This document shows positions 1-64,000 of a DNA stretch of 64,000 nucleotides, one piece after another. This DNA is from Halodesulfovibrio aestuarii DSM 17919 = ATCC 29578 (GTDB lineage: Bacteria > Desulfobacterota > Desulfovibrionia > Desulfovibrionales > Desulfovibrionaceae). The stretch lies in contig NZ_ARQF01000021.1 of the NCBI RefSeq assembly GCF_000384815.1, positions 868,001-932,000 of the forward strand, written 5' to 3'. A program made the position numbers and the translations under genes. The first letter of the stretch is position 1, and every line of letters begins with the position of its first letter. The notes below the pieces were generated by a model. That model was not told where the DNA came from, did no database searches, and worked only from the letters and a program-made list of their open reading frames with translations.

Positions 1-365
1 GCAACATATCGCCAATACGGGCGACTAGTAGCTGCTCGTTTCATCTGAGAATAGCGACCTGACATATAAGCGCTCTGAATATTGGTGCGGTAAATGTTTG
101 CAAGTTGCCACGGGCGCAGCGTTGCTTCTTTGGCTACATCCGCAACACGTTTTTTGAAGTCATTAAAGGTCTCGCCATCTTCAATGGCCTTGCCTATCGC
201 GGCCTGCATAGTTGCCACCTGATCAGCACGTGCAAGACTACTCACTGCGAAGGCACGAGAACGAGCTTCATCACCCATCCGTTTAAATTCACCACTTGAA
301 ACAGGAACTTTAGTTTTCCAATAAGTAATGGCCTCGGCAGGAGCTAGTGCAACTGGTTTAATCAT
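1..365 (-). CDS. Mu gpF-like head morphogenesis protein (N-terminal part)
   Basis: The gene starts at ATG 365-363, overlapping the last 8 nt of the portal gene, and runs off the left edge of the window. The readable ~121 residues contain the signature NIYRTNIQSAYMSGRY followed by RPYWRY, typical of the Phage_Mu_F family (minor head protein, Mu gp30). These proteins sit near the portal and are needed for head assembly. Position directly downstream of the gp29-like portal gene matches Mu gene order. The C-terminal part is outside the window, so intactness cannot be judged. Confidence 0.8.
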   Translation of the reverse strand, partial: MIKPVALAPAEAITYWKTKVPVSSGEFKRMGDEARSRAFAVSSLARADQVATMQAAIGKAIEDGETFNDFKKRVADVAKEATLRPWQLANIYRTNIQSAYMSGRYSQMKRAATSRPYWRYV

Positions 366-1965
366 CGCTATTACCTGCTGCATATTGCCCAAACATAGCA
401 GCACCATTTAGCACTTTGGACATAAACGCGGCCTGCTCGTCCTCCGTCATGTCTTGCGGAACAAGCTCTTCCAACAGGAGCTGCATATCTTCCCATGACT
501 CCGCGTTTTCAGCTGCCGCCTGAACTTGCCGCATAAATTTCTCATTTTGGGTGACAACATCTGGCAGCACACTTTCAACAAATGTATCTATCTGCTGCTG
601 AATTGCGTCCGGTTTTTCTTCTTCAGGAGCTGCAAAATTTTCTTCTTTCTCTTCAGGTTGCTTTTCATTGTCTGACGTACCTTTTTTCTTGTTCTCGCCG
701 TGAAGGTTGCCCGCCCCGGAGTCCTCTTCTCCTTTCAGCGTAAACTCTTCTTCGGCCAACGCGTACTTTTGTACAAAATGCTGCTTTTTAAACGTCACTC
801 CAAGTGAGGACAGCCCCTTATCCAGTTCAACACGTTCCTTGTAATCTTCCGGTTCTATGTAGCTAAATATAGGGCTAAATGCGGAACGAAGTCGTTTGTT
901 CACGGCGTCAGGCGTATTGACCTTAGTGTACGTCCACGCGATGTTGTTCATTGCAGTTACAACTAGTTGCGCGTCAGCCGCCGCGTAGTCTTCCAGAACG
1001 CCATAGTGTGTTTGAGCTGCTGCATTTGAATGCCCGCTGCCCATATCACTAGTGAGCGTCTGCCCCTTGAGGACTTTATTTATTGCCTTGTCCCAATGCT
1101 GTACGTAGCTGCTGTGTGCTTCGCCCTTTCCTGAAAACTGAAGCGCCTCAACCTTTGCACCACTTGGAACAACCGCCACGGCATCCTGCACCATTGATGC
1201 AAGGTTAGCCGCCATCGTATTCATTTCTGCCTGAGTTGCATTTTGCCCGGCTGTTCCCAGCATCCAAGGTTGTCCAAACTTCTCACAGAACCGAGTCCAG
1301 AATTCTATCCCGCCACGTTTAAACGCCACAGGCCACAAGCAGCGCGACAACAAGCGTAGGCCATACGGGTTCTTGTATGTAGAGAAATGTCGTACCAGTA
1401 CAAACTTATATGGATGAACTGGCGCAGGATTAGAGAAGAATTCACCACGAAATTGTAGTTGATTGGTATCGTTAAAAGTGAACCACTCCACGGGCTTTGG
1501 TTCTACTTGCACCAACTTCAGACGACCACCATCCGGCGCAAAGGTAAGTTCTATTGGCGTCATACCGTAATACGGCGCATCAAGAATGCCGCTGAACAAC
1601 ACATCCATATCGATATCTTCAAAATCACGAACAAGGCTGTCGCACAGCTTCACGGCCTCTGCTTCAGGCTCTGCTCCTGCAGGTGCACCCGGAACAAACT
1701 GATACTGCCGTTTGTTCAGCGTCATGAGCTTACGTCCCTGCACGGCCTGTGTAACTTCATCGTCTGCCATCAGGTCATCAAGCACAGCAACACCGTCACC
1801 GCGCTTGCGTAAAACCAGATCAGGGTCAGGAAGGCTGCCTAACGCCATAGCGGGAGAGTAGCCGCCCGCCCGTTGGCGAGTAGCAAGTTCTGCCGTTAGT
1901 GCTCCACGCTCATTAGATTTTGAAAACTCGACAAATTCTCCGGAGGAGAGATATAGACCGTTCAT
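358..1965 (-). CDS. Mu gp29-like portal protein (DUF935)
   Basis: A 535-residue protein, usual size for the DUF935 / Mu gp29 family, which forms the dodecameric portal at the head vertex through which DNA is packaged. The central part has the family's conserved stretch around FARRGGIEFW-like residues (here FKRGGIEFWTRFCEKFGQPW) and a GQTLTSDMG motif. The C-terminal ~130 residues are acidic and rich in Glu/Lys, probably a disordered or scaffold-interacting tail. It lies between the large terminase (gp28-like) and the gpF-like gene, as in Mu. A small + strand gene separates it from the terminase. Confidence 0.88.
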   Translation of the reverse strand: MNGLYLSSGEFVEFSKSNERGALTAELATRQRAGGYSPAMALGSLPDPDLVLRKRGDGVAVLDDLMADDEVTQAVQGRKLMTLNKRQYQFVPGAPAGAEPEAEAVKLCDSLVRDFEDIDMDVLFSGILDAPYYGMTPIELTFAPDGGRLKLVQVEPKPVEWFTFNDTNQLQFRGEFFSNPAPVHPYKFVLVRHFSTYKNPYGLRLLSRCLWPVAFKRGGIEFWTRFCEKFGQPWMLGTAGQNATQAEMNTMAANLASMVQDAVAVVPSGAKVEALQFSGKGEAHSSYVQHWDKAINKVLKGQTLTSDMGSGHSNAAAQTHYGVLEDYAAADAQLVVTAMNNIAWTYTKVNTPDAVNKRLRSAFSPIFSYIEPEDYKERVELDKGLSSLGVTFKKQHFVQKYALAEEEFTLKGEEDSGAGNLHGENKKKGTSDNEKQPEEKEENFAAPEEEKPDAIQQQIDTFVESVLPDVVTQNEKFMRQVQAAAENAESWEDMQLLLEELVPQDMTEDEQAAFMSKVLNGAAMFGQYAAGNSDD

Positions 1966-1984
1966 AATTAACCTTGGAGATGTT

Positions 1985-2191
1985 ATGAGATATTACAAAA
2001 GCATATGGCATCGTATAGAAATGTTTTTTTGCGACCTGCTTCCAGAAAAATTTTGGTATTGGTGGGCATTCATAGGTAAACATAAGACTGTCACTGTTCT
2101 AAGCACCATCGCTATTTTTCTAGGCATCTTCTGCTATGACATAGGAAAAGAAGTAATTAGTACGCTCTTAATTGATTATATTAAAAACTAG
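1985..2191 (+). CDS. small membrane protein, possible phage moron
   Basis: A 68-residue ORF on the strand opposite to the structural operon, in the gap between the portal start (1965) and terminase end (2181). It has a GGAGA ribosome-binding site 4 nt before the ATG. The protein is aromatic-rich in its first 30 residues (three Trp within FWYWWAF) and has one strong hydrophobic segment at about residues 34-56. The DNA is much more AT-rich than the flanking structural genes. Its last 11 nt overlap the 3' end of the terminase gene tail to tail. I do not recognise the family. Opposite orientation, odd composition and membrane location fit a lysogenic-conversion or superinfection-exclusion moron, but that is inference. 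Confidence 0.6.
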   Translation: MRYYKSIWHRIEMFFCDLLPEKFWYWWAFIGKHKTVTVLSTIAIFLGIFCYDIGKEVISTLLIDYIKN

Positions 2192-3644
2192 TCATCATCC
2201 GTCTAGCAGCTCCACCACCTGCTGTGGCGAAACGCCATTCCACATCCACCTCAATGGTATTACGGGCAAACAATGCCAATGCGATTGATACAGCGCTATC
2301 GCAGTGACGTTGCCCGTCTTTACCTTTAGTGCTGGACTCTGGTGGCTTGGGAATGCCTTTCTGCATTTTGATACCACGTAAGTCTTCCAGCACGGCACTT
2401 GTCTTCGGGATCAGTAAGGTGCGATCTTCAAATTGCGCTTTGAGTGGTGGCATCTGTTCGCGGTACCACGTTTGAGAAAGCATCACTTCTGCGATAAAAT
2501 CTGCGCCGTATCTCTGGCGTGCAAACTCAGCCAGTGACTGACCGTTACCGCGTGCATCAAGTGCCCCACCTGAAAAGTTAGGGAGTCTATCCACCATATA
2601 GGCCAGAATCTGCTCTTGTGTTCTGAACGGCGCGTTGCGTAGCTCAACGAGAAACGGGGTTACTAACGACAAGTCGTCATTTTCAATCAAAGGAGTGAAT
2701 ACGGACAAGTCACCAGTACGCCCAAAGTCTTCACCAAAATAGTGGCGACAGCCTTGCGACAAACGCATAAGAAGCGGCGCAAGTTCTGCCTCGCACCAGT
2801 CCTCAACCTCGCTGTGAGCTATATCCAAAGGCCAATCTACAAAATCAACCGCAGGCGGTTCCCACGTAATGACCGGAAGTTCTGGCGACATACACGATTC
2901 AATAAGATTACGAGTAAGCCATGCGCCACCAGACTTTGACGGGACACAAAACAACTCTTCGCTTGCTCCATCGCCATAACGAGCAATTGTTTTCTCTCGC
3001 CACGCAGATTCAGCAGCCTGTTCCCACGCATCTCCTTTCACACCACAAATGGCTTTGAACAATCCGGCATGAAGGGCTTCGTCAAAATCAGTACGGTGCA
3101 AGGTGTAATCAAGCTTTCCAGCTCGAATATCTTGTATGTATTGGTTGAACTCTGACTCTTCGCCATTATGCGTGGAGATTACGGCCACATCGCCACCCCA
3201 CATAGTGAGCGCCAATGCGGCCTTAAGGAGTTCGCCCAAGTCTTCAACGAACGCGGCCTCGTCAATTCGCACTCGCCCTTGCTTTGAACGTAAGTTGGAA
3301 GGATTAGAAGAAAGCCCCTGCACCACAAAGCCGGAAGCAAAACGTACCTGATAAATAGTCACATCTCTTTCAGCATCAGCCAAAACGATCTCTTCCACTT
3401 CACCAGCAACAAGGTTGTATTTCTTTGCCCAGTCTGCGGTATCCGCCACATACTGCTTGGTCATATCCTTGTTGTACGAAAGGTAATACGTGGACATACC
3501 GCCCTCTTCCTTACTGAGAGCCGCCACAAGAGCGCTGTCCGCTGCATCTGCCCATGAGGCACCGATACGACGAGACTTTTCCCAGAACTTCACAGGCGAT
3601 TTGTCTTCTATCCATTCTTTCTGATATGGAAGCAGCCTTGCCAT
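2181..3644 (-). CDS. Mu gp28-like large terminase
   Basis: 487 residues, matching the Mu gp28 terminase family, the ATPase-nuclease motor that packages DNA into the prohead. The N-terminus has the gp28-type adenine/phosphate motif KSRRIGAS (residues 23-30), a variant of Walker A, and a Walker B RIDEA at 126-130. The C-terminal half has the RNase H-like nuclease start EDFGRTGDLS (motif I Asp) and a downstream DARGNG motif. The small terminase-like gene (gp27) is immediately upstream with a 1-nt overlap. All expected blocks are present, so it looks intact. Confidence 0.9.
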   Translation of the reverse strand: MARLLPYQKEWIEDKSPVKFWEKSRRIGASWADAADSALVAALSKEEGGMSTYYLSYNKDMTKQYVADTADWAKKYNLVAGEVEEIVLADAERDVTIYQVRFASGFVVQGLSSNPSNLRSKQGRVRIDEAAFVEDLGELLKAALALTMWGGDVAVISTHNGEESEFNQYIQDIRAGKLDYTLHRTDFDEALHAGLFKAICGVKGDAWEQAAESAWREKTIARYGDGASEELFCVPSKSGGAWLTRNLIESCMSPELPVITWEPPAVDFVDWPLDIAHSEVEDWCEAELAPLLMRLSQGCRHYFGEDFGRTGDLSVFTPLIENDDLSLVTPFLVELRNAPFRTQEQILAYMVDRLPNFSGGALDARGNGQSLAEFARQRYGADFIAEVMLSQTWYREQMPPLKAQFEDRTLLIPKTSAVLEDLRGIKMQKGIPKPPESSTKGKDGQRHCDSAVSIALALFARNTIEVDVEWRFATAGGGAARRMMTSF

Positions 3645-4234
3645 TACATCAGCTCCCGAATCTTCGCCGCAAGATCAGCAGTCATGCCTTTATTCGGCGC
3701 ATCTTCTTGATTCACGTTGTGTGCTGCTTCCATCTCTGCAAGCAGCTTCAGTGCTTTTTGAATGTCCGCAATGGCTTTAAAGTTTACATCGTCAGGACTG
3801 GCCAGCAGTAAGCCCAACTTTTTCTCTACAGCTTCACGCAAGGCCAAAACCGCATCTTTGACAGAGCCTATCGGGCGTTTCTCATATTGAGTGGCAACAT
3901 CAGCGATAATGCCTGCCCGTTGAAATTCAGCCTGTTTTATTGCCAAGTTTTCCAACGATGCCACAGCAAATCCAGTTTGAGCGTCCTTGCTTTTCATCAA
4001 AGATTTGATCATCTCCGATCGCGCAAGAACCAGATCAGCTCGAATGTCACATTCGGCACGAGCGATTCGCTCCCGCTTGTCGCGCCATTCATGCTTGACC
4101 GCCCAGCGCTTCACCGTAGACTCTGCAACACCTGACTGTTTCGCGACTTCACGAAACGTCAGACGCGCCACACAATATAGTTCCTGCGCCTTCCAAACCG
4201 TTTCTGGTGCGTGTTCTCTGCCTTTACGTTTCAT
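3644..4234 (-). CDS. Mu gp27-like protein (DUF1804, probable small terminase)
   Basis: 196 residues. The first ~55 residues contain a helix-turn-helix of the type LTFREVAKQSGVAESTVKRW, which fits the DNA-recognition role of a small terminase subunit. The remainder is helical and predicted to oligomerise. The DUF1804 family corresponds to Mu gp27. The stop overlaps the start of the large terminase gene, indicating translational coupling. The function as packaging-initiation subunit is inferred from family and gene order. Confidence 0.82.
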   Translation of the reverse strand: MKRKGREHAPETVWKAQELYCVARLTFREVAKQSGVAESTVKRWAVKHEWRDKRERIARAECDIRADLVLARSEMIKSLMKSKDAQTGFAVASLENLAIKQAEFQRAGIIADVATQYEKRPIGSVKDAVLALREAVEKKLGLLLASPDDVNFKAIADIQKALKLLAEMEAAHNVNQEDAPNKGMTADLAAKIRELM

Positions 4235-4242
4235 AGGTACGC

Positions 4243-4533
4243 CTAGTGTAAACTTGGGCGCTTAACGCCCGGAACAATAGTCCGGCACTTTGCCACGTCT
4301 TCACCACGAACAGTCAGTCCAGCCACAAGACATGAGTCACCCTTTAATTCCACTAGTCCTTGTTCTTTGAGCCAAAATAGTTCTGTACGCACCTTGTCAC
4401 GGCTTGGCGCAAAGCCATACTCACCTACGGCATCAATAAGCACGCTTTCGTTAGATTTCATGCTGGGGGATTCATCAAGTAATCGAAGAATTGTAATTCG
4501 TAGATGTTCAGTTACGTAATCGGCATAGCTCAT
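4243..4533 (-). CDS. Mu gp26-like winged-helix protein
   Basis: 96 residues, looking like a single winged helix: a central helix with LIDAVGEYGFAPSRDKVRTE, then LFWLKEQGLVEL and a short hairpin (wing), as in ArsR-like folds. Mu-like phages carry such a protein (gp26) between gp25 and gp27, and the position here is the same. Its 3' neighbour is the DUF1804 gene and its start overlaps the DUF2730 gene by 4 nt. The biochemical role is not known. It may be a DNA-binding accessory to packaging or late regulation. Confidence 0.7.
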   Translation of the reverse strand: MSYADYVTEHLRITILRLLDESPSMKSNESVLIDAVGEYGFAPSRDKVRTELFWLKEQGLVELKGDSCLVAGLTVRGEDVAKCRTIVPGVKRPSLH

Positions 4534-4874
4534 TTGGCAGCTCCATTCAGCAAGAACTCTTCCTGTCGGTTCGTCATGGTTTCTAATTTTTCAACGGCTG
4601 CCTGCATTCCTTTAAGATCGCCCTGAAGGTCTTTCATTGTCAGGGCTAGATCATGCAATTCTGTTTTACTTGGCAGCTCTCTAATTGATGACTCAACGGC
4701 TGTCTGGCGGCTCTGCATTTCCATAACTGCACCCTCCAGATGTTTACGGCACTTTTTGCATTCCTCTGTGCTTACGAATCGTTTTGAAAGCGACCAAAGC
4801 CCCCATGCAAACAAGCCCTGAACGATACATAGCGCCAACGGGATAAGGCGCAGAATGGTATCAAATTCTTTCAC
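4530..4874 (-). CDS. DUF2730 protein (Mu gp25-like), membrane-anchored coiled coil
   Basis: 114 residues with one N-terminal transmembrane helix (about residues 8-28), then a CxxC pair (ECKKCRK) and a long coiled coil to the C-terminus. This is the layout of DUF2730 proteins (Mu gp25) found next to lysis genes in Mu-like phages. The N-in anchor and helical domain resemble a spanin- or Rz-like accessory, although the family has not been proven to act in lysis. It directly abuts the holin gene (stop of holin at 4875). Confidence 0.72.
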   Translation of the reverse strand: MKEFDTILRLIPLALCIVQGLFAWGLWSLSKRFVSTEECKKCRKHLEGAVMEMQSRQTAVESSIRELPSKTELHDLALTMKDLQGDLKGMQAAVEKLETMTNRQEEFLLNGAAK

Positions 4875-5363
4875 CTACTTTCTCCCGAGCAATGCTAACG
4901 GATTAGGTATTTTCGCCCCCTTCTTATCCAACGCGGAACGACTGATGAAGTAGTAGCCAAAGGTCCACGTACAAAGCTCAGTTAAGAACTTGTACTTATC
5001 TGGTGGGACATATGCGACAGGAACAAAGGTAGCGACAAAAACCGCCAAAGTGACACCAATCAGCACCAAGGGGCGTACGTTTTTAGAAAGCCATGAATCA
5101 GACTTCATGTCTGCCTCATGGCGCTTGGTAAGTTCTTTTTCCAAGCCGAGCTCGTAGCTCTGCCATGCCTGTTGAAACTGGAGGGCAAGCTCTGGATTCT
5201 GCTGCAAAGCGGCAAGCGCCGCATCGTCGGAATCCGCCCCTGTAATTGCCTTTGCCATGCCCACAACCTGCGTTGTGACTTTTTCCGCGCTGTCGCCACC
5301 AATCCATTTGGCAATAGTCGGGGCAAAGGCACACAAACCGGAGATGATAGATAGTATCGCCAT
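4875..5363 (-). CDS. phage holin, 3TM type (holin superfamily III-like)
   Basis: 162 residues. The middle of the protein is a soluble helical region. The C-terminal half begins with KNVRPLVLIGVTLAVF, the hallmark Arg-Pro-containing first transmembrane helix of the GTA/3TM holin family, followed by a second hydrophobic segment near FLTELCTWTFGYYFISRS. Holins permeabilise the inner membrane to release endolysin. It lies 3 nt downstream of the endolysin gene, forming a lysis cassette. Assignment rests on family pattern and context. Confidence 0.8.
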   Translation of the reverse strand: MAILSIISGLCAFAPTIAKWIGGDSAEKVTTQVVGMAKAITGADSDDAALAALQQNPELALQFQQAWQSYELGLEKELTKRHEADMKSDSWLSKNVRPLVLIGVTLAVFVATFVPVAYVPPDKYKFLTELCTWTFGYYFISRSALDKKGAKIPNPLALLGRK

Positions 5364-5366
5364 ATG

Positions 5367-5846
5367 CTACGCCTGCACCACGTTATGCAATCCGGCCTTA
5401 ACGCAACGCTGCTCGCCATTGTGCGAAAACGTAAGCGCTTGCCGTAGCGGCTCCTCTCCGACCGGAGGGACTGCTACGTGCGTCCACGAACCATATTCAT
5501 TGATTACTTGTTGGAATGGCAGGTTCAGCCGCTCAATAGCTTGAGCTACCTGTAAAGGCGGGATGCCCGGTACAACGAGATCAGCAGCCAGTCCAAACAA
5601 ATGATGGCTCGTCTGGCTACCGCCGATATGATCATTCAGCCACTTAGGACGATAACCACTCGTAATGGTGATGCTAACACCAAGCTCGTCACGCAAAGGC
5701 TGCAATACCGTAACGCACAACTGCTTCAGATTCTGAATAATCTCTGAGGCCTGATCTACGATAATGGGACGCCCTAACCGCTCCGCCGTTTGACTGCGGC
5801 AAAATTCGTCTAAATAGAAGTTAGGAGATAATAAAAAACGCTGCAT
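5367..5846 (-). CDS. M15-family peptidase endolysin
   Basis: 159 residues, one peptidase M15 domain of the D-Ala-D-Ala carboxypeptidase/L-Ala-D-Glu endopeptidase type. The zinc site is seen as SxHxxGxAxD (S80, H82, G85, A87, D89), with SGYR at 63-66 and WTHVAV containing the third ligand H123. It has no signal peptide, so release would need the adjacent holin. The AAGGAAGG ribosome-binding site and ATG are inside a long hairpin (see 5841-5880), which could slow translation until late in infection. The family and role are firm; the hairpin control is inference. Confidence 0.9.
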   Translation of the reverse strand: MQRFLLSPNFYLDEFCRSQTAERLGRPIIVDQASEIIQNLKQLCVTVLQPLRDELGVSITITSGYRPKWLNDHIGGSQTSHHLFGLAADLVVPGIPPLQVAQAIERLNLPFQQVINEYGSWTHVAVPPVGEEPLRQALTFSHNGEQRCVKAGLHNVVQA

Positions 5847-5880
5847 ACCAACCTTCCTTTATTGAAGTATTGGTATGCAG
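5841..5880. repeat. 40-nt hairpin repeat, copy A (endolysin leader)
   Basis: Perfect 10-bp inverted arms CTGCATACCA / TGGTATGCAG. On the minus strand the hairpin contains the endolysin ribosome-binding site AAGGAAGG in the loop side and the ATG in the 3' arm, followed by a run of six T. A near-identical direct copy lies at 8967-9005, differing at about four positions. The two copies bracket the PHP-ATPase gene. Confidence 0.9.
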
Positions 5881-5951
5881 CGTACTGCGTATTATGTGGG
5901 ATGTCGGGAAATTAGGGGTGTTGGGGCAGAGAAAGCAATAACATGAAGTTA

Positions 5952-5980
5952 TTGACCTAACTCACTACCCTTTTTACAAA
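5952..5980 (+). promoter_or_regulatory. sigma-70-like promoter for the PHP-ATPase gene
   Basis: TTGACC (5952-5957), a 17-nt spacer and TACAAA (5975-5980), about 55 nt upstream of the ATG at 6035. The ribosome-binding site AAGGGG precedes the ATG. A short inverted repeat (AATAAC / GTTATT) sits just upstream of the -35 box. This would let the cargo gene be expressed from the lysogen independently of phage lytic transcription. Confidence 0.5.
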
Positions 5981-6034
5981 TGGAAACACAAATCGATCAT
6001 ATTTTACAATCACATATACGTTAAGGGGTACACC

Positions 6035-8938
6035 ATGAATTCTCGCGGCTCCGAATGGCATAAATGGGATCTCCATGTTCACACGCCAGCCTCAACAATC
6101 TGTTATGAAAATAAAAATGTTACCAACGAGGACATTATTACCAGCATGATTGAACATGGTATTTCAGTCTTTGCTGTTACAGACCATCATGTAATTGACA
6201 TTGAACGTTACAGGGAACTTTCAAAACTCGGAAAAGCAAAAGGAATAACAGTGCTTCCCGGAATCGAATTTCTATCTGATTCGAGAGGTAAAGAACCTAT
6301 CCACTTTATTGGAATATTTTCCGAAACTGATGACCTCGAATACATTTGGGGAGAAATAAAACATAATACTGCAATAAAGCAAATTGATGGTCCCCAGAAA
6401 AAAAAGCCTGATGAAGTATATTGCGATCTAGTTAACACCATAAAACTTGTAAAAAAACTGCAGGGGGTCGTAACTATTCATGCGGGAGGCAAGTCACACA
6501 GTGTCGAAAACATCTCCCACTCATTCCCCCATCTAGCAGCCCAAAAAATTGATATTGGAAACAATATAGACATCTTTGAATTTGGACAAAATTCACACAA
6601 AAAAGACCAACTAGCGTATAATAAATTTGTTTTCAAAGAAATGAAGCGCTCTGTCCCAATGATTATATGCTCTGACAATCATAATGCTCTTGATTATACG
6701 GTAGAACAATACTGCTGGATTAAAGGAAGTCTTGATTTCGAAGGATTAAAATATGCTCTAAACGAACCTGAAGAAAGGTTCTACATAGGCGCTCAACCTG
6801 ATATCCTTTCGAGACTCAAAACTGATTCCACAAAATTTCTTAATGAGATCGTCATCGAACGGATTGGAAGCGATGATCAACAACATCGCTGGTTCGAACA
6901 AGTTAGAATCCCCCTAAATCCAGAACTTATTACTATTATTGGTAATAAAGGAAGCGGGAAAAGTGCACTCGCTGATATAATTGGACTATGCACTGATGGA
7001 GAGCATTCACCTGATTACACTTTTCTCAATAAAGATCGTTTCAAGCAAAACGGTTTAGCCGAACGCTTTGCAGCCGAAGTCACTTTTCAAAGCAATATAA
7101 AGACAGAACGCCGCAAGCTGAGTCATGAAATTGACCCTTCAGATGTCTCACGAGCACACTACTTACCACAGCGCTATTTTGAAAAAGTTTGCAACGAGAT
7201 AGGTGAAATTAATAAATTCAGAGCAGAAATTGAAAAGGTCGTATTTCAATATATCCCTGAACACGAACGACTAGAGACAAGCTCGTTTTCAGAATTGGTT
7301 AAAATCAAAAAACAATCTGTTGAAAGCGAACTTAAAACCCTCAGGGATAGCCTTACCAAGCTCAATGAAAAAATCATTACCTATGAAAACTCCTTAACAC
7401 CCTCTTATCAAAAGAAAGTTCAAAACCTCTTAGAACTTAAAAAAGAAGAGAGGATCGCGCATATAAAGAAGCGTCCAAAAGAGGTCCTTATTCCCAATAC
7501 AAACAACACCAAATATGAACAAGAACAATTAGATCATTGGGATAATCAAAAAAAAGAGCTTATTGAACAAAAAGAGCAAGTTATTCGCGACGTCACACAA
7601 AAAAAAATATGGAAAGAAGAACTCATAACCTATAAAAAGACCATTCAGGACCACCTAAAATCTATAGAAAAAATCAATACTCAATATAGCTCAATTCTTG
7701 AAGCGACTCAAATTAACCCAACTGATCTTCTTTCAATAACATTTATTAGTTCTCAGATTGACACACGAATTAACGAATTGGGAATGGAAATTACGACATA
7801 TGAAAAAGAACTTACTGCGACTAGGCCCGACTCAGAGAGAAATAAGGACTATGCAGGTCGAACTATTGTAGAAAAAATTGCATACTGCGATCAAAAAATT
7901 ACGCAATATGCATCAGCCCTTGGAACTTTAGAAAAATTAAACAGAACTTTCCAAAAAGAACTACTTGAATGGGAACTAAAGAAAACTAGAATAACACAAG
8001 AAAGTAAAACGCAATCAGAACACGTTGAAGAAATAAAAAACAATTTTCCCAAAAAATTAAGTACACTAAGGCAAGAGCGGTTAGACCTTGCCCACAAAAT
8101 TTATCAAAAATTAGAAGAAGTAAAATCTATTTATGATCAAGTTAAACTATCTATTGATAACCAATTAAAAAAAACAAACAACACTGGAAATCATCCCATT
8201 GATCTTACTATTTCTAGTGAATTTTCAACAACAACAAACTTTTCCAAAATCTTATTAGAGCATATTTATAGAAATAAGTCTGGCTCATTCCATGGTAAAA
8301 GGGACAGTGAAAAAACTTTAAACGAAAAAATACTAAATTCGACCGACTGGAATAAAAAGGAAAGTATTAAGACTTTTCTTTCAGCTACCATAAATGCCCT
8401 AGAAGTTAATATTAATTCTGCCAAGGGTGATATGGATCAAAGGACTTGCATCACAGAGCTTGTAAAAGACAGAAAAACTTTTTACAATTTTCTTTTTGGA
8501 CTAGACTATCTTAATCTTCACTACGAGTTACGACAAAATGAAAAAGAGCTAGCACAACTATCTCCTGGAGAAAAAGGGGCTTTACTTCTTGTCTTCTATC
8601 TTGTTCTAGACAAAGAAGATATCCCTCTCATTATTGATCAGCCCGAAGACAACTTAGACAATAAGAGCGTTGCTGAGGTCTTAGTACCATTCATAAAAGA
8701 AGCCAAAAAGCGACGTCAGATAATTATGGTGACCCACAACCCAAACCTAGCGGTTGTAGCGGACTCTGAACAAGTTATAAGAGTCTCAATCGAAAAAGAA
8801 AATGGGAATAAATTTTCGCATGTTTCGGGGGGGATTGAAAAGCGCATAATTAATGATGCGGTAGTTGACGTTCTGGAGGGAACCCTTCCTGCCTTCACTA
8901 AACGCAAAGATAAATATAGTTCGGTTATTACAAGATAA
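6035..8938 (+). CDS. PHP-domain / SMC-like ATPase defence protein (TrlF or Ppl type)
   Basis: 967 residues. Residues 1-250 form a PHP phosphoesterase: HVH (14-16), DHH (50-52), E78 in PGIEF, TIHAGG (H149) and SDNH (D214, H216) are the metal ligands. Walker A GNKGSGKS (303-310) opens an ABC/SMC-type ATPase split by a long Lys/Glu-rich coiled coil (about 405-710). The ABC signature LSPGE (842-846), Walker B LIIDQPED (D868, E871) and H-loop H901 close it. Proteins of this build are known as TrlF-family ATPases and as the Ppl anti-phage system. The likely model is phage sensing by the ATPase and nucleic-acid or nucleotide cleavage by PHP. The gene is AT-rich, opposes all phage genes around it and has its own promoter and terminator, so it is cargo. 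Confidence 0.85.
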   Translation: MNSRGSEWHKWDLHVHTPASTICYENKNVTNEDIITSMIEHGISVFAVTDHHVIDIERYRELSKLGKAKGITVLPGIEFLSDSRGKEPIHFIGIFSETDDLEYIWGEIKHNTAIKQIDGPQKKKPDEVYCDLVNTIKLVKKLQGVVTIHAGGKSHSVENISHSFPHLAAQKIDIGNNIDIFEFGQNSHKKDQLAYNKFVFKEMKRSVPMIICSDNHNALDYTVEQYCWIKGSLDFEGLKYALNEPEERFYIGAQPDILSRLKTDSTKFLNEIVIERIGSDDQQHRWFEQVRIPLNPELITIIGNKGSGKSALADIIGLCTDGEHSPDYTFLNKDRFKQNGLAERFAAEVTFQSNIKTERRKLSHEIDPSDVSRAHYLPQRYFEKVCNEIGEINKFRAEIEKVVFQYIPEHERLETSSFSELVKIKKQSVESELKTLRDSLTKLNEKIITYENSLTPSYQKKVQNLLELKKEERIAHIKKRPKEVLIPNTNNTKYEQEQLDHWDNQKKELIEQKEQVIRDVTQKKIWKEELITYKKTIQDHLKSIEKINTQYSSILEATQINPTDLLSITFISSQIDTRINELGMEITTYEKELTATRPDSERNKDYAGRTIVEKIAYCDQKITQYASALGTLEKLNRTFQKELLEWELKKTRITQESKTQSEHVEEIKNNFPKKLSTLRQERLDLAHKIYQKLEEVKSIYDQVKLSIDNQLKKTNNTGNHPIDLTISSEFSTTTNFSKILLEHIYRNKSGSFHGKRDSEKTLNEKILNSTDWNKKESIKTFLSATINALEVNINSAKGDMDQRTCITELVKDRKTFYNFLFGLDYLNLHYELRQNEKELAQLSPGEKGALLLVFYLVLDKEDIPLIIDQPEDNLDNKSVAEVLVPFIKEAKKRRQIIMVTHNPNLAVVADSEQVIRVSIEKENGNKFSHVSGGIEKRIINDAVVDVLEGTLPAFTKRKDKYSSVITR

Positions 8939-8966
8939 CCCCTTGTGGTATTTAAGCTAAAAAAAA

Positions 8967-9010
8967 CTGCATACCATCTTCCTTTATTAAAGTAATGGTA
9001 TGCAGCTTTT
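8967..9010. terminator. bidirectional terminator; hairpin repeat copy B
   Basis: 39-nt copy (8967-9005) of the hairpin at 5841-5880, in the same orientation. The 10-bp stem is followed by CTTTTTTT on the + strand and by a run of eight T on the - strand, so it can end both the PHP-ATPase transcript and read-through from the right. Its minus strand still carries AAGGAAG and an ATGCAG, the remains of an endolysin-type leader and start. Confidence 0.85.
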
Positions 9011-9055
9011 TTTATACTGTATGTCAGGAAGCTTTAAGGATTTGCGAGAAAAAGA

Positions 9056-11248
9056 CTAGTTACCACCACAACATTTTTTATATTTTTTGCCACTGCCGCA
9101 TGGACATGGTTGGTTTCGTCCTATCTTTTTTGAGGAGCGCTGGACTGTGGAAAAATTCATCTTTTTCCTACCCGTTGAAAGAACTCCTGTTGCCTCCTCG
9201 AACTTCTCATCATATTTCCATTTCCCCTTAAACTCGACTCCACCTTCAACCTGAAGAGAAATAGGGTTAAGCGATATTCCAAGCCACTGCTCAGCCTTTT
9301 CCTTATATTTCCGTAGGGCGCAATGTCCTTCCAACTTCTTGGCTGCAGACTCATCAAATCTGAAATTACAATGTACTGTAAACCCAGTAGAAGCTTCACT
9401 TACTCCAGCTGTAAAATCATGAGAACTACTATCTGATTTAGATAATTTTATTGCATTAGCAACTCCCACATTAATTGCAGAAATTGTTTCCTCATTCAAA
9501 AGCATCAACATGCGGCTTAAATTAACTGCAAAAGGTTCTTCAGACTTTTGAAGTTGCTCAATTATTACACCATATATCGTACCATCAAATTTAGTTAATA
9601 TTCCTTCAGGTGTTTTTATCCCCGGCACCCCCTCCCTTCTAGCCATCATTGCTAAATCTAAGTCAGCTGTAATATCATCCTCAAACATCATCAGGTTGTA
9701 CTGAGGGTCAAGCCATAAGTTGGATTTCAAATGATAAGAAAGTAGCGTCAATTCATGTTGAGCCATCGTAGATTCAGTGTAACCAACTCGACGATGAAGA
9801 TAATTTAAAAAATATAGCGGGGAATCTAACATTTCTGTTAATGCATCAAGGAAAAATACATCCATTACAAACGGCGACAATATTTTCTCATTACTTTCAT
9901 ACGTAAGAAAATTACGAGCCTGAAAACTTAATGCTGGATAATGATCAGCAACTATACATATTGGAAAAATTTCTGATATGTCTCGATTCACTTCTAGTTT
10001 TTGACCATCTGCTAATACTAAGTCATATTTCGAATCTGACAAAACAGCAGCACATGAATATGCCTGATTGTATGACTCTTGAATTGCCCCCTGAAAATCT
10101 TTCTTAAGGCATTTATCGCTTCCTTTTCGTGCTTCAATTGTTAATTTTTTTGACTTCGCCTGTAAAACGATTGCTCTATCAGCATATATAGCCAAGACAT
10201 CTATCTCTCCATATTTATCTCCTCGTGCATTTTTTATGTCTACATTTTGATAGACATTACTACCCCCCAAAACTTTTCCTAAAAACTCTGCTGCAATTTC
10301 TTCAGTGTAAGCTCCACGATTTTTACTTGCGGTCTCCTTATAGTCGGCATCTGCTAAGAACCAATAAAACGGTGACTCATAAATAGATTCTGAAAAACTA
10401 TAGCTTAAAAATAATAAATAACTGTCATTTTCTGTTTTTATAAAAGGGCAAGCATTAGATATGTTAAAATCATTCAAACATGTAAAACCAGAGTTCTGCG
10501 CCTTAGGTAATACAGAAAATTCTTCTAAAATATTTTTTATTATATCTACATCAAGATCTACATACTGAGTCAGCTCACTAACTTTGAATTCAAAAGCTGG
10601 TAAACAACTCCAATCTTCTATTTCTATTTTTTTATCTTTAAACGATAAGAAATAATCTGTTAATTTTTCATTTTGAAATGTAGAAATTGATTTATGGAGT
10701 TTAGCCGCATCTGCAATCGAAAACCCTTTGTTTTTTAGTATCCAAGCGCTATCTTTTTCATACCGAATAGGGGCAAGATCTCTATATTGAAAGTTATATG
10801 CCGTCTCACCACCATAGAAAATTGGTTCACGCATTACACTTGCTCGCCTAAAAGGATTTTCCTTTTCTTCAATTGCCCCTTTCAAAGCTGTTGGTGGCAA
10901 CATCATTGCATAATGTAGCTCATGCAAAAGTCTTTCTGTTTCCGCTCCCATTTTACTGAAGGCATCATAGCTTGGCTTTGTAAAATCAATATTTTCCTTT
11001 AACATTAAACCTAACAAGACAGATTGCTCATTCCTAATCAAACGACTTTGAGAAAACTGATCTAGAATATCTTCTGCTGACACTTCTTTATCAAAACCAA
11101 TCACATTATCCCGTACGCAAAGGTAAGCAAACACATGAATAAAACCAGATTGCGTACAAACCGTAGCCAGATCTTTAAAAATATCTTCTTCGGCTCGAGT
11201 CTCTTTAACAACTTCTTGTAAAGATTCTAATGAATTCTCAGCGCTCAT
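9056..11248 (-). CDS. PD-(D/E)xK-like nuclease with C-terminal SEC-C motif
   Basis: 730 residues. The central region has a nuclease core resembling NERD/restriction-type folds: E316/E317 in AYTEEIAAEF, then GEIDVLA (E348, D350) and VLQAKSK (Q363, K365), the E...ExD...QxK pattern. The last 20 residues are the SEC-C zinc knuckle (NQPCPCGSGKKYKKCC). The rest is not recognisable. Such SEC-C nuclease proteins are common in defence islands, and this copy lies convergent to the PHP-ATPase in prophage cargo space. The AT-rich composition is unlike the early genes to its right. A GGTAGGT ribosome-binding site precedes the ATG. The substrate is unknown; anti-phage action is inferred. Confidence 0.7.
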   Translation of the reverse strand: MSAENSLESLQEVVKETRAEEDIFKDLATVCTQSGFIHVFAYLCVRDNVIGFDKEVSAEDILDQFSQSRLIRNEQSVLLGLMLKENIDFTKPSYDAFSKMGAETERLLHELHYAMMLPPTALKGAIEEKENPFRRASVMREPIFYGGETAYNFQYRDLAPIRYEKDSAWILKNKGFSIADAAKLHKSISTFQNEKLTDYFLSFKDKKIEIEDWSCLPAFEFKVSELTQYVDLDVDIIKNILEEFSVLPKAQNSGFTCLNDFNISNACPFIKTENDSYLLFLSYSFSESIYESPFYWFLADADYKETASKNRGAYTEEIAAEFLGKVLGGSNVYQNVDIKNARGDKYGEIDVLAIYADRAIVLQAKSKKLTIEARKGSDKCLKKDFQGAIQESYNQAYSCAAVLSDSKYDLVLADGQKLEVNRDISEIFPICIVADHYPALSFQARNFLTYESNEKILSPFVMDVFFLDALTEMLDSPLYFLNYLHRRVGYTESTMAQHELTLLSYHLKSNLWLDPQYNLMMFEDDITADLDLAMMARREGVPGIKTPEGILTKFDGTIYGVIIEQLQKSEEPFAVNLSRMLMLLNEETISAINVGVANAIKLSKSDSSSHDFTAGVSEASTGFTVHCNFRFDESAAKKLEGHCALRKYKEKAEQWLGISLNPISLQVEGGVEFKGKWKYDEKFEEATGVLSTGRKKMNFSTVQRSSKKIGRNQPCPCGSGKKYKKCCGGN

Positions 11249-11279
11249 ATTGACCTACCTGTTTTCTTTTAACAAACGA

Positions 11280-11311
11280 TAATGCCCCTGCTATACTTAG
11301 CAGAGGCATTA
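11280..11311. terminator. hairpin after the early operon
   Basis: Inverted repeat TAATGCCCCTGCTA / TAGCAGAGGCATTA (one mismatch, 4-nt loop) between the end of the early operon (11447) and the start of the SEC-C gene (11248). There is no strong T-run, so it is a weak terminator or a leader hairpin for the SEC-C gene. The rest of 11312-11446 is AT-rich without a gene. Confidence 0.45.
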
Positions 11312-11446
11312 AGTGCTTTTACTGACTTTCCATCATAAATTTTCAAATATCCACAAAGCATTACATAACAAAGCAAGGTTACGCCTCATTAAAAAAAAAG
11401 AAAAGGTTAGCCAATATGCAAAGTTCAAATATGACAATTAAATATT

Positions 11447-11881
11447 CTACCAATCAACCCTTTCCATCTCCTCCTGCACACTCTCTGCGGTTATTCGAAT
11501 AGGCAATCGCAGATGCCGAACAAGCACACCGTCATCTACTAGCTTACGAACAGTGCGCTCTGAGATGTTTAAGCAGTAGGCGGCTTCATCTACTCTAAGA
11601 AATTTTTTGGCTTGTAGCATTTCTTCAGGAAGCATGGAGAACTTACTTTGTGTCTGCGATGCCGGGAACTGCATGGGCACTTGAAAGCCTTCTGTATTCT
11701 TTGGGGTACAGCGCTTATTACAACCAAGGCAGTGCAAGATAGGCCAGCGATGTAGCCAATAGGCACGAGAGGCGTCTTTGCAGCCAAACTTTGAATAGAC
11801 GTCCTCAGCTATTTCCCCTCCGAAGGGGCGAAAGCCTTCAATCATCATTTGCGCCATTACGCGGCATAGCTTGCTATTCAT
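11447..11881 (-). CDS. phage regulator with C-terminal excisionase-like HTH
   Basis: 144 residues. The C-terminal ~55 residues (VDEAAYCLNISERTVRKLVDDG) are a MerR/excisionase-type helix-turn-helix. The N-terminal half has a Cys cluster (CLGCNKRC) after an HRWPILHC segment, a possible zinc site. It is the last gene of the early operon, where Mu carries the middle/late regulators Mor and C, but it is not recognisably Mor-like. A role as activator of the late genes is suggested only by position. Start overlaps the previous gene by 4 nt. Confidence 0.6.
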   Translation of the reverse strand: MNSKLCRVMAQMMIEGFRPFGGEIAEDVYSKFGCKDASRAYWLHRWPILHCLGCNKRCTPKNTEGFQVPMQFPASQTQSKFSMLPEEMLQAKKFLRVDEAAYCLNISERTVRKLVDDGVLVRHLRLPIRITAESVQEEMERVDW

Positions 11882-12198
11882 ACCACCTCCAACACGGCCT
11901 TAGCCTGTGCCGTAAAAAGCTTATCGCATCTCTTGCAATGCATTGATGTAACAGAGCAGCGGCTACACGCGACTTGCTTGATTGCTGTAAAAATTTGCTC
12001 TTCTGGCCTACGCTCATTCAATGCGTTTTCTATACGCTCAACTTGCCGCGCTGAGTTTCCAGCGTAAACGCCGCGCAGCACCATGTAGACGGTGGAACGG
12101 TTCAGCTGGAATTCATGCAGCTTGCAAAAGTTATGGATAGTGCCAAACCGTTCTTGTATTTGCGCTGCAAGCTCTGCATGTTCGGGACTGATCTGCAT
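11878..12198 (-). CDS. small phage protein with HTH and Cys motifs
   Basis: 106 residues. Residues 15-60 (FGTIHNFCKLHEFQLNRSTV and following YMVLRG) look like a lambda-repressor-type helix-turn-helix comparable to BcepMu gp16-type proteins of Mu-like phages. The C-terminal part has four Cys as CSRCS and CKRC, a possible zinc ribbon. It directly abuts gemA (12199) and overlaps the next gene by 4 nt, so it belongs to the early operon. Function unknown; a DNA-binding regulatory role is plausible. Confidence 0.6.
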   Translation of the reverse strand: MQISPEHAELAAQIQERFGTIHNFCKLHEFQLNRSTVYMVLRGVYAGNSARQVERIENALNERRPEEQIFTAIKQVACSRCSVTSMHCKRCDKLFTAQAKAVLEVV

Positions 12199-12633
12199 CT
12201 AGTCGGTGTCGATTCCGCGAGCTTGGCAACGGCTCACTAAATCCTTAGTAATAGTCTGCAATGCGGCCTGATCGTTAAGCCAGATGAAGCTTTCAACACC
12301 GAACTGCTTTTTCATACGAGTATCTACTCCGCTCATCTTCCAGCCAAGCTTCTTCCATAACGCAAGTATGTAGCGCTTCTGCTGAACATGCGGTGCATTA
12401 TCAGGAATGACATAGAAATCTTCTGTGGGCTTGGCAGTTGGCTTGCTCTTGGTGGCGAACACTGCCCCACGTTCTTCCATGTGACGCATCAACCTATATC
12501 GTTGCTTAAAATTAAGCTTTGCGGCAGTGGCTACGCCAAACATGTCGTCCAGCATGGCGCGATATGTTTCATCATCAAGGCCAAGCTGTTTCTTGCCCAT
12601 ATGAATTTTGGCTAGTTCTGCATTTCTACTCAT
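12199..12633 (-). CDS. gemA: GemA-like protein (Mu gp16 / DUF1018)
   Basis: 144 residues in the DUF1018 family, beginning ELAKIHMGKKQLGLDDETYR and containing RYILALWKKLGW, both hallmarks. In Mu, GemA modulates host gene expression and DNA topology during the lytic cycle, although its mechanism is poorly defined. It is the usual marker of the end of the early region in Mu-like phages. It is separated from DUF3164 by two hairpins (12660-12708). Confidence 0.88.
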   Translation of the reverse strand: MSRNAELAKIHMGKKQLGLDDETYRAMLDDMFGVATAAKLNFKQRYRLMRHMEERGAVFATKSKPTAKPTEDFYVIPDNAPHVQQKRYILALWKKLGWKMSGVDTRMKKQFGVESFIWLNDQAALQTITKDLVSRCQARGIDTD

Positions 12634-12659
12634 ATCAATTCTCTCTGGCTGCTCATCAG

Positions 12660-12708
12660 GTTGAAGCCGCCACGCTTCAACGACTGTCCGCTGGTTGCTT
12701 CGGACAGT
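12660..12708. other. two adjacent hairpins between DUF3164 and gemA genes
   Basis: Hairpin 1: GTTGAAGC / GCTTCAAC (12660-12681). Hairpin 2: ACTGTCCG / CGGACAGT (12683-12708). They fill the only sizeable gap in the early operon. No T-run follows on the minus strand. They may be an RNA-processing or attenuation element, or protein-binding sites. Confidence 0.55.
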
Positions 12709-12717
12709 TTCGCACTG

Positions 12718-13314
12718 TTACAACGCTGCGATATCCAGCGGAATAGCCGCCATCTTTCCGTTTGCGTTGCGTTCGTAGATTCGGAAGTATGCCTTTGTGC
12801 CTGTCACACGGATAGAATCTGAAATAGCTTCCATTGCACGCTTCCAGCGTTCGTCCATAATCTGAAGGCGGCGCAAGCCAAGAATACGACCTACATTAAT
12901 CTTGCCTTCCTTATCCACTTGAAACGCATCATTCACCACGGCACGCAATTCACCGGGACTGCCTTCTGTCCAATCCTTCAAGCATTCATCAACAAGAGAT
13001 TTTGCGGCCTGAAGGCGTTCATCAAAGTCAAGGTGCTCGCTGATCTGACGCTTAATCTGATATTGCCCATCGTAAGAAACAAGAGACACATTACCCTTTT
13101 GGCCACCAATCTTCACACCGTATTGTTCAGCAGAAAGAGAAACGAAGGTTTCAACATCATTCATGATTTCGCCTTTCAACGCCGCGAGCTCATCCTGCAT
13201 GGCCTTGGCCTTATCAACCTTCTCCATAACCAGCTCATGCCGCGCTAAATCGACAGGCTTAATCTGTTCCACTGGAACGAGATGTCCCTGTGCATTCTCC
13301 ATGTATCCGTCCAT
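12718..13314 (-). CDS. DUF3164 protein of Mu-like phages
   Basis: 198 residues matching the DUF3164 family: N-terminal ENAQGHLVPVEQIKPVD, a helical middle and a C-terminal RIYERNANGKMAAIPLDIA strand. The family is a consistent member of the early region of Mu-like phages (Mu gp9/gp10 area) and is sometimes called sigma-like or Sulfolobus-type by automated annotation, but no activity is established. The GGDGQY-like central strand pattern (VSYDGQYQIKR) is the family's best-conserved block. Intact and in the expected position upstream of gemA. Confidence 0.85.
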   Translation of the reverse strand: MDGYMENAQGHLVPVEQIKPVDLARHELVMEKVDKAKAMQDELAALKGEIMNDVETFVSLSAEQYGVKIGGQKGNVSLVSYDGQYQIKRQISEHLDFDERLQAAKSLVDECLKDWTEGSPGELRAVVNDAFQVDKEGKINVGRILGLRRLQIMDERWKRAMEAISDSIRVTGTKAYFRIYERNANGKMAAIPLDIAAL

Positions 13315-13323
13315 ACTATCTCC

Positions 13324-13521
13324 CTAGCTTGTTACTGTTGCGTATTTTTCGAGTTCTGCCACACGTTCTACTTCTGCCAATGCACCTTTGTATGCGATAT
13401 TTGCCGCCTCAAACTCTTCACCGGGTAACGCCTGCATCTGAGCTGCAAGCTCAATCAAGTAGCTCTGCAACGCGCCGGAAATCGGACCGTATGATTTCGA
13501 ACTTCCTTGTGCATATTCCAT
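13324..13521 (-). CDS. small prophage protein, distant paralogue of 13530-13724
   Basis: 65 residues with an AGGAGA ribosome-binding site before ATG 13521. The pattern LIELAAQMQALP then LAEVERVAELEKYATV resembles the neighbouring gene's LAELAEVIEALP and LLDEVTAQAEFERTAPAT, so the two look like a tandem duplication. It is helical, with no motif I recognise. Function unknown. Confidence 0.6.
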   Translation of the reverse strand: MEYAQGSSKSYGPISGALQSYLIELAAQMQALPGEEFEAANIAYKGALAEVERVAELEKYATVTS

Positions 13522-13529
13522 ATCTTCTC

Positions 13530-13724
13530 CTACTGTTTCGCAGTTGTTGCAGGTGCGGTTCGTTCAAACTCAGCCTGCGCGGTCACCTCATCAAGCAACT
13601 TCATTGCAACATTATATACTGAGGGCTGTAGATTCTTAGGCAATGCTTCAATCACCTCCGCTAGCTCTGCCAACAGGCCATATAGCTTTTCAGAGGGATA
13701 ACTCATCCGTGCTTCGTTACTCAT
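13530..13724 (-). CDS. small prophage protein with a paralogue outside the prophage
   Basis: 64 residues, predicted as two helices. Its core (LAELAEVIEALP, then LLDEVTAQAEFER and PAT) is about half identical to the protein at 21542-21751, which lies between the two tRNA-Tyr genes, and more weakly similar to its neighbour at 13324-13521. Start overlaps the preceding gene by 8 nt, inside the early operon. Function unknown. Confidence 0.65.
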   Translation of the reverse strand: MSNEARMSYPSEKLYGLLAELAEVIEALPKNLQPSVYNVAMKLLDEVTAQAEFERTAPATTAKQ

Positions 13725-13968
13725 TTCGCACTCGCTCCCGCAGTTTCTTAGCGCTTATTGTTTTTCTAAAACCACAGCCGAACACATCAACTTGAAACGC
13801 ATTGCGGCTTGTCTGGCGTATGGCCTTTACCATCACATCCTTTAATTGATACTGCCCACCGATTTTCACCCACAGCAGGTACCTATTGTTCACTGCAATT
13901 GTTTGCAGATCAGGACATTTTAGAGCATACAATTCTAAATCAGCAGACATCTGCGTTCTGCTCTTCAA
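13717..13968 (-). CDS. hypothetical early phage protein
   Basis: 83 residues, mostly beta-strand-like (YLLWVKIGGQYQLKDVMVKA), ending in a basic KKLRERVRNE tail. It overlaps both neighbours (29 nt upstream, 8 nt downstream), which supports it being translated as part of the early operon. I do not recognise the family. The basic tail is compatible with nucleic-acid binding. Confidence 0.55.
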   Translation of the reverse strand: MKSRTQMSADLELYALKCPDLQTIAVNNRYLLWVKIGGQYQLKDVMVKAIRQTSRNAFQVDVFGCGFRKTISAKKLRERVRNE

Positions 13969-14554
13969 AGCGATTCAGGATAGTTTTGCACTGCTCAACT
14001 ACCTGCTGCTTAACCCTAGGTTGGTGCAAGTCATGCTGCATGAACAGCCCGACCAGTTCGTGCAGGCAAGCCTTTTCCTTTTGAAACGGATCAATAAAAA
14101 GACTTGGTGGCTGGAAGGCGTGATGTTGTTCACGCACTTTATTTGTAATCTGGTACAAGGCTGTTTGCTTTTGCTGCCCACAGCGACGCACATAACCGCC
14201 CTCTTCTAATGCCCTAAGATACTTTAAAGCGTATGAATAACCCGCGCCTGATACGCGTGCCAGCTCTTGCACTGTAAACCCCGGCTTTGAGGTTTTGAGA
14301 GTACGCCACATACGGGTTACAACTGCTGCATTTTCCGCAGGAGCTGCTCTTAGATTGTATGAGTACTGCCCACGAGAGACACGCACGAACTCGCCCGTCT
14401 CAACCAGTTTATTTGCGCGTCTGCGTATCCGATCCTGCTCATTTTTCCCACTCGCATGTAAGGCTAGATAAAGCATTTTGTTAGAAAAAATGCGCCCGTC
14501 CTTCCCTAGCACTTGTGCGGCCTCGCGTAGCAACGGCATCTTACGTTCACTCAT
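13940..14554 (-). CDS. winged-helix early phage protein
   Basis: 204 residues. Two winged-helix-like segments can be seen: residues 15-65 (DGRIFSNKMLYLALHASGKN to RGQYSYNL) and 85-125 (FTVQELARVSGAGYSYALKY then LEEGGYVRRCG). The C-terminal 70 residues are helical. The start ATG overlaps the MuB stop (TAATG), with GGAGG ahead, so it is translationally coupled to muB. Probably a DNA-binding accessory or regulator of transposition or replication; the exact role is unknown. Confidence 0.6.
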   Translation of the reverse strand: MSERKMPLLREAAQVLGKDGRIFSNKMLYLALHASGKNEQDRIRRRANKLVETGEFVRVSRGQYSYNLRAAPAENAAVVTRMWRTLKTSKPGFTVQELARVSGAGYSYALKYLRALEEGGYVRRCGQQKQTALYQITNKVREQHHAFQPPSLFIDPFQKEKACLHELVGLFMQHDLHQPRVKQQVVEQCKTILNRFEEQNADVC

Positions 14555-15258
14555 TATCGCCTCCAGCTTGCCACTTGCTTGGCAACTTTTGCCACAAGCG
14601 GGGTATCTACTTCTTGTGTTTCATGCGCCTTTGCCGCCTGCTCAAGGTGGCTAATAAAACTCCATACAAGTCGAAAATCACCATCAGCTTGTCGTACTAT
14701 CTGTGCACATGCGTCTGGGGTAATATCCAGCCCTGCTGCTTCATCTCCAAGAATCGCCACATCTTCCTCAGAAACCGAACCAAACTCGACCACCTGCTTT
14801 ACGCGGCTCCAGATACGACGACGAGCACCAAGCAGCCCACGTAACTCCAGCTCTCCAATCAGGACAATTGGCGACCCAGTAATGTCGAATATGTCGCGTA
14901 AATCTTCGATTCGATCGACGTGTAAGCGGTCTGCCTCATCCACAAAAATCGTCTGCGGCAATGCCTCCAACGCCTCGATAATCTTATTTTTACAGGCAGC
15001 AACACCATGAGGACGCAAACCACAAACATGATAACAAAGCTCCTGTAAAAAGGCGTACTGCGTCCAACCTTGCATGACACGTAAGAATATTCCGCCAGTC
15101 ATCGCATGATAGTTACGGGTAGTTTCTGTTTTGCCGCGTCCCGCTTGCCCAAAAATCAGGGCAAAGCCCGGCTCTCCATGCTGATCATCTTCCAATGCGC
15201 GCACCTTCTGACGGAACTCAAGCACATTACGAGTTTCAATAAATACATCACGTCTCAT
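14554..15258 (-). CDS. MuB-like transposition ATPase
   Basis: 234-residue AAA+ ATPase with Walker A GQAGRGKT (37-44), Walker B FVDEAD (105-110) and an arginine-rich GARRRIWSR segment. In Mu, MuB binds ATP and target DNA, activates MuA and gives target immunity. Mu MuB is about 312 residues with an N-terminal helix-turn-helix. This protein lacks that domain, as in several Mu-like and Tn7/IS21-type relatives. It lies 12 nt downstream of the transposase gene. Confidence 0.88.
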   Translation of the reverse strand: MRRDVFIETRNVLEFRQKVRALEDDQHGEPGFALIFGQAGRGKTETTRNYHAMTGGIFLRVMQGWTQYAFLQELCYHVCGLRPHGVAACKNKIIEALEALPQTIFVDEADRLHVDRIEDLRDIFDITGSPIVLIGELELRGLLGARRRIWSRVKQVVEFGSVSEEDVAILGDEAAGLDITPDACAQIVRQADGDFRLVWSFISHLEQAAKAHETQEVDTPLVAKVAKQVASWRR

Positions 15259-15270
15259 AGCAGTTTCCTT

Positions 15271-17397
15271 CTAGTTCGCCTGCGCCACGCACTGGCGGGT
15301 TTTTCCGTAGTATTTCCGAAGCCGCTCGTAGCGCGGTGCGGCATCCTGAACATATTCTTCTGTGCTTTCATACTGTTCCATCCACTCGCTATCCGGCTCC
15401 CGCAGAACAACACCGTCCTTTACGGACAGGCCAAACAGGTAGTCATACTTATCCAGCTCAGTAACAATCTCAGGCTTCTGTACTGGGGGAACATAAGATG
15501 GGGCTTTGCTGCGCTGTGTTTGCGCCTTCTTCTTAGCTGATTCAATGCTGAGAACCTTTGATTGCGAAAGCGGCGTATCTGCGACCTTCTTCGGTTCAAT
15601 TTTCTCATTTTGAATGGCAACCATTCGATCACGCTGTGCGGCAAGTGAATCTTCAAGAACCTGTCGCGCAATGCTTGATGCGTCACGCTCCTGATCTTTC
15701 TTCAAAGTAATTGCTTGCTGAAGTTCTTCACGGTGTTGATCCGTTCCGAGCAAACTCGCAGCAGGGTGAATTGCATTCTGGCGCTGCGCCTTGCAAATGA
15801 ACTCGCTACCGTCTTCACTGAACACCAAAATTGAAGAACGATCGTGTAAGTCATACTTAATTTGAACTGCATGTGTTCTGCCGTGCATCAGGCCGTCGTA
15901 GTAGCGTTCACCAAGAAAGCGGATACCTTCTCGACGTATCTGACGTACTGCTTTTGCCATCATAAGGTGGCGCAATTTGCTTTCATCAACGCCAGCACCT
16001 CGCCCTTGCATAAATACTTCTGCAGGAGTTTTGCCGTTCAGATGCCCACGCTGTGGTCGCTGGATATATTCATCTATCCACTGAGCCACTACGTAATGAG
16101 TTTCCTCAAGGGTCAAGGGGCGGCCTCCAGCAGCATCATATGCTTTGCGATGCAATGGCTCACCACGATTTAAACGTGCTGGCTTTGCAGCAATGTTATT
16201 GCCCACGTATGACGGCACCCACTGCTCTAGCTCGTGCAACGTTCCAAAAAATCGTTCGATTGTTTTTGACTGACCATGATACGGCCATGCAAAAATTGTA
16301 TGAATACCAAGATCTTGAAACAACCCTGCTATTCCTGTCTGGCGGAAGTCTACCCCGTTAAAATACTTGGAGCGAAACGCCCTGCCGTTATCGAGGTAGG
16401 CAATAAGAGGGAACTTACCGAGTGTCATAACAGCACGCCGGAAGGCTGCGGCAATGCCCTGCGTATTTTCTGTGGGCATGATCTCCCAACCCATTGGGCA
16501 GTTAGACTTCATGTCATACCACATAATAAGTTCCATGCGCTGCGGTTTGCCCGTCCAAGGATTAAGCGTTTCAAAGTTCAAAACGTGTCCATCAGCAACA
16601 AGGATGTCACCAACTTCAATCAGATTGTAGTCACGCTCAATGTAGAATGCGGCTTTATCATTCCACGCTTTCTTACCTTCACGCGTATAGACCCACGTTC
16701 CAAAATTTGTTTCTTTCCAAATAGAAAGGAAACGACGCATTGTGCGCTCTGCGGGGATTGGTAACTTCTGAGCAGTCATTGCAGAAGTTGCCATGCGAAT
16801 GGCGGTACTAATAGTTGGGTGGTTAGGTTGAAGCACTGCATTAAGAAGTAACTTTGCATGCTCTTCTGTCATCTTTGCGCGCTGCTCGTTTCCTGCACCG
16901 CGTCTATCAACCAACGCCACAACCGTTCCATTCTTACGAAGCTCCAGCTTCCAACGTTCAATGGATTTCCACGAAGCCTTTACGCCAAGAGTTTCCAATA
17001 AATGAGGCCATGCTCCACCCTTGTAAGCTTGAATAAAGGAATCGCGCGCCACGGCTTTGCTGCCGAATTCGGCCTTAGCAATCCATTCCGAATACAGCAC
17101 AACAAGATCCGCACGGGCTAGCGCTTTCTTACGTTTTGCATCACTTACACCAGCAGTTGCTAACGTAGGCACTGTCGGCTGCACAGCCTGTTGATCTACA
17201 AGTCTAGCTTCAGCAGAGACAAGAGCTGTGCGGGTTGCTTCAGGCATAGTCGAAACCAGCCACTCATTGCCACCGCCACGTCCAACACGAGGGCGTGCTT
17301 GCCATGATTCACGGTTTGCTCTTACAAGCACCCCTTTAGGCTGCGAAAAACCTAAAATACTTGCTAGCTCTCTGGTTGTGTAAGCTTCTTTCAACAT
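15271..17397 (-). CDS. MuA-like DDE transposase
   Basis: 708 residues. The N-terminus (residues 5-60) is the Mu DNA-binding winged helix (TTRELASILGFSQPKGV). The catalytic core has VADGH (D269), YLDNGRAF (D336) and KTIERFF (E381). D269 and D336 fall at the same residue numbers as in MuA, whose Glu is E392. A C-terminal region rich in Lys/Gln should interact with MuB. It catalyses strand transfer of the prophage ends for integration and replicative transposition. All catalytic residues are present, so it should be active. A 9-bp hairpin lies in its leader. Confidence 0.94.
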   Translation of the reverse strand: MLKEAYTTRELASILGFSQPKGVLVRANRESWQARPRVGRGGGNEWLVSTMPEATRTALVSAEARLVDQQAVQPTVPTLATAGVSDAKRKKALARADLVVLYSEWIAKAEFGSKAVARDSFIQAYKGGAWPHLLETLGVKASWKSIERWKLELRKNGTVVALVDRRGAGNEQRAKMTEEHAKLLLNAVLQPNHPTISTAIRMATSAMTAQKLPIPAERTMRRFLSIWKETNFGTWVYTREGKKAWNDKAAFYIERDYNLIEVGDILVADGHVLNFETLNPWTGKPQRMELIMWYDMKSNCPMGWEIMPTENTQGIAAAFRRAVMTLGKFPLIAYLDNGRAFRSKYFNGVDFRQTGIAGLFQDLGIHTIFAWPYHGQSKTIERFFGTLHELEQWVPSYVGNNIAAKPARLNRGEPLHRKAYDAAGGRPLTLEETHYVVAQWIDEYIQRPQRGHLNGKTPAEVFMQGRGAGVDESKLRHLMMAKAVRQIRREGIRFLGERYYDGLMHGRTHAVQIKYDLHDRSSILVFSEDGSEFICKAQRQNAIHPAASLLGTDQHREELQQAITLKKDQERDASSIARQVLEDSLAAQRDRMVAIQNEKIEPKKVADTPLSQSKVLSIESAKKKAQTQRSKAPSYVPPVQKPEIVTELDKYDYLFGLSVKDGVVLREPDSEWMEQYESTEEYVQDAAPRYERLRKYYGKTRQCVAQAN

Positions 17398-17425
17398 AAG
17401 CGTCCTACGTATCGTTTTTTAAAGC

Positions 17426-17450
17426 GGCGCAGGCCAGCCAAGCCTGCGCC
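17426..17450. other. hairpin in the muA leader
   Basis: Inverted repeat GGCGCAGGC / GCCTGCGCC with a 7-nt loop in the 112-nt gap between the HTH gene (17510) and muA (17397). No T-run follows on the minus strand. It could attenuate or insulate transposase translation or transcription. Confidence 0.55.
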
Positions 17451-17509
17451 TAACGCATTATCCAGTGCCATCACCATGTATCTACTAAATTTGGCAATTT
17501 ATTATTGAG

Positions 17510-17746
17510 TCACACGGCCTGTTTCATTTTCATTGAGTCCGGCAGACTCAAAAACTTTTGCGGGCACCCCAAATCAACCAAGGCCGTCAAGACTCTTTGG
17601 CTATCGTCGTCCCCAATAATGGTTTTTCTAACCTGAACTGCTGACACACCGATTTTTTTTGCAACTGATGCCATCGTATGTCCCTGCCCATGTAAATATT
17701 CGCGTATTGCCCACGGCTTCCTGTTCCTCCCTGCAATTGTGGCCAT
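17510..17746 (-). CDS. Ner-like small DNA-binding protein
   Basis: 78 residues, one helix-turn-helix (HTMASVAKKIGVSAVQVRKT) of the Cro/Ner type. In Mu, Ner sits between the repressor and transposase and shuts down early and repressor promoters during lytic growth. Position and size match, though sequence similarity to Mu Ner is weak. Start coincides with the stop of the upstream gene (1-nt overlap). Confidence 0.65.
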   Translation of the reverse strand: MATIAGRNRKPWAIREYLHGQGHTMASVAKKIGVSAVQVRKTIIGDDDSQRVLTALVDLGCPQKFLSLPDSMKMKQAV

Positions 17747-18189
17747 TACAACTGTGCCTCCAACTGTTTCTTACGCTTCTTTGCATCCCGCTCTGATAAG
17801 ACCGCCTGAGCGTAGTCACGTAATTTTTTATCTTCCTCACTCATTATCTCGCACCCTACGGCCTGAAGAATCGGCAATAGGGGCGAGATGTCTCCTGTGG
17901 CCATGCAGAACGCAACAACCGCAAGAATAGGTGGGGGATGTTCCCGTGCTGCTGGTTGCAACCATTTATCCAACATAGCTCTAGAAACACACTTGGCATT
18001 TCTAGTACTAAGTAGAATCCCAGCAGCACGAGAAATTTCAGTCAGTTCATCTGCTAGCTGATCACGGGAAAGATTTGGCCGCTCTTTCATAACGCTATTC
18101 ATGTTGGCGCGAACCTGCGGCATAACACCAGCCAGCTTCGCCACCTGTTCGTCTTGTGTTGCGTATTGAAAGAGTTTGATTTGCTGCAT
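17746..18189 (-). CDS. first early-operon gene, probable phage regulator
   Basis: 147 residues. The central block (MLDKWL, then PPPILAVVAFCMATGDISPL and QAVGCEIM) follows the pattern of CII/CP76-like phage regulators: choose a substrate helix, then a PxxLxxxCxxTGD loop and a G-containing hydrophobic helix. The C-terminus is highly charged (SERDAKKRKKQLEAQL). It is the first gene after the leftward early promoter at 18310-18338, so it would be expressed immediately on derepression. Regulatory function is inferred. Confidence 0.55.
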   Translation of the reverse strand: MQQIKLFQYATQDEQVAKLAGVMPQVRANMNSVMKERPNLSRDQLADELTEISRAAGILLSTRNAKCVSRAMLDKWLQPAAREHPPPILAVVAFCMATGDISPLLPILQAVGCEIMSEEDKKLRDYAQAVLSERDAKKRKKQLEAQL

Positions 18190-18251
18190 CTATTTTACCG
18201 TCCAATCTAAGCAAGCTTTTCGTCCAAACTGAATTGTTGACCTCTGGTTGG

Positions 18252-18371
18252 GGGCAGGTTAAAAATTGAATTAAGAAAAGAATTAATTTTTTAACCTGCC
18301 CATGCCTAGTTTTTAGGCTAAAATTCTGTCCGTTTCAAGCAGAATTTTGGGTAAAACTTAAATTTCTGCCC
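18252..18371. promoter_or_regulatory. repressor operator cluster between repressor and early operon
   Basis: A perfect 14-bp inverted repeat GGGCAGGTTAAAAA / TTTTTAACCTGCCC (18252-18265 and 18288-18301), a second inverted repeat AAAATTCTG / CAGAATTTT (18320-18328 and 18340-18348) and a further half-site AAATTTCTGCCC (18360-18371). All share a T-rich stretch followed by CTGYCC. The second pair overlaps the leftward promoter. These are the best candidates for binding sites of the cI-like repressor at 18462. Confidence 0.6.
18310..18338 (-). promoter_or_regulatory. leftward early promoter of the prophage
   Basis: On the minus strand TTGAAA (18338-18333), a 17-nt spacer and TAAAAA (18315-18310). 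It would start the early operon about 115 nt upstream of the gene at 18189. An operator half-site lies in the spacer and another touches the -35 box, so repressor binding would occlude RNA polymerase. Confidence 0.55.
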
Positions 18372-18410
18372 ATACAGATTTATTTTCTTACTTTTCAGCC
18401 GGTTACGTAA

Positions 18411-18439
18411 TTGCACCTGTGTAAAAGTTAAAGTAAATC
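18411..18439 (+). promoter_or_regulatory. repressor promoter
   Basis: TTGCAC (18411-18416), 17-nt spacer, TAAATC (18434-18439), about 20 nt before the repressor ATG at 18462. A second + strand candidate, TTGACC-17-TAAAAA at 18237-18265, overlaps the large operator repeat and would give a ~190-nt leader. Confidence 0.4.
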
Positions 18440-18461
18440 TTTGGTAGATGGACTTTTACCT

Positions 18462-18935
18462 ATGAATACGCTTGGTTCTAGGATTAAAATAGCGCGAGGA
18501 AAACTATCTCAAGATGCTTTTTCTAAGCAAATTGGAGTTAGCAAAGGGTCTTTAGGCTTCTACGAACGGGATGAAAATCTGCCCAATACTGAAGTTGCAC
18601 TAAAAATCTGTTCAGAGACAGGAGTTAGCATTGCATGGCTTCTGTCTGGTGAAGAATCAGAGGAACCTGCAAGTACTTTAGATAACGCGGATCAAATGAC
18701 ATATTCCCAGTGTCCAAAGTGTGACAAGATAGAGGCTGATTTACGCAAAGAGCGTGAAGAGGTTCGCGAGCTCACAAAAGAATTGCGCGAAATAAACGCA
18801 GAAAACAGGACATTATTGAAAGAGAACGGAGATCTTAGAACTCGTTTGGCTACTCTTGAAGCAAGAGCTGCCCCTACAGATAAGTCTCCTACAGATAGCC
18901 CAGCAGACGCCGCCAGCTCGCGCAAGCATGCATAA
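18462..18935 (+). CDS. cI-like prophage repressor (HTH_3)
   Basis: 157 residues from ATG 18462; an in-frame TTG at 18441 would add seven residues, but ATG gives the conserved MNTLGSRIKIAR start. Residues 3-60 are a lambda-type helix-turn-helix (LSQDAFSKQIGVSKGSLGFY). A CPKC pair (about 84-87) precedes a Glu/Arg-rich coiled coil to residue ~140, which would dimerise the protein. There is no S24 peptidase domain, so it is not cleaved in the LexA manner. It diverges from the early operon and faces an operator cluster, as expected of the Mu c-type lysogeny repressor. Confidence 0.8.
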   Translation: MNTLGSRIKIARGKLSQDAFSKQIGVSKGSLGFYERDENLPNTEVALKICSETGVSIAWLLSGEESEEPASTLDNADQMTYSQCPKCDKIEADLRKEREEVRELTKELREINAENRTLLKENGDLRTRLATLEARAAPTDKSPTDSPADAASSRKHA

Positions 18936-18940
18936 AAAAG

Positions 18941-18975
18941 AAAGCGGGAAGAGTGATACCACTCTTCCCGCTTTT
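18941..18975 (+). terminator. terminator of the repressor gene
   Basis: Perfect 14-bp stem AAAGCGGGAAGAGT / ACTCTTCCCGCTTT with a 6-nt loop and T-run, directly after the repressor stop. Confidence 0.85.
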
Positions 18976-19099
18976 CCTATAATCTAACACTACGCACATA
19001 AAATATATTGTCAATAATGGCAGTATACTAGTTTATAACACCGTCACTCTATCTTGACTTGTCGAATATAATAGCCCATTGGACGACAAAACGCATTCT

Positions 19100-19345
19100 T
19101 GCGCCATGGAAATTCTCATTTTGAAAGTCAAAACACACTTAAAGTTTAAACTTTTCTCATTTAGAGTTTCTCTCTAAAAAAACATTTTACGCTAAGCATA
19201 CGCCCGCATCAGTCCTACCTTTAGCCCATATTCGTACTATGTTATCTAGGCTATCCGGTATTTCTCAAGTCGGGTGTCCCCCTACACCAAAAGTTCTCAA
19301 AAAACACACCCCAAACAGTACTCACCCAAGTCCTGTCACACTTTT
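19100..19345. other. candidate Mu-like prophage end (transposase-binding region)
   Basis: The ~460 nt between the repressor and the SIMPL gene hold no ORF. CTCA-centred, partly similar motifs occur at 19115, 19156, 19264, 19296 and 19321; the last two of the three rightmost share AAGTC and TGTC (CTCAAGTCGGGTGTC and CTCACCCAAGTCCTGTCACA). Mu-like prophages end in CA on this side, and TGTCACA ends at 19340. Distance from repressor to this point (~400 nt) is like Mu. The exact end cannot be fixed from one side. Confidence 0.3.
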
Positions 19346-19399
19346 AGATGCCGCATAAAAAAGTGCCCCTAGCAACTAGATTAAGGACACTTTCTCCAT

Positions 19400-20152
19400 C
19401 TACTTCAAATAGAACTTGATTGTCGAAACTACACGTATTGTTTTGTAGCGAGCAAATTTTTCCAGATACATTTCATCTGAATGTCTTGGAAGCATTTGAA
19501 ACACGCCCTGATTGGCTTGCTTGATCGCTCCTACTTCTGCTCCTGAATCTTTTGCGAATTGCTCGGCGCTGCTTCGGGCATTGATAGTTGCGGCATGAAT
19601 CATCTCAGGCTTAATTTCATTTAACCGCGTAAAGATATAAATAGGATTACCCGAGCCCTCCTGCCCCTCTTTGACAATGCTCACACCTTTTTTAATCAGT
19701 TCGCCTACATCCTGATAAGCACCCTCTACAGCATCAAGTTTATCTGTTTGCACTGTAATTGTCTCAGAAACAATATACCTTTGGTCTACAGGAGCTTCTT
19801 GGCCATAGGTAAGAGCAAAACGATCCTGCACATCAACCGTTTTAAAAAACTTTGTATCCTTAGGTACACCGTGATTTAGCAAAAATTGCTCAATTAAGCC
19901 CGAATTCGCTTCAATAGTAACCTGCAACGCTGAAAGATCGTTACCAGTAACAACATGCTTTATGGACCACGAGGCGATGTTAGCTTCAACATCTTTCATT
20001 GCAAGGCCCTTAACAGTTACATAGCGCTCTGATCCCCTAAAATTTACAAGCCCCTGCATAATAACAGCAGCAGCCGCGACAATTCCTACTGCCAAAATAC
20101 ATGCACTTATAGGTGAAAGAACTTTTATGTTTTTTTTATTTTCGCTTATCAT
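19400..20152 (-). CDS. SIMPL-domain exported protein
   Basis: 250 residues. One N-terminal signal anchor (about residues 11-34) precedes a SIMPL domain (DUF541): VTVKGLAMKDVEANIASWSI at the start, the ETITVQTDKLDAV strand, and a C-terminal VSTIKFYL. SIMPL proteins are periplasmic or envelope-bound; the family's biochemical role is not settled. It is the first host gene beyond the prophage. A weak hairpin with AAAGTG / CACTTT arms (19360-19393) follows its stop. It has no operon partner. Confidence 0.82.
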   Translation of the reverse strand: MISENKKNIKVLSPISACILAVGIVAAAAVIMQGLVNFRGSERYVTVKGLAMKDVEANIASWSIKHVVTGNDLSALQVTIEANSGLIEQFLLNHGVPKDTKFFKTVDVQDRFALTYGQEAPVDQRYIVSETITVQTDKLDAVEGAYQDVGELIKKGVSIVKEGQEGSGNPIYIFTRLNEIKPEMIHAATINARSSAEQFAKDSGAEVGAIKQANQGVFQMLPRHSDEMYLEKFARYKTIRVVSTIKFYLK

Positions 20153-20558
20153 TTTTACACCGGTCCTTTTATTCCCGATTATGGAGAACTAGACTATATA
20201 CTTATTTATATATCATTATATAATGTCCTGCGCACATTTTTTTGTCATGCCTAATGCTACTCCACCAGCTAAGCGAATCCAAGCACTAAGGGCTCCGTAA
20301 TTTTTTGAAAAACTACGCGTTCCACGCCATACCTATCGGAAAAATCGTCTCACAAATTCTTACCCCCGGAGACAAGAGAACGCTCCACACCAACCGTCCT
20401 ATCTATCAGGTCTCAGTATGTAACGAACTGCGCTTGAATACGAGAAAGCACACGAGCCCTGGCAACTCATTCGTTCAATCCGTAACGATATGGTTCTCCG
20501 TTGCGCGCCCAGCTCCTTCAGTTATTAAAGATGCTCTCTTACCAGCTAGTACAATTCC
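20153..20558. other. intergenic region without a supported gene
   Basis: About 400 nt upstream of the SIMPL gene and downstream of the small Zn protein. A possible 85-codon ORF (20305-20562, +) starts with TTG, lacks a ribosome-binding site and has no recognisable pattern, so I leave it as noncoding. No strong hairpin was seen. Confidence 0.5.
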
Positions 20559-20756
20559 TTAATCAAAGCTGTTCCAATGCCCGCAATTTTCACAAGAGAA
20601 AGAAGATAAAATATACGTATCGCCTTCCTTAGTAACATCTACTTGATTAAGATGCCCACAATTTTCACACGGAATTAAGGCTACAGATCTCTCAGGATCA
20701 AAATCAAAAATTTCCCCTTCAATAGTGATGCTGTCACTAAACTGATCCATATTCAT
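20559..20756 (-). CDS. small double zinc-knuckle protein
   Basis: 65 residues from ATG 20756, chosen because AAGGAG lies 6 nt ahead; in-frame TTG 20762 and ATG 20759 are too close to it. The N-terminal 28 residues are acidic. Two copies of CENCGH (about residues 30-35 and 55-60) are spaced 25 residues apart and would bind one zinc as a ribbon, with strand sequences between. The family is not recognised. Such small ribbons may bind nucleic acid or a protein partner. Single gene. Confidence 0.65.
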   Translation of the reverse strand: MNMDQFSDSITIEGEIFDFDPERSVALIPCENCGHLNQVDVTKEGDTYILSSFSCENCGHWNSFD

Positions 20757-20934
20757 CATCAACTCCTTACACTACATATTTTTTAGAGTATCAGTTTCAA
20801 TATATCGCATGTAACCATGCACAGCAACGGTAAGAGAAAACTCAATACCAATATCGAAAAATCGAGAAATTTCCCCTCCAAACAATCCATATCTACTTCA
20901 ACGTACCAAAAAATTAAAAAATATATTTTTTCGC

Positions 20935-20963
20935 TTGCCAAACTCAACTGACATGCGTAGAAC
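20935..20963 (+). promoter_or_regulatory. promoter of tRNA-Tyr copy 1
   Basis: TTGCCA, 17-nt spacer, TAGAAC, 49 nt upstream of the tRNA. The same boxes and spacing recur before tRNA-Tyr copy 2 (22068-22096). Confidence 0.65.
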
Positions 20964-21011
20964 CCGTTTCCGTTGTCAGGGAATTTATTCTACAGACAAC
21001 GCACACAATCA

Positions 21012-21097
21012 GGTGGGGTTCCCGAGTGGCCAAAGGGAACAGACTGTAAATCTGTCGGCGTACGCCTTCGGAGGTTCAAATCCTCCCCCCACCACCA
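21012..21097 (+). tRNA. tRNA-Tyr(GTA), copy 1
   Basis: 86 nt, class II tRNA with a long variable arm. Acceptor GGTGGGG pairs with CCCCACC, discriminator A, encoded CCA. Anticodon loop TGTAAAT gives GTA (Tyr). T-arm is GGAGG-TTCAAAT-CCTCC. A perfect hairpin terminator (10-bp stem, GTAA loop) follows. Confidence 0.97.
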
Positions 21098-21104
21098 CGT
21101 CATT

Positions 21105-21131
21105 AAAGTCAGTCGTAAGACTGACTTTTTT
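21105..21131 (+). terminator. terminator of tRNA-Tyr copy 1
   Basis: Stem AAAGTCAGTC / GACTGACTTT, loop GTAA, then T-run. A second, nearly identical hairpin lies 100 nt downstream at 21229-21259. Confidence 0.88.
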
Positions 21132-21228
21132 GCGTTTAAGGCATACTGGACTGGACAACCGGCATAGGTTGCGAAACTAGAACTATTCCACGACAGCAAC
21201 AAGATATTTTCTACACAGAATTAATAGT

Positions 21229-21259
21229 AAAAAAGCCAGTCATAAGACTGGCTTTTTTT
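21229..21259 (+). terminator. second terminator-like hairpin
   Basis: Stem AAAAAAGCCAGTC / GACTGGCTTTTTT, loop ATAA, T-run. It copies the design of the hairpin at 21105-21131 and may come from an old duplication. No gene lies between the two. Confidence 0.8.
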
Positions 21260-21541
21260 GTGTGATCTCGTAACTCTCATGTCTGAATTCTCACAAAGTT
21301 AAGCTAGATGCATTCCTTCTCCCCAAAGTCGGAAATGCCTTAACTGTTGTACTCATACCCTAGCGCTTCTCTGAACTGATGTTCGAGCCTTTCAGTCCGT
21401 ATTAGATTAGCTCAGGAACCTTGAAGGTAATTCAAGCCGTTTCAAAAGCACTTATAGCGACGTTTGCGGCCAATCTCCCATCTCAAACAAGTTTAACTGA
21501 TTGATTTTCATAAAAAAAAGTTTGTTACCAATCTTCTACCA

Positions 21542-21751
21542 CTATTGCGGGCGTTGCGTGGCAGGAACTGAACGTTCAAATTTGGCCTGACTATAAACTT
21601 CACTTAACAGTTGATCCGCCACGCCGTTTAATCGTTTCTGTAAACCAGATGGCAGTGCTTCAATCTCTTCTGCAAGCTCAGCCATCAGGCTAAATAAATT
21701 ATCTGAAAAATATCTGCTTTTTGGGTCGGTCTTGGGTGCTGCTTTAGGCAT
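21542..21751 (-). CDS. small protein, paralogue of prophage protein 13530-13724
   Basis: 69 residues from ATG 21751, preceded by a strong GGAGGGG ribosome-binding site; a longer reading from 21841 has no such signal. The core (LMAELAEEIEALP, then LLSEVYSQAKFER and PAT) aligns without gaps with the prophage protein at 13530-13724. It is isolated between two tRNA-Tyr genes, with no other phage gene around it. It may be a remnant of an integrated element or a domesticated copy. Function unknown. Confidence 0.7.
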   Translation of the reverse strand: MPKAAPKTDPKSRYFSDNLFSLMAELAEEIEALPSGLQKRLNGVADQLLSEVYSQAKFERSVPATQRPQ

Positions 21752-22067
21752 TTTCCCCTCCGTAGATTGCGTTTTCTCCCATCGTTCCACTTTCAATTTA
21801 AAAAACATGCGTAGGGTCTGTTTCAAAAAGAATTGGCGCATTCAATTTGATGCATGGTTACCATTAGGAAACGATAGAAGTGTGTTGCTTATTTATAGTA
21901 CGTCTAGTCTCTATTTTAATTGATCTAAATCACATAATGAAAAAATCTAACGTGTTGGCTAAAGTTTCTTGACAGAATTTGCAAACATTATTTTGCTTTT
22001 TGACCATTTTTTTGTTGTAGTTATTGATTAACTTTAGAAAAAACGCCCCAAAAACGTGACTTTTAGC

Positions 22068-22096
22068 TTGCCAAAATCATTTAGTCTGCGTAGAAC
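22068..22096 (+). promoter_or_regulatory. promoter of tRNA-Tyr copy 2
   Basis: TTGCCA, 17-nt spacer, TAGAAC. The boxes and part of the following leader (CGTAGAACCC and TTCGTTGTCA) match copy 1, so promoter and tRNA were duplicated together. Confidence 0.65.
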
Positions 22097-22141
22097 CCTT
22101 TTCGTTGTCAAGGAACACGGATTCCTAGCAAAACCATATAT

Positions 22142-22227
22142 GGTGGGGTTCCCGAGTGGCCAAAGGGAACAGACTGTAAATCTGTCGGCGTACGCCTTCG
22201 GAGGTTCAAATCCTCCCCCCACCACCA
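22142..22227 (+). tRNA. tRNA-Tyr(GTA), copy 2
   Basis: 86 nt, identical to copy 1 at 21012-21097, including the encoded CCA. It lies 1.13 kb downstream of copy 1 on the same strand. Confidence 0.97.
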
Positions 22228-22239
22228 TGGAACACGTTT

Positions 22240-22273
22240 GCGGTTAGTTTTTTTAAACTAACCGCTTTTTTTT
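22240..22273 (+). terminator. terminator of tRNA-Tyr copy 2
   Basis: Stem GCGGTTAGTTT / AAACTAACCGC with a TTTT loop and eight T. Confidence 0.88.
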
Positions 22274-22415
22274 GGGCCTTCATACTTTTCTTTAACTCGT
22301 CGCATACTGTGTGCCTGAAAAATAAAAAAAATCTCGAATAACATAGCACCATTTCTATACATTATAATAAAAAAAATGTTACAGTTGTGGCATATGCAAC
22401 AATTGGAGATTTTTT

Positions 22416-22598
22416 ATGCAACAACCCACACGCTCACCGGAAGCAGCTAAAAAGCTTGTTTGCCCATTTCAGCTAGGGAATGCCGACTTTGCGTTTCGTT
22501 TTAAGGACGAAAACTCAGACCACGGAAAATGCATGGCAGAAAAATGCATGGCGTGGAGCGACGGCCGCTGCTTGCTGATTCCCTCCTCCCCCAAATAA
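22416..22598 (+). CDS. small Cys protein
   Basis: 60 residues with TTGGAGA ahead of ATG 22416. The pattern CPF (residue ~16), then GKCMAEKCMAW and GRC gives four Cys that could bind one zinc or iron-sulfur cluster. Proteins with a C-x(n)-CxxxxCMAW-x(n)-C pattern occur in phages and bacteria, usually unannotated. It is monocistronic, with its own terminator at 22620-22660. Function unknown. Confidence 0.6.
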   Translation: MQQPTRSPEAAKKLVCPFQLGNADFAFRFKDENSDHGKCMAEKCMAWSDGRCLLIPSSPK

Positions 22599-22619
22599 AG
22601 CACCAAACCATGTTACCAG

Positions 22620-22660
22620 ACTCAGGATCGCATCAGGCATGATGCATACCTGAGTTTTTT
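22620..22660 (+). terminator. nested hairpin terminator
   Basis: Outer arms ACTCAGG / CCTGAGT, inner arms GCATCA / TGATGC, then TTTTTT. Ends the small Cys protein gene. Confidence 0.8.
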
Positions 22661-23318
22661 CTGTCCTGTCTCCATTTCTCCACACCACACTTGTCCCCAA
22701 CGCACACTAACCTACCGTAACTTAAAATCTTATTTTTATACAATTGCAGTAGATATTAGTTAGTTCATTTCAAGTGCTTTTTACTCATATTTTATTGCAG
22801 TAATCAGTTTAACGACTGTAGTTAATTATGAAGAATCGAAGTACGATACAGTGCTATTCTATACTTTTCTTGTAGAGTTTATATTTCACCATTTACTCAA
22901 AATATTACGTAGCTATTACATAATATTTTGTAATGAATGTGCATTATGTTTTATAAATCAAAATTCTTTTAGCCCATATTTAATACCATACTACTCTACT
23001 TTATTTATTTACTTTCAAAAAAAGATGTAGATCGAATTATGGTTATAGTTACCTACCTGAACAGTATAGTTATAATAACAATCATATATTGTGTAACACC
23101 CTGTTTTAAAGAATATTATAAAGCATGGTTCATAGAAAATAGATTTCCGACCACGCTTGTTATGTATTAATTTAATTTTTTTATGCCCGTTTTTTATATG
23201 TCTGTGCTACATTCTTAAAGAAATAGGAAAATATGGTATGCAACTATATTTTTCCCTTTTGCCGTATGTGTTGGCAAAAGGAACGTCTGTTAACTCTTGG
23301 ATGGCCAGGGAGGCCAGC
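22661..23318. other. AT-rich region upstream of the tmc operon
   Basis: About 650 nt without a supported gene, very AT-rich after 22740. It must contain the tmc promoter and control sites, but I could not identify a convincing sigma-70 or sigma-54 promoter. An in-frame extension of tmcD to 23157 encodes a hydrophobic stretch with no ribosome-binding site and is probably not translated. Confidence 0.5.
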
Positions 23319-24572
23319 ATGTATAAAACGGAAACGTGGGATTGGGAGACCGGTCAACGCACCATTGCTGACATGACACCCGACAATGACCACAAATGGC
23401 AGGAAGAAATTTTTATTTCTCCTGATGGGGAGAAGGCTTCTGCTGTTGTATGTCTAGATGATGCTGAGTTCTCAATACGGACGAATGACAATGTTTCTGA
23501 GAACACATTCGAAAAATTGTGGGAACTTACGTATGCTACCAATGGTAATCTCTGCTGCTATGCAATGCAGGATGAAGAGTGGACCATGATGGTAGATAAC
23601 AAACCGTGGGAAGAAACCTACGGTTTTGTCTGGTCCCCATTGCTCAGTGCTGATGGCAAGAACGTTGCTACGGCAGTTCAGCAGGACATGGAATACGGCA
23701 TGTCCGTAAACGGAACAATCTGGGAAAACCTTTTTGAAAACGCAAACAACTTTGCGTTTAGTCCTGACGGCTCGAAATCAGCTGCAGTTGTTCAGGTTAA
23801 ATCTATGGGGCAAGCCGATCTAAAAACATTCCGCAGCGGTATTTTCTCCATCGCAGTAGATGGCGTTGCATGGGATAACAATCTCATGAACGCATGGACA
23901 CCTGTGTTTGATAACAATGCATACCGCGTTGCTGCACAGGTACGGCTCACACTCTACGATTACACTATTATTGCTGACAACATCCTTTGGGATAATACGT
24001 ATCAGGGTGTGTGGAACCCAAGTTTTACACCGGATGGCAAGCATGTTGTTGCGCCTGTTCGTCAAGGTGGAAAATGGGGAATGGCTAAGGATGGACAACT
24101 GATATGGCAGGCTACCTACGCTAACTGTTGGCACCAGCAGTTCAGTGAAGATGGTGAAAATCTCTACGCAATTGTTGCTCCTGAATTCGGGAAGTTTACT
24201 GTTGCAGCTAATGACAAGCCCTGGAAGATGCGTTCTCCGGTTGTGACAGATCTTGCTGTTTCCCCTGACGGCAAGAATGCTGCTGCGTTGGCAAACACAC
24301 TAAATAAAAATTGGCGTGTTTGTGTAAACGGTTCCGTTTGGGATGGCTCATACGATATGGCGTGGAAACCTGTGTTCTGTCCGAACAGCGATGCGGTTGC
24401 TGCTAAAGTACGCAAAAAGGGAAAATACACAGTACTTGTTAACGGAAAAACCGTTGGCGGTGAGTTTGATATGTGCTTCGACCCTATTTTTAATACAGAT
24501 GGCAGTAAAATTCTTGTCCGTGGCCTACACGATGGAAAAGCTCTACGTGTTGTTGCTAATGTGCCTAAATAA
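23319..24572 (+). CDS. tmcD: TmcD, Trp-rich repeat subunit of the Tmc complex
   Basis: 417 residues from ATG 23319, chosen for the AGGGAGG site 5 nt ahead. About nine imperfect repeats of ~45 residues carry the pattern SPDGKxxAAxV, then a strand and VNGxxW, giving a Trp-rich beta-propeller-like protein. In Desulfovibrio, TmcD is the cytoplasmic Trp-rich partner of TmcABC, a complex that moves electrons from periplasmic hydrogenase/cytochrome c3 across the membrane. The gene starts the operon here, in the order D, C, B, A. In D. vulgaris I recall the same set as adjacent genes with regulators beside them. Confidence 0.85.
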   Translation: MYKTETWDWETGQRTIADMTPDNDHKWQEEIFISPDGEKASAVVCLDDAEFSIRTNDNVSENTFEKLWELTYATNGNLCCYAMQDEEWTMMVDNKPWEETYGFVWSPLLSADGKNVATAVQQDMEYGMSVNGTIWENLFENANNFAFSPDGSKSAAVVQVKSMGQADLKTFRSGIFSIAVDGVAWDNNLMNAWTPVFDNNAYRVAAQVRLTLYDYTIIADNILWDNTYQGVWNPSFTPDGKHVVAPVRQGGKWGMAKDGQLIWQATYANCWHQQFSEDGENLYAIVAPEFGKFTVAANDKPWKMRSPVVTDLAVSPDGKNAAALANTLNKNWRVCVNGSVWDGSYDMAWKPVFCPNSDAVAAKVRKKGKYTVLVNGKTVGGEFDMCFDPIFNTDGSKILVRGLHDGKALRVVANVPK

Positions 24573-24590
24573 CTGACCGGAGATTTTGCT

Positions 24591-25247
24591 ATGAACAGTC
24601 TCTACAATTTTGCTGTAGGACCGTTAGCATGGGCAGCCTTTATCATTCTGGCTGTAACCGCAGTATGGCGCCTGTGGTCCATGCACTCCCTTGCTAAACA
24701 AAAAGACGCGTCATCAGTAGCCTATATGAGCTGGAAATTCAGCCTCCGCTCAATTTTTAACTGGCTTATTCCTTACAAATCACTCGGCTGGAAAGCGAAT
24801 CCAGTTCTTACTGCAGTTACTTATGTGTTCCATATTTGTTTTATTGTCCTAGTTATTTTTGTAACTCCTCATCAGATTCTTTTGGAAAATGCGTTTGGTA
24901 TTACCTACCCGACGCTCTCTTCCGATGCTGCTGATGTGCTTACTCTTATTGTCATTGCCTGTTGCTGTTACTTTGTGTACCGCCGCGTTACCAACGTCAC
25001 TGTCCGCTATGTTACCCGTACTAACGACTGGGTCAGCCTTGGTCTTGTTGCTGTTCCTTTTCTTACGGCAATACTCGGTTCATGGAGCGTAGGCGGAGAA
25101 ATCATGCCGCTGCTGCACGTACTCACAGCAGAAGCTCTTATTGTGGCCATCCCGTTCACCCGTCTTGCTCATATCCTGTTCGCTCTGTTCACCAGAGCCT
25201 ATATGGGATCTGAATTCGGCGGCGTTCGCCACTGTAAAGACTGGTAA
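24591..25247 (+). CDS. tmcC: TmcC, membrane subunit of the Tmc complex
   Basis: 218 residues with five hydrophobic segments (about 10-31, 60-85, 105-125, 140-160 and 172-198). It belongs to the NarI/DsrM-like group of heme b membrane proteins. Candidate heme-ligand His residues lie in the second (VFHICF) and last (RLAHILF) segments. It would anchor TmcA outside and TmcB inside and relay electrons. Ribosome-binding site CGGAGA precedes ATG; 18 nt separate it from tmcD and 17 nt from tmcB. Confidence 0.88.
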   Translation: MNSLYNFAVGPLAWAAFIILAVTAVWRLWSMHSLAKQKDASSVAYMSWKFSLRSIFNWLIPYKSLGWKANPVLTAVTYVFHICFIVLVIFVTPHQILLENAFGITYPTLSSDAADVLTLIVIACCCYFVYRRVTNVTVRYVTRTNDWVSLGLVAVPFLTAILGSWSVGGEIMPLLHVLTAEALIVAIPFTRLAHILFALFTRAYMGSEFGGVRHCKDW

Positions 25248-25264
25248 CGGGACTGGAGGAAATA

Positions 25265-26578
25265 ATGAGTATTCAAGACAGAAAAATTGAGGATGAAGGT
25301 CTCTCATACGGTGTAAGTAAACTTACGACTGATAAGATCCAGCAGACATTCAAAGCTCTCATTGATAATGAAACCGGTGCCAAGCTAAAAGCCTTCTCCG
25401 AAAGCTGTGTGCGTTGCGGAATGTGCGCGGAGGCTTGCCACTTCTTCGTGTCTCACGGCAACGATCCTTCCTACTCCCCTGTGGGTAAAGTCTCCCAGAC
25501 TATGACCAAGCTCCTTGCAAACGACGGCAAGGTGACTCCTGACGATATCTACGGAATGGCACAGGTCGCATATACTGAATGTAATTTGTGCCGCCGTTGT
25601 GTTCACTACTGTCCTATCGGTATTGACGTGGCCTACATTATGACCACTATTCGCCGTTTCTGTCACAAGCTTGGCGTAACACCACAGTATATTCAGGACA
25701 CCGCGCACTCCCACTCCGCCACCATGAACCAGATGTGGGTAAAGGATGACGAGTGGATAGACAGCTTGTTCTGGCAGGAAGACGAAGCGCGGGAAGAGTT
25801 CCCGACTCTTCGAATCCCAATGGATAAAGAAGGCGCGGACTTCTACTACTCCGTTATTGCACCGGAACCAAAGTTCCGGACTCAGCTTATTTATCAAGCT
25901 GCCGCAATCATGAATCAAGCTGGTTGTGACTGGACTATGCCGTCCATGCCGGGCTGGGATAACAGCGATATGTGCATGTATTCCGGTGACTTTGAAATGA
26001 TGGGACGATTAAAACGCCAACACTTCGAACTGGCGCAAAAGCTAAAAGTAAGCCGAATTGTCATGGGTGAATGTGGTCACGCATTCCGTTCCATTTACGA
26101 CAATGGTAACCGCTGGCTTGGCTGGAAAGATTATCCAGTACCAGTAGTGCACTCCATTGAGTTCTTTGCAGAGCTTTTTGAGCAAGGACGCATCAAGCTC
26201 ACCCACAAGATTCAAGAACCGGTAACCATCCATGACCCTTGTAACATCGTACGCGGCTACGGTCTTATGGATAAACTACGCTACGTAGCTCACCAGCTAT
26301 GTGACAATATAGTTGAAATGTATCCTAACCGCGAACATAACTTCTGCTGTTCCGCAGGTGGCGGTGTTATCAACTGTGGTCCTCCATTCAAAAAAGTACG
26401 TGTAGAAGGCAACCTTGCTAAAGCCAACCAGCTTAAAGCAACCGGCGCTAAAATATGCATTGCGCCGTGCCATAACTGCCACGGCGGTCTTGAGGATGTT
26501 ATCCACCATTACGACCTTGGAATCGAACTTAAATTCCTTGGCGACCTCATTTATGAGTTAATGGAAAAACCGGAATAA
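25265..26578 (+). CDS. tmcB: TmcB, iron-sulfur CCG-domain subunit of the Tmc complex
   Basis: 437 residues. Two [4Fe-4S] motifs are visible: C48-C51-C54-C58 (SCVRCGMCAEAC) and C106-C109-C112-C116 (ECNLCRRCVHYC). The C-terminal half has CCG-type motifs HDPCNIVRG, NFCCSAGGG and CIAPCHNCHGG, as in HdrD/DsrK. It is the cytoplasmic subunit that would deliver electrons (or reduce a thiol/disulfide or sulfur carrier). A GGAGG site precedes the ATG. All ligands are intact. Confidence 0.93.
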   Translation: MSIQDRKIEDEGLSYGVSKLTTDKIQQTFKALIDNETGAKLKAFSESCVRCGMCAEACHFFVSHGNDPSYSPVGKVSQTMTKLLANDGKVTPDDIYGMAQVAYTECNLCRRCVHYCPIGIDVAYIMTTIRRFCHKLGVTPQYIQDTAHSHSATMNQMWVKDDEWIDSLFWQEDEAREEFPTLRIPMDKEGADFYYSVIAPEPKFRTQLIYQAAAIMNQAGCDWTMPSMPGWDNSDMCMYSGDFEMMGRLKRQHFELAQKLKVSRIVMGECGHAFRSIYDNGNRWLGWKDYPVPVVHSIEFFAELFEQGRIKLTHKIQEPVTIHDPCNIVRGYGLMDKLRYVAHQLCDNIVEMYPNREHNFCCSAGGGVINCGPPFKKVRVEGNLAKANQLKATGAKICIAPCHNCHGGLEDVIHHYDLGIELKFLGDLIYELMEKPE

Positions 26579-26590
26579 CTGGAGAGCATC

Positions 26591-26983
26591 ATGAACAAAG
26601 TATTAACTTCGATACTGATGGTCTTTGCCTTCATGCTCACCGTTCCGGTAGCATCCGCAGTTGCTGAAGGCATGCCTGAAGGACAAATGGACGTACCGGA
26701 GCTTGCTCCGTTTAAATACGCACCAGCCTCTTTCGACCACGATCCGCATAACGAAAAAGCAGGGTTGGAAGACGACTGCACCGCCTGTCACCACGGTAGC
26801 CAAGACGGCATGAAGGTTCAGGAATATGATGAAGAACTTCCATGTGCAGACTGTCACACCGTAAAAAAGAAAAAAGGCGTAACGCCATTGCGCAGAGCAT
26901 TCCACCTGCAGTGCATTACATGCCATGAAAAACAGAACAAAGGCCCAGTGCAGTGTAAATCCTGCCACCAACCTGAAAAATAG
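26591..26983 (+). CDS. tmcA: TmcA, acidic type II tetraheme cytochrome c3
   Basis: 130 residues with a signal peptide (about 1-25, cleavage after ASAVAEG region). Four heme motifs, all CxxCH: C63-H67, C85-H89, C108-H112 and C122-H126, with extra His (H50, H53, H68) for bis-His ligation. Type II c3 (TmcA) accepts electrons from type I c3 and periplasmic hydrogenase and passes them to TmcC. It is the last structural gene of the operon, 12 nt after tmcB. Confidence 0.94.
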   Translation: MNKVLTSILMVFAFMLTVPVASAVAEGMPEGQMDVPELAPFKYAPASFDHDPHNEKAGLEDDCTACHHGSQDGMKVQEYDEELPCADCHTVKKKKGVTPLRRAFHLQCITCHEKQNKGPVQCKSCHQPEK

Positions 26984-27004
26984 CATGTTAACAGGAGAAG
27001 CAGC

Positions 27005-27538
27005 ATGGAAGGACTCATCCTCGCACATGATGGAACACTCCGGCTAAACGATACCGCCGCTGCGGACGTAATCAGCTGCCTTAGACATAAGGTTGTGTTT
27101 GAGGATGGAGTAACACTGCGCTCAGTTTTTTCCTTGTTTTCTACGTATCCAGAGACACTTCGCCTGAATCCATTTTTGCAGGGAGCCTGCGATGATGCAG
27201 CTGCCTGCAAAAATTCAGGATGCACGACAGAGGAATTCACGCATTTGGAACTCTATAGACAACTGGAGATGACAGGTGCTCCCGGTACGCCGGAAATGAA
27301 CATCCATACTCTGGTACGCGGCATAAACGACACAGGTAGGCATGAGTTGCGGTTTTTCCGTCTCGACACCCTGTTAGACATGCCTTTATTGCTCGGCCAA
27401 ATGCGTCATGTACTATTCGGAGATAGAACAAGTGAGCTTTACTGCAACACAACGTTCTCTCTCTTTGAAGTAATCGAAGGGATTGCCTGGGAACTAAGTT
27501 TCCAAGGAGGATCCCTTACATGCAGCCTTAGGAGGTAG
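27005..27538 (+). CDS. conserved hypothetical protein of the tmc locus
   Basis: 177 residues, no signal peptide or membrane segment. Cys residues at CDDAAACKNSGC could form a metal site. I do not recognise a domain. In D. vulgaris, as I recall, a hypothetical gene also sits between tmcA and the universal-stress gene, so it is probably a conserved member of this locus. Its GGAGAAG site lies 22 nt after tmcA and it ends 3 nt before the Usp gene, indicating one transcript. Confidence 0.7.
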   Translation: MEGLILAHDGTLRLNDTAAADVISCLRHKVVFEDGVTLRSVFSLFSTYPETLRLNPFLQGACDDAAACKNSGCTTEEFTHLELYRQLEMTGAPGTPEMNIHTLVRGINDTGRHELRFFRLDTLLDMPLLLGQMRHVLFGDRTSELYCNTTFSLFEVIEGIAWELSFQGGSLTCSLRR

Positions 27539-27541
27539 CAT

Positions 27542-28447
27542 ATGTTTAAGAAAATTCTGTTCGCTACATCAGCTTCTCCCGCTTGTGACAACGCAGCCAA
27601 AGTTTCTTTTGACCTCGCACAAAAAAACAATGCTAAACTGTATGCCCTGCATGTTCTAGGAGTTCCATCCCGGGGCTTCAGTACTACAGTGACAGACCTT
27701 CGCACTGGCGAAGAAGAAACCGTAGACGCTGATTACCGAGACTGGGTAATGGAAGAATTAACCACAACCTATGCAACTCAACTGACTGAATACAAAGACA
27801 CAGCACTGGAACTTGCCGTTGGCGTTCCTGCTACAGAAATCCTGCGCTTTGCACGCAAGGAAGGGGTTGATCTTATTGTTATGGGTGCAAACACTCGTGA
27901 TGATGACCCAGAATCTGCCCGTTCCCGCTCTATTGTTGGTCGCACCATGGAAAAAGTAGCGCGTCTTGCCAAGTGTCCTGTGCTCATTGTGAACAGACCA
28001 TGCACAACCTGCTGGAAACTTTTCTCTAACATCGTGTACTGCACGGACTTCTCCCCTGCAGCAGACAACGCATTCGAGTTTGCCCACGCAACAGCTAAAG
28101 AGATTGGTGCAAAGCTCAATATCTTCCACGCATTCGATATTACCAGTTCAAAAATGGGCCTTTTCCCATCTCAGAACGATATTGAACGCCAGCTAGAATT
28201 GGCGCAGAAGAAAATTGACGAACGCTATGTTTCCAAACTGAAAGACTATGACAACTATGATGTAGAAATTTGGGAAGGCACCCCGTACGTTGAAATTCTT
28301 AAATTTGCACGGGAAAAACAAGCCGACCTAATCATCATGGCACACCATACTGCTGAAGTTCCAGCAGAAGACGCAGAACTTGGCAGCACGGTTGAACAGG
28401 TTGTTGTCCGTTCCGCCTGCCCTGTCGCCAGTGTGTCGCGTGCATAA
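27542..28447 (+). CDS. tandem universal-stress protein (UspA x2)
   Basis: 301 residues, two UspA domains (about 1-155 and 165-301). Domain 1 has VMGANTRDDD and GRTMEKVARLAKCPVLIV, domain 2 IIMAHHTAE and LGSTVEQVVVRSACPVASV. These are the G-2x-G-9x-G[S/T]-type ATP-binding elements, imperfect in both domains. Tandem Usp proteins usually sense adenylate state or stress. It follows tmcA and one hypothetical gene in the same operon, so it may link energy state to electron flow. Confidence 0.88.
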   Translation: MFKKILFATSASPACDNAAKVSFDLAQKNNAKLYALHVLGVPSRGFSTTVTDLRTGEEETVDADYRDWVMEELTTTYATQLTEYKDTALELAVGVPATEILRFARKEGVDLIVMGANTRDDDPESARSRSIVGRTMEKVARLAKCPVLIVNRPCTTCWKLFSNIVYCTDFSPAADNAFEFAHATAKEIGAKLNIFHAFDITSSKMGLFPSQNDIERQLELAQKKIDERYVSKLKDYDNYDVEIWEGTPYVEILKFAREKQADLIIMAHHTAEVPAEDAELGSTVEQVVVRSACPVASVSRA

Positions 28448-28473
28448 AGACACATGCTGGTTAGAGGTGAAAC

Positions 28474-28881
28474 ATGAATACACCGCGCGTACTTGTAGTA
28501 GATGACGAACTCAGTTTCAGGCTGTTCTTAAAAACGCTGTTCGAAACAAGTGGCATGCGGGTAGAAAGTGCCCGTAACGGCAATGAAGGTTACGATAAAG
28601 CGCGCGCTAATAAGCCTTCTTTAATCGTACTTGATGTGATGATGCCCGAATGGGGCGGAATCAATATGTATCGGAAAATTAGAACAACGCCGGAACTGGC
28701 AGATATACCGGTAGTAATGCTTTCTGCGGTGGCTCCGGAGGGTTTTACCCATGCTCTTAACATGATAGGCATATCAGAAAAGGAACTTCCTCCACCTGAA
28801 GCCTATGTGGAAAAACCCCCGAGTCCTGAAAAATTACTTACAACGGTTCGTAGTCTGCTAAAAAAGAGTGTTTCCGAATAA
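28474..28881 (+). CDS. stand-alone response regulator receiver
   Basis: 135 residues, a single REC domain: acidic pocket D10-D11, phosphoacceptor D54 (VLDVMMPEWGG), K in EKPPSP. There is no output domain. It lies 26 nt after the Usp gene and is followed by a second lone receiver and a hybrid kinase. It could act as a phosphate relay or sink in the same system. Confidence 0.9.
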   Translation: MNTPRVLVVDDELSFRLFLKTLFETSGMRVESARNGNEGYDKARANKPSLIVLDVMMPEWGGINMYRKIRTTPELADIPVVMLSAVAPEGFTHALNMIGISEKELPPPEAYVEKPPSPEKLLTTVRSLLKKSVSE

Positions 28882-28907
28882 CCTGCTACTACCAAGGAGT
28901 GACGATA

Positions 28908-29264
28908 ATGCCACATAAAGTCCTTGTAATTGATGACGATCCATATATTGTTAAATACCTCATCGATATTTTAACTGACAATGGCTATGCAACATGCTCA
29001 GCTTCAAACGGTGCCGAAGGTATCGAAGTGCTGAAACGCGAAAAGCCGGATCTCGTGACACTTGATCTGGAAATGCCGGAGGAATGGGGGCCTCGCTTTT
29101 ATCGCAAAATGGTAAAAGAACCGGGCTTCGAAAAAACTCCGGTTATTGTAATCAGCGGCCTTCCTGGTATCCATCTGGCTATCAAAAATGCTGTTGCTTC
29201 ACTGAAAAAACCTTTTGACCCCAACGCACTCCTTGAAATTATCAAGGATGCTTTGGCTAAATAA
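28908..29264 (+). CDS. second stand-alone receiver (DivK/CheY-like)
   Basis: 118 residues from ATG 28908 (AAGGAG ahead; GTG 28899 is too close). Single REC domain: D9-D11, phosphoacceptor D53 (TLDLEMPEEWG), KK at the C-terminal loop. No output domain. It shares the unusual MPEEWG/MPEWGG loop with the upstream receiver, so the pair probably arose by duplication. Confidence 0.88.
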   Translation: MPHKVLVIDDDPYIVKYLIDILTDNGYATCSASNGAEGIEVLKREKPDLVTLDLEMPEEWGPRFYRKMVKEPGFEKTPVIVISGLPGIHLAIKNAVASLKKPFDPNALLEIIKDALAK

Positions 29265-29284
29265 ACAAAAGCTTAGTTATACAT

Positions 29285-29395
29285 TTACACCTCCGGCGGT
29301 TAGAAAAAGTTATTTCTATCCGAGATCAAGAAGGCGTCCCCCTTACGGGTGCAGGGCAAAGACCTTGCCCCCTCGGAGAGCCGCCGGAGGCATTA
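29285..29395 (-). repeat. dispersed GC-rich repeat, copy 1
   Basis: Starts (minus strand) with GCCTCCGGCGGCTCTCCGAG, passes through TGCCCTGCACCCGTAAGGGG and ends with CTTGATCTCGGATAG. Its two ends are complementary (CCTCCGGCGG / CCGCCGGAGG), so it can fold back. Related copies are at 34053-34100 and 61700-61782. It fills the gap between the second receiver and the hybrid kinase. Confidence 0.7.
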
Positions 29396-29451
29396 AAAAA
29401 CAAAGAAACGCCGAAAGCAAAAAAAGTCCTCGTAGAACCGCTGGAGGAATA

Positions 29452-31401
29452 ATGTTGCACACGATTCTGCTTGTGGATGATGAGGAAGGCATTCGAAAAA
29501 TCTTAGGTTTGTCGCTGCGGGACCTAGGATATACTGTATATACAGCTGCCAGCGGCGAAGAAGGTATTGAGCTGTTTAACAAGTACGAACCGGAAATTGT
29601 GCTTACGGACATTAAAATGCCCGGCATTACCGGCCTTGACCTGCTCGAAAAATTCAAATTTCAGGCTCCGGATACAGAAGTTATCATGATTACCGGTCAT
29701 GGCGATATGAACTTAGCTATCCAGAGCATCAAACGCAACGCTACCGATTTTATCACCAAGCCTATCAACGAAGATGCTCTGGAAATTGCACTCAAACGTG
29801 CACACGAACGCATAGACATGCGTCGTCAACTCAACCAGTACACCTGCGACCTTGAACGCCTTGTTGACGAACAGGCAACCCAGATTGTAGAACAAGAACG
29901 GCAGCTTGCTGCACTGCAAATTGCAGAAGGCTTTGCAGATGGGTTGCGCACTATCGTAAATCTTATCGATGGTGGAGCCTCCATGTTCAACCAACTGCCA
30001 TGCTTTGTTTCTGTACACAACGCTAACAGCGAAATCATTTCCACCAATCCGCTCTTCACCGAACGCATAGGCCCTTCCACGGGCAAACCCAGCTGGTGGG
30101 CATACAAAGGTGATACCATTCGACGGCCTGACAGTTCTCCTGTTGAGCGCGTTCTTCTTTCTGGGGATGCTCAATCCTCACAGGAAATTATTACAGATAA
30201 AAAAGGCAACAAACTTCCGGTACAGGTGAACGCGGTACCTATTCTAGCCAATGATGGCACTATTGAACTAGTGTTGGAACTAGCCGCAGATATGACGGAA
30301 ATACAAAGCATGCAGGAAGAGTTGCGTATCACCCGCCATCGTTACCAACAGCTTTTTGAAGAATCTCCCTGCTACATCAGCGTACAAAACCGAGAGCTTA
30401 AGATTATCGCGAATAACAGACGGTTCCGTGAAGACTTCGGCAGCTCTCTCGGCAAAAGTTGTCATAAACTGTACGCCCATAGGGACACGCCCTGCAACCA
30501 GTGCCCAGTGATGAAAACATTTGAAGATGGCAAAACACATCAATACGAAACGGTTATCACCACTCAAGCAGGTGAACAACGCAATGTTCTGATCTGGACA
30601 GCCCCCATCTGTGATGTCGAAGGAAATATTGCCGAGGTGATGGAGATGTCTACAGACATCACCCAGCTTCGCGCCTTACAGGACAGACTCTCAACCCTTG
30701 GTCTACTGCTAGGTTCCACAGCACATGGCATTAAAGGTCTGCTCACAGCACTTGATGGCGGCATCTACCGTCTTGGTTCAGGCATTAAAATGGGCAAACA
30801 GGAACGTATTGAAGACAGCTACAATGATCTTTCCCACCTTATCTACCGTTTACGCAATATGGTTCTGGATATTTTGCACTATGCCAAAGAACGCTCGTTA
30901 AACTGGGAAGTAATTCTCCTACCGAACTTTGTTCATGAAATCGAAAATATTATCCGTCCTAAAGCCGAGGCCAAAGGGGTAAGTTTTAAGTGCGTCGCGC
31001 CGGAAGAAGGCACTATTGAGGCAGACTACGGAGGTCTTTCCTCCGCTATAGTAAATATTTTGGAAAATGCTGTTGATTCCTGCGAAGCTGCACATTCCAC
31101 AGCCGAGTATTGTGTTGTGTTCACAGTCTGTACGGATGGCAAAGCTGTTGATTTTACCATCACCGACAATGGTTCAGGCATGTCTCAAGAAACACGGGAA
31201 AAATTGTTTACACTGTTTTTCTCTTCCAAGGGCTCTGCCGGAACCGGTATTGGACTATTTGTAGCAAACCAAACCGTACAACAGCATGGCGGAACAATTT
31301 CCGTTTCGTCAGAGCAGGGAGAAGGCAGCAGCTTCGCTATACGTATGCACACAGAACTTCCCCAGCATCTTAAAAAAGAACTTTCAGAAAAGCATAGCTA
31401 A
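29452..31401 (+). CDS. hybrid sensor kinase (REC-PAS-PAS-HisKA-HATPase)
   Basis: 649 residues from ATG 29452 (GGAGG ahead). Order: N-terminal receiver (phosphoacceptor D53), coiled coil (120-160), PAS-like domain (~170-285), second PAS (~295-405) with a Cys cluster C337, C348, C351 (CHKLYAHRDTPCNQCP), phosphoacceptor H425 (STAHGIKGLL) and HATPase with DNGSG and GTGIGLF. No membrane segment, so it is cytoplasmic. The Cys cluster could bind a metal or sense redox state; the same pattern occurs in the kinase at 34125. As the last gene of the tmc transcript it may tune this electron pathway. Confidence 0.88.
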   Translation: MLHTILLVDDEEGIRKILGLSLRDLGYTVYTAASGEEGIELFNKYEPEIVLTDIKMPGITGLDLLEKFKFQAPDTEVIMITGHGDMNLAIQSIKRNATDFITKPINEDALEIALKRAHERIDMRRQLNQYTCDLERLVDEQATQIVEQERQLAALQIAEGFADGLRTIVNLIDGGASMFNQLPCFVSVHNANSEIISTNPLFTERIGPSTGKPSWWAYKGDTIRRPDSSPVERVLLSGDAQSSQEIITDKKGNKLPVQVNAVPILANDGTIELVLELAADMTEIQSMQEELRITRHRYQQLFEESPCYISVQNRELKIIANNRRFREDFGSSLGKSCHKLYAHRDTPCNQCPVMKTFEDGKTHQYETVITTQAGEQRNVLIWTAPICDVEGNIAEVMEMSTDITQLRALQDRLSTLGLLLGSTAHGIKGLLTALDGGIYRLGSGIKMGKQERIEDSYNDLSHLIYRLRNMVLDILHYAKERSLNWEVILLPNFVHEIENIIRPKAEAKGVSFKCVAPEEGTIEADYGGLSSAIVNILENAVDSCEAAHSTAEYCVVFTVCTDGKAVDFTITDNGSGMSQETREKLFTLFFSSKGSAGTGIGLFVANQTVQQHGGTISVSSEQGEGSSFAIRMHTELPQHLKKELSEKHS

Positions 31402-31736
31402 GGGTCATTTTTAAAGAAGCCACGTAAAAGACATTCAGTATTTTGCGCATGACTCCTTTAGAAATAGCCCATAGCCCACACACTCTGCAAAACAGAGAGC
31501 CTGCTTGAGGCGGTGTGAAGCCCGCGCCGCCTCATCTGAAACACTCTGTCACCCTACCTTCAAGTAAAAAACATCTGCCCATTCTTACTTTTTGCCTTAG
31601 CAATGCCCTTTTTCATCAGCAATGCCCTTTTTTACCTTTGTTTATATATATAAACAACAATGAAAACAAAACTTTCACAGTCCGGTCTTAAACGACTCAC
31701 TCTCAAAAGCAGTAGTTTTGACAAAAATTCAATCAA
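31402..31736. other. intergenic region with tandem repeat and palindrome
   Basis: No gene. A 19-bp direct tandem repeat (AGCAATGCCCTTTTT core, 31599-31617 and 31618-31636) is followed at once by a perfect 20-bp palindrome TTGTTTATATATATAAACAA (31638-31657). Together they look like a protein-binding region. No clear terminator was seen for the hybrid kinase other than the hairpin at 31737-31786. Confidence 0.6.
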
Positions 31737-31786
31737 AAAGCCCCGTTATCAATTCCGGTTACAACTGGAATCGATAACGGAGCTTT
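31737..31786 (-). terminator. long hairpin terminator (shared by convergent genes)
   Basis: About 20-bp stem (CCGTTATC and ATTCC / GGAAT and GATAACGG, few mismatches), followed on the minus strand by CTTTTTG. Ends the gene at 31912 and may also stop the tmc transcript. Confidence 0.8.
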
Positions 31787-31911
31787 GTAAAAGGGACATG
31801 TCAAATGCATGGCAGATAATTTATTAAGAAAGGTTAGACAGTAACACTTCTTAATAAAGGACTTTCATTCAACAAAGCTGAAGAAAGGTAACGTCCAAAA
31901 CCACCAGCATT

Positions 31912-32517
31912 CTACACTGTTACACGGATGCTCGATTGCGCAGTTGAAGCAACCGCGCGGGAACTCATGGGTTTGTATCCCACAGCCCCCGAAGTACGGG
32001 GAACAGCTTGTACAGTCGACACAGACTGAACACTCTGTACAGTTTGTACATCAAGCGCTGCTTGCGGAGTTGTAACACCCATCTGTGCAGCTATAGCTGC
32101 ATGTTTCGCTGCTCCAGCCTGCTGATCGCCACGGAAGAATGCCTCATTGGATGCGCGGGACATCCTGCGCATTATGATTTCCTTCACATCCTCCACTGTT
32201 GGAGAATCAGGCATCGCGTTCATACGCGCTTCAGCATAACTATTGCTTACGTCAACATAGGTGGGCTTTGCTCCGGCAGTACTCATGATTCCCGCATGCT
32301 TGTTTGCATCAAACTGCACACCGACAACTTCTCCCGTCATCAACGCCTGATATTCATCAGACAACTCGACAGAATCAACCATTTCCGGCTGAAACATCTC
32401 GTTACGTTGCGCAGAGGAAATTGGCAGTTGCTCATCCTGCCTCGAAACCAATTGCGCGTTAACCTGCGCCAAAGGCTTCGCCAGTTGATTTTCTGCATTC
32501 AGTGCTGCGGTAATCAT
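31912..32517 (-). CDS. hypothetical protein
   Basis: 201 residues from ATG 32517 (GTGAGG ahead); the longer reading to 32607 adds a hydrophobic stretch without a ribosome-binding site. The first ~60 residues are Gln-rich and the last ~50 are Ser/Thr/Val/Gln-rich low-complexity (VQTVQSVQSVSTVQAV). A VEDVKEIIMRRMSRASNEAF helix lies in the middle. There is no signal peptide or motif I recognise. Low-complexity ends suggest a partly disordered protein. Its terminator is at 31737-31786. Confidence 0.6.
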   Translation of the reverse strand: MITAALNAENQLAKPLAQVNAQLVSRQDEQLPISSAQRNEMFQPEMVDSVELSDEYQALMTGEVVGVQFDANKHAGIMSTAGAKPTYVDVSNSYAEARMNAMPDSPTVEDVKEIIMRRMSRASNEAFFRGDQQAGAAKHAAIAAQMGVTTPQAALDVQTVQSVQSVSTVQAVPRTSGAVGYKPMSSRAVASTAQSSIRVTV

Positions 32518-32787
32518 AGTGAACCTCACATGTATCACGTCTTGTCCTATCCAACTGATCGGCAAGAGGCACAAATAATTTATAGAAAAAAACGATACAT
32601 GCAACAAATAACTATGTAGAAAAGCAAATAGTTACGTACGAAAATGCGCTAACCCTCATCCACCTAAAGGAATTTTAAACGCACTCTTCGAAATTATTTT
32701 TTTAACAATTCATAAAAAAGTTAAAGTTTTTTCAATTTCAACCTGTGATAACGATACTCTTTTAACTAAAATCAACACCAAAATAAA

Positions 32788-32817
32788 AAAGAGCGGCACA
32801 CCCCCGTGCCGCTCTTT
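32788..32817 (-). terminator. terminator of the receiver-kinase gene
   Basis: Stem GAGCGGCAC / GTGCCGCTC with flanking A and T runs on both sides, so it can work in both directions. Confidence 0.88.
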
Positions 32818-32892
32818 CATATTCTGTACAAATTTTCCTAACCTGAGGTATATCCTTACAGCTGAAACTTTCCCCCTCATTCAACAGAAACC

Positions 32893-34047
32893 TTATTCCG
32901 GTGATACAAACGGAAGAAGAATAACAGCACGCACACCGCCCTCTATTCCATGTTCCAAAATAAGTTCACCGCCCATTTCACGCACAGCTTTACGGGTTGC
33001 CATAAGGCCGAAACCCGAACCACGATCTTTGGTAGTAACAAGTCCTTCTTCAATCTGCTCGAACAATTCTGATGAAAGGCCGCGTCCGTTGTCTTCAACG
33101 AGATATCGTACATGCTGGGCATCACATTCCGTATGCAACATAACCTTACCGTCGCCAAATTCTTTACGCCCCGATTGAATGGCCTCTTCTACAGCCTCTA
33201 CTGCATTTGTCGCAAGATTCATCAAACAGGTATGAATGGCCTGTTCGTCCAGCAAAGCGGATTTTAGGGGGACACAGGAGTGGATAATCTTCCCCCCTGC
33301 TTCGTGCATTCGTGCTGTAAGCAACTCTGCAATTTCACACATGGGCGCCCCTGGGTCGATACTTCTGGGACGTAATGACAATGGACGCGAAAGCTGCAAC
33401 AGGTTCATTGTTAAGTCTCGAACCCGCGTCACATCGCGTTTAACCATGCCCCAGCCCTGTTCCAAGTAATCTTTGCGGTCAAGCTCCAACCCTTTTTCTA
33501 AAACAAACAATGCCCCTTCAAGACCGCCTGCAATATTCTTAATAGCATGCGCCAATCCGGCGACAGTTTCCCCCATAACGGCAAAACGCTCAGCGCGAAC
33601 CAAGTCCCGAGTCCGCTGCTCAACAAGTGATTCCAAATTCATAGTGTATTCAACGAGCTGCCTGCGCATAATTACACGCTCCACAGCCCTCCGCAACGCA
33701 AACTCTAATAATTCCATATTAACCGGCTTGGTAATGAAATCCGCAGCTCCAAGCCGCAAGCAGTCCACCGCAACAGAAAGATCTGCATGCCCCGTTGTAA
33801 TAATTACTGCGGTCTCCGGCCACTGTTTCTTAACCGCCTTCAACAACGCAACACCATCCATACCCGGCATACGCACATCCGTGACGACCACCTCATACGC
33901 CTTTTGATTCAGCTTCTCCAAAGCTTCATCACCACTGTGTGCAGTTTCGACCACGTATCCCAAGTCTGTAATGTATGCTCCCAGTACAACGGTGATGCCT
34001 TTCTCGTCGTCTACTAACAATACTGATGATCTTGATGCTATGCTCAT
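32893..34047 (-). CDS. receiver-histidine kinase hybrid (REC-HisKA-HATPase)
   Basis: 384 residues. N-terminal REC with phosphoacceptor D57 (VTDVRMPGMDG) and K107, a coiled linker (125-155), phosphoacceptor H167 (GLAHAIKNIAGG) and a HATPase domain with NLATNAVEA, DNGRGLS and GSGFGLM. It resembles the C-terminal kinase of the gene at 29452, with an AHxIK box in both. Cytoplasmic. It lies 77 nt downstream of the heme sensor kinase, with a GC-rich repeat between, and is probably its partner. Confidence 0.88.
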   Translation of the reverse strand: MSIASRSSVLLVDDEKGITVVLGAYITDLGYVVETAHSGDEALEKLNQKAYEVVVTDVRMPGMDGVALLKAVKKQWPETAVIITTGHADLSVAVDCLRLGAADFITKPVNMELLEFALRRAVERVIMRRQLVEYTMNLESLVEQRTRDLVRAERFAVMGETVAGLAHAIKNIAGGLEGALFVLEKGLELDRKDYLEQGWGMVKRDVTRVRDLTMNLLQLSRPLSLRPRSIDPGAPMCEIAELLTARMHEAGGKIIHSCVPLKSALLDEQAIHTCLMNLATNAVEAVEEAIQSGRKEFGDGKVMLHTECDAQHVRYLVEDNGRGLSSELFEQIEEGLVTTKDRGSGFGLMATRKAVREMGGELILEHGIEGGVRAVILLPFVSPE

Positions 34048-34052
34048 ATAAC

Positions 34053-34102
34053 GCTTGCCTCCGGCGGATCTCCGAGGGGCAAAGGCCTGCCCACCTGAAG
34101 TA
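34053..34102 (+). repeat. dispersed GC-rich repeat, copy 2 (short)
   Basis: GCCTCCGGCGGATCTCCGAG then GGGCAAAGGCCTGCCC, matching the first ~45 nt of copy 1 (29285-29395, minus strand). It lies in the gap between the two kinase genes. Confidence 0.65.
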
Positions 34103-34124
34103 AAAAGTATAAAAACAAAGCTCC

Positions 34125-36389
34125 CTAGCTGCTGCTTCTAGGAAACATAAGCGTAAACCGCGCGCCGCCTTCTTTTTTATTCTTAACACGGATAGTTCCG
34201 CCAAAGTCTTTTATCAAACCATAGGTGATAGAAAGTCCAAGCCCTGTTCCCTTACCCACTTTTTTGGTTGTAAAAAACGGCTCGAAAATTTTATCTGCCA
34301 GCCCCGGAGGAACACCTGTGCCAGTGTCTTCCACAACCGCAACAACGGCCCGTGGAGTGGAATATGTACGCAGGCTAATAATTTTATCTTCACTTTTCCC
34401 CTCAGCTTCAGCCTCTTCAATAGCATCACGAGCATTAAGAAGTAGATTAATAAAAACCTGCTCCAAACGATTTGCAACGCCCAGAATTTCCGGCAAGTTC
34501 TCTTTAAACTTCTTGTCAACAGTAATGCCCCGGAGCGTAAGCTGGGAGATAAACATTCCTACCGAACTCTCGATAACTGAATTCAGGTTTACCCGTTCAA
34601 GTACAAGGTCGGACTGCCTGCCAAATGCGCGCATGTGATCAATGATCTGACTAGCCCTGTCCACATGTGAATCAATTTCTTCCGCCATTGTCTTCAGAAT
34701 ATCAGGCTCAATCGGCTGCGAACGGCTAATTTTACGTATCATGAATCCGCTCGCTGCCTTAATCACGGTTAAAGGCTGATTAAGTTCGTGCGCTACACCG
34801 GTTGCCATTTCACCCAGCGTCGCCATTTTACCGGTCTGAATCAGCTTCTGTTCTGTTTCAAGTCTGTCCGTCACGTCTGTTGCGGAAACCAACAGCACGT
34901 TACGATCATTATAGACAGCAGGTGAAAGCCTAAAATCTACATAAAAAGTCGTCGCATCTTTTCGCTTCTGTCGCACACGGTTGAGTGCAGTAAAGGCTTT
35001 TACATATGATCTGGCCTTTTCTTGTTCTTCTTCAGGGAACAGACTAATGAACGATGTGTTATACATTTCACCTGATTCATAACCATAGCTACGCTCCGCC
35101 ATGCCATTACAGTCAATAATAGTATAATCTTCCACATCCAACACAAATACAGCGTTAGGAATATGGTTAAAAATGGCATGATACTTAGCCTCGGAAGTGA
35201 GAAGCCGCTCTTCCACACGCTTACGGCCGGAAATGTCTATCCCCATCTCCATTGCCGCTACTACTTCCCCTTTGTCATCAAACACAGGAGTAACATGTAC
35301 AAGCCAATGCGCCTTGCTCCCGTCAGGGTTTGTCCGGCTTTCTTCTGAACAGTACGGGCGCCCCGTTTGAAATGTTTTATCCAACGGACAGTTTGGGCAC
35401 TTGTCCGTTAATCCCTTATACGCTTCATAACAAAAAGCACCGGGCTTTGGAGAAAACCGCTCTGCAAATTCCTTATTATATTTCAGGATACGCATATTCG
35501 CATCCTGAACGGTAATACTGCATGGGACCTGCTCAAATAGATCCTGATATTCCTTACGCTTTCTATCCAGCTCATCTTGTTTCTTAGCTATAGACTGTTC
35601 CATAGCCATTACTGAATCCACAAGGTGTCCCAGCTCACCAGTACAAAGAATTGCTTCTAACTCTGACGGCTTTCCTTCGCTTATACGTTTTGTAGAATGA
35701 ATAACTTTTTTAATTGGACTTGTGATATACCGCCGCAACCCGAATACCAGAAGAGATACAGCCAGAACATAAATTATTACTGTAAGCGCAAGCAGCTTCC
35801 TCTGCACAGCAGCAAGCCCCAGCACGGCCTGATTTGTATGCAAAGTAAGCTCCAGTTCACCTAACACTGTATTGCCAGCATTATGCGCGTGACAACTCGC
35901 CTTGGAGCAACTTGTCTCGTTCATTATCGGAGTAATAGTTCCAAGCAGGATGGAATCGTCCACCGAAAAGGTTCGGGTTCGTTCTTGAAGTGTTAACGTT
36001 ACCTTCGGCGGCTCTGTAATATGGCAGACGGAACAGGAGGGAGTATCCATAGAAACCTGCGTTCCTACTTCATCCTGATAATTAGAAAAACGGATAACCC
36101 CCTGTTTGTCATAAATTCTAACAGAGGCGATATCCGGATGTTTTGCTATATCAGAAACAATCTGATTTATCTCACTACGGGCATTTGCCATCATGGCATA
36201 GCGGGCAGAAAGCAATATTGTCTTACTGAGCCTGTCTGCTTCAATAGAAAGCTTCGATGCAGTATGTTTGCTTAAAAAGTGCATCGTACCCCATGAATGC
36301 AAACCAAGACAAAGAGTAAGTACAACAGCGATAAGCAGAAGGACTTTAACAGCCAACGAATTACGGAAACGGGAAAGCCAAAACGCCAT
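34125..36389 (-). CDS. c-type-heme sensor histidine kinase
   Basis: 754 residues from ATG 36389 (a GTG at 36395 is possible). Two membrane helices (about 12-35 and 197-217) bracket a periplasmic domain with two heme c motifs, C119-SVCH and C161-SKASCH (CxxCH and CxxxxCH). Then HAMP (~220-272), PAS with Cys cluster C320, C331, C334 (DKCPNCP), a second PAS (~405-515), phosphoacceptor H534 (VAHELNQPL) and HATPase (DTGTGVP, GTGLGLS). It should sense periplasmic redox state or a small ligand through its hemes. The downstream gene is a receiver-kinase, the upstream one an Rrf2 regulator. Confidence 0.9.
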   Translation of the reverse strand: MAFWLSRFRNSLAVKVLLLIAVVLTLCLGLHSWGTMHFLSKHTASKLSIEADRLSKTILLSARYAMMANARSEINQIVSDIAKHPDIASVRIYDKQGVIRFSNYQDEVGTQVSMDTPSCSVCHITEPPKVTLTLQERTRTFSVDDSILLGTITPIMNETSCSKASCHAHNAGNTVLGELELTLHTNQAVLGLAAVQRKLLALTVIIYVLAVSLLVFGLRRYITSPIKKVIHSTKRISEGKPSELEAILCTGELGHLVDSVMAMEQSIAKKQDELDRKRKEYQDLFEQVPCSITVQDANMRILKYNKEFAERFSPKPGAFCYEAYKGLTDKCPNCPLDKTFQTGRPYCSEESRTNPDGSKAHWLVHVTPVFDDKGEVVAAMEMGIDISGRKRVEERLLTSEAKYHAIFNHIPNAVFVLDVEDYTIIDCNGMAERSYGYESGEMYNTSFISLFPEEEQEKARSYVKAFTALNRVRQKRKDATTFYVDFRLSPAVYNDRNVLLVSATDVTDRLETEQKLIQTGKMATLGEMATGVAHELNQPLTVIKAASGFMIRKISRSQPIEPDILKTMAEEIDSHVDRASQIIDHMRAFGRQSDLVLERVNLNSVIESSVGMFISQLTLRGITVDKKFKENLPEILGVANRLEQVFINLLLNARDAIEEAEAEGKSEDKIISLRTYSTPRAVVAVVEDTGTGVPPGLADKIFEPFFTTKKVGKGTGLGLSITYGLIKDFGGTIRVKNKKEGGARFTLMFPRSSS

Positions 36390-36607
36390 GCGCACCCCCC
36401 ACTCAGGCTGGTATACTCGAAACAAATTCTACGACATAACAATTAAGACGATCAATGTATTCACGACATATATACGCTAACTATACATAAGATGCATGGT
36501 ACAAACTGACGCACTCTTTAAGCGTTACTCCAGCTGGCTCCTGTCTATCACGCATGTATCTTGAACGCCCAAAAAGGAAGTGCGCTATACGATTTGACTG
36601 CAACGGA

Positions 36608-37144
36608 CTAAAACGAGTCTTCAAGACCAGTCAGTGAGTACTCACGTAGTAAGTTGAGCCGTTTTTGCTCATCATCCATTGGAGCAGTGTTTGCATTTTG
36701 TACAGTACGAACGCAGTAGTCTCCAAATTTAACACCTTTTTCAACATAGCCGACGAGCTCAGCAAAGGTAAATTTGTCCAAATGAGAATACATGGCATTG
36801 CTTGCCTCTTTCCACAACAGCCTTGTAAGGCACCCCGGCGCATCACAACATGTTGCAGCATCCTGTCCACACCCGACTATGTCAGTTCCACCTTCTAATA
36901 CTCGGACAACCTCACCCACGGTAATTGAAGCCGGATCAACCGCAAGCCTATGCCCGCCACTAGGGCCACGTCGCGTTTTTAAATATCCACCAGAACGCAA
37001 TTGTCTGGCAATTTTCTCAAGATACTTCTGAGAAATGCCAAGCCGTGCAGCTGACTCTTTCATGAGTACCGGCTTTTCTTGACCATGGGTTGCAATATCG
37101 AGCAATAATCTCGTTCCGTATCTACTATTGGTTAATAGTCGCAT
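36608..37144 (-). CDS. Rrf2-family iron-sulfur transcription regulator
   Basis: 178 residues, somewhat longer than the usual 140-165. Winged helix at residues 5-65 with QKYLEKIARQLRSGGYLKTR and RGPSGGHRL. Cys C92, C99, C100 and C105 (VGCGQDAATCCDAPGC) can ligate a cluster as in IscR/NsrR/RsrR. C-terminal ~35 residues are extra. The gene diverges from a Cys-rich protein at 37427 and precedes the heme kinase. The promoter region holds a CTATA / TATAG repeat (37167-37181), a possible autoregulatory site. The effector is unknown. Confidence 0.9.
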   Translation of the reverse strand: MRLLTNSRYGTRLLLDIATHGQEKPVLMKESAARLGISQKYLEKIARQLRSGGYLKTRRGPSGGHRLAVDPASITVGEVVRVLEGGTDIVGCGQDAATCCDAPGCLTRLLWKEASNAMYSHLDKFTFAELVGYVEKGVKFGDYCVRTVQNANTAPMDDEQKRLNLLREYSLTGLEDSF

Positions 37145-37426
37145 AGCAAACTCCTTATGGTAATACCCTATAAAAAATATAGATACACATTACTATATCC
37201 GACAATATCAATCGGCTAAGTAACTTCATTGCTATCTATACCCTACCGGAGAATTTCTAACAACTAATGAATTTTTCATACTATTTTAATCAACAATAAA
37301 TTTTTTCAACGTTCCTTTTCAGTTAAACTGTGAGCCGGTTGAGTAAATATATTTTCTAATTTTTCACCTTGAGAATTCGCTTATACCTGCTACGTTAATA
37401 AGTGGTAACTTGTTCTCGGAGGAATA

Positions 37427-37672
37427 ATGGCACTTTCAGACAGCAACGATTGTAACTGTTGTGTATATCATAGAGGCATTTGCACACTAGGCATTACAAC
37501 AACGTCACGAAAAAGTTGTAGTAACTACCTCCCTCTCTGTGTTTCATGCCCGTATCCTGATTCATTTTGCCCGACATGCCGTCTGCGACCGTTCAAGGAT
37601 TTAAAAAGTGAGATCTATCAGGACAAAGAATTGGGAAATCATATGTACGGGTGTATGTGGCATGAACCTTAG
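37427..37672 (+). CDS. small Cys-rich protein (10 Cys)
   Basis: 81 residues with a GGAGGAAT site before ATG. Ten Cys at 9, 11, 12, 19, 31, 38, 41, 48, 51 and 76 include CVSCP and CPTC pairs, so it could hold one or two metal or Fe-S sites. No signal peptide, so cytoplasmic. It is divergent from rrf2 across a 280-nt control region, so it is a likely target of that regulator. Family not recognised. Confidence 0.65.
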   Translation: MALSDSNDCNCCVYHRGICTLGITTTSRKSCSNYLPLCVSCPYPDSFCPTCRLRPFKDLKSEIYQDKELGNHMYGCMWHEP

Positions 37673-37719
37673 CCTCATGCACTCGCGTTCATACCAATAG
37701 TTACATACAAGTCATCCAC

Positions 37720-37758
37720 AAAAAAAGAGCTGCCCACATATGTAGACGGCTCTTTTTT
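37720..37758 (+). terminator. terminator of the Cys-rich protein gene
   Basis: AAAAAAGAGC / GCTCTTTTTT arms with an 18-nt loop, T-run. Bidirectional composition. Confidence 0.78.
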
Positions 37759-37872
37759 TAAGCTCTAAAAAGCTTGCAGATAAGGACATACTCCCTGCGG
37801 TTACCTGTTTATCCATTCCTCCACGTTAGTAAAAAGAATAAACCAGACCGAGCAAATATACCTTACCTGCAC

Positions 37873-38121
37873 TTACTGTTCTACAAGCTTATCAAGATGC
37901 TGCACAAGTCCCTCAAGCATTTTCTTCAGACACTCTTTCTGTTCTCCAGAAACCTTTGTCCATGCTTCTGCATAGTTCATTGTACATTGCTTGCCGGATT
38001 CAACGTCAATGTAAAGTAAACCATGTTTGTCTACATTTACCTCTATTCGCTCTCCGCAAGATTTTTTTAACACTATTTCTACGCAATTAACTTCATCAAC
38101 AACTTTGCCACTGTTGCCCAT
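37873..38121 (-). CDS. hypothetical protein
   Basis: 82 residues. A beta hairpin-like first half (VNCVEIVLKKSCGERIEVNV) is followed by an amphipathic C-terminal helix (ECLKKMLEGLVQHLDKLVEQ). Three Cys. The ribosome-binding site is weak (GAGTGAG). I do not recognise the family. It stands alone between two terminators. Confidence 0.5.
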   Translation of the reverse strand: MGNSGKVVDEVNCVEIVLKKSCGERIEVNVDKHGLLYIDVESGKQCTMNYAEAWTKVSGEQKECLKKMLEGLVQHLDKLVEQ

Positions 38122-38333
38122 AACTCACTCGCTCCGTTTGATGTGCCCGAATTCATCCGGTTGGTAAGTAACTCTTGAAATTTGATGTATTCTTTATCTA
38201 ATGGCACAACAACAAGACTCTTTGCAAAACAAAAAAATACTTTGTACATTCAACCAGTTTCATACCATCATCTTGAAATAAAAAAAATACTAATATTTAA
38301 ACGCATTAACACAGCAACCCACCACAACTCATA

Positions 38334-38373
38334 AAAAAAGATGTCATCCTTAATTTAGCATGACATCTTTTTG
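38334..38373 (-). terminator. terminator downstream of the Lon-like gene
   Basis: Stem AAAAAGATGTCAT / ATGACATCTTTTT with a 12-nt loop, lying ~130 nt past the stop of the Lon-like gene. Nothing else was seen in 38122-38504. Confidence 0.8.
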
Positions 38374-38504
38374 TAGGACTGTTTTTTTTAATTCATGGTC
38401 TCTGACAAGCGTTACCACACAAAACTTATAGCGCTATCAATCACAAAGAGAACCAAACAGGTAGATACCTATCGTTAAGCACTCCTGCCAGTTCAGGAAC
38501 AAAA

Positions 38505-40991
38505 CTAGTCTTCATCATTTTCCGACTGCTGATCCTCGTTGGCATTGTTGTTACTTTTGCCAAAGTCACGCAAACCTTCAGCAAGAGATACAAGACGTGC
38601 ATCCACAAGGCCATATAACGTATTTTCAGGATATTTTCCGTCAGTACCTCGTACACCGGCAGACATTCCGGTTAAAACTTCAATACCGTCATGGACATTC
38701 TTTACAGCCCATATAGAGAAGTTGCCCTCTTTTACAGCGTCAACCACTTCCTGTTTCAGCATCAGATCTTTTACGTTGGCATGAGGAATCATAACCCCCT
38801 GATCACCTGTAAGCCCTTTTGCCTTACAAACAGTAAAGAAGCCTTCTATTTTTTCGTTTACGCCACCGATTGGCTGCACTTCGCCATTCTGGTTCACAGA
38901 GCCAGTAACAGCGATAGATTGCTTAATAGGCACCTCTGACAAACTGGACAAAAGAGCATACAGCTCAGTTGAGGATGCAGAATCACCATCTACGCCGCCG
39001 TAGGACTGTTCAAAGGCAATTGAGGCCGCAAGCGAAAGCGGTTTATTCTGTGCAAAGTTCTTACGCAGGTACCCACTTAGAATAAGCATGCCTTTGTTAT
39101 GAGTAGGCCCGGACATCTTTGCATCGCGTTCAATATTAATTATGCCCTCTTTCCCCATTGCCGTAGTACAGGTAATTCGTGTCGGCTTACCAAACAGCAT
39201 ATCGCCTGTAGAGTAGACAGCAAGGCCATTGATCTGCCCAGTAACGTCACCTTCCGTATCAATAAAAATACTACCACGGTCGATCATTTCCTGAATTTTC
39301 TCTTCCACAAGGCCGTCACGGTATATTCTCGAATCCAGAGCTTGTTGTACATGTTCCAGATCAACAAGTTCAGACTTGGCACTCTTAGCAAAGTAGTCTG
39401 CTTCTGCCATAATATCACCGAGGACAGGGAAAGCGGTACTTAGTTTTTCCTGCCTACCACTTTTACGGACACTATGCTCAAGTAAAGCTGCCACAGCTCC
39501 ATTGCTGAACGGCTTCAGTTCTCGTTTTTGAGCATACGTGGCAACAAGGCGGCAGACCTCTTTTACACCTTCTTCAGTGTTGTTCATGCTGGAATCAAAA
39601 TCTGCACGAACTTTAAAAATCATCTCTACTTCCGGATCATAAAATTTAAGCAGGTGATACAGTTGCGTACTTGCCAATACAACAACCTTTACATCCATGG
39701 AAATGGATTCCGGCTTAATACCGGTTGTAGCCATAAATGAGTAAGGATCAAAAGTCTGGATTTCAAGCTCAGACGTTTTCAGAGCGCGTTTCAGTGTCTG
39801 CCAAACACCAGGCTCTGCTATAGCGTCCAAAAGGTTAAGTACAAGAAACCCGCCATTAGCTTTAATGAATGAACCGGCAGTGATCTTTTTGAAGTCCGTC
39901 CGCCATAGACCGGATCTATCCATAGCACGTTCAATGGAGCCGAACAGGTTACGATAGTTTGGAAAAGATTCTACAATTACCGGAGGACCATCGCTTTCTG
40001 CATTATCGACCAGTAAATTTACGCCATATGGATGCAATACAGCTTCTGTATTAACAGCAGGAAGGTGCATACCGGGCATTGGCCCTGTTTGTGGCTGACC
40101 AATCAATCTAATTATATCAAGATGCTCAGCCATGTTGGTCAGCATGTCATTAATATGCTTGGCTGCTTTTTCGTGCTCTTTCCAGGTGTTAATCAAGTTT
40201 AAGGCAAGCTCACGGGCAGTGTTCATAAACATCAAGCGGTCAACTTCTTCGCTTTTTGTTTTCACATCCTTCTGCAACCGCCGAACATCCATAAAGATGG
40301 TATCAATTTCCTCTTTAAGTTCCTTGTACTTTGCCTGAAGCGTAATAAATTCGTCTTTAGGGAAACGACCTTTTTCTACAAGTTCTTCCAACTTGAGAAG
40401 GTGAGTAGGTTCCCCATCCACAACCGGAACAATATCCGGACGCTGCACTTGTCCCATCTGCATATTAACAAGCACAAATCCTGCCTCTTTAACACGTTCT
40501 TCAAGCCCCTTAAAGAAGTCGCGGGTCTTTTTGTCATGCTCTTCCAGCAAAGCGTTCTTGCTGTTTATGTATTCCTGACTTTCAAAAAGTTGCGGTATTT
40601 CACGTTTGATGTCTTCTAAAAAAGTTTCAATCTCTTTCTTAAACAGCTGGCCCTTACCTGCGTCAAAGGTAAGTAGAATAGGCTCTTCCGGTGTTTTAAA
40701 GTTATTTACGTAACACAGATCGTTAGGGGTACACTGCTTATGCGAAGATTTTTCAAGCAATTGCCGCACCATACCCAGTTTTCCGACATCAGCCTCACCG
40801 GTTACAAAAATATTGTACCCTTTAGCATCAATACCCACACCAAAGCGGAAAGCTTCCACACCGCGTCGCTGACCGATAATATCATCAAGCTGTTCCAAAT
40901 CTGTAGTGTTGGAAAACGGGAGCGCTGTCGGGTCAAATTTCCACCGCAGCTTATCAATAGGAACCAAATTGCGTTCTACAACATCTGCCAT
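38505..40991 (-). CDS. Lon-like ATP-dependent protease (AAA_32 / S16)
   Basis: 828 residues. The N-terminal half is AAA_32, with a long coiled insertion (about 120-290). The P-loop is degenerate: GEADVGKL (65-72) keeps GK but has Leu instead of Ser/Thr. The C-terminal S16 protease has catalytic S671 (DGDSASS) and K714 (GGVNEK), 43 residues apart exactly as S679/K722 in E. coli Lon. The tail is acidic (NEDQQSENDED). It degrades or remodels damaged proteins in the cytoplasm. The hsp20 gene lies 9 nt upstream, so the two form a proteostasis operon. Confidence 0.9.
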   Translation of the reverse strand: MADVVERNLVPIDKLRWKFDPTALPFSNTTDLEQLDDIIGQRRGVEAFRFGVGIDAKGYNIFVTGEADVGKLGMVRQLLEKSSHKQCTPNDLCYVNNFKTPEEPILLTFDAGKGQLFKKEIETFLEDIKREIPQLFESQEYINSKNALLEEHDKKTRDFFKGLEERVKEAGFVLVNMQMGQVQRPDIVPVVDGEPTHLLKLEELVEKGRFPKDEFITLQAKYKELKEEIDTIFMDVRRLQKDVKTKSEEVDRLMFMNTARELALNLINTWKEHEKAAKHINDMLTNMAEHLDIIRLIGQPQTGPMPGMHLPAVNTEAVLHPYGVNLLVDNAESDGPPVIVESFPNYRNLFGSIERAMDRSGLWRTDFKKITAGSFIKANGGFLVLNLLDAIAEPGVWQTLKRALKTSELEIQTFDPYSFMATTGIKPESISMDVKVVVLASTQLYHLLKFYDPEVEMIFKVRADFDSSMNNTEEGVKEVCRLVATYAQKRELKPFSNGAVAALLEHSVRKSGRQEKLSTAFPVLGDIMAEADYFAKSAKSELVDLEHVQQALDSRIYRDGLVEEKIQEMIDRGSIFIDTEGDVTGQINGLAVYSTGDMLFGKPTRITCTTAMGKEGIINIERDAKMSGPTHNKGMLILSGYLRKNFAQNKPLSLAASIAFEQSYGGVDGDSASSTELYALLSSLSEVPIKQSIAVTGSVNQNGEVQPIGGVNEKIEGFFTVCKAKGLTGDQGVMIPHANVKDLMLKQEVVDAVKEGNFSIWAVKNVHDGIEVLTGMSAGVRGTDGKYPENTLYGLVDARLVSLAEGLRDFGKSNNNANEDQQSENDED

Positions 40992-41000
40992 GTGAGCCTC

Positions 41001-41432
41001 CTATTCTTTTTTATCGCCGCGGGTAATTGGAATGGTACGTCTCTGTGGAATATTGCAGCTTGGCAAATTAATGATCAGTTTTCCATCTTCCAAACTGGCG
41101 TCCACATCCTCAAGCCTCACTTTGCAAGGCAGACGCAACTGGCTTTCAAAAGAACCACTGGACTCTGTCCCTTCGCATTTTTCAGAATACACACATCGCA
41201 ATGTTAAGTATGCACCATCAATACTTAATTCGAGATTCTCTTCTGTTACACCGGGAAGCTCTGCCTCGAGACGATATCCTTCATCTGTTTCAATCAGCCG
41301 CAATTCAGTATCCATAAGTGGTTGGCACACAGAAGGTAGGCCGAATTCAGAGCAAATTTGATTGAACATACGATCGCTATCGAGTTTGAGCCGTTGCAGT
41401 TGCTGATTTCTCCATGATTTTAGATTGGGCAT
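41001..41432 (-). CDS. Hsp20/alpha-crystallin small heat-shock protein
   Basis: 143 residues with an alpha-crystallin domain at about 42-135 (ELRLIETDEGYRLEAELPGV start, INLP and RRTIPI end). The N-terminal arm has the SWRNQQLQRLKLDSDRMFNQ helix. sHSPs hold unfolded proteins for refolding or degradation. AGGAGGT precedes ATG. Just ahead of it in the mRNA is the palindrome GCGCGTACGCGC (41447-41458). It is in an operon with the Lon-like protease. Confidence 0.9.
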   Translation of the reverse strand: MPNLKSWRNQQLQRLKLDSDRMFNQICSEFGLPSVCQPLMDTELRLIETDEGYRLEAELPGVTEENLELSIDGAYLTLRCVYSEKCEGTESSGSFESQLRLPCKVRLEDVDASLEDGKLIINLPSCNIPQRRTIPITRGDKKE

Positions 41433-41879
41433 AGACAGACCTCCTGCGCGTACGCGCTTTCATCAATTACTAGTCGCTCCTTTTCTTTGTATCGTAACAG
41501 CCATCATCTTGATATGATTCTAGTTTGTTATATGACATAATAAACGCAAAATTACTAACTCATTCTTTTAAAAGCTTGTTATGTCACACCATGCATAAAG
41601 GATATGCCAAGAGGTATTGGCATATCCTTTATTGATTAGCAGAGTTGCTTAGCCATATGCAAAATGGATGATAAACGAACAGCTAAATTTCAGCCCTCTT
41701 AAATCCGCTCGTATTCTGTTTTGAATACTCCCGCACAACTAGTCTCCCGAAATATTCCCATCAAAAAGCCCCGTCTTGTTGCAGCAACAAAACGGGGCCC
41801 AAATTCACAAGATAATCTCAATAAGATATCCTGCTTCGTGTGATGCAGCGAGCATCACTTGCTTTTTTAATAACAGCGA
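41433..41879. other. intergenic region with two hairpins
   Basis: No gene. Contains the hsp20 promoter region (not clearly recognisable as sigma-32 or CIRCE), a perfect hairpin AAAGGATATGCCAA / TTGGCATATCCTTT (41597-41630) and the parvulin terminator (41765-41797: CCCCGT and TTGTTGC / GCAACAA and ACGGGG, followed on the minus strand by CTTTTT). Confidence 0.7.
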
Positions 41880-42161
41880 CTAATCCTGGCGTTCAGTAAC
41901 TTCCACAAGATGGTAGCCAAACTGAGTCTGAACTGGACCATGAACAACACCTACAGCTTCGTTGAAGCATACGGTGTCAAATTCTGGAACCATTTGGCCA
42001 GGGAAGAATTCTCCGAGTTCTCCGCCACGGCGACCGGATGGGCACTTTGAGTACTCTTTTGCGATCGCGGCAAAATCTTCTCCGCCAATGATACGTGCCT
42101 TAAGTTCGTTACAAGTATCCTCAGAATCAACGAGGATATGACGTGCTTTAGCTTTTGCCAT
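41880..42161 (-). CDS. ppiC: parvulin-type peptidyl-prolyl isomerase
   Basis: 93 residues from ATG 42161 (TAGGAG ahead; the longer reading to 42224 has no support). A single parvulin (rotamase) domain: KARHILV, FAAIAKEYSKCPSG, GGELGEF, PGQMVPEFD, and GPVQTQFGYHLVEV. No signal peptide, so cytoplasmic. It speeds cis-trans Pro isomerisation during folding. Diverges from the S1 gene. Confidence 0.93.
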   Translation of the reverse strand: MAKAKARHILVDSEDTCNELKARIIGGEDFAAIAKEYSKCPSGRRGGELGEFFPGQMVPEFDTVCFNEAVGVVHGPVQTQFGYHLVEVTERQD

Positions 42162-42280
42162 GGTAAAACTCCTAATGTATGATATAAGAAGACATATAAT
42201 GCCAGATGATACAAAATGAATCAACTTAGTAAATACACACTGTCAAAATGTGCAGTACCACATAAAAAAATTTTGGGGTT

Positions 42281-42318
42281 ATGCGGACTTGCCGATATTT
42301 GTTTTGTCCGCATAAAAT
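42281..42318 (+). promoter_or_regulatory. promoter and inverted repeat ahead of the S1-domain gene
   Basis: TTGCCG (42289-42294), 18-nt spacer, TAAAAT (42313-42318). An inverted repeat ATGCGGAC / GTCCGCAT (42281-42288 and 42306-42313) straddles it and could be an operator. The leader to ATG 42479 is about 155 nt long. Confidence 0.4.
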
Positions 42319-42478
42319 GAATGTTTTCAGCATAAAAACGATGTGCGTTTTTTTTTGGAGGTCTTATTTAAGTGGCGCTCTTTACGTTTTCGCACTTGTA
42401 TATAAAACAAATGAACGATATAGCGCCCAAAGCGTATTGTGCATCAACCATCTAACCCCCTCTTTCAAGGAGAACTGG

Positions 42479-43945
42479 ATGACCGGTTCCGAAGATAGCC
42501 GTCAGAACGGCACAATGGAAAATTTTGAAGAAATGCTGGAAGCCTACACAGGTGCTGACAAAGCTCTGTCTGTTGGCGATAAAGTTTCCGGCCCAATCAT
42601 CGGCATGTCCGGTGATAACCTTTTTGTCGACGTTGGAGCCAAAATCGACGGCATTGCTGATCGTGCTGAGTTCCTCGGCGAAGAAGGTGAACTTACCGTT
42701 GCTGAAGGTGATACCGTAGAACTCTACGTTACTGCTGTTAAAGCTGACGCAATCCATCTTTCTAAAGCTATCAGCGGCCCTGCTGGCGCAGCTATGCTCG
42801 AAGAAGCATTCAACGCAAAACTTCCTGTTGAAGGTAAAGTACTTGCTACCCGTAAGGGCGGCTTTGATGTTGAGGTTTCTAAACGTCGCGTATTCTGTCC
42901 AGTTAGCCAGATCGACACCAAATTTGTTGAAAATGCTGAAGAGTATGTTGGCAAAACATTCTCCTTCGCTATTATCAAATTTGAGCAGCGCGGTCGTAAC
43001 ATTGTTGTTTCCCGTCGAGCACTGCTCGAAGAGGAACAGCAGGCTGCTCGTGATGAGTTCCTCAAAAACGTTAAAGAAGGCGATCTCATTGATGTTACCA
43101 TCACCCGCCTTACTAACTTTGGCGCATTTGCAGAACTCGCAACTGGCGTTGAAGGTCTCATTCACGTTTCTGAACTGTCCTGGACTCGCATTGCTCAGGC
43201 TGACGAAGCCGTCTCCGTTGGTGACAAACTGCGCGTTAAACTGCTTGGCGTAGACACCGACAAAAAAGGCCAGCTCCGCATTTCCCTTTCTGCTAAACAG
43301 GTTCAGGAAAACCCTTGGAACCGCGTTGAGTCAGAACTTACCGCTGGTGAAGTACGCGAAGGCAAAGTTGTTCGCCTCACTCCATTCGGTGCATTTGTTG
43401 AAGTGCTTCCTGGCATTGACGGTTTGGTGCACATTTCTGAAATGTCCTACACTAAACGCGTTCACAAAGCAGAAGATGTTGTCTCTGTTGGCGACATTAT
43501 TTCTGTTAAAGTTAAGTCCATAGACTTAGCATCCCGTCGTATTTCCCTCAGCATGCGTGATGCTGAAGGCGATCCTTGGGCAGACATTGAAGAACGTTTC
43601 CCAGCCGGCGCTGAAGTTGAAGGCACCGTAGAGTCTTCCTCTGATTTCGGTCTGTTTATTAACATTGCTCCGGGCATTACCGGTCTTATGCCGAAGTCTC
43701 TGATGGCTAAAGCTGACAAAGCAGCAAACCTTGATGCTCTCAAATCAGGCGACAAGGTTGAAGTAACCATTTCACAGCTCCGCGCAGCAGAGCGTAAAGT
43801 TACTCTTGCTCCTAAAGGCGTTACAGCCTCTGAAGACAATTCCTGGAAAGCGCATCGTAAAACACAGACTGCTAAAGCAGAACCACAGAGCAACTTCGGT
43901 TCCTTAGGTTCCCTGCTGCAGGACGCGCTCAACAAGAAAAAATAA
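42479..43945 (+). CDS. multi-S1-domain RNA-binding protein (ribosomal S1-like)
   Basis: 488 residues from ATG 42479 (AAGGAG ahead). Five S1 OB-folds can be traced, starting near residues 32, 115, 202, 287 and 375. Domains 3 and 4 are closest to classical S1 ([20 protein letters not shown] and [20 protein letters not shown]). S1 proteins bind mRNA on the 30S subunit and help initiation; shorter S1-like proteins can also act in RNA stability. Canonical Proteobacterial S1 has six domains and ~560 residues, so this may be a second, specialised S1-like protein. A terminator follows. Confidence 0.85.
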
Positions 43946-43967
43946 TCTGTTGATGCACATGCGAATT

Positions 43968-43999
43968 AAAAGGATCAGTTTTAACTGATCCTTTTTTTT
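43968..43999 (+). terminator. terminator of the S1-domain gene
   Basis: AAAAGGATCAGTT / AACTGATCCTTTT, loop TT, T-run. Confidence 0.9.
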
Positions 44000-44100
44000 G
44001 CCCTGATTTTGTCGGGCTCAAGGTCTTCCACTATAAAAAATAACAATCTCTTCTACTTTTTTTCGTTTACAATGGCGAAATAAATATTATTTATATGGTC

Positions 44101-44119
44101 GGTATGACCTAATCATACC
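44101..44119. promoter_or_regulatory. palindromic operator upstream of htrA
   Basis: GGTATGA / TCATACC with a 5-bp spacer, 45 nt before the htrA start and 30 nt before its ribosome-binding site (TAGGAGA). The regulator is not identifiable from this window. Confidence 0.45.
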
Positions 44120-44163
44120 ACACGGATAGAGTGCCCACCTGAGCATTTAGGAGATTTTGAATA

Positions 44164-45609
44164 ATGACTTTTCGTAACAGACTATTTTTACTTCCTATTT
44201 TTGTACTAGTTTTTACACTAACCACTCTCCCTGCTATGGCGGATTTACCTAACTTTACCAAGTTAGCAAAAGAAGCAGGTCCCGCAGTTGTTAACATCAG
44301 CACCCAAAAAACAATTACAGTCCCCCGGAAAAACCAACCGGAGATACCAAATTTTTTCGAAAATGATCCACGCTCCCCGCTGAATGACTTCTTTAAACAA
44401 TTTGAACGTTACTTCCGCAATGGTCGTCCTCGTCCCGAAACAGAGCGCTCACTCGGCTCTGGATTTATCATCTCTTCAGACGGTTTCATCGCAACTAACA
44501 ACCATGTTGTAGAAGGTGCTGATGAAATCAAAGTCAATATTCTTGATGAAAACGGAGACTATGAATCATACGATGCTAAAGTCATCGGCACAGACAAATT
44601 AACCGACCTTGCCCTCTTAAAAATTGATGCTAAGCGGGAACTCCCTACGCTTAAGCTTGCTGACTTTTCTGAAGTTGAAGTCGGGCAATGGGTGCTGGCA
44701 ATCGGCAACCCGTTCGGGTTAGACCATACCGTCACCAGCGGTATTGTCAGTGCTCTTGGTCGTAACATCAGCAACAATCCGTACGATAACTTCCTCCAGA
44801 CCGATGCCTCCATTAACCCCGGCAACTCCGGCGGCCCGCTTCTTAACCTCAAGGGGGAAGTAATCGCCATCAACACCGCCATCATCGCCCGTGGTCAGGG
44901 TATCGGTTTTGCCATCCCGAGCTCTATTGTTAAGGACATCATCAACAAGCTGAAAACCGACAAAAAAATCCGTCGCGGCTGGCTTGGTGTTTCCATCACT
45001 AATGTAGACCCTAACATGGCGCAGGCACTTGGACTTGACGAATCAGAAGGCGCATTCATTGCACAGGTCGTACAGGGACAGCCCGCCGCAGCGGCAGGCC
45101 TGCTCGAAGGCGATATCATTTTAAAAGTAAACGGTGACAAGGTTGCAGACGCGTCAGAACTTATCCGCATTGTATCCTCCCTTACACCGGGCAGTACTGC
45201 CAAATTTACAGTGTACCGCAAAGACAAGACCATTACAGTGAAGGTGAAGCTTGGCGAACGCGACTCTGAAGATCAGCAGCAAGCTCCACAAAAGGGTTCA
45301 AAACCAACAAATAGTGACATCAAAGAACTGGGGCTCACTTTAGCTCCTCTTGATGTAAAGACCGCACAAGCTCTCGGAATTAAAGACATTAAAGGTCTGT
45401 TAATTACCGATATTGCACAAGATAGCGTTGCAGCACGCGCAGAACTGCGCGCTGGTGATGTAATTCTTGAAGCAAACCTGACTCCGGTGAATTCCGTCAA
45501 AGAGTTCCTGAACATTCTCAAAACACAAGGCGAAAAACGCGGAGCTATGCTCCTCAAAGTTGTCCGCCAACAGCAAGTCATGTTTAGAACTATGACTCTG
45601 GAAAAATAA
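44164..45609 (+). CDS. HtrA/DegP-type periplasmic serine protease
   Basis: 481 residues. Signal peptide 1-26 (cleavage after PAMA). Trypsin-like domain with H114 (TNNHVV), D148 (LTDLALL) and S222 (NPGNSGGPL). Two PDZ domains (about 260-360 and 380-475). It degrades or refolds misfolded periplasmic proteins, usually as an oligomeric cage. All catalytic residues are intact. Single gene with its own palindrome upstream and a terminator; hslU follows on the same strand. Confidence 0.95.
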   Translation: MTFRNRLFLLPIFVLVFTLTTLPAMADLPNFTKLAKEAGPAVVNISTQKTITVPRKNQPEIPNFFENDPRSPLNDFFKQFERYFRNGRPRPETERSLGSGFIISSDGFIATNNHVVEGADEIKVNILDENGDYESYDAKVIGTDKLTDLALLKIDAKRELPTLKLADFSEVEVGQWVLAIGNPFGLDHTVTSGIVSALGRNISNNPYDNFLQTDASINPGNSGGPLLNLKGEVIAINTAIIARGQGIGFAIPSSIVKDIINKLKTDKKIRRGWLGVSITNVDPNMAQALGLDESEGAFIAQVVQGQPAAAAGLLEGDIILKVNGDKVADASELIRIVSSLTPGSTAKFTVYRKDKTITVKVKLGERDSEDQQQAPQKGSKPTNSDIKELGLTLAPLDVKTAQALGIKDIKGLLITDIAQDSVAARAELRAGDVILEANLTPVNSVKEFLNILKTQGEKRGAMLLKVVRQQQVMFRTMTLEK

Positions 45610-45618
45610 TTCCCTTAC

Positions 45619-45648
45619 AGAAAAGGGCACCTTCCGGTGCCCTTTTCT
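45619..45648 (+). terminator. terminator of htrA
   Basis: AGAAAAGGGCAC / GTGCCCTTTTCT with a 6-nt loop. Confidence 0.88.
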
Positions 45649-45812
45649 GCTTTATTTATCTGTAAGCTTTTCCCCCTTCCCATGTTCAGAGATAGTATGC
45701 TGCATACTCACCAGAAACAAAACAAACAGCTTCCAATTTGATATTGGCAATCAAACAGCGGCTTGGTAATATAGGCCGTTATTGTACACATACTTATCAG
45801 GAGATTATAAAC

Positions 45813-47168
45813 GTGCTTACACCACGTGAAATTGTATCCGAACTGGATAAATACATTATCGGACAGAATGGTGCTAAACGCATGGTCGCAGTTGCCATGC
45901 GCAACCGCTGGCGTCGTCAGCAAATTGATCCGTCTTTACGTGACGAGATCGCACCTAAAAATATTATCATGATGGGCCCTACCGGCGTCGGAAAAACAGA
46001 AATCGCCCGCCGTCTTGCCAAACTTTCTGCTTCTCCGTTTGTAAAAGTAGAAGCCACTAAGTTCACAGAAGTCGGGTATGTTGGACGTGACGTTGAGTCT
46101 ATGGTTCGAGACCTGATGGAACTGAGTGTTGCCCTTGTTCGTGACGAGGAAGCAACCCGCGTTCGTGCACAGGCAGAAACCAACGCAGAAGAACGCCTTC
46201 TCGACCTGCTTCTTCCGGGTTCTGCTCCAAAGCCAATGCAGGAGCCGATTACCACATTTGATACACCTGCTGCTGAAACAGATAAAGCAAGCTCAACCCG
46301 TGAGAAGATGCGGAAAATGTTCCGCGATGGTAAGCTTGACGACCGTGAAGTGGAAATGGAACTTGAAATAGCTCCTCAGGGCATTGAAGTAATGGCTATG
46401 CCGGGTATGGAAGATATGGGCGGCCAATTTAAGGATCTTTTCAGCAAAGCGTTTCCTTCCAAGAAGAAGAAAAAACGCATGAGAATTGGTGATGCATTGC
46501 CTATTCTGGTTGAAGAAGAGGCAGCCCGCCTTATAGATGAAGAAAAAGTCACAGAACTGGCAAAAGAACGTGTTGAACAATCCGGTATTATCTTCATCGA
46601 CGAAATAGACAAAGTCGCCAGCTCACAACATGGGGGCAAGGCTGCGGATATTTCCCGCGAAGGCGTACAACGAGATCTGCTTCCGATTGTTGAAGGTAGC
46701 GTTGTTAACACTAAATACGGTATGATCAAAACAGACCATATTCTGTTTATTGCCGCGGGTGCATTCCATCACTCCAAACCGGCAGATCTTATTCCGGAAC
46801 TACAGGGCCGTTTCCCGCTGCGTGCGGAATTGACTGCTCTGGGCAAAGACGAGTTCTTGCGCATTCTTAAAGAGCCTCGCAACGCCCTTACAGTTCAATA
46901 CATGGCACTTCTTGCAACAGAAGGTGTAACCATCACATTTGCAGAAGACGGTCTGGACGAAATTGCAGCCTTTGCAGAAATGACCAATCAGGAAACTGAA
47001 AATATCGGCGCACGTCGTCTTTACACTATAATGGAAAAGATTCTGAGCGATATCTCTTTTGAAGCGCCAGATCGTTCCGGTGAAGAAATTGTTATCGACC
47101 GTGCATTTGTAGAACAGCATTTAGAAGATGTTCGCGAGGATAGAGACTTAAGTCGCTACATCCTCTAA
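45813..47168 (+). CDS. hslU: HslU, ATPase subunit of the HslUV protease
   Basis: 451 residues from GTG 45813 (AGGAG nine nt ahead), giving the family start [17 protein letters not shown]. Walker A GPTGVGKT (55-62), an intermediate I-domain (about 110-240), Walker B IIFIDEID, sensor region [11 protein letters not shown] and the C-terminal [10 protein letters not shown] tail that docks into HslV. It unfolds substrates for the HslV peptidase. hslV is not adjacent here, unlike the hslVU operon of many bacteria. argB follows after 42 nt. Confidence 0.96.
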
Positions 47169-47210
47169 TATACCCGCGGGGCGCCACTCCGCAGCACAGG
47201 AACTACGTAC

Positions 47211-48104
47211 ATGAAAGACTACGCTAAAGCACAGCTTACATCACGCATTCTAATTGAATCTCTTCCGTACATTAAAAAGTTTCATGGTGAAATTGTGGTC
47301 ATCAAATATGGTGGTCACGCAATGAAAGACGAAGAGCTTGGTCGTGCATTTGCCCAGAACATTGCTCTTTTAAAATACGTGGGATTGAAACCGGTAATCG
47401 TACACGGCGGCGGTCCTCAAATTGGCAAAATGCTTGACGCTCTCAACATCACCAGCCAGTTCCGCGAAGGACACCGAGTTACTGACGACGAGACCATGGA
47501 CGTTGTAGAAATGGTGCTCGTTGGCAAAGTAAACAAAGAGATTGTAAACAAACTGAACCTCGCTGACTGCAAAGCTGTCGGGCTTTCCGGCAAAGACGGT
47601 ACTCTTCTTCGCGCCCGCAAATACAAAATGCAAGTAAACAGCCACAACAAGACACCTGAGATCATTGATCTTGGCAAAGTGGGTGAAGTAATCGGTGTAG
47701 AAGCAGGACTGTTAACCGGTCTGCTTTCAGAAGGGTACACACCGGTTATCGCGCCAGTGGGTGTAGATACAGAAGGTAATACTTACAACATCAACGCAGA
47801 CTCCGTAGCAGGTGCGGTTGCAGGCGCATTGCGCGCGAAAAGACTTCTGCTGCTTACTGACGTTGCAGGTATCCTCGATGCAGATAAAAAACTTCTCGAA
47901 GAATTGACCATTAAAGAAACTCTCGAGCTCTTCGATGATGGAACTCTTCAGGGCGGCATGATTCCGAAAGTTAAGTGTTGCCTTGACGCCATTGGGAATG
48001 GCGTGGGACGAGCGACTATCCTTGATGGCCGTGTAGAAAACTCCGTGCTGCTGGAGCTCTTTACAAACAGCGGCATCGGTACACAGATTCTCGGAAACAA
48101 CTAA
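47211..48104 (+). CDS. argB: acetylglutamate kinase
   Basis: 297 residues. ATP- and substrate-binding motifs of the amino-acid kinase fold: VIKYGGHAM (Lys), VHGGGPQI, and the C-terminal [13 protein letters not shown] with [11 protein letters not shown]. It phosphorylates N-acetylglutamate, the second step of arginine synthesis, in the cytoplasm. It carries the N-terminal helix ([14 protein letters not shown]) typical of arginine-inhibited, hexameric NAGKs, so feedback inhibition is likely. The gene lies 42 nt after hslU and may share its transcript. Confidence 0.95.
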
Positions 48105-48292
48105 AAAACAGTCCTTTACAAGTACGCAAACAGATGGAGTTCGGCCAATAGAGACCGAACCTCTATCAGGTAATCTCAGCCGGCTAAGGGCATCCCTTGC
48201 ATCTTCGCAAGACAGCTTCCCTTTTCCAGCAATTACCGAGATTGCCATGCGCTCTAAAAATAGGTTTCGAACAACCTAACTATTTATTACTA
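48105..48292. other. structured intergenic region after argB
   Basis: No gene. GTTCGG / CCGAAC arms (about 48139-48163) and a wider GGTAATCTC / GAGATTGCC pairing (about 48165-48244) suggest a folded 3' untranslated region or small RNA. No known family was recognised. Confidence 0.35.
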
Positions 48293-48330
48293 AACAAAAA
48301 GCGTGGACTAACAAGCCCACGCTTTTTGTT
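48293..48330. terminator. terminator between argB and the convergent NTF2-like gene
   Basis: AACAAAAAGCGTGG / CCACGCTTTTTGTT with a 10-nt loop. Works in both directions. Confidence 0.88.
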
Positions 48331-48365
48331 TTTGAATCCCTCTGTAATTCTATACTACAGCGATG

Positions 48366-48857
48366 TTACTCGCTCATATTACATTTTCCTTTTTTCTCAA
48401 CCAGTTCACGGGCTTTTTCAAGAATATCCCGCGTACCTTTTTCACTTTCAAAATTAAATTGAAGACTGCTTACCTTCCAGCCGTCCGCAGTATAGCGGCA
48501 ACCGAAGATATAGCGTCCTTTTCCTTCCCAGATATGCTCATGCAAAAAATATGTTGCCGTAGCATCGGCTTTTACAGTGGCGTCCTGTCCTTTCAACTCC
48601 ACCATAATATTCTCCAGTTTATGCCGAGTTGCGTCAAACCCGCACAACGATTCTTTCCAGTGATGAATAAGCTCCTTAGGCGTTGCATCATACGGCTCCC
48701 CGCCAAGCAGTGATGTGTAATCCACTGCTACTTTCTCCGTAAAAAGCGTCTCAAGCGAACTGAATAATCTCAAATCCGGCAGCACTCCCATACTTTCTAC
48801 AAGAGTCTCAATGAGTGCTTTATCCGTCTTTTCCCTGCGCTCTATATACGTAAGCAT
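48366..48857 (-). CDS. NTF2/SnoaL-like protein
   Basis: 163 residues from ATG 48857 (GGAAAGG five nt ahead). The layout of a first helix (TDKALIETLVESMGVLPDL), a VDYTSLLGGEPY segment, then strands (TVKADATATYFLHEH, GRYIFGCRYTADGWKVSSLQ) matches the SnoaL/NTF2-like fold, a cone-shaped pocket used by isomerases, dehydratases and binding proteins. The C-terminus is helical and charged. The substrate is unknown. Single gene. Confidence 0.7.
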   Translation of the reverse strand: MLTYIERREKTDKALIETLVESMGVLPDLRLFSSLETLFTEKVAVDYTSLLGGEPYDATPKELIHHWKESLCGFDATRHKLENIMVELKGQDATVKADATATYFLHEHIWEGKGRYIFGCRYTADGWKVSSLQFNFESEKGTRDILEKARELVEKKGKCNMSE

Positions 48858-49001
48858 ACGCACCTTTCCTTACTTTATGTACTATGACTGTTCAGCATTT
48901 GAATAAAGGTCACGTCCAGTATAGCCAAAATGAAACCGGAAAGGATGGATATCTTAGCCGCAATAACGACCTTATGCCCCCTCATAAAAGCTTCACACAA
49001 T

Positions 49002-49039
49002 AAAATAGCTGCCTATCCAGTACGGAGGGCAGCTATTTT
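49002..49039 (-). terminator. terminator of the korAB operon
   Basis: AAAATAGCTGCC / GGCAGCTATTTT with a 14-nt loop, ~50 nt past the korB stop. Confidence 0.85.
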
Positions 49040-49085
49040 ATTATCAGAATTATGAACATCCCGCAGCAATCGCGGAGGGATAGAC

Positions 49086-49937
49086 TTAGGAGTATTTTTT
49101 TACGACCGACTCGAATGCGGCACTGTCAACTTCCCCTGTACCGATCGGGTACACAAGTTTTTTCGCCAGATGACCACCGTAGGCTGGACGGTTATTGGTA
49201 TACAGCACTCCTATAGGGATCTGTTCATCAAGCTCATTGGCTTTTTGAATTGCAGCATTCCAGTTTGTGGAATCATAATCTTCACCAAGTTCGTAACAAC
49301 GCTTTTTGTACCAACCGAACGTGTTCACCTTATTAAAAGAAACACACGGCTGGAACACATCTACAAGGGCAAACCCCGGATGCGCAATGGCAGCTTTCAG
49401 TGTTTCTACAAGATGCGGAACATTGCCGGAGAAAGAACGGGCTACAAAGTTTGCACGCATGGCAATGGCAACTTCTACCGGATTAAACGGCGCATTTGTT
49501 ACACCGAAAGGTTGTGCCTTTGTAATTTGGCCTTCCTTCGTTGTCGGGCTTGCCTGCCCTTTTGTGAGCCCGTACACCTGATTATCATGAACGAGGGCTA
49601 CCATGTCCACGTTTCGCCTGATAGCAGCAAGGAAATGATTACCACCCTCACCATATGTACATCCGTCACCGCTCGTTGCAATGACTGTCAACTCCGGATT
49701 AATAATCTTTATCGCCTGCGCCGAAGATAAAGCCCTACCGTGCAGCCCGTTAAATCCGTTGGCAGTTATGTAGTGCGGCACCTTTGCAGCCTGACCTATT
49801 CCAGATACAATTGCAGCCTGATACGGTGCAATATCCAGTTCAGCCAAAGTCTGTTTCAAGGCTTTTAAAATATCAAAATTGCCACAGCCGGGACACCATG
49901 CTTCGCTATACTGACCATATTCATTAATATCGCGCAT
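49086..49937 (-). CDS. korB: 2-oxoacid:ferredoxin oxidoreductase, beta subunit (KorB-like)
   Basis: 283 residues. TPP-binding pattern [18 protein letters not shown] and [12 protein letters not shown], with cluster Cys in WCPGCG (C15, C18). This subunit holds TPP and the proximal [4Fe-4S] cluster and splits 2-oxoacids such as 2-oxoglutarate or pyruvate with CoA and ferredoxin. It is 6 nt downstream of the alpha gene. The substrate cannot be told by reading: two-subunit enzymes of this type are annotated both as Kor and Por, and the homologous D. vulgaris genes, as I recall, as porAB. Confidence 0.9.
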
Positions 49938-49943
49938 AATGCC

Positions 49944-51632
49944 TTACTCCTCGTACATCTTATGGACAATATAGCCAGCGGTTAAAGGTCGCCCGTCGTA
50001 CCGGCTGATATTTTTTTCAATAGGGATGCATGTAAGACCTTTTAACAGCCATGCAAACTGACCAAATGCGTTACCTTCAATACACACGCGTTCTTTGGCG
50101 TTCTCCAAATAATGTATAAACTGTGTCACATCCAGCGGGTATACTTGCGAGAAACAAAGCACTGCGACATTTTCACCGTGTTCTATTCTGCTCTCTGCCG
50201 CTTCACGCACTGCCCCTTCAGAAGACCCCCAGCATATAAGTAATTTATCCGGCTTGCTGTTTCCATAATAACGAGGCGGAATAACGTCCTTACGGATGCT
50301 GGATTCTTTCAGCAACATTTTTTTAACCATCGAATTACGCAGAGCCTTATCTTCTGTAATATTGCCACGTTCGTTGTGCGCGTGGCTGTCTGCCAGAACA
50401 GTTGTTTTACCAATTCCCGGAATTCGCCGTGGAGAAATACCGTCAGGAGTTAACGCGTACCGCTGATACGATGCGGGTTCTGTGTCTGAGTAATCAGGTC
50501 TATGTACCTGCCCCAAACTATGTAAGTCGTATGTCTCCAAACTCTGCAACGCATCTGCAAGGAACTGATCCGTTAAGAGAATCACTGGAGTCTGATACCG
50601 TTCTGCAAAACTGACAGCGCGGTGCCCCATTTCAAAACATTCTTCAATAGTGCTTGGAGCCAAAACTATACGCGGAAACTCTCCATGCCCGCCGAACATA
50701 GAAAATAACAAGTCTCCCTGTTCAGTACGGGTAGGCAGACCCGTTGCAGGCCCGGGACGCTGAGCCAGAACAATCACAACGGGCTGTTCCATAACACCTG
50801 CAAGACTTATAGCTTCCGTCATAAGAGCGAACCCGCCGCCCGATGTTGGAACCAGAGAGGCTGCCCCCGCATACGACGCACCGAGTGCCATATTAATTGC
50901 GGCGATTTCATCTTCAACCTGTTCAACAACCACACCCATTTCTTCTGAATGATTAATAAGAGTCTGGGCTACGGATGAACCCGGGGTCATTGGATAAAAT
51001 GCACAAAATTTAACTCCGGCGGCCATTGCACCCAGCGCAATACTGTTATTGCCGTTAACAAGAATGCGTTCCGGATGTGCATACATTTTAGGCAATTGTG
51101 AACACTTGTCAGAGTGCGCCACACTCCATTCATATGCACTAGTAAGCACTGCAATGTTCTCTTGAACAATTTCCTCACCTTTTGACGCAAAACGCTCGGA
51201 CAACAGCTGTTCAGGTAATGCCCGTTCCAACCCAAGCAAAGAACATAATACGCCTAAGGCAACTATATTTTCATATCGAGGGTTAGAAGAAAGTTTGTCG
51301 AAAGGAATCCTCACACACTGCTTGTGCACAGCATCCAGCTTATCACTTAAAATAATGGTTCCACCCTCATGCAGCATATCGGAATGCAGGGTGGTGGCAT
51401 CCTGATCAAATGCAAACAAAATATCATAATTATCTGCAGACGCATAACGGGGCAGATCACTTATGCGAAGCCTGAAGGAATTATGACCGCCACGAATACG
51501 GGACATATAATGCTGTGTTGCAAATATTTCATATCCCGCACGGGTTAAAATTTTACTCAGCAACTCGCCAACAGTCACCAGCCCTTGACCAGCTGCCCCA
51601 GCGATTATTATCGTTCTATCTAATGTGGGCAC
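49944..51632 (-). CDS. korA: 2-oxoacid:ferredoxin oxidoreductase, gamma-alpha fusion subunit (KorA-like)
   Basis: 562 residues from GTG 51632 (GGAGG ahead). The gamma domain (about 1-180: AGAAGQGLVTVGELL and THYMSRIRGGHNS-like motif) is fused to the alpha domain (about 190-560: GNNSIALGAMAAGVKF, YPMTPGSS, PTSGGGFALM). Together with KorB it forms an alpha2beta2-type enzyme. No delta ferredoxin subunit is in the window. Ferritin follows upstream on the same strand but is separated by a terminator. Confidence 0.9.
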   Translation of the reverse strand: MPTLDRTIIIAGAAGQGLVTVGELLSKILTRAGYEIFATQHYMSRIRGGHNSFRLRISDLPRYASADNYDILFAFDQDATTLHSDMLHEGGTIILSDKLDAVHKQCVRIPFDKLSSNPRYENIVALGVLCSLLGLERALPEQLLSERFASKGEEIVQENIAVLTSAYEWSVAHSDKCSQLPKMYAHPERILVNGNNSIALGAMAAGVKFCAFYPMTPGSSVAQTLINHSEEMGVVVEQVEDEIAAINMALGASYAGAASLVPTSGGGFALMTEAISLAGVMEQPVVIVLAQRPGPATGLPTRTEQGDLLFSMFGGHGEFPRIVLAPSTIEECFEMGHRAVSFAERYQTPVILLTDQFLADALQSLETYDLHSLGQVHRPDYSDTEPASYQRYALTPDGISPRRIPGIGKTTVLADSHAHNERGNITEDKALRNSMVKKMLLKESSIRKDVIPPRYYGNSKPDKLLICWGSSEGAVREAAESRIEHGENVAVLCFSQVYPLDVTQFIHYLENAKERVCIEGNAFGQFAWLLKGLTCIPIEKNISRYDGRPLTAGYIVHKMYEE

Positions 51633-51749
51633 AGAACCTCCAATACAGAAACAAACTGAGATTGTAGAGAATGTAAATTACACGATAACAGAGAACTCTA
51701 TTTGTTAAAAGATACATTTTCTTTAATCACTTAGTTCAGGCATAAAAAA

Positions 51750-51781
51750 ATCCCCGCATATCAGAAGTGATATGCGGGGAT
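51750..51781 (-). terminator. terminator of the ferritin gene
   Basis: Perfect 14-bp stem ATCCCCGCATATCA / TGATATGCGGGGAT, GAAG loop, T-run on the minus strand. Confidence 0.92.
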
Positions 51782-51798
51782 CATATATTATTGTTCAC

Positions 51799-52308
51799 TT
51801 ATTTTGCTACAGGCGGAGTAAACACGCGCTGGCCAAGCTCAGCATCAAGCATAAGCATCCCCTGTCCTTCACCGCCGATCATTTTGAGTTTGCCGAGAAC
51901 ATCATTAACGGTATCTTCTTCTTCAACCTGCTCAGAAACAAACCACTGCAAGAAAATGTTGGTAGCGTGGTCCCGTTCATCGATAGCAAGGTTAACAAGA
52001 TCGTTAATACGGGATGTAACATGCTGTTCGTGTTTAAGAGTTTCTTCAAACACATTGATGGTATTAGCCCAATCATGTTCCGGGGCTTCAATTGGCTGAA
52101 GAACTACACGACCGCCACGTTCGTTGATGTAATCATAAAATTTGGTAGCATGAAAAAGTTCTTCCTGAGCCTGTGCACGCATCCACTGTGCAAAACCACC
52201 CATGCCTTTATCTGCAAAGTATGCGGACATGGAGAGGTACAGGTAGCTGGAGAACATTTCCCATTTCACTTGATCATTTAAAGCTTGATTCATTTTTTCA
52301 GACAACAT
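51799..52308 (-). CDS. ftn: ferritin (FtnA-type)
   Basis: 169 residues, normal length. The four-helix ferritin signature is visible: E17 and Y24 region (WEMFSSYLYLSMSAYF), EELFHATKFYDYINERGG with E49/E50 and H53, and the EEEDTVNDVLGKL helix with E93-E129 type ligands. It stores iron as ferric mineral and detoxifies Fe(II) and peroxide. A heme-type bacterioferritin Met ligand is not obvious, so classical ferritin. It lies upstream of korAB but has its own terminator. Confidence 0.93.
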   Translation of the reverse strand: MLSEKMNQALNDQVKWEMFSSYLYLSMSAYFADKGMGGFAQWMRAQAQEELFHATKFYDYINERGGRVVLQPIEAPEHDWANTINVFEETLKHEQHVTSRINDLVNLAIDERDHATNIFLQWFVSEQVEEEDTVNDVLGKLKMIGGEGQGMLMLDAELGQRVFTPPVAK

Positions 52309-52583
52309 CAGAATTCTCCTTATCGTAACTGGAAGTACAGAATATCATGTTTTGATGAATCAGTCTTGTTGTGCAATGCAGATCTGTCATCAAAATTATT
52401 AAAAGAACTAGTTGGCATGTTGCGTTACAAAAAGCAACAAACGAAGCATATTGTAGTTACATTCACAATAAGCCACCACATAAGTCAATTGCAGTTGAAA
52501 AAATTATGCGTTATCAGCGTGGTTCGCAAACAACAATTAATTATTCAGACTAAGGTACACCTTGAGTCTGATAAGGAGTAAAT

Positions 52584-52790
52584 ATGTGGGGTTCTAGCTG
52601 GAAGCGAAGTGCAGAGACAACTATTCCATGCAAAAAATGCAAAAAGCCGCTTACCGTAAAACGCAGCTGCCAGCATGTATACATGGAATGCCCCCATTGT
52701 GGCGAAAAAAGCGACATTGCAGCCTACCTGCGGGAAATGGATGACGCTTTAGAAGCTTTTATGGAAGGCGTATACTGCGATAGGATCTAA
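52584..52790 (+). CDS. small zinc-ribbon protein
   Basis: 68 residues with AAGGAG before ATG. Two CxxC pairs, CKKC (16-19) and CPHC (36-39), make a zinc ribbon; the rest is a C-terminal helix (YLREMDDALEAFMEG). Similar small proteins are common in delta-proteobacteria but uncharacterised. Its last 4 nt overlap the end of the PAPS-reductase-family gene tail to tail. Confidence 0.75.
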   Translation: MWGSSWKRSAETTIPCKKCKKPLTVKRSCQHVYMECPHCGEKSDIAAYLREMDDALEAFMEGVYCDRI

Positions 52791-53464
52791 AAATATCCAA
52801 GGCTTCGCAACAGTTCCATTTTAGCCTCTTTTTCACCATCCCGTCCGGCACGTTCACCAGCCTGACTGCCAAGCCCGCTACACGGTTTGGTACACGGCAC
52901 ACAACCCAAAGAACGGTAGCCGGAATCGTACAGCGGACAGTACGGCAAATTGTACTGCATGGTGTACGCCCAGATATCCATTTCGCTAAAATCCAAGACT
53001 GGATGCATCATAAGGCAGTTGGGCCGTTCTCTTTGCTCCCGCATTGGTCGGTCCCTGTCAGGATGCTCATCTTTACGGATACCCGTCAGCAACACTTCGA
53101 TGTCCTGTTCTTTCACACCCCGACTTAACGGTTCGACTTTCAGCTCAGCACAACAGCTAATTTTGTCCTGCGCTACCGGATATTGTGAGATATCCACTTC
53201 CGGACGTACGATGGTGAGATCAATTCCCCAATGCAGCGCGAGCGTATCGCGCTGGTGCAATACTTCCGGAAACTTACAGCCAGTGTCGATATTCAACGCT
53301 GTCACGCGCTCCACACCCATTTCAGCTAAAATGTCCTTCCACATATGCAAGGCAACGGTAGAATCCTTACCGCCAGTCCATGCTACGGAAATATTATCTG
53401 CGCCGTATTCAGCAACAATTTGCCTAAGCTCGTTTCGAGCTGCTTCTATTTTTCTCTCGAGCAT
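52787..53464 (-). CDS. PAPS reductase / sulfotransferase-family PP-loop protein
   Basis: 225 residues from ATG 53464; an extension to 53518 is possible but lacks a ribosome-binding site. PP-loop WTGGKDST (29-36) binds ATP or an adenylated nucleotide. C-terminal RSLGCVPCTKPC and ERAGRDGEKEAK resemble the Cys/Arg tail of APS/PAPS reductases (GCxPCT). Motifs DIWAYTMQYNLPYCPLYD and SCCAELKVEPL fit the family. A role in sulfur nucleotide reduction or sulfation is likely but the exact reaction is uncertain. Confidence 0.82.
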   Translation of the reverse strand: MLERKIEAARNELRQIVAEYGADNISVAWTGGKDSTVALHMWKDILAEMGVERVTALNIDTGCKFPEVLHQRDTLALHWGIDLTIVRPEVDISQYPVAQDKISCCAELKVEPLSRGVKEQDIEVLLTGIRKDEHPDRDRPMREQRERPNCLMMHPVLDFSEMDIWAYTMQYNLPYCPLYDSGYRSLGCVPCTKPCSGLGSQAGERAGRDGEKEAKMELLRSLGYF

Positions 53465-53892
53465 AATATTCTCTAGTTCAAACTCATAATGATTAAATAC
53501 CGCGCTACACTGTAACACAAGAGATCATATAATCAATATGAGATGTCTGATTGATAATAAGCCGACTTTACCAAACGGGCTATCTCGCTAGATGCACCAA
53601 TACAGATAGTGCGGAATGCGTAGTATGCATTTAAGTATGCACCCTATAGTCAGCTGTGTTTTACGCATTGAGAAAATACCCGATTGAAAGGCCGCTGGTC
53701 TGGAAAACACAGCAAACGCAAAGCTCCCCTACCCACTTCTGACGCAGTAGGCAATAGACAAAAAACGCAAAAAGAGAACTGCACATACAAAAATAGAATA
53801 CCCTTTCTTCAACCCTTCAGTTTTTTATCATTATATGTTCCCATTGATGTCACCCACCATTCAGAGAACATTTATTTTTTTTAAATTTCGTC
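53465..53892. other. intergenic region before the tRNA-Arg array
   Basis: About 430 nt without a supported gene. A 66-codon ORF (53684-53884) has no ribosome-binding site and no recognisable pattern. The first tRNA-Arg promoter begins at 53893. Confidence 0.5.
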
Positions 53893-53921
53893 TTGACTGG
53901 TTGCACGATGCTGCATATAAC
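53893..53921 (+). promoter_or_regulatory. promoter of tRNA-Arg copy 1
   Basis: TTGACT, 17-nt spacer, TATAAC, 32 nt before the tRNA. Near-consensus sigma-70. Confidence 0.75.
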
Positions 53922-53952
53922 CCTCCTCACGTTGTTAGCAACGCACCATTGC

Positions 53953-54029
53953 GGGGATGTAGCTCAGTTGGATAGAGTAGCTGGCTACGAACCAGTTGGT
54001 CGGGAGTTCGAATCTTCCCATCCCCGCCA
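53953..54029 (+). tRNA. tRNA-Arg(ACG), copy 1
   Basis: 77 nt. Acceptor GGGGATG pairs with CATCCCC, discriminator G, encoded CCA. D-arm GCTC / GAGT, anticodon loop CTACGAA (ACG, read as inosine-CG), T-arm GGGAG-TTCGAAT-CTTCC with one G-T pair. Five further identical copies follow within 2 kb. Confidence 0.97.
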
Positions 54030-54041
54030 CTTGTTTATAAT

Positions 54042-54071
54042 GCCTGTCAGCTTATTCTGACAGGCGTTTTT
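54042..54071 (+). terminator. terminator of tRNA-Arg copy 1
   Basis: GCCTGTCAG / CTGACAGGC, 6-nt loop, then GTTTTTC. Confidence 0.85.
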
Positions 54072-54139
54072 CTTCCAAAAAAACAAGTACAGCTAACACC
54101 CAGAGGCAGCCATCTTTTTTAATTTTTTTTTAAAAGAGC

Positions 54140-54168
54140 TTGACCTCGCTGAGGGTTGAACATATACA
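54140..54168 (+). promoter_or_regulatory. promoter of tRNA-Arg copy 2
   Basis: TTGACC, 17-nt spacer, TATACA. The GAGGGT / ACCCTC inverted repeat spans the -10 box, and GTGAC / GTCAC follows. Confidence 0.7.
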
Positions 54169-54260
54169 CCCTCTCGCTGTGACGAAAGTCACTTCACAAA
54201 TTTTAGTTTGAGTCTAATTCAGTCATTAGGTAATGAAGGGATTAGGTATCAACACCTTGC

Positions 54261-54337
54261 GGGGATGTAGCTCAGTTGGATAGAGTAGCTGGCTACGAAC
54301 CAGTTGGTCGGGAGTTCGAATCTTCCCATCCCCGCCA
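54261..54337 (+). tRNA. tRNA-Arg(ACG), copy 2
   Basis: 77 nt, identical to copy 1. First unit of the 258-260-bp tandem repeat with copies 3 to 5; no strong terminator follows, so read-through into copy 3 is possible. Confidence 0.97.
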
Positions 54338-54518
54338 TTAAGAATATATACGGCTGCCTATGCAGACGTTTTATATCGAGGGTTATCACCCTCACCAAGT
54401 GATGAAATTCATCACACATATATATATGATTCTAGTTGGTTCGCGCAGTGCAACGTAGAAAAGATGTCAACTTTGATGTTTTTTGATGTAGCATACGCTA
54501 ATGACTATGAATCGATGC

Positions 54519-54595
54519 GGGGATGTAGCTCAGTTGGATAGAGTAGCTGGCTACGAACCAGTTGGTCGGGAGTTCGAATCTTCCCATCCCCGCCA
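54519..54595 (+). tRNA. tRNA-Arg(ACG), copy 3
   Basis: 77 nt, identical to copy 1. Its spacer promoter is the weakest (TAGTTG-17-TAGAAA). Confidence 0.97.
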
Positions 54596-54778
54596 TTAAG
54601 AATATACGCGACTGTTTATGCAGACGTTTTATATTGAGGGTTATCACCCTCACCAAGTGATGAAATTCATCACACATATATATTAGATTCTTGTTGGTTC
54701 GCGCAGTGCAACGTATAAAAGATGTCAGTTTTGATGTTTTTTTTGATGCAGCAATCGCGAAAAACGATGAATCGATGC

Positions 54779-54855
54779 GGGGATGTAGCTCAGTTGGATA
54801 GAGTAGCTGGCTACGAACCAGTTGGTCGGGAGTTCGAATCTTCCCATCCCCGCCA
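54779..54855 (+). tRNA. tRNA-Arg(ACG), copy 4
   Basis: 77 nt, identical to copy 1. Spacer promoter TTGTTG-17-TATAAA. Confidence 0.97.
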
Positions 54856-55036
54856 TTAAGTATATACGCGACTGCCTATGCAGACGTTTCATATTGAGGG
54901 TTATCACCCTCCCCAAGTGATGAAATTCATCACACATATATATTAGATTCTAGTTGGTTCGCGCAATGCAACGTATAAAAGATGTCAGTTTTGATGTTTT
55001 TTCATGTAGCAATCGCGAAGAACGACGAATCGATGC

Positions 55037-55113
55037 GGGGATGTAGCTCAGTTGGATAGAGTAGCTGGCTACGAACCAGTTGGTCGGGAGTTCGAATCTT
55101 CCCATCCCCGCCA
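55037..55113 (+). tRNA. tRNA-Arg(ACG), copy 5
   Basis: 77 nt, identical to copy 1. Spacer promoter TAGTTG-17-TATAAA. A strong terminator follows. Confidence 0.97.
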
Positions 55114-55123
55114 TTGAGAATAT

Positions 55124-55156
55124 AAGCTGCTAACTTTTGGTTAGCAGCTTTTTTTT
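55124..55156 (+). terminator. terminator of tRNA-Arg copy 5
   Basis: AAGCTGCTAAC / GTTAGCAGCTT with a 5-nt loop and T-run. The hairpin at 56043-56075 is almost the same. Confidence 0.9.
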
Positions 55157-55891
55157 ATACCTGAACGTTTCTAGAGAACAGACGGCCTTCTGCCTCCTCA
55201 TGATCGCTCACGCTACATATCTTTCAGACTAGCGACGTAAGGTACCCCACTCCAAATGATAAAACTCTCCTTCACAGAAAAACACTACTCTCTCCTGCTC
55301 ATACAACTTTGCCTCTCTTTATTCTACGCACAACTCAGCATGCTGTGACTTTTAAGAAACCTTATTGCTAACCAACACGGTTTCAAAAATAAGTTCCACT
55401 TTTTTGCACTGGTTGCATATCAATTTTAAGCAAATAAAAAAAATAAATAGTCATCTAGCCTGCGTTTAATGACTTTTCTCATTACATACGTTGTTATTAA
55501 GCGTAAAATACAAATTGAGATTTTACGCCAAAAATGCTGGCTAATCAGCTCCACCTAACTTCAACGCTCCGACCCAATACAGCATGCCACCATCACTGCC
55601 TACTTGCTGATTACAATTTCCCAACGCCCTGAGACCAAAAAAAGCTTCAATGCGCTTTGAACTGCATTCAAATGGCTCCCCCTCCAAAAAACTGAAGGAC
55701 GCATTGAGAATGCAAAAAAACTAGATATCATTCCCTGCCGCAACAACCAGATGATGCTTGAACCTTCTTAACAAAATTAAAGGATCCTCTACCGGCAAAC
55801 AGGTAATCATTAAGGAATTACGAGCACCACGGCGTACTTTATGGTGAAGCCGCCTAACATAAAGAAACTGTCTGCTTTTTTCATAAAGAGC
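55157..55891. other. 735-nt gap in the tRNA-Arg array
   Basis: No supported gene. One inverted repeat, GCGTAAAAT / ATTTTACGC (about 55500-55528). The gap is flanked by tRNA units with matching terminators, so it may be an old insertion or a decayed stretch between duplicated units. Confidence 0.5.
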
Positions 55892-55920
55892 TTGACGATT
55901 TCAGCTTACAGACATATATA
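55892..55920 (+). promoter_or_regulatory. promoter of tRNA-Arg copy 6
   Basis: TTGACG, 17-nt spacer, TATATA, followed by CGCTGA / TCAGCG hairpin before the tRNA. Confidence 0.72.
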
Positions 55921-55954
55921 TCTTTCCGCGCTGAGGAGATCAGCGCAACACTGC

Positions 55955-56031
55955 GGGGATGTAGCTCAGTTGGATAGAGTAGCTGGCTACGAACCAGTTG
56001 GTCGGGAGTTCGAATCTTCCCATCCCCGCCA
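55955..56031 (+). tRNA. tRNA-Arg(ACG), copy 6
   Basis: 77 nt, identical to copy 1, but 918 nt from copy 5 with its own promoter and terminator. Confidence 0.97.
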
Positions 56032-56042
56032 TTGAGTATACA

Positions 56043-56075
56043 GGCTGCTAACTTCTCGTTAGCAGCCTTTTTTTT
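56043..56075 (+). terminator. terminator of tRNA-Arg copy 6
   Basis: GGCTGCTAAC / GTTAGCAGCC, 5-nt loop, eight T. Close copy of the copy-5 terminator. Confidence 0.9.
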
Positions 56076-56327
56076 ATAGCTTTTCATTTCCTTCATGCCA
56101 CTTGTCACCACACCAGCGCCCCCGCCCCCACTTTTTCAACGTATCTGCCTGCACACAACAAAGCCTATTATGGAGAATCCATAATAGGCTTTGATCATAT
56201 ACCAAACTTGTTCAGGTAAAGGTAGACGACGTGCGTACCCCCTTGCCCATTTAATTGTGACAGAACCTTGCTCATGCCGACCAGTTGCATCCAGCAGATT
56301 ATCTCTGGTTCCTCAGCAAAATTTAAA

Positions 56328-57230
56328 TTACACCGAAAGCTTTTTTTGCTCAAAATAACTCATGGCTTGCAAAAGGAATGTTGCCACAACTGAAAGAAAA
56401 ATGCCGAACAAAATAGTATTGGAAAGCATGCGCCCGTTAACAGCATAGTCAAGCACGGCAACACATGCCGGACTCAAATAAATATACGCAGTAACGTTGT
56501 TCGGGGTCAGTGTAACTGAAGCTTTCTGGAAAAGGTACGATGTTACCAACGTAGTACCTATTGCGAGATACAACATACTTGCATAGTCGCCAGTCGTCAG
56601 TAAATCCCACTGGAGCGGAATTCCAAATATCAACATCGCGATTGCCATCCAAATGGTTCCTCCCACCAACGTACAACATGTCAGCACTGTTACGCTGTCC
56701 TGCCGGTATAAGAGCTTCAAAGCAAGTGTATACCCGCACATGGAAAGGATGCCCAACATAAAGAGCAAGTCACCAGAATTAAAAGAAAGACTTTGGATGG
56801 CGTCAATATTTCCTTTGAACACGACCCACAAAGTTCCCACCGCCCCGAGCATATATACCAAAGTACGCTTGACACCGATAGCATGTTTCAACAACACAGC
56901 ACTCAACAGGGCTGTTATAAACGGGGTAAGAGTATACAACGTGCCAGTGTTAAGCACTGTTGTAGTTAACAACGCTGCAAACAGACAGACAAAATAACCG
57001 CAGTAAAAAAAGCTGATTATAAATGACCTCGGAAACACCGAAGGTATTTGCCTGCGGTATTGCTTATTCAAAAGCACAGTAGGCAAAGAACATACGCTGG
57101 CTATCACAAAGCGAAGCAAATTTAATGAGACAGGATGTACCTGCCCTGTAACATTCGCAGATGCGATAAATGACCCTGCAATCAAAAAAGTGGCAAGCAG
57201 AATCAGACCATGAGCCTTTAAAATCTCCAT
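56328..57230 (-). CDS. EamA/DMT-family transporter
   Basis: 300 residues from ATG 57230 (AAGGA nine nt ahead). Ten hydrophobic helices in two EamA repeats: first repeat LILLATFLIAGSFIASANVT to VLLKHAIG, second LLFMLGILSMCGYTLAL to the C-terminus. The NLLRFVIAS motif follows helix 2. Drug/metabolite transporters export amino acids, nucleosides or other small molecules; the substrate cannot be predicted. Single gene next to glpX. Confidence 0.88.
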   Translation of the reverse strand: MEILKAHGLILLATFLIAGSFIASANVTGQVHPVSLNLLRFVIASVCSLPTVLLNKQYRRQIPSVFPRSFIISFFYCGYFVCLFAALLTTTVLNTGTLYTLTPFITALLSAVLLKHAIGVKRTLVYMLGAVGTLWVVFKGNIDAIQSLSFNSGDLLFMLGILSMCGYTLALKLLYRQDSVTVLTCCTLVGGTIWMAIAMLIFGIPLQWDLLTTGDYASMLYLAIGTTLVTSYLFQKASVTLTPNNVTAYIYLSPACVAVLDYAVNGRMLSNTILFGIFLSVVATFLLQAMSYFEQKKLSV

Positions 57231-57414
57231 TATATAGAGTCCTTCAGCGGGAGCGTAGTGTAGGTTGATCAAGATCTAACAGCCAACGGAAGCATTTAAA
57301 TTCTATCCGCACCGTCAGACACTTCCTCGAATAAGGAATCAATGCATTCCCCCTGCTGATACTTATAAATTGTGCTTAGGTAAACCACAGTTATCAGGGT
57401 AAAAAGCACAAAAA

Positions 57415-57440
57415 AAAGGCTGCCCATTCGAGCAGCCTTT
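57415..57440 (-). terminator. terminator of glpX
   Basis: AAAGGCTGC / GCAGCCTTT with an 8-nt loop and flanking A/T runs. Confidence 0.85.
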
Positions 57441-57456
57441 ACAAAAAACTACAGAA

Positions 57457-58428
57457 CTATAAGCCTTCTGGACGGAAGCGATCCCAGTTATGGATGCTTT
57501 CAAGATAACGGATGGATCCACTATGGCCCTTAATAACCATGGAATGGGTAACAGCACCGTTACCGGTGTACTGGACACCGCGAAGGAACGTCCCACCAGA
57601 AATACCGGTTGCAGCAAAGTATACTTCGTCACTACGAACGAGAGAATTTACGGTATGAATTTCGCGAAGGTCGATACCTGCTTCGAGGATCGCTTCTTTT
57701 TCTACGTAAGACTGTGGATCGAGGCGAGCAAAAATCTGACCACCTACACCTTTGATTGCGCATGCAGCGATAACGCCTTCAGGAGTACCGCCTGTACCCA
57801 TCATTACGTCAACTTCGCTGCGCGGATCAACTGCCATAAGTGCGCCTGCAACGTCACCGTCGGTATGTAGCTGAATACGCGCGCCAGCTTCACGGATTTT
57901 AGAAATAAGCTGCTCGTGACGTGGCTTATCAAGAACAAACACAACAAGGTCATCGACATCTTTGCCGAGAGCTTTTGCGATTTTAATCAGATTTTCTTTA
58001 ACAGGAGCATCAATGTCTACAACATCTTTTGCTGCTGGCGGCACAACAAGCTTTTGCATGTAGTAGCTTGGGCCCGGGTTGTACATAGTGCCTGCCGGAG
58101 CAGTGCCTACTACAGAAATAGCGTTAGGACGACCATATGCAAGAAGATTAGTGCCTTCAACAGGGTCAACCGCAACATCAACCTGCGGTCCTTTACCCAT
58201 GCCAAGCTTTTCACCATTGAAGAGCATAGGCGCGTCATCTTTTTCACCTTCACCGATAATTACTTTGCCGGAAAGGTACAGATTATTAAAGGCGTAACGC
58301 ATTGCATCAACGGCTGCACCGTCGCCCTCGTTCTTCTTCCCCTTGCCGAGCCAGCGGCCGGATGCCAATGCTGCTGCCTCTGTAACGCGAACAAGGTCTA
58401 AAGCAAGGTTTTTATGGGCGGCTTCCAT
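57457..58428 (-). CDS. glpX: class II fructose-1,6-bisphosphatase
   Basis: 323 residues from ATG 58428 (GGAGGAG ahead), giving the family start EAAHKNLALDLVRVTEAAAL. Metal/phosphate motifs: GEGEKDDAPML, VDVAVDPVEGTNLLAYGRPN and GTGGTPEGV. It removes the C1 phosphate of fructose-1,6-bisphosphate in gluconeogenesis. Cytoplasmic, metal-dependent, lithium-sensitive fold type. All metal ligands look intact. Confidence 0.95.
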   Translation of the reverse strand: MEAAHKNLALDLVRVTEAAALASGRWLGKGKKNEGDGAAVDAMRYAFNNLYLSGKVIIGEGEKDDAPMLFNGEKLGMGKGPQVDVAVDPVEGTNLLAYGRPNAISVVGTAPAGTMYNPGPSYYMQKLVVPPAAKDVVDIDAPVKENLIKIAKALGKDVDDLVVFVLDKPRHEQLISKIREAGARIQLHTDGDVAGALMAVDPRSEVDVMMGTGGTPEGVIAACAIKGVGGQIFARLDPQSYVEKEAILEAGIDLREIHTVNSLVRSDEVYFAATGISGGTFLRGVQYTGNGAVTHSMVIKGHSGSIRYLESIHNWDRFRPEGL

Positions 58429-58629
58429 CAGGTCTCCTCCAAATATAAGTTGCGGATACACATCATAAATATGTGTGGCGGATTATTAGCTAAGCCTGTG
58501 AAACATCACAGAACTCCAAACTGCAAAAAAGTACAAACCAACGCAGCGTGCCTGCAACCAATGGTCTGTCAGCGGTTTCTTTACCCTAGGTAGCACGCTC
58601 CATCAAGCTTTTACCGCTGGAACAAAAAA

Positions 58630-58655
58630 GGGAGACCGCTTTATTGCGATCTCCC
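58630..58655 (-). terminator. terminator of the OmpH-like gene
   Basis: GGGAGA and CGC / GCG and TCTCCC with one mismatch, T-run on the minus strand. Confidence 0.8.
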
Positions 58656-58709
58656 AGTCGTATACTATTAACCTACTGTAAATACCAGTACGGTTTTAGC
58701 CTAATATTG

Positions 58710-59375
58710 TTACTTTTTTGCATCCTTTACGTCAGGAGCATCGACGGGTGCAGCTTCTTGCTTTTCTTCCGTCTGCTTTGTAACTTCCTGTTTCATTTCG
58801 TCAGCCTGTTCTTGAGGCTTCATTTCATCAGTGCCCGCAGCAGACTCCGGTGCCACCTGTTCATTAGCAGTATTCTTCTCTACAGCTGTTGCAACCGGAG
58901 ATTCAAATGTAACAGTTTCTTTATTCATAATAGCCACAACAGCAGCGGTTGCATCAGCAGACTTATCGTAGCTTAGAGCCTGTTCAATCGGGATAACCAC
59001 GGCGACACCGTTTTCTTTGCGGTATTGTTCCAGCACCTTTTGAAACAGATCATTCAGCTTGGTAACAACCATCTGCTGCTCAGCAGATACGCGCGCCTGA
59101 ATCTTGGACACCTGCGCCTGAATATCTGTTACAGTTTCAGCGTTCTGGCCTTTTTTCTTTGCAGCTTCTTCTTGCAACGCTTTAAACTGCTGCTGCACTT
59201 CGACGCTTACTTTTTCCAAATATGCCATACCGTCTTTACCGGGCTGACAATCTTGGAAAACTTTTGCAGGATCTACGACAGCGACTTTAGGGGAAGATCC
59301 CGCATTCATGTCCTGATTACATCCCACAAGCGCTAAACAAAAAATAGCAACACACAGCAAAACTAACTTTTTCAT
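58710..59375 (-). CDS. OmpH/Skp-like periplasmic lipoprotein
   Basis: 221 residues. Lipobox LVGC (C19) after a hydrophobic signal. An OmpH/Skp-like segment (KVAVVDPAKVFQDCQPGKDG, then a long coiled coil from ~45 to 110, and GVAVVIPIEQAL) is followed by a Glu/Lys/Pro-rich tail of ~65 residues. Skp proteins chaperone outer-membrane proteins; classical Skp is not a lipoprotein, so this is a variant. No other envelope-assembly gene is adjacent. Confidence 0.8.
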   Translation of the reverse strand: MKKLVLLCVAIFCLALVGCNQDMNAGSSPKVAVVDPAKVFQDCQPGKDGMAYLEKVSVEVQQQFKALQEEAAKKKGQNAETVTDIQAQVSKIQARVSAEQQMVVTKLNDLFQKVLEQYRKENGVAVVIPIEQALSYDKSADATAAVVAIMNKETVTFESPVATAVEKNTANEQVAPESAAGTDEMKPQEQADEMKQEVTKQTEEKQEAAPVDAPDVKDAKK

Positions 59376-59547
59376 TGATATCTCCGAATGTTATTGAAGC
59401 CACATTTTTTCGCGAGGAACACACCAAGCACCACCTTCTTCGGCGATGCGGTAAAAATAGTGCAACTTTAATTTTTTCCCAAGGATTAATTTCATTATGG
59501 CGGTTAGTTAGCGAAAAAATAATGCGACAACGGTTTTTCGACGTTTT

Positions 59548-60537
59548 TTACTCTGCAAAAATAAACGTACCAAGTTTCTTTAAATATTCCTCAACGGTAT
59601 ATTTCCGGATATTTTTTAACTGCTCTTCTCCCATATCACACCTAACCAATGACTTTCCAAAGGTCTTACGAAGATATTCGTAGGGAACAGCATCCATTTT
59701 TTCTAACTGCCTACCGTCCATTGAGACGGTGTAATGCAGATCGAAATCTGCTGAAATCTTATTGTGCCCGTCTTCCTGTATAATGGTAATTATTGGTATT
59801 TCCCGCCAAAAAACTCCATCATCTGTGACACGTAAATCAGAACGCTTTGCCGGTATGTGCTGACGCAGCATCTGTTGAACATATTTCTTATCAAGCGCCG
59901 TTACGATTTCTGCATGATACTTTTCCACTCTCTTGAACCGCACACTTCTATTAAAAAAGTATCGGGACTCCCTATCAAAAAGGGACAGCACTTTTTCATC
60001 CTGCTCTTTACCGGAAGGAGGCCACAACCACGTATCATGGTGCCGATCAAAAACCTGCTCAGGTTCTTTGGTTGCAGATTCCACAACCATATCGTTTACA
60101 ATACAGCGCACTTCATACAGGCTTTTTTCGATGTTATGTGTATAGTCTAATGTAAAAAAGTATGTTGTTTTTAGTGAATCTATCACTTTATCATTTTTAT
60201 ATAGCGATTGAATAAGACTTATTGCCGCACTGGTGTCACCAGCCCATGTCACTTTCATCTCTTTAAATATTGAATAGTCTTTATAATGAACAACACCAAG
60301 ACCATTTTTGTACTTCCATGCCATCATTTCTGCAAAAGCATGTTTAAGATGTTCCTTTGTAACAGGAGATTTATCTTTATATGCATCTACTGACAAAAAA
60401 GTTGTAGCGAGAGGATTACTATATAATTTTCTGTAATATGTTAAATCCTTTTGAGTCGGTGCCGCATTAGCGACTGACTGCATAACAAGATTGCAACAAA
60501 TTGCAAGGAAAAGCAGAATGAGTATATTTTTCTTCAT
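59548..60537 (-). CDS. exported hypothetical protein, paralogue of 60581-61504
   Basis: 329 residues from ATG 60537. N-terminal signal peptide (about 1-28, ANAAP cleavage). It shares with the next gene the blocks DKSPVTKEHLKHAFAEMMAW (DKTPVTEQLINDAI in the neighbour) and DDGVFWREIPIITII (KDGVFFADKQLVQIV), so the two are diverged duplicates. No catalytic motif is visible. Probably periplasmic. Confidence 0.72.
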   Translation of the reverse strand: MKKNILILLFLAICCNLVMQSVANAAPTQKDLTYYRKLYSNPLATTFLSVDAYKDKSPVTKEHLKHAFAEMMAWKYKNGLGVVHYKDYSIFKEMKVTWAGDTSAAISLIQSLYKNDKVIDSLKTTYFFTLDYTHNIEKSLYEVRCIVNDMVVESATKEPEQVFDRHHDTWLWPPSGKEQDEKVLSLFDRESRYFFNRSVRFKRVEKYHAEIVTALDKKYVQQMLRQHIPAKRSDLRVTDDGVFWREIPIITIIQEDGHNKISADFDLHYTVSMDGRQLEKMDAVPYEYLRKTFGKSLVRCDMGEEQLKNIRKYTVEEYLKKLGTFIFAE

Positions 60538-60580
60538 AGTTATTCCCATTTACTATTAATGTAAAAAAGAGCTGCAATCA

Positions 60581-61504
60581 CTACAGAGCGTCTACATATT
60601 TTTTTGTCAAAACAAGAATAGTCCATTCTGCAACATGCTCACTACGTTTCACTTCTGTGAGTCCCACTTCTTCCTGCAACGCTATATCCCACATAAAAGT
60701 CACACCATCGACTGAGTCGACAATCTGTACAAGCTGTTTGTCCGCAAAAAATACACCGTCTTTATTCACAACAGCACCTTCCCTTTCATCTGCCAGGTAT
60801 GCGGCAAATTTTTCACGAATAAAGTGCGGATTCCCTGAAACATGTTTATTGTACGAACTGTTAGCAAGGCGTGGATAATAAACACCATTTTTATTTTCAT
60901 CCACAAAGTCCTGCAATGTTCCTTTAAGCGCAGTTGCAACAGCGACATCGTATTTTCCCCACGGGGCAGGAAAAACGTTAGTCAAGTTACATTTGGAAGG
61001 TACGTACTCATCATCCGGCATGTACTGGTAATATTCCGGAGAAGCTGTCTCACAAACAATGCGATTCGGAGTAATGCGTACCTCGTATTTTTTATCTTTC
61101 ATATCATGATGAAGCTGAACATCAGCAGTGTATGTACGCACCAACCACTGAACTTCCTGTCCATTTTCACGCAGCGATTTTTTCACTTCAATCTGCAGGG
61201 TATTATTATCTTTCCAGTGCACACCGGCATGGGTGAACACGTACCAGTCATCCATGTCATCGACTCTGCTCAATGGATTAATTTTAATCGCCAAACTACG
61301 GATGATTGCATCGTTAATAAGCTGTTCTGTCACGGGGGTCTTATCACAGAACACATCTGCGAACCGCACCACATATGTTTTAGAAGCTTCTTCAGAAACC
61401 CGAGTTGTTTCGAAAAGTGTCGGTGTTGTTGTCTTATGTACTGCGCTACACCCCGTCCCTAAAAACAAGAGTATAACAAAAAATAGAGTAGTAAATTTGC
61501 GCAT
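60581..61504 (-). CDS. exported lipoprotein, paralogue of 59548-60537
   Basis: 307 residues from ATG 61504 (AGAGGAAT ahead). Lipobox GTGC with C at about 19, so outer- or inner-membrane lipoprotein. It aligns with the downstream gene over most of its length, including an N-terminal DKTPVT block, a central heavily charged strand region and a C-terminal KDGVFF block. 43 nt separate the two genes, so they form an operon. Function unknown; could be a pair of interacting envelope proteins. Confidence 0.72.
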   Translation of the reverse strand: MRKFTTLFFVILLFLGTGCSAVHKTTTPTLFETTRVSEEASKTYVVRFADVFCDKTPVTEQLINDAIIRSLAIKINPLSRVDDMDDWYVFTHAGVHWKDNNTLQIEVKKSLRENGQEVQWLVRTYTADVQLHHDMKDKKYEVRITPNRIVCETASPEYYQYMPDDEYVPSKCNLTNVFPAPWGKYDVAVATALKGTLQDFVDENKNGVYYPRLANSSYNKHVSGNPHFIREKFAAYLADEREGAVVNKDGVFFADKQLVQIVDSVDGVTFMWDIALQEEVGLTEVKRSEHVAEWTILVLTKKYVDAL

Positions 61505-61633
61505 ACATTCCTCTATGAATAGATAGTTAACGTTGTATAAATCAGTTTCCCACCACAAAAAGACATGAGCGTCAACATATTTACAATAACTACATGTTAT
61601 TACATTGCATAACAAAATGAACACAGCACAAAA

Positions 61634-61664
61634 AAAGGATGAAGTTACACACTTCACCCTTTTT
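61634..61664. terminator. terminator downstream of miaA
   Basis: AAAAGG and TGAAGT / ACTTCA and CCTTTT with a 5-nt loop, flanked by A and T runs. It lies beyond the dispersed repeat that follows miaA. Confidence 0.78.
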
Positions 61665-61699
61665 ACGATTGCATTACAAGTAGTCTCCAGATGTTGACG

Positions 61700-61782
61700 C
61701 ACTCCCCTAATGTCCCCATACGAGATCAAGGATCGGTACCCCTTGTAGGGCACGGGACACAACCCCCGTCGGCGGAGGCAAC
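61700..61782 (-). repeat. dispersed GC-rich repeat, copy 3
   Basis: Minus strand: GCCTCCGCCGACGGGG, then GTGCCCTACAAGGGGTACC and CCTTGATCTCGTATGG. The same order of blocks as copy 1 at 29285-29395, with substitutions. It fills the gap after miaA. Confidence 0.65.
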
Positions 61783-61784
61783 CT

Positions 61785-62705
61785 TTATTCAGCTAAAAAA
61801 CGGGAAACTTCACGGTTCATAGTTTCAAAATCTTTTGGCTTCACCCAAATAATTTCTTTATCTTTTCTGAACCATGTGAGCTGGCGTTTTGCATAAGCAC
61901 GGGTGTTTTTCAACCACAAGGCCTTGCAATCATCCAGCGACATTGCTCCGGTGATGTACTGGTATAGTTCTGCACAGCCGATGCCGGACCATCCAGTGGA
62001 GTTCGGATTATCGTTATGTTTCAACGCCTCGCGGGCTTCTTCAATGGCTCCGGCTTCAATCATGAGATCGATACGTTTGCCAAGCAGCGGAGTCAGCTCA
62101 TCGAGTGTTACATCAATGCCAAGACGCACACCGCGAAATGGTGTCGGTGTCATTGGCTGGGCATGCCACCATGAGAAGGTCTTACCGGTGGCTCTATACA
62201 CAGCAAGCGCACGACAGATTCGCTGGCTATCGTTGAAGTGAATCTTAGCAGCGTAATCCGGATCAATTTTAGTCAGGTCTTCATGCATAGGCGCAGAGCC
62301 GCGCTCTGCCATTTCTGCTTCTGCCACATCCGTATACGACTGGTCGATACGCGGGATCTGTGCCAAGCCTTCCAGCAAGGCTTTTAAGTAGAAGCCGGTT
62401 CCACCAACAAGCAAAGGCAACAAGCCTTCCTCGCGAGTTTGATGGATTGCCGCTGTTGCCATATCCATAAATTTGCCCACATCTATTTTGTCTTCAGTTT
62501 TCAAAAAACCATAGAGCTTATGCGGACACACCTGCTGTTCTTCTGCTGTCGGCTGCGCGGTGATTATAGGAAAATCACGAAACACTTGACGGGAGTCCAG
62601 ATTAATCACACCACCGTTAAAAGTGCGACACAGGTTGAAAGACGCAGCAGTCTTACCCGCTCCGGTAGGGCCGACCAGACAGACAATAGGAATTTTTTTA
62701 GACAT
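61785..62705 (-). CDS. miaA: tRNA dimethylallyltransferase
   Basis: 306 residues. Walker A GPTGAGKT (about 12-19), DSRQVFRDFPIITAQPT and the ISSxxRxVA-like loop SQRICRALAVYRATGKTFS, ending RQLTWFRKDKEIIWV. It adds the dimethylallyl group to A37 of tRNAs reading UNN codons, in the cytoplasm. It is 5 nt downstream of coaD and at the end of the rsmD-coaD-miaA operon. Confidence 0.95.
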   Translation of the reverse strand: MSKKIPIVCLVGPTGAGKTAASFNLCRTFNGGVINLDSRQVFRDFPIITAQPTAEEQQVCPHKLYGFLKTEDKIDVGKFMDMATAAIHQTREEGLLPLLVGGTGFYLKALLEGLAQIPRIDQSYTDVAEAEMAERGSAPMHEDLTKIDPDYAAKIHFNDSQRICRALAVYRATGKTFSWWHAQPMTPTPFRGVRLGIDVTLDELTPLLGKRIDLMIEAGAIEEAREALKHNDNPNSTGWSGIGCAELYQYITGAMSLDDCKALWLKNTRAYAKRQLTWFRKDKEIIWVKPKDFETMNREVSRFLAE

Positions 62706-62710
62706 ATATT

Positions 62711-63220
62711 TTAGTTCAGCGGGTACGGATACCCGTATTTTTCGCGAAGCTTACGGTAGACGTTATCCGGAACAAGCCCTTTGATATCACCACCCAGTTT
62801 GCCTGCCGCTTTAATGATGGTCGAACTGATATACAGCCATTGGTAATCCGTCATTAAAAAGACAGTCTGAATATGCTTTTTAAGCTTACGGTTCATCAAT
62901 GCAAGCTGGAACTCGTATTCAAAGTCAGAGACTGCTCGTAACCCACGCAAAATCACATGCGCACCACGACGTTCCGCATATTCCACAAGTAGACCGGAAA
63001 AAGGCTCTACAGTTACCTGCGGGACATCCTTGAAGACTTCTTCTGCCATTGCCACGCGCTCTGTAATTGAAAACAGCGGCGACTTCGGGGTGTCGTTGGC
63101 CACCGCAACAATCACACGATCAAAAATTTCGCAGCCGCGTTTAATAAGACTCACATGCCCCATTGTCATAGGGTCAAATGTGCCGGGATAAACGGCTACT
63201 CGCTCTCCTCTGTTGTCCAT
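62711..63220 (-). CDS. coaD: phosphopantetheine adenylyltransferase
   Basis: 169 residues. Nucleotidyltransferase motifs YPGTFDPMTMGH (T/HxGH, H22) and the C-terminal YISSTIIK. It couples ATP and 4'-phosphopantetheine to dephospho-CoA, the fourth step of coenzyme A synthesis. Start ATG 63220 overlaps the last 25 nt of rsmD; an internal start would lose the conserved strand, so the overlap is real. Confidence 0.95.
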   Translation of the reverse strand: MDNRGERVAVYPGTFDPMTMGHVSLIKRGCEIFDRVIVAVANDTPKSPLFSITERVAMAEEVFKDVPQVTVEPFSGLLVEYAERRGAHVILRGLRAVSDFEYEFQLALMNRKLKKHIQTVFLMTDYQWLYISSTIIKAAGKLGGDIKGLVPDNVYRKLREKYGYPYPLN

Positions 63221-63768
63221 AGCAGAATCCTTGTCTGGCCATACGCTCTGTTGGCAATGAGTTCGAGATCAGAATGGTCAGCTTCAGGCGGTAAGGCGAG
63301 TTTAGATTCAACCTCAGCACAAATAATGCCGCCTTCTGCAAGCCAACCATTTTTAAGCACCGCTTTCATGGCAGGGGTTAAAAAGTTTTTTCCATAGGGC
63401 GGATCAATAAAAATTACATCAAACGGCTCTGCTGCACGGCGTGAGATAATTTTAAACAAATCTTCTGCCATCACACTGTAACGCTTAGATGAAATACCAA
63501 TCTTCTGCGCGTTTTCAGTAATCAACTTAGCAGCTGTTTTGTTCATTTCAACCAACCATGCTTCTTCTGCGCCACGGCTCAATGCTTCAAACGCTAAAGA
63601 ACCGCTGCCGGCAAATAAGTCCAGAATACGACATTCAGGCCAGTACACTCCGCGTGCTTCAAGCATAGAAAATATTGCCTGACGCACTTTTGAAGTTGCT
63701 GGACGGTATCCCGGAGCACTTGTGGTTTTGAGTACTCGACCTCGGTACTCACCTGCGATAATGCGCAT
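63196..63768 (-). CDS. rsmD: 16S rRNA (guanine966-N2) methyltransferase
   Basis: 190 residues. SAM-binding DLFAGSGSLAFEALSRGA (50-67) and catalytic DPPYGKNF (D122PPY), the N2-guanine/N6-adenine methylase pattern. RRFSML-like YRPATSKVRQAIFSML is the RNA-side motif. RsmD methylates G966 of 16S rRNA. First gene of the rsmD-coaD-miaA operon. Confidence 0.94.
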   Translation of the reverse strand: MRIIAGEYRGRVLKTTSAPGYRPATSKVRQAIFSMLEARGVYWPECRILDLFAGSGSLAFEALSRGAEEAWLVEMNKTAAKLITENAQKIGISSKRYSVMAEDLFKIISRRAAEPFDVIFIDPPYGKNFLTPAMKAVLKNGWLAEGGIICAEVESKLALPPEADHSDLELIANRAYGQTRILLWTTEESE

Positions 63769-63962
63769 AACTATATAATATCCTTACAATACCCTAAATT
63801 TTAAGCAGAAGGGTATATTTACTTTATCTTTCTTGCCATACTATAAACAACAAATACGAACCGATACAGAACCGGTTGCGCGTATTCACATAGACTACAC
63901 GTTGCGAAAACAATTTCCAAGTCTGACGAATAGACATTCCCCAGACCTACTACGGAGCTACA

Positions 63963-64000
63963 ATGAGCACAGCAAAACAATATGTAATTGATTCTCTATC
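63963..64000 (+). CDS. start of an unidentified gene (cut by the window)
   Basis: ATG 63963 with ACGGAGC ahead, reading MSTAKQYVIDSLS to the window end. Too short to identify. It diverges from rsmD across a 195-nt promoter region. Confidence 0.55.
   Translation, partial: MSTAKQYVIDSL

Follow-up and report, generated by a model that had tools for sequence, protein, structure and literature searches.

Why does a PHP-ATPase gene stand between two copies of one hairpin, directly upstream of the lysis genes of a Mu-like prophage? This is the question raised by a 64,000-nt stretch of the Halodesulfovibrio aestuarii DSM 17919 genome, here called the window. A preliminary description, made from the letters alone, took the second hairpin (R) for a duplicate of the first (L), an endolysin leader, left behind when a 3-kb cassette entered a cargo-exchange site. 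The features of the locus are as follows.

4875 to 5363, minus strand: holin-like gene (phrog_3427 holin)
5367 to 5846, minus strand: M15-peptidase endolysin gene, start codon inside the hairpin (Pfam Peptidase_M15_3, phrog_894)
5838 to 5883, minus strand: leader hairpin L, the putative gate, with the ribosome-binding sequence apical and the start codon in the 3′ arm, then a T-run
5852 to 5859, minus strand: ribosome-binding sequence AAGGAAGG of the endolysin leader
5879 to 5884, minus strand: −10-like TACGCT at the base of the hairpin's 5′ arm (predicted folding is lost without most of this arm)
5902 to 5907, minus strand: −35-like CCGACA of a candidate late promoter
5917 to 11447, no strand: cargo zone of about 5.5 kb (bounded by blastn breakpoints at 5916 and 11448 in the comparison with the second prophage of this genome)
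6035 to 8938, plus strand: cargo gene 2, TrlF-family PHP-ATPase, 967 aa (NCBIfam TrlF_fam_ATP)
8955 to 9033, minus strand: leader copy R, predicted to be a probable two-way terminator between converging cargo genes
9056 to 11248, minus strand: cargo gene 1, NERD and SEC-C protein, 730 aa (Pfam NERD, SEC-C)
11447 to 11881, minus strand: HTH_17 gene in the position of the Mu late activator C, last conserved gene ahead of the cargo zone (Pfam HTH_17)

Both hairpins are where they had been reported (5841 to 5880 and 8967 to 9005), and they are indeed direct repeats: 5853 to 5881 matches 8978 to 9006 (29 nt, 93% identity), and 5832 to 5859 matches 8958 to 8985 (28 nt, 79% identity). As suspected, the likeness reaches past the hairpins; R with its upstream flank (8958 to 9033) can be aligned to the second prophage's leader across 82 columns (79%, E 1e-11). 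ATGCAG and the ribosome-binding sequence AAGGAAG are found in L and R alike. L is the leader of the endolysin gene, and R sits between the TrlF-type PHP-ATPase and SEC-C genes. That the pair brackets the PHP-ATPase gene almost exactly is true of the right side only, because the hairpin lies 19 nt away on the right and about 150 nt away on the left. L has a predicted folding energy of −28.5 kcal/mol (z −8.6 versus shuffles). R reaches −28.3 kcal/mol (z −7.9) when read on the endolysin strand, and its other strand gives −20.7 kcal/mol (z −6.4). Outward T-runs are present on both strands at R and on the endolysin strand only at L, and promoter spacing in R is cut to 12 nt. The suggested role of R as a two-way terminator is likely, as predicted from folding and T-runs. 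A generic terminator scan permitting loops of up to 8 nt reported neither hairpin. The repeat also has a promoter-like portion, overlooked in the preliminary description. Elsewhere in the window, the next best site for the upstream motif scores 21 (at 16507, within a transposase gene); true sites score 25 to 36.

The PHP-ATPase matches the TrlF_fam_ATP model with 604.5 bits (curated cut-off, 350) and scores 129.2 against the Ppl model, whose cut-off is 1000. In related prophages, too, the HTH_17 gene lies upstream of lysis and terminase genes. Judged by position, since C precedes the endolysin gene in Mu, it may be the late activator.

Cargo exchange at the lysis leader

The second prophage of the same genome carries an empty site: the HTH gene, about 53 bp, a single leader, and the endolysin gene. 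The accessory genes are missing from the same place in this close relative, as is typical of morons. L017 and L018, two prophage fragments of a sister species, have flanks that are 92 to 95% identical and different cargo. One flank (95.0% over 3,473 bp) ends at the HTH stop codon, the other (91.6% over 826 bp) begins just upstream of the leader, and between the flanks blastn matched leader copies only. Extra leader copies lie between cargo genes (L017:7237-7318, L017:8288-8370, and L018:5856-5937), and such cargo copies occur in three prophages of two genomes. When X1 and X2 are compared, gene and leader align as one unit up to the leader T-run (479/686). Because of the empty site, the swap, and the leader copies among cargo genes, the idea of a cargo-exchange site at the lysis leader is supported. 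The two arrangements it leads one to expect, a single-leader phage without cargo and other genes between such repeats, are found in the second prophage and in L017, respectively. Taken literally, L017 tells against a tie between hairpin pair and PHP-ATPase, having three leader copies and no PHP-ATPase match; other cargo, however, lies between these copies. Cargo is present with no leader copies between its genes in L037, a member of the clade, and in L156 and L163, which are outside it.

We propose that the interval between the HTH gene, at the C position, and the endolysin gene is the cargo zone of these Mu-like prophages, and that its downstream edge would be a lysis gate, the leader. Recombination in the conserved flanks would swap the cargo. 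A cargo gene that had formerly adjoined an endolysin gene would take a copy of the gate with it, and several cargo genes would therefore end up separated by gate copies. A bolder version, which we view as possible but doubtful, is that these are cassettes of cargo plus gate without a recombinase of their own. Each cargo gene would travel with its gate copy, recombination between gate copies at the lysis leader would build, shuffle, and empty arrays, often of defence genes, and the gate would keep the arrays from triggering lysis. If true, this would account for the way in which accessory genes enter Mu-like phages at fixed sites.

A different origin was first suggested for R, namely that the leader was duplicated when a PHP-ATPase cassette inserted there, R being the scar. 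The PHP-ATPase does stand between two leader-like elements in both of its carriers, the window and L018. A homologue with 50 to 52% identity has no leader match, and the 11.3-kb contig that carries it lacks the phage landmarks tested; the hairpin therefore seems to be a property of the phage. But the insert is no 3-kb cassette, as it spans 5.5 kb and holds two genes, the SEC-C gene included; the same element separates quite different genes in L017; and no recombinase, transposase, or integrase was recognised by a Pfam scan of 14 cargo proteins. Nor is R best described as a duplicate of L. In transposon target duplication both repeats come from one target copy, whereas R matches L at 59/73 positions, the second prophage's leader at 62/73, and that of L018 at 61/73, so that it is at least as near to the leaders of close relatives; such affinities rest on 72 to 79 positions, and two of the four copies show no preference. 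We consider a scar unlikely, though an old duplication is conceivable.

The leader as a candidate lysis gate

The endolysin leader looks like a lysis gate, with a −10 in the 5′ arm of the hairpin and the ribosome-binding site and start in the loop and 3′ arm. A −35-like hexamer, 17 nt, and TACGCT recur in 5/5 clade endolysin leaders, even in L037 with its different spacer; this pattern was chosen post hoc, the sequences having already been seen, and TACGCT is a weak −10. A generic promoter scan gave no excess (17 sites versus 17.2 in shuffles), and by the rule used, a −10 candidate is absent from 6/24 leaders (L159, L161, L052, L053, L056, and L063). CATAAT was rejected as the −10: with it, the hairpin of the window leader would stay whole, and those of L158, L162, and L163 would be truncated. 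In RNA that begins 7 nt past TACGCT, the predicted folding of the five clade leaders weakens from −25.5 to −31.0 kcal/mol to only −5.1 to −10.1 kcal/mol. In the upstream-initiated transcript, the ribosome-binding site and/or the start codon of the clade leaders are predicted to be paired, as in gene e of T4. A T-run of six follows the hairpin in four of the five clade phages, and that of L037 is only 3.

From these features, we infer how the gate might work. Transcripts that read in from upstream would hold the whole hairpin, and hairpin and T-run together should terminate them. In transcripts that pass the terminator, the endolysin start codon would be paired and translation blocked. Late transcripts would begin inside the hairpin, because the −10 of the late promoter lies in the 5′ arm; lacking most of this arm, they would be elongated and translated. 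Such a gate would let a lysogen carry other genes immediately ahead of its lethal ones, and a promoter inside the hairpin would explain how cargo can persist directly before the lysis genes there. As a whole, the explanation by gate and cargo zone is, on the available sequences, moderately probable.

Away from the endolysin, the copies would keep stem and T-run, while promoter and start signals would tend to decay, and would serve as terminators, R for two converging genes. Among the cargo copies, the stem is kept in 4/4 and a T-run of at least 5 in 4/4; the promoter is intact in one of the four, and ribosome-binding sequence and start are found in two. The cargo copies probably act as terminators. 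They could instead be extra late promoters that put cargo under late control, comparable to the four late promoters of Mu. The promoter-like part does belong to the repeated unit. In 9/38 related loci, the sequence that follows the HTH gene turns up again in the late region, in 12 downstream copies altogether, and a hairpin and T-run come immediately after 9 of these copies (hairpins counted by eye); the repeats of L178 and L194 were left out of the nine loci (different element; coding tandem repeats). However, promoter elements are lost in three of the four cargo copies, the terminator is what they retain, and R faces an antisense gene. We therefore put this reading, like the scar, among the unlikely ones.

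The stem is conserved and covaries. Paired cells make up 95.2%; 5/19 pairs are changed on both sides, a count as high in 5/500 shuffles; and the covariation score is matched by 0/500. The count of further pair types shows no excess over shuffles (308/500). Some starts are perfect or near-perfect palindromes, e.g., that of L053, which would suit a DNA dyad, either an activator operator or an attC-like recombination site, rather than an RNA gate. Against a dyad, G-U cells are more frequent than A-C cells (9 versus 2, albeit among related copies), the start codon and ribosome-binding site lie within the stem-loop, and no integrase was recognised. We find a dyad distinctly improbable and retain the RNA gate.

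Start hairpins and leaders in related phages

The main claim of a gate rests on the clade itself. Beyond it, many related phages have a predicted hairpin at the start of a lysis gene, and the remote ones have none. Among unselected viral-contig loci whose endolysin is at least 40% identical, the start region has z < −3 in 11/26 and z < −2 in 17/26, and a start hairpin was found in 0/10 loci with an endolysin below 40%. Control intergenic starts, which are open frames picked by length, gave z < −3 in 7/217. The unselected set comprised 52 loci with a match from residue 1, of which 36 were used and 16 dropped (1 had no flank, 8 an identical 75-nt stretch, and 7 no start codon); the endolysin locus set was 80 of 107 confirmed loci. 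Values of z come from 30 to 200 random shuffles, and borderline ones shift between runs. In two hand-picked sets, z < −3 was seen in 16/31 and 18/30 starts, the latter set without L062, which is near-identical to L056; these counts are biased because the starts were hand-chosen and some (L151, L158, L161, and L162) were placed by a motif covering a portion of the hairpin or T-run.

The leader repeats themselves occur, in the genomes searched, in a few Mu-like prophages only, and a scan of the genome collection led to two loci. The parts of L019, L020, and L022 that were examined have no comparable leader. Among named phages, relatives of the endolysin occur in 450 records, every one below 60% identity, and the HTH region gave no match at the DNA level. 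The hairpin is not a common terminator of the host: the leader model has matches at E 0.001 in 3/288 family genomes, in one of which the matching element is a lone chromosomal terminator that shares the stem. It is very improbable that the copies are plain terminators, arisen by chance or from the host and only incidentally like the endolysin leader, for although this sister-species terminator (L025) has the same 12-bp stem, in three of four copies the likeness also takes in the promoter-like region upstream, a vestigial start codon remains in two of four, and an exact-stem search found no scattered copies in 10 genus genomes.

Comparison with known systems

Among the matches listed in the open-licence literature, we found no description of this arrangement. 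The closest precedent is gene e (lysozyme) of T4. According to PMC3014915, a hairpin conceals the gene e start in long early transcripts, and late promoters give transcripts without the 5′ strand of the structure. The likeness is a lysis-gene start hidden by a hairpin, here predicted from sequence. Unlike in T4, to which phage and sequences are unrelated, the hairpin here usually ends in a T-run as well, and degraded copies of it lie between cargo genes.

Morons and regions of genomic plasticity in Mu-like phages likewise are accessory genes between the neighbour genes of relatives, and morons are described with a flanking promoter and terminator (PMC4378225). For the plasticity regions, that comparative study of Mu-like phages reports no common flanking sequence suggesting a recombinase target, whereas here a shared element lies between cargo genes; it also calls the acquisition of accessory genes at fixed places by phages mysterious (PMC4378225). 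The locus described here makes that question testable, because it offers a site without cargo, a clean swap, and one element that recurs between cargo genes. In some Mu-like phages, swappable genes, some of them defence-like, directly precede the lysis genes, and start-site hairpins are recurrent at the lysis genes of related phages.

In integrons, cargo genes are separated by related attC hairpins, and an integrase accompanies the array. Here, too, related hairpins separate cargo genes, but the cargo is in both orientations, the element is a lysis leader, and no integrase was recognised among the 14 cargo proteins scanned.

By record annotation, Mu has the same order: regulator C, a terminator and late promoter, the endolysin gene, and later a DUF2730 protein and terminase. 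Unlike in the window, there is no cargo between C and lys in Mu, and its predicted terminator precedes the lys promoter without overlapping the start. The predicted folding of the Mu endolysin start region hardly exceeds that of shuffles (z −1.2).

A cargo site between the HTH gene and the endolysin gene

The window holds a Mu-like prophage that reads on the minus strand and carries MuA-type transposase and ATPase genes. Its genes run in the order HTH_17 gene, two cargo genes, endolysin, holin-like gene, DUF2730, terminase and portal. The order from C to terminase in phage Mu is the same and, by gene position only, the HTH protein is a putative late activator. The features at the cargo site are as follows.

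11447-11881, minus strand: HTH_17 gene
9056-11248, minus strand: cargo gene with NERD and SEC-C domains
8955-9033, minus strand: leader copy R
6035-8938, plus strand: cargo gene for a TrlF-family PHP-ATPase
5838-5883, minus strand: endolysin leader hairpin (L)
5367-5846, minus strand: M15-peptidase endolysin gene

The preliminary description proposed a search for phages with an intact single leader and no cargo. Such a phage is present in the same genome: a second prophage of this kind, with one leader and the endolysin directly after the HTH gene. The alignment of the two breaks at 5916 and 11448, between which the window has about 5.5 kb, both cargo genes included, versus about 53 bp in the second prophage. 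The inserted unit is thus not the 3-kb cassette first suggested. A swap of cargo is seen in G007, a genome of the same genus with two prophage fragments at contig ends, L017 (10.1 kb) and L018 (9.8 kb). As far as the HTH stop codon they share 95.0% identity over 3,473 bp, and onward from just upstream of the leader 91.6% over 826 bp; inside the swapped interval, leader copies are the only blastn matches. One study of Pseudomonas Mu-like phages reports that their accessory regions share no flanking sequence, and describes how such genes are acquired as mysterious (PMC4378225).

We assigned to one clade the phages whose endolysin leader matches a covariance model of the leader: the window prophage, the second prophage, L017, L018 and the metagenomic relative L037. 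Cargo is present in 4 of these 5. L017 carries genes for a DUF5677 protein, a PIN-domain protein, a TIR-like protein (a weak PADLOC match), X1 and X2, which are related unknown genes, and one further unknown. L018 has a DUF4145 protein, two small unknown frames and a PHP-ATPase interrupted by stops. At the same place, L037 has a RES-domain protein and an Ite-like anti-phage pair, which we call relatives of Ite rather than members because both scores are below the cut-off (ATPase, 226.8 bits versus 510; peptidase, 53.7 versus 900). A PHP-ATPase homologue in another genus (50-52% identity) sits on a contig of 11.3 kb that has neither the tested phage landmarks nor a leader match. Cargo-zone genes at L194:1383-3370 and L156:5467-6202 (HTH-forward orientation) have long internal tandem repeats. 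At L022:7946-8443, a gene that by eye looks nuclease-like stands upstream of the endolysin in antisense orientation; its other neighbour, at 23% identity, may be the HTH homologue.

The endolysin leader

All five clade endolysin leaders contain CCGACA or CCGACT, then exactly 17 nt, then TACGCT, a pattern picked after inspection of the sequences. In L037 the spacer is unrelated in sequence, yet its length is kept. Searched for in a loose form, the pattern has a single occurrence across the window. The 5′ arm of the hairpin has TACGCT at its base, so that a transcript with an assumed start 7 nt past it would lack most of this arm. With that start, predicted folding energies of -25.5 to -31.0 kcal/mol weaken to -5.1 to -10.1 kcal/mol. 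Four of the five leaders have a T-run of six, and L037 has three only.

Across nine copies, 95.2% of stem cells are paired, 5 of 19 pairs are changed on both sides, and the covariation score is reached by 0 of 500 shuffles; in their count of further pair types the copies do not exceed shuffled sequence. The alignment indicates that the leader stem is maintained. There are 9 G-U against 2 A-C cells, the bias that an endolysin-strand RNA would be expected to show, although the copies are related and this is no test. Any function of the leader and its copies is inferred from sequence. By analogy, the closest known system in function is gene e of T4, whose start is reported to be hidden in a hairpin of long early transcripts, while late-promoter transcripts are without the 5′ part of the hairpin (PMC3014915). 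In phage Mu, a predicted terminator is followed by the C-dependent lys promoter and then the endolysin; its late promoters comprise lys, I, P and mom (PMC4461284).

Leader copies among the cargo genes

Both hairpins of the preliminary description are present and fold far better than shuffled sequence. Their similarity does extend further, to a repeated unit of about 80 bp that includes a conserved upstream region. Leader copies lie among cargo genes in three prophages of two genomes, and other genes do occur between such repeats: in L017 the TIR-like gene is flanked by c1 and c2. Cargo without leader copies between its genes is found in L037 and, outside the clade, in L156 and L163.

Leader copies in the cargo zone
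R, window: between the SEC-C and PHP-ATPase genes
c1, L017:7237-7318: between X1 and the TIR-like gene
c2, L017:8288-8370: between the TIR-like gene and X2
L018 copy, L018:5856-5937: between the DUF4145 and PHP-ATPase genes

Seven copies trained the model and match by construction; the L018 copy (42.7 bits) and the L037 leader (44.6 bits) match from outside the training set. Matches occur in 3 of 288 family genomes, those of the window, G007 and G009, and within this set the leader is not a common host terminator. The G009 match is one chromosomal terminator of a sister species (L025, about 1529-1566), whose 12-bp stem is identical to that of the phage leader.

The stem and a T-run of at least five are present in 4 of 4 cargo copies. 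The promoter-like part is intact in c2 only (1/4): in c1 the hexamers are altered and the spacing retained, in R the spacer is down to 12 nt, and the L018 copy lacks this part. Ribosome-binding sequence and start codon are kept in R and c2 (2/4). What the copies have in common reads as a terminator. Since the shortened spacer of R leaves an A-run, there is a T-run on the opposite strand, suited to the end of the PHP-ATPase gene, 19 nt away. The suggestion that R is a bidirectional terminator accordingly stands as a prediction.

The alignment of X1 with X2 runs from inside the genes through the leader to the T-run (479/686), so gene and leader seem to have been moved or copied as one. The leader was also thought to have been duplicated when the cassette entered. 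Core positions identical to R number 59 of 73 in L, 62 in the leader of the second prophage and 61 in the L018 endolysin leader; among the endolysin leaders, only that of L037 is clearly further from it (42/71). For c2, 76 of 79 positions agree with the leader of the window and 74 with the endolysin leader of L017 itself. Bootstrap support is 0.80 for R with the second prophage over L (ties a further 8%) and 0.77 for c2 with the leader of the window rather than its own (ties a further 13%); it is about 0.57 for R with the second prophage over L018's, and for c2 with L018's over its own. c1 (own leader 55/77, window's 54) and the L018 copy (own 48/72, L017's 49) are without preference. These affinities, weak as phylogeny, do not favour a recent target duplication and are compatible with an old one.

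Start hairpins in related phages

At E 1e-15, 38 of the 348 genomes from the order have a relative of the HTH gene, and we fetched 39 stretches; from a viral collection, 80 loci were kept out of 107 confirmed, with related endolysins. In an unselected set, folding of the region between -55 and +20 relative to the endolysin start was scored against shuffled sequence. At endolysin identities of 40% or more, 11 of 26 loci had a z below -3; under 40%, 0 of 10 did. Among controls it was seen at 7 of 217 starts preceded by 60 nt or more of intergenic DNA and in 3 of 149 other late frames. Hand-picked start sets, which are biased, gave 16/31 and 18/30, or 11/21 clade representatives. In L156, L158, L162 and L163, the start codon of the first lysis gene lies where a terminator-like hairpin with a T-run ends (in L156 and L158 this gene was recognised by eye). 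At 9 of 38 loci, the late region repeats the sequence that follows the HTH gene, in 12 copies, 9 of them directly followed by a hairpin and T-run (counted by eye). Taken with the hairpins at lysis starts, these late copies make promoter-like sequence plus hairpin a module that recurs among these phages.

L045:15186 and L046:15183, which are two of the seven exceptions among the controls, have strong hairpins at the start of the first frame behind a second copy of the lysis promoter motif. Of 13 more distant leaders examined, seven (L042, L045-L049, L059), several of them near relatives, have TANNNT in a short hairpin exactly 12 nt before the endolysin start, where leaderless late mRNAs are possible. 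The late regions of L168, L169, L172, L181, L182 and L184 contain a module, GCGCCCTTTCCGGGC (last bases vary), with a terminator-like hairpin whose tip is often -10-like. Elsewhere in the window, two related terminators, GCTGCTAAC..GTTAGCAGC (55104-55159 and 56022-56078), each lie just past a similar tRNA-like sequence.
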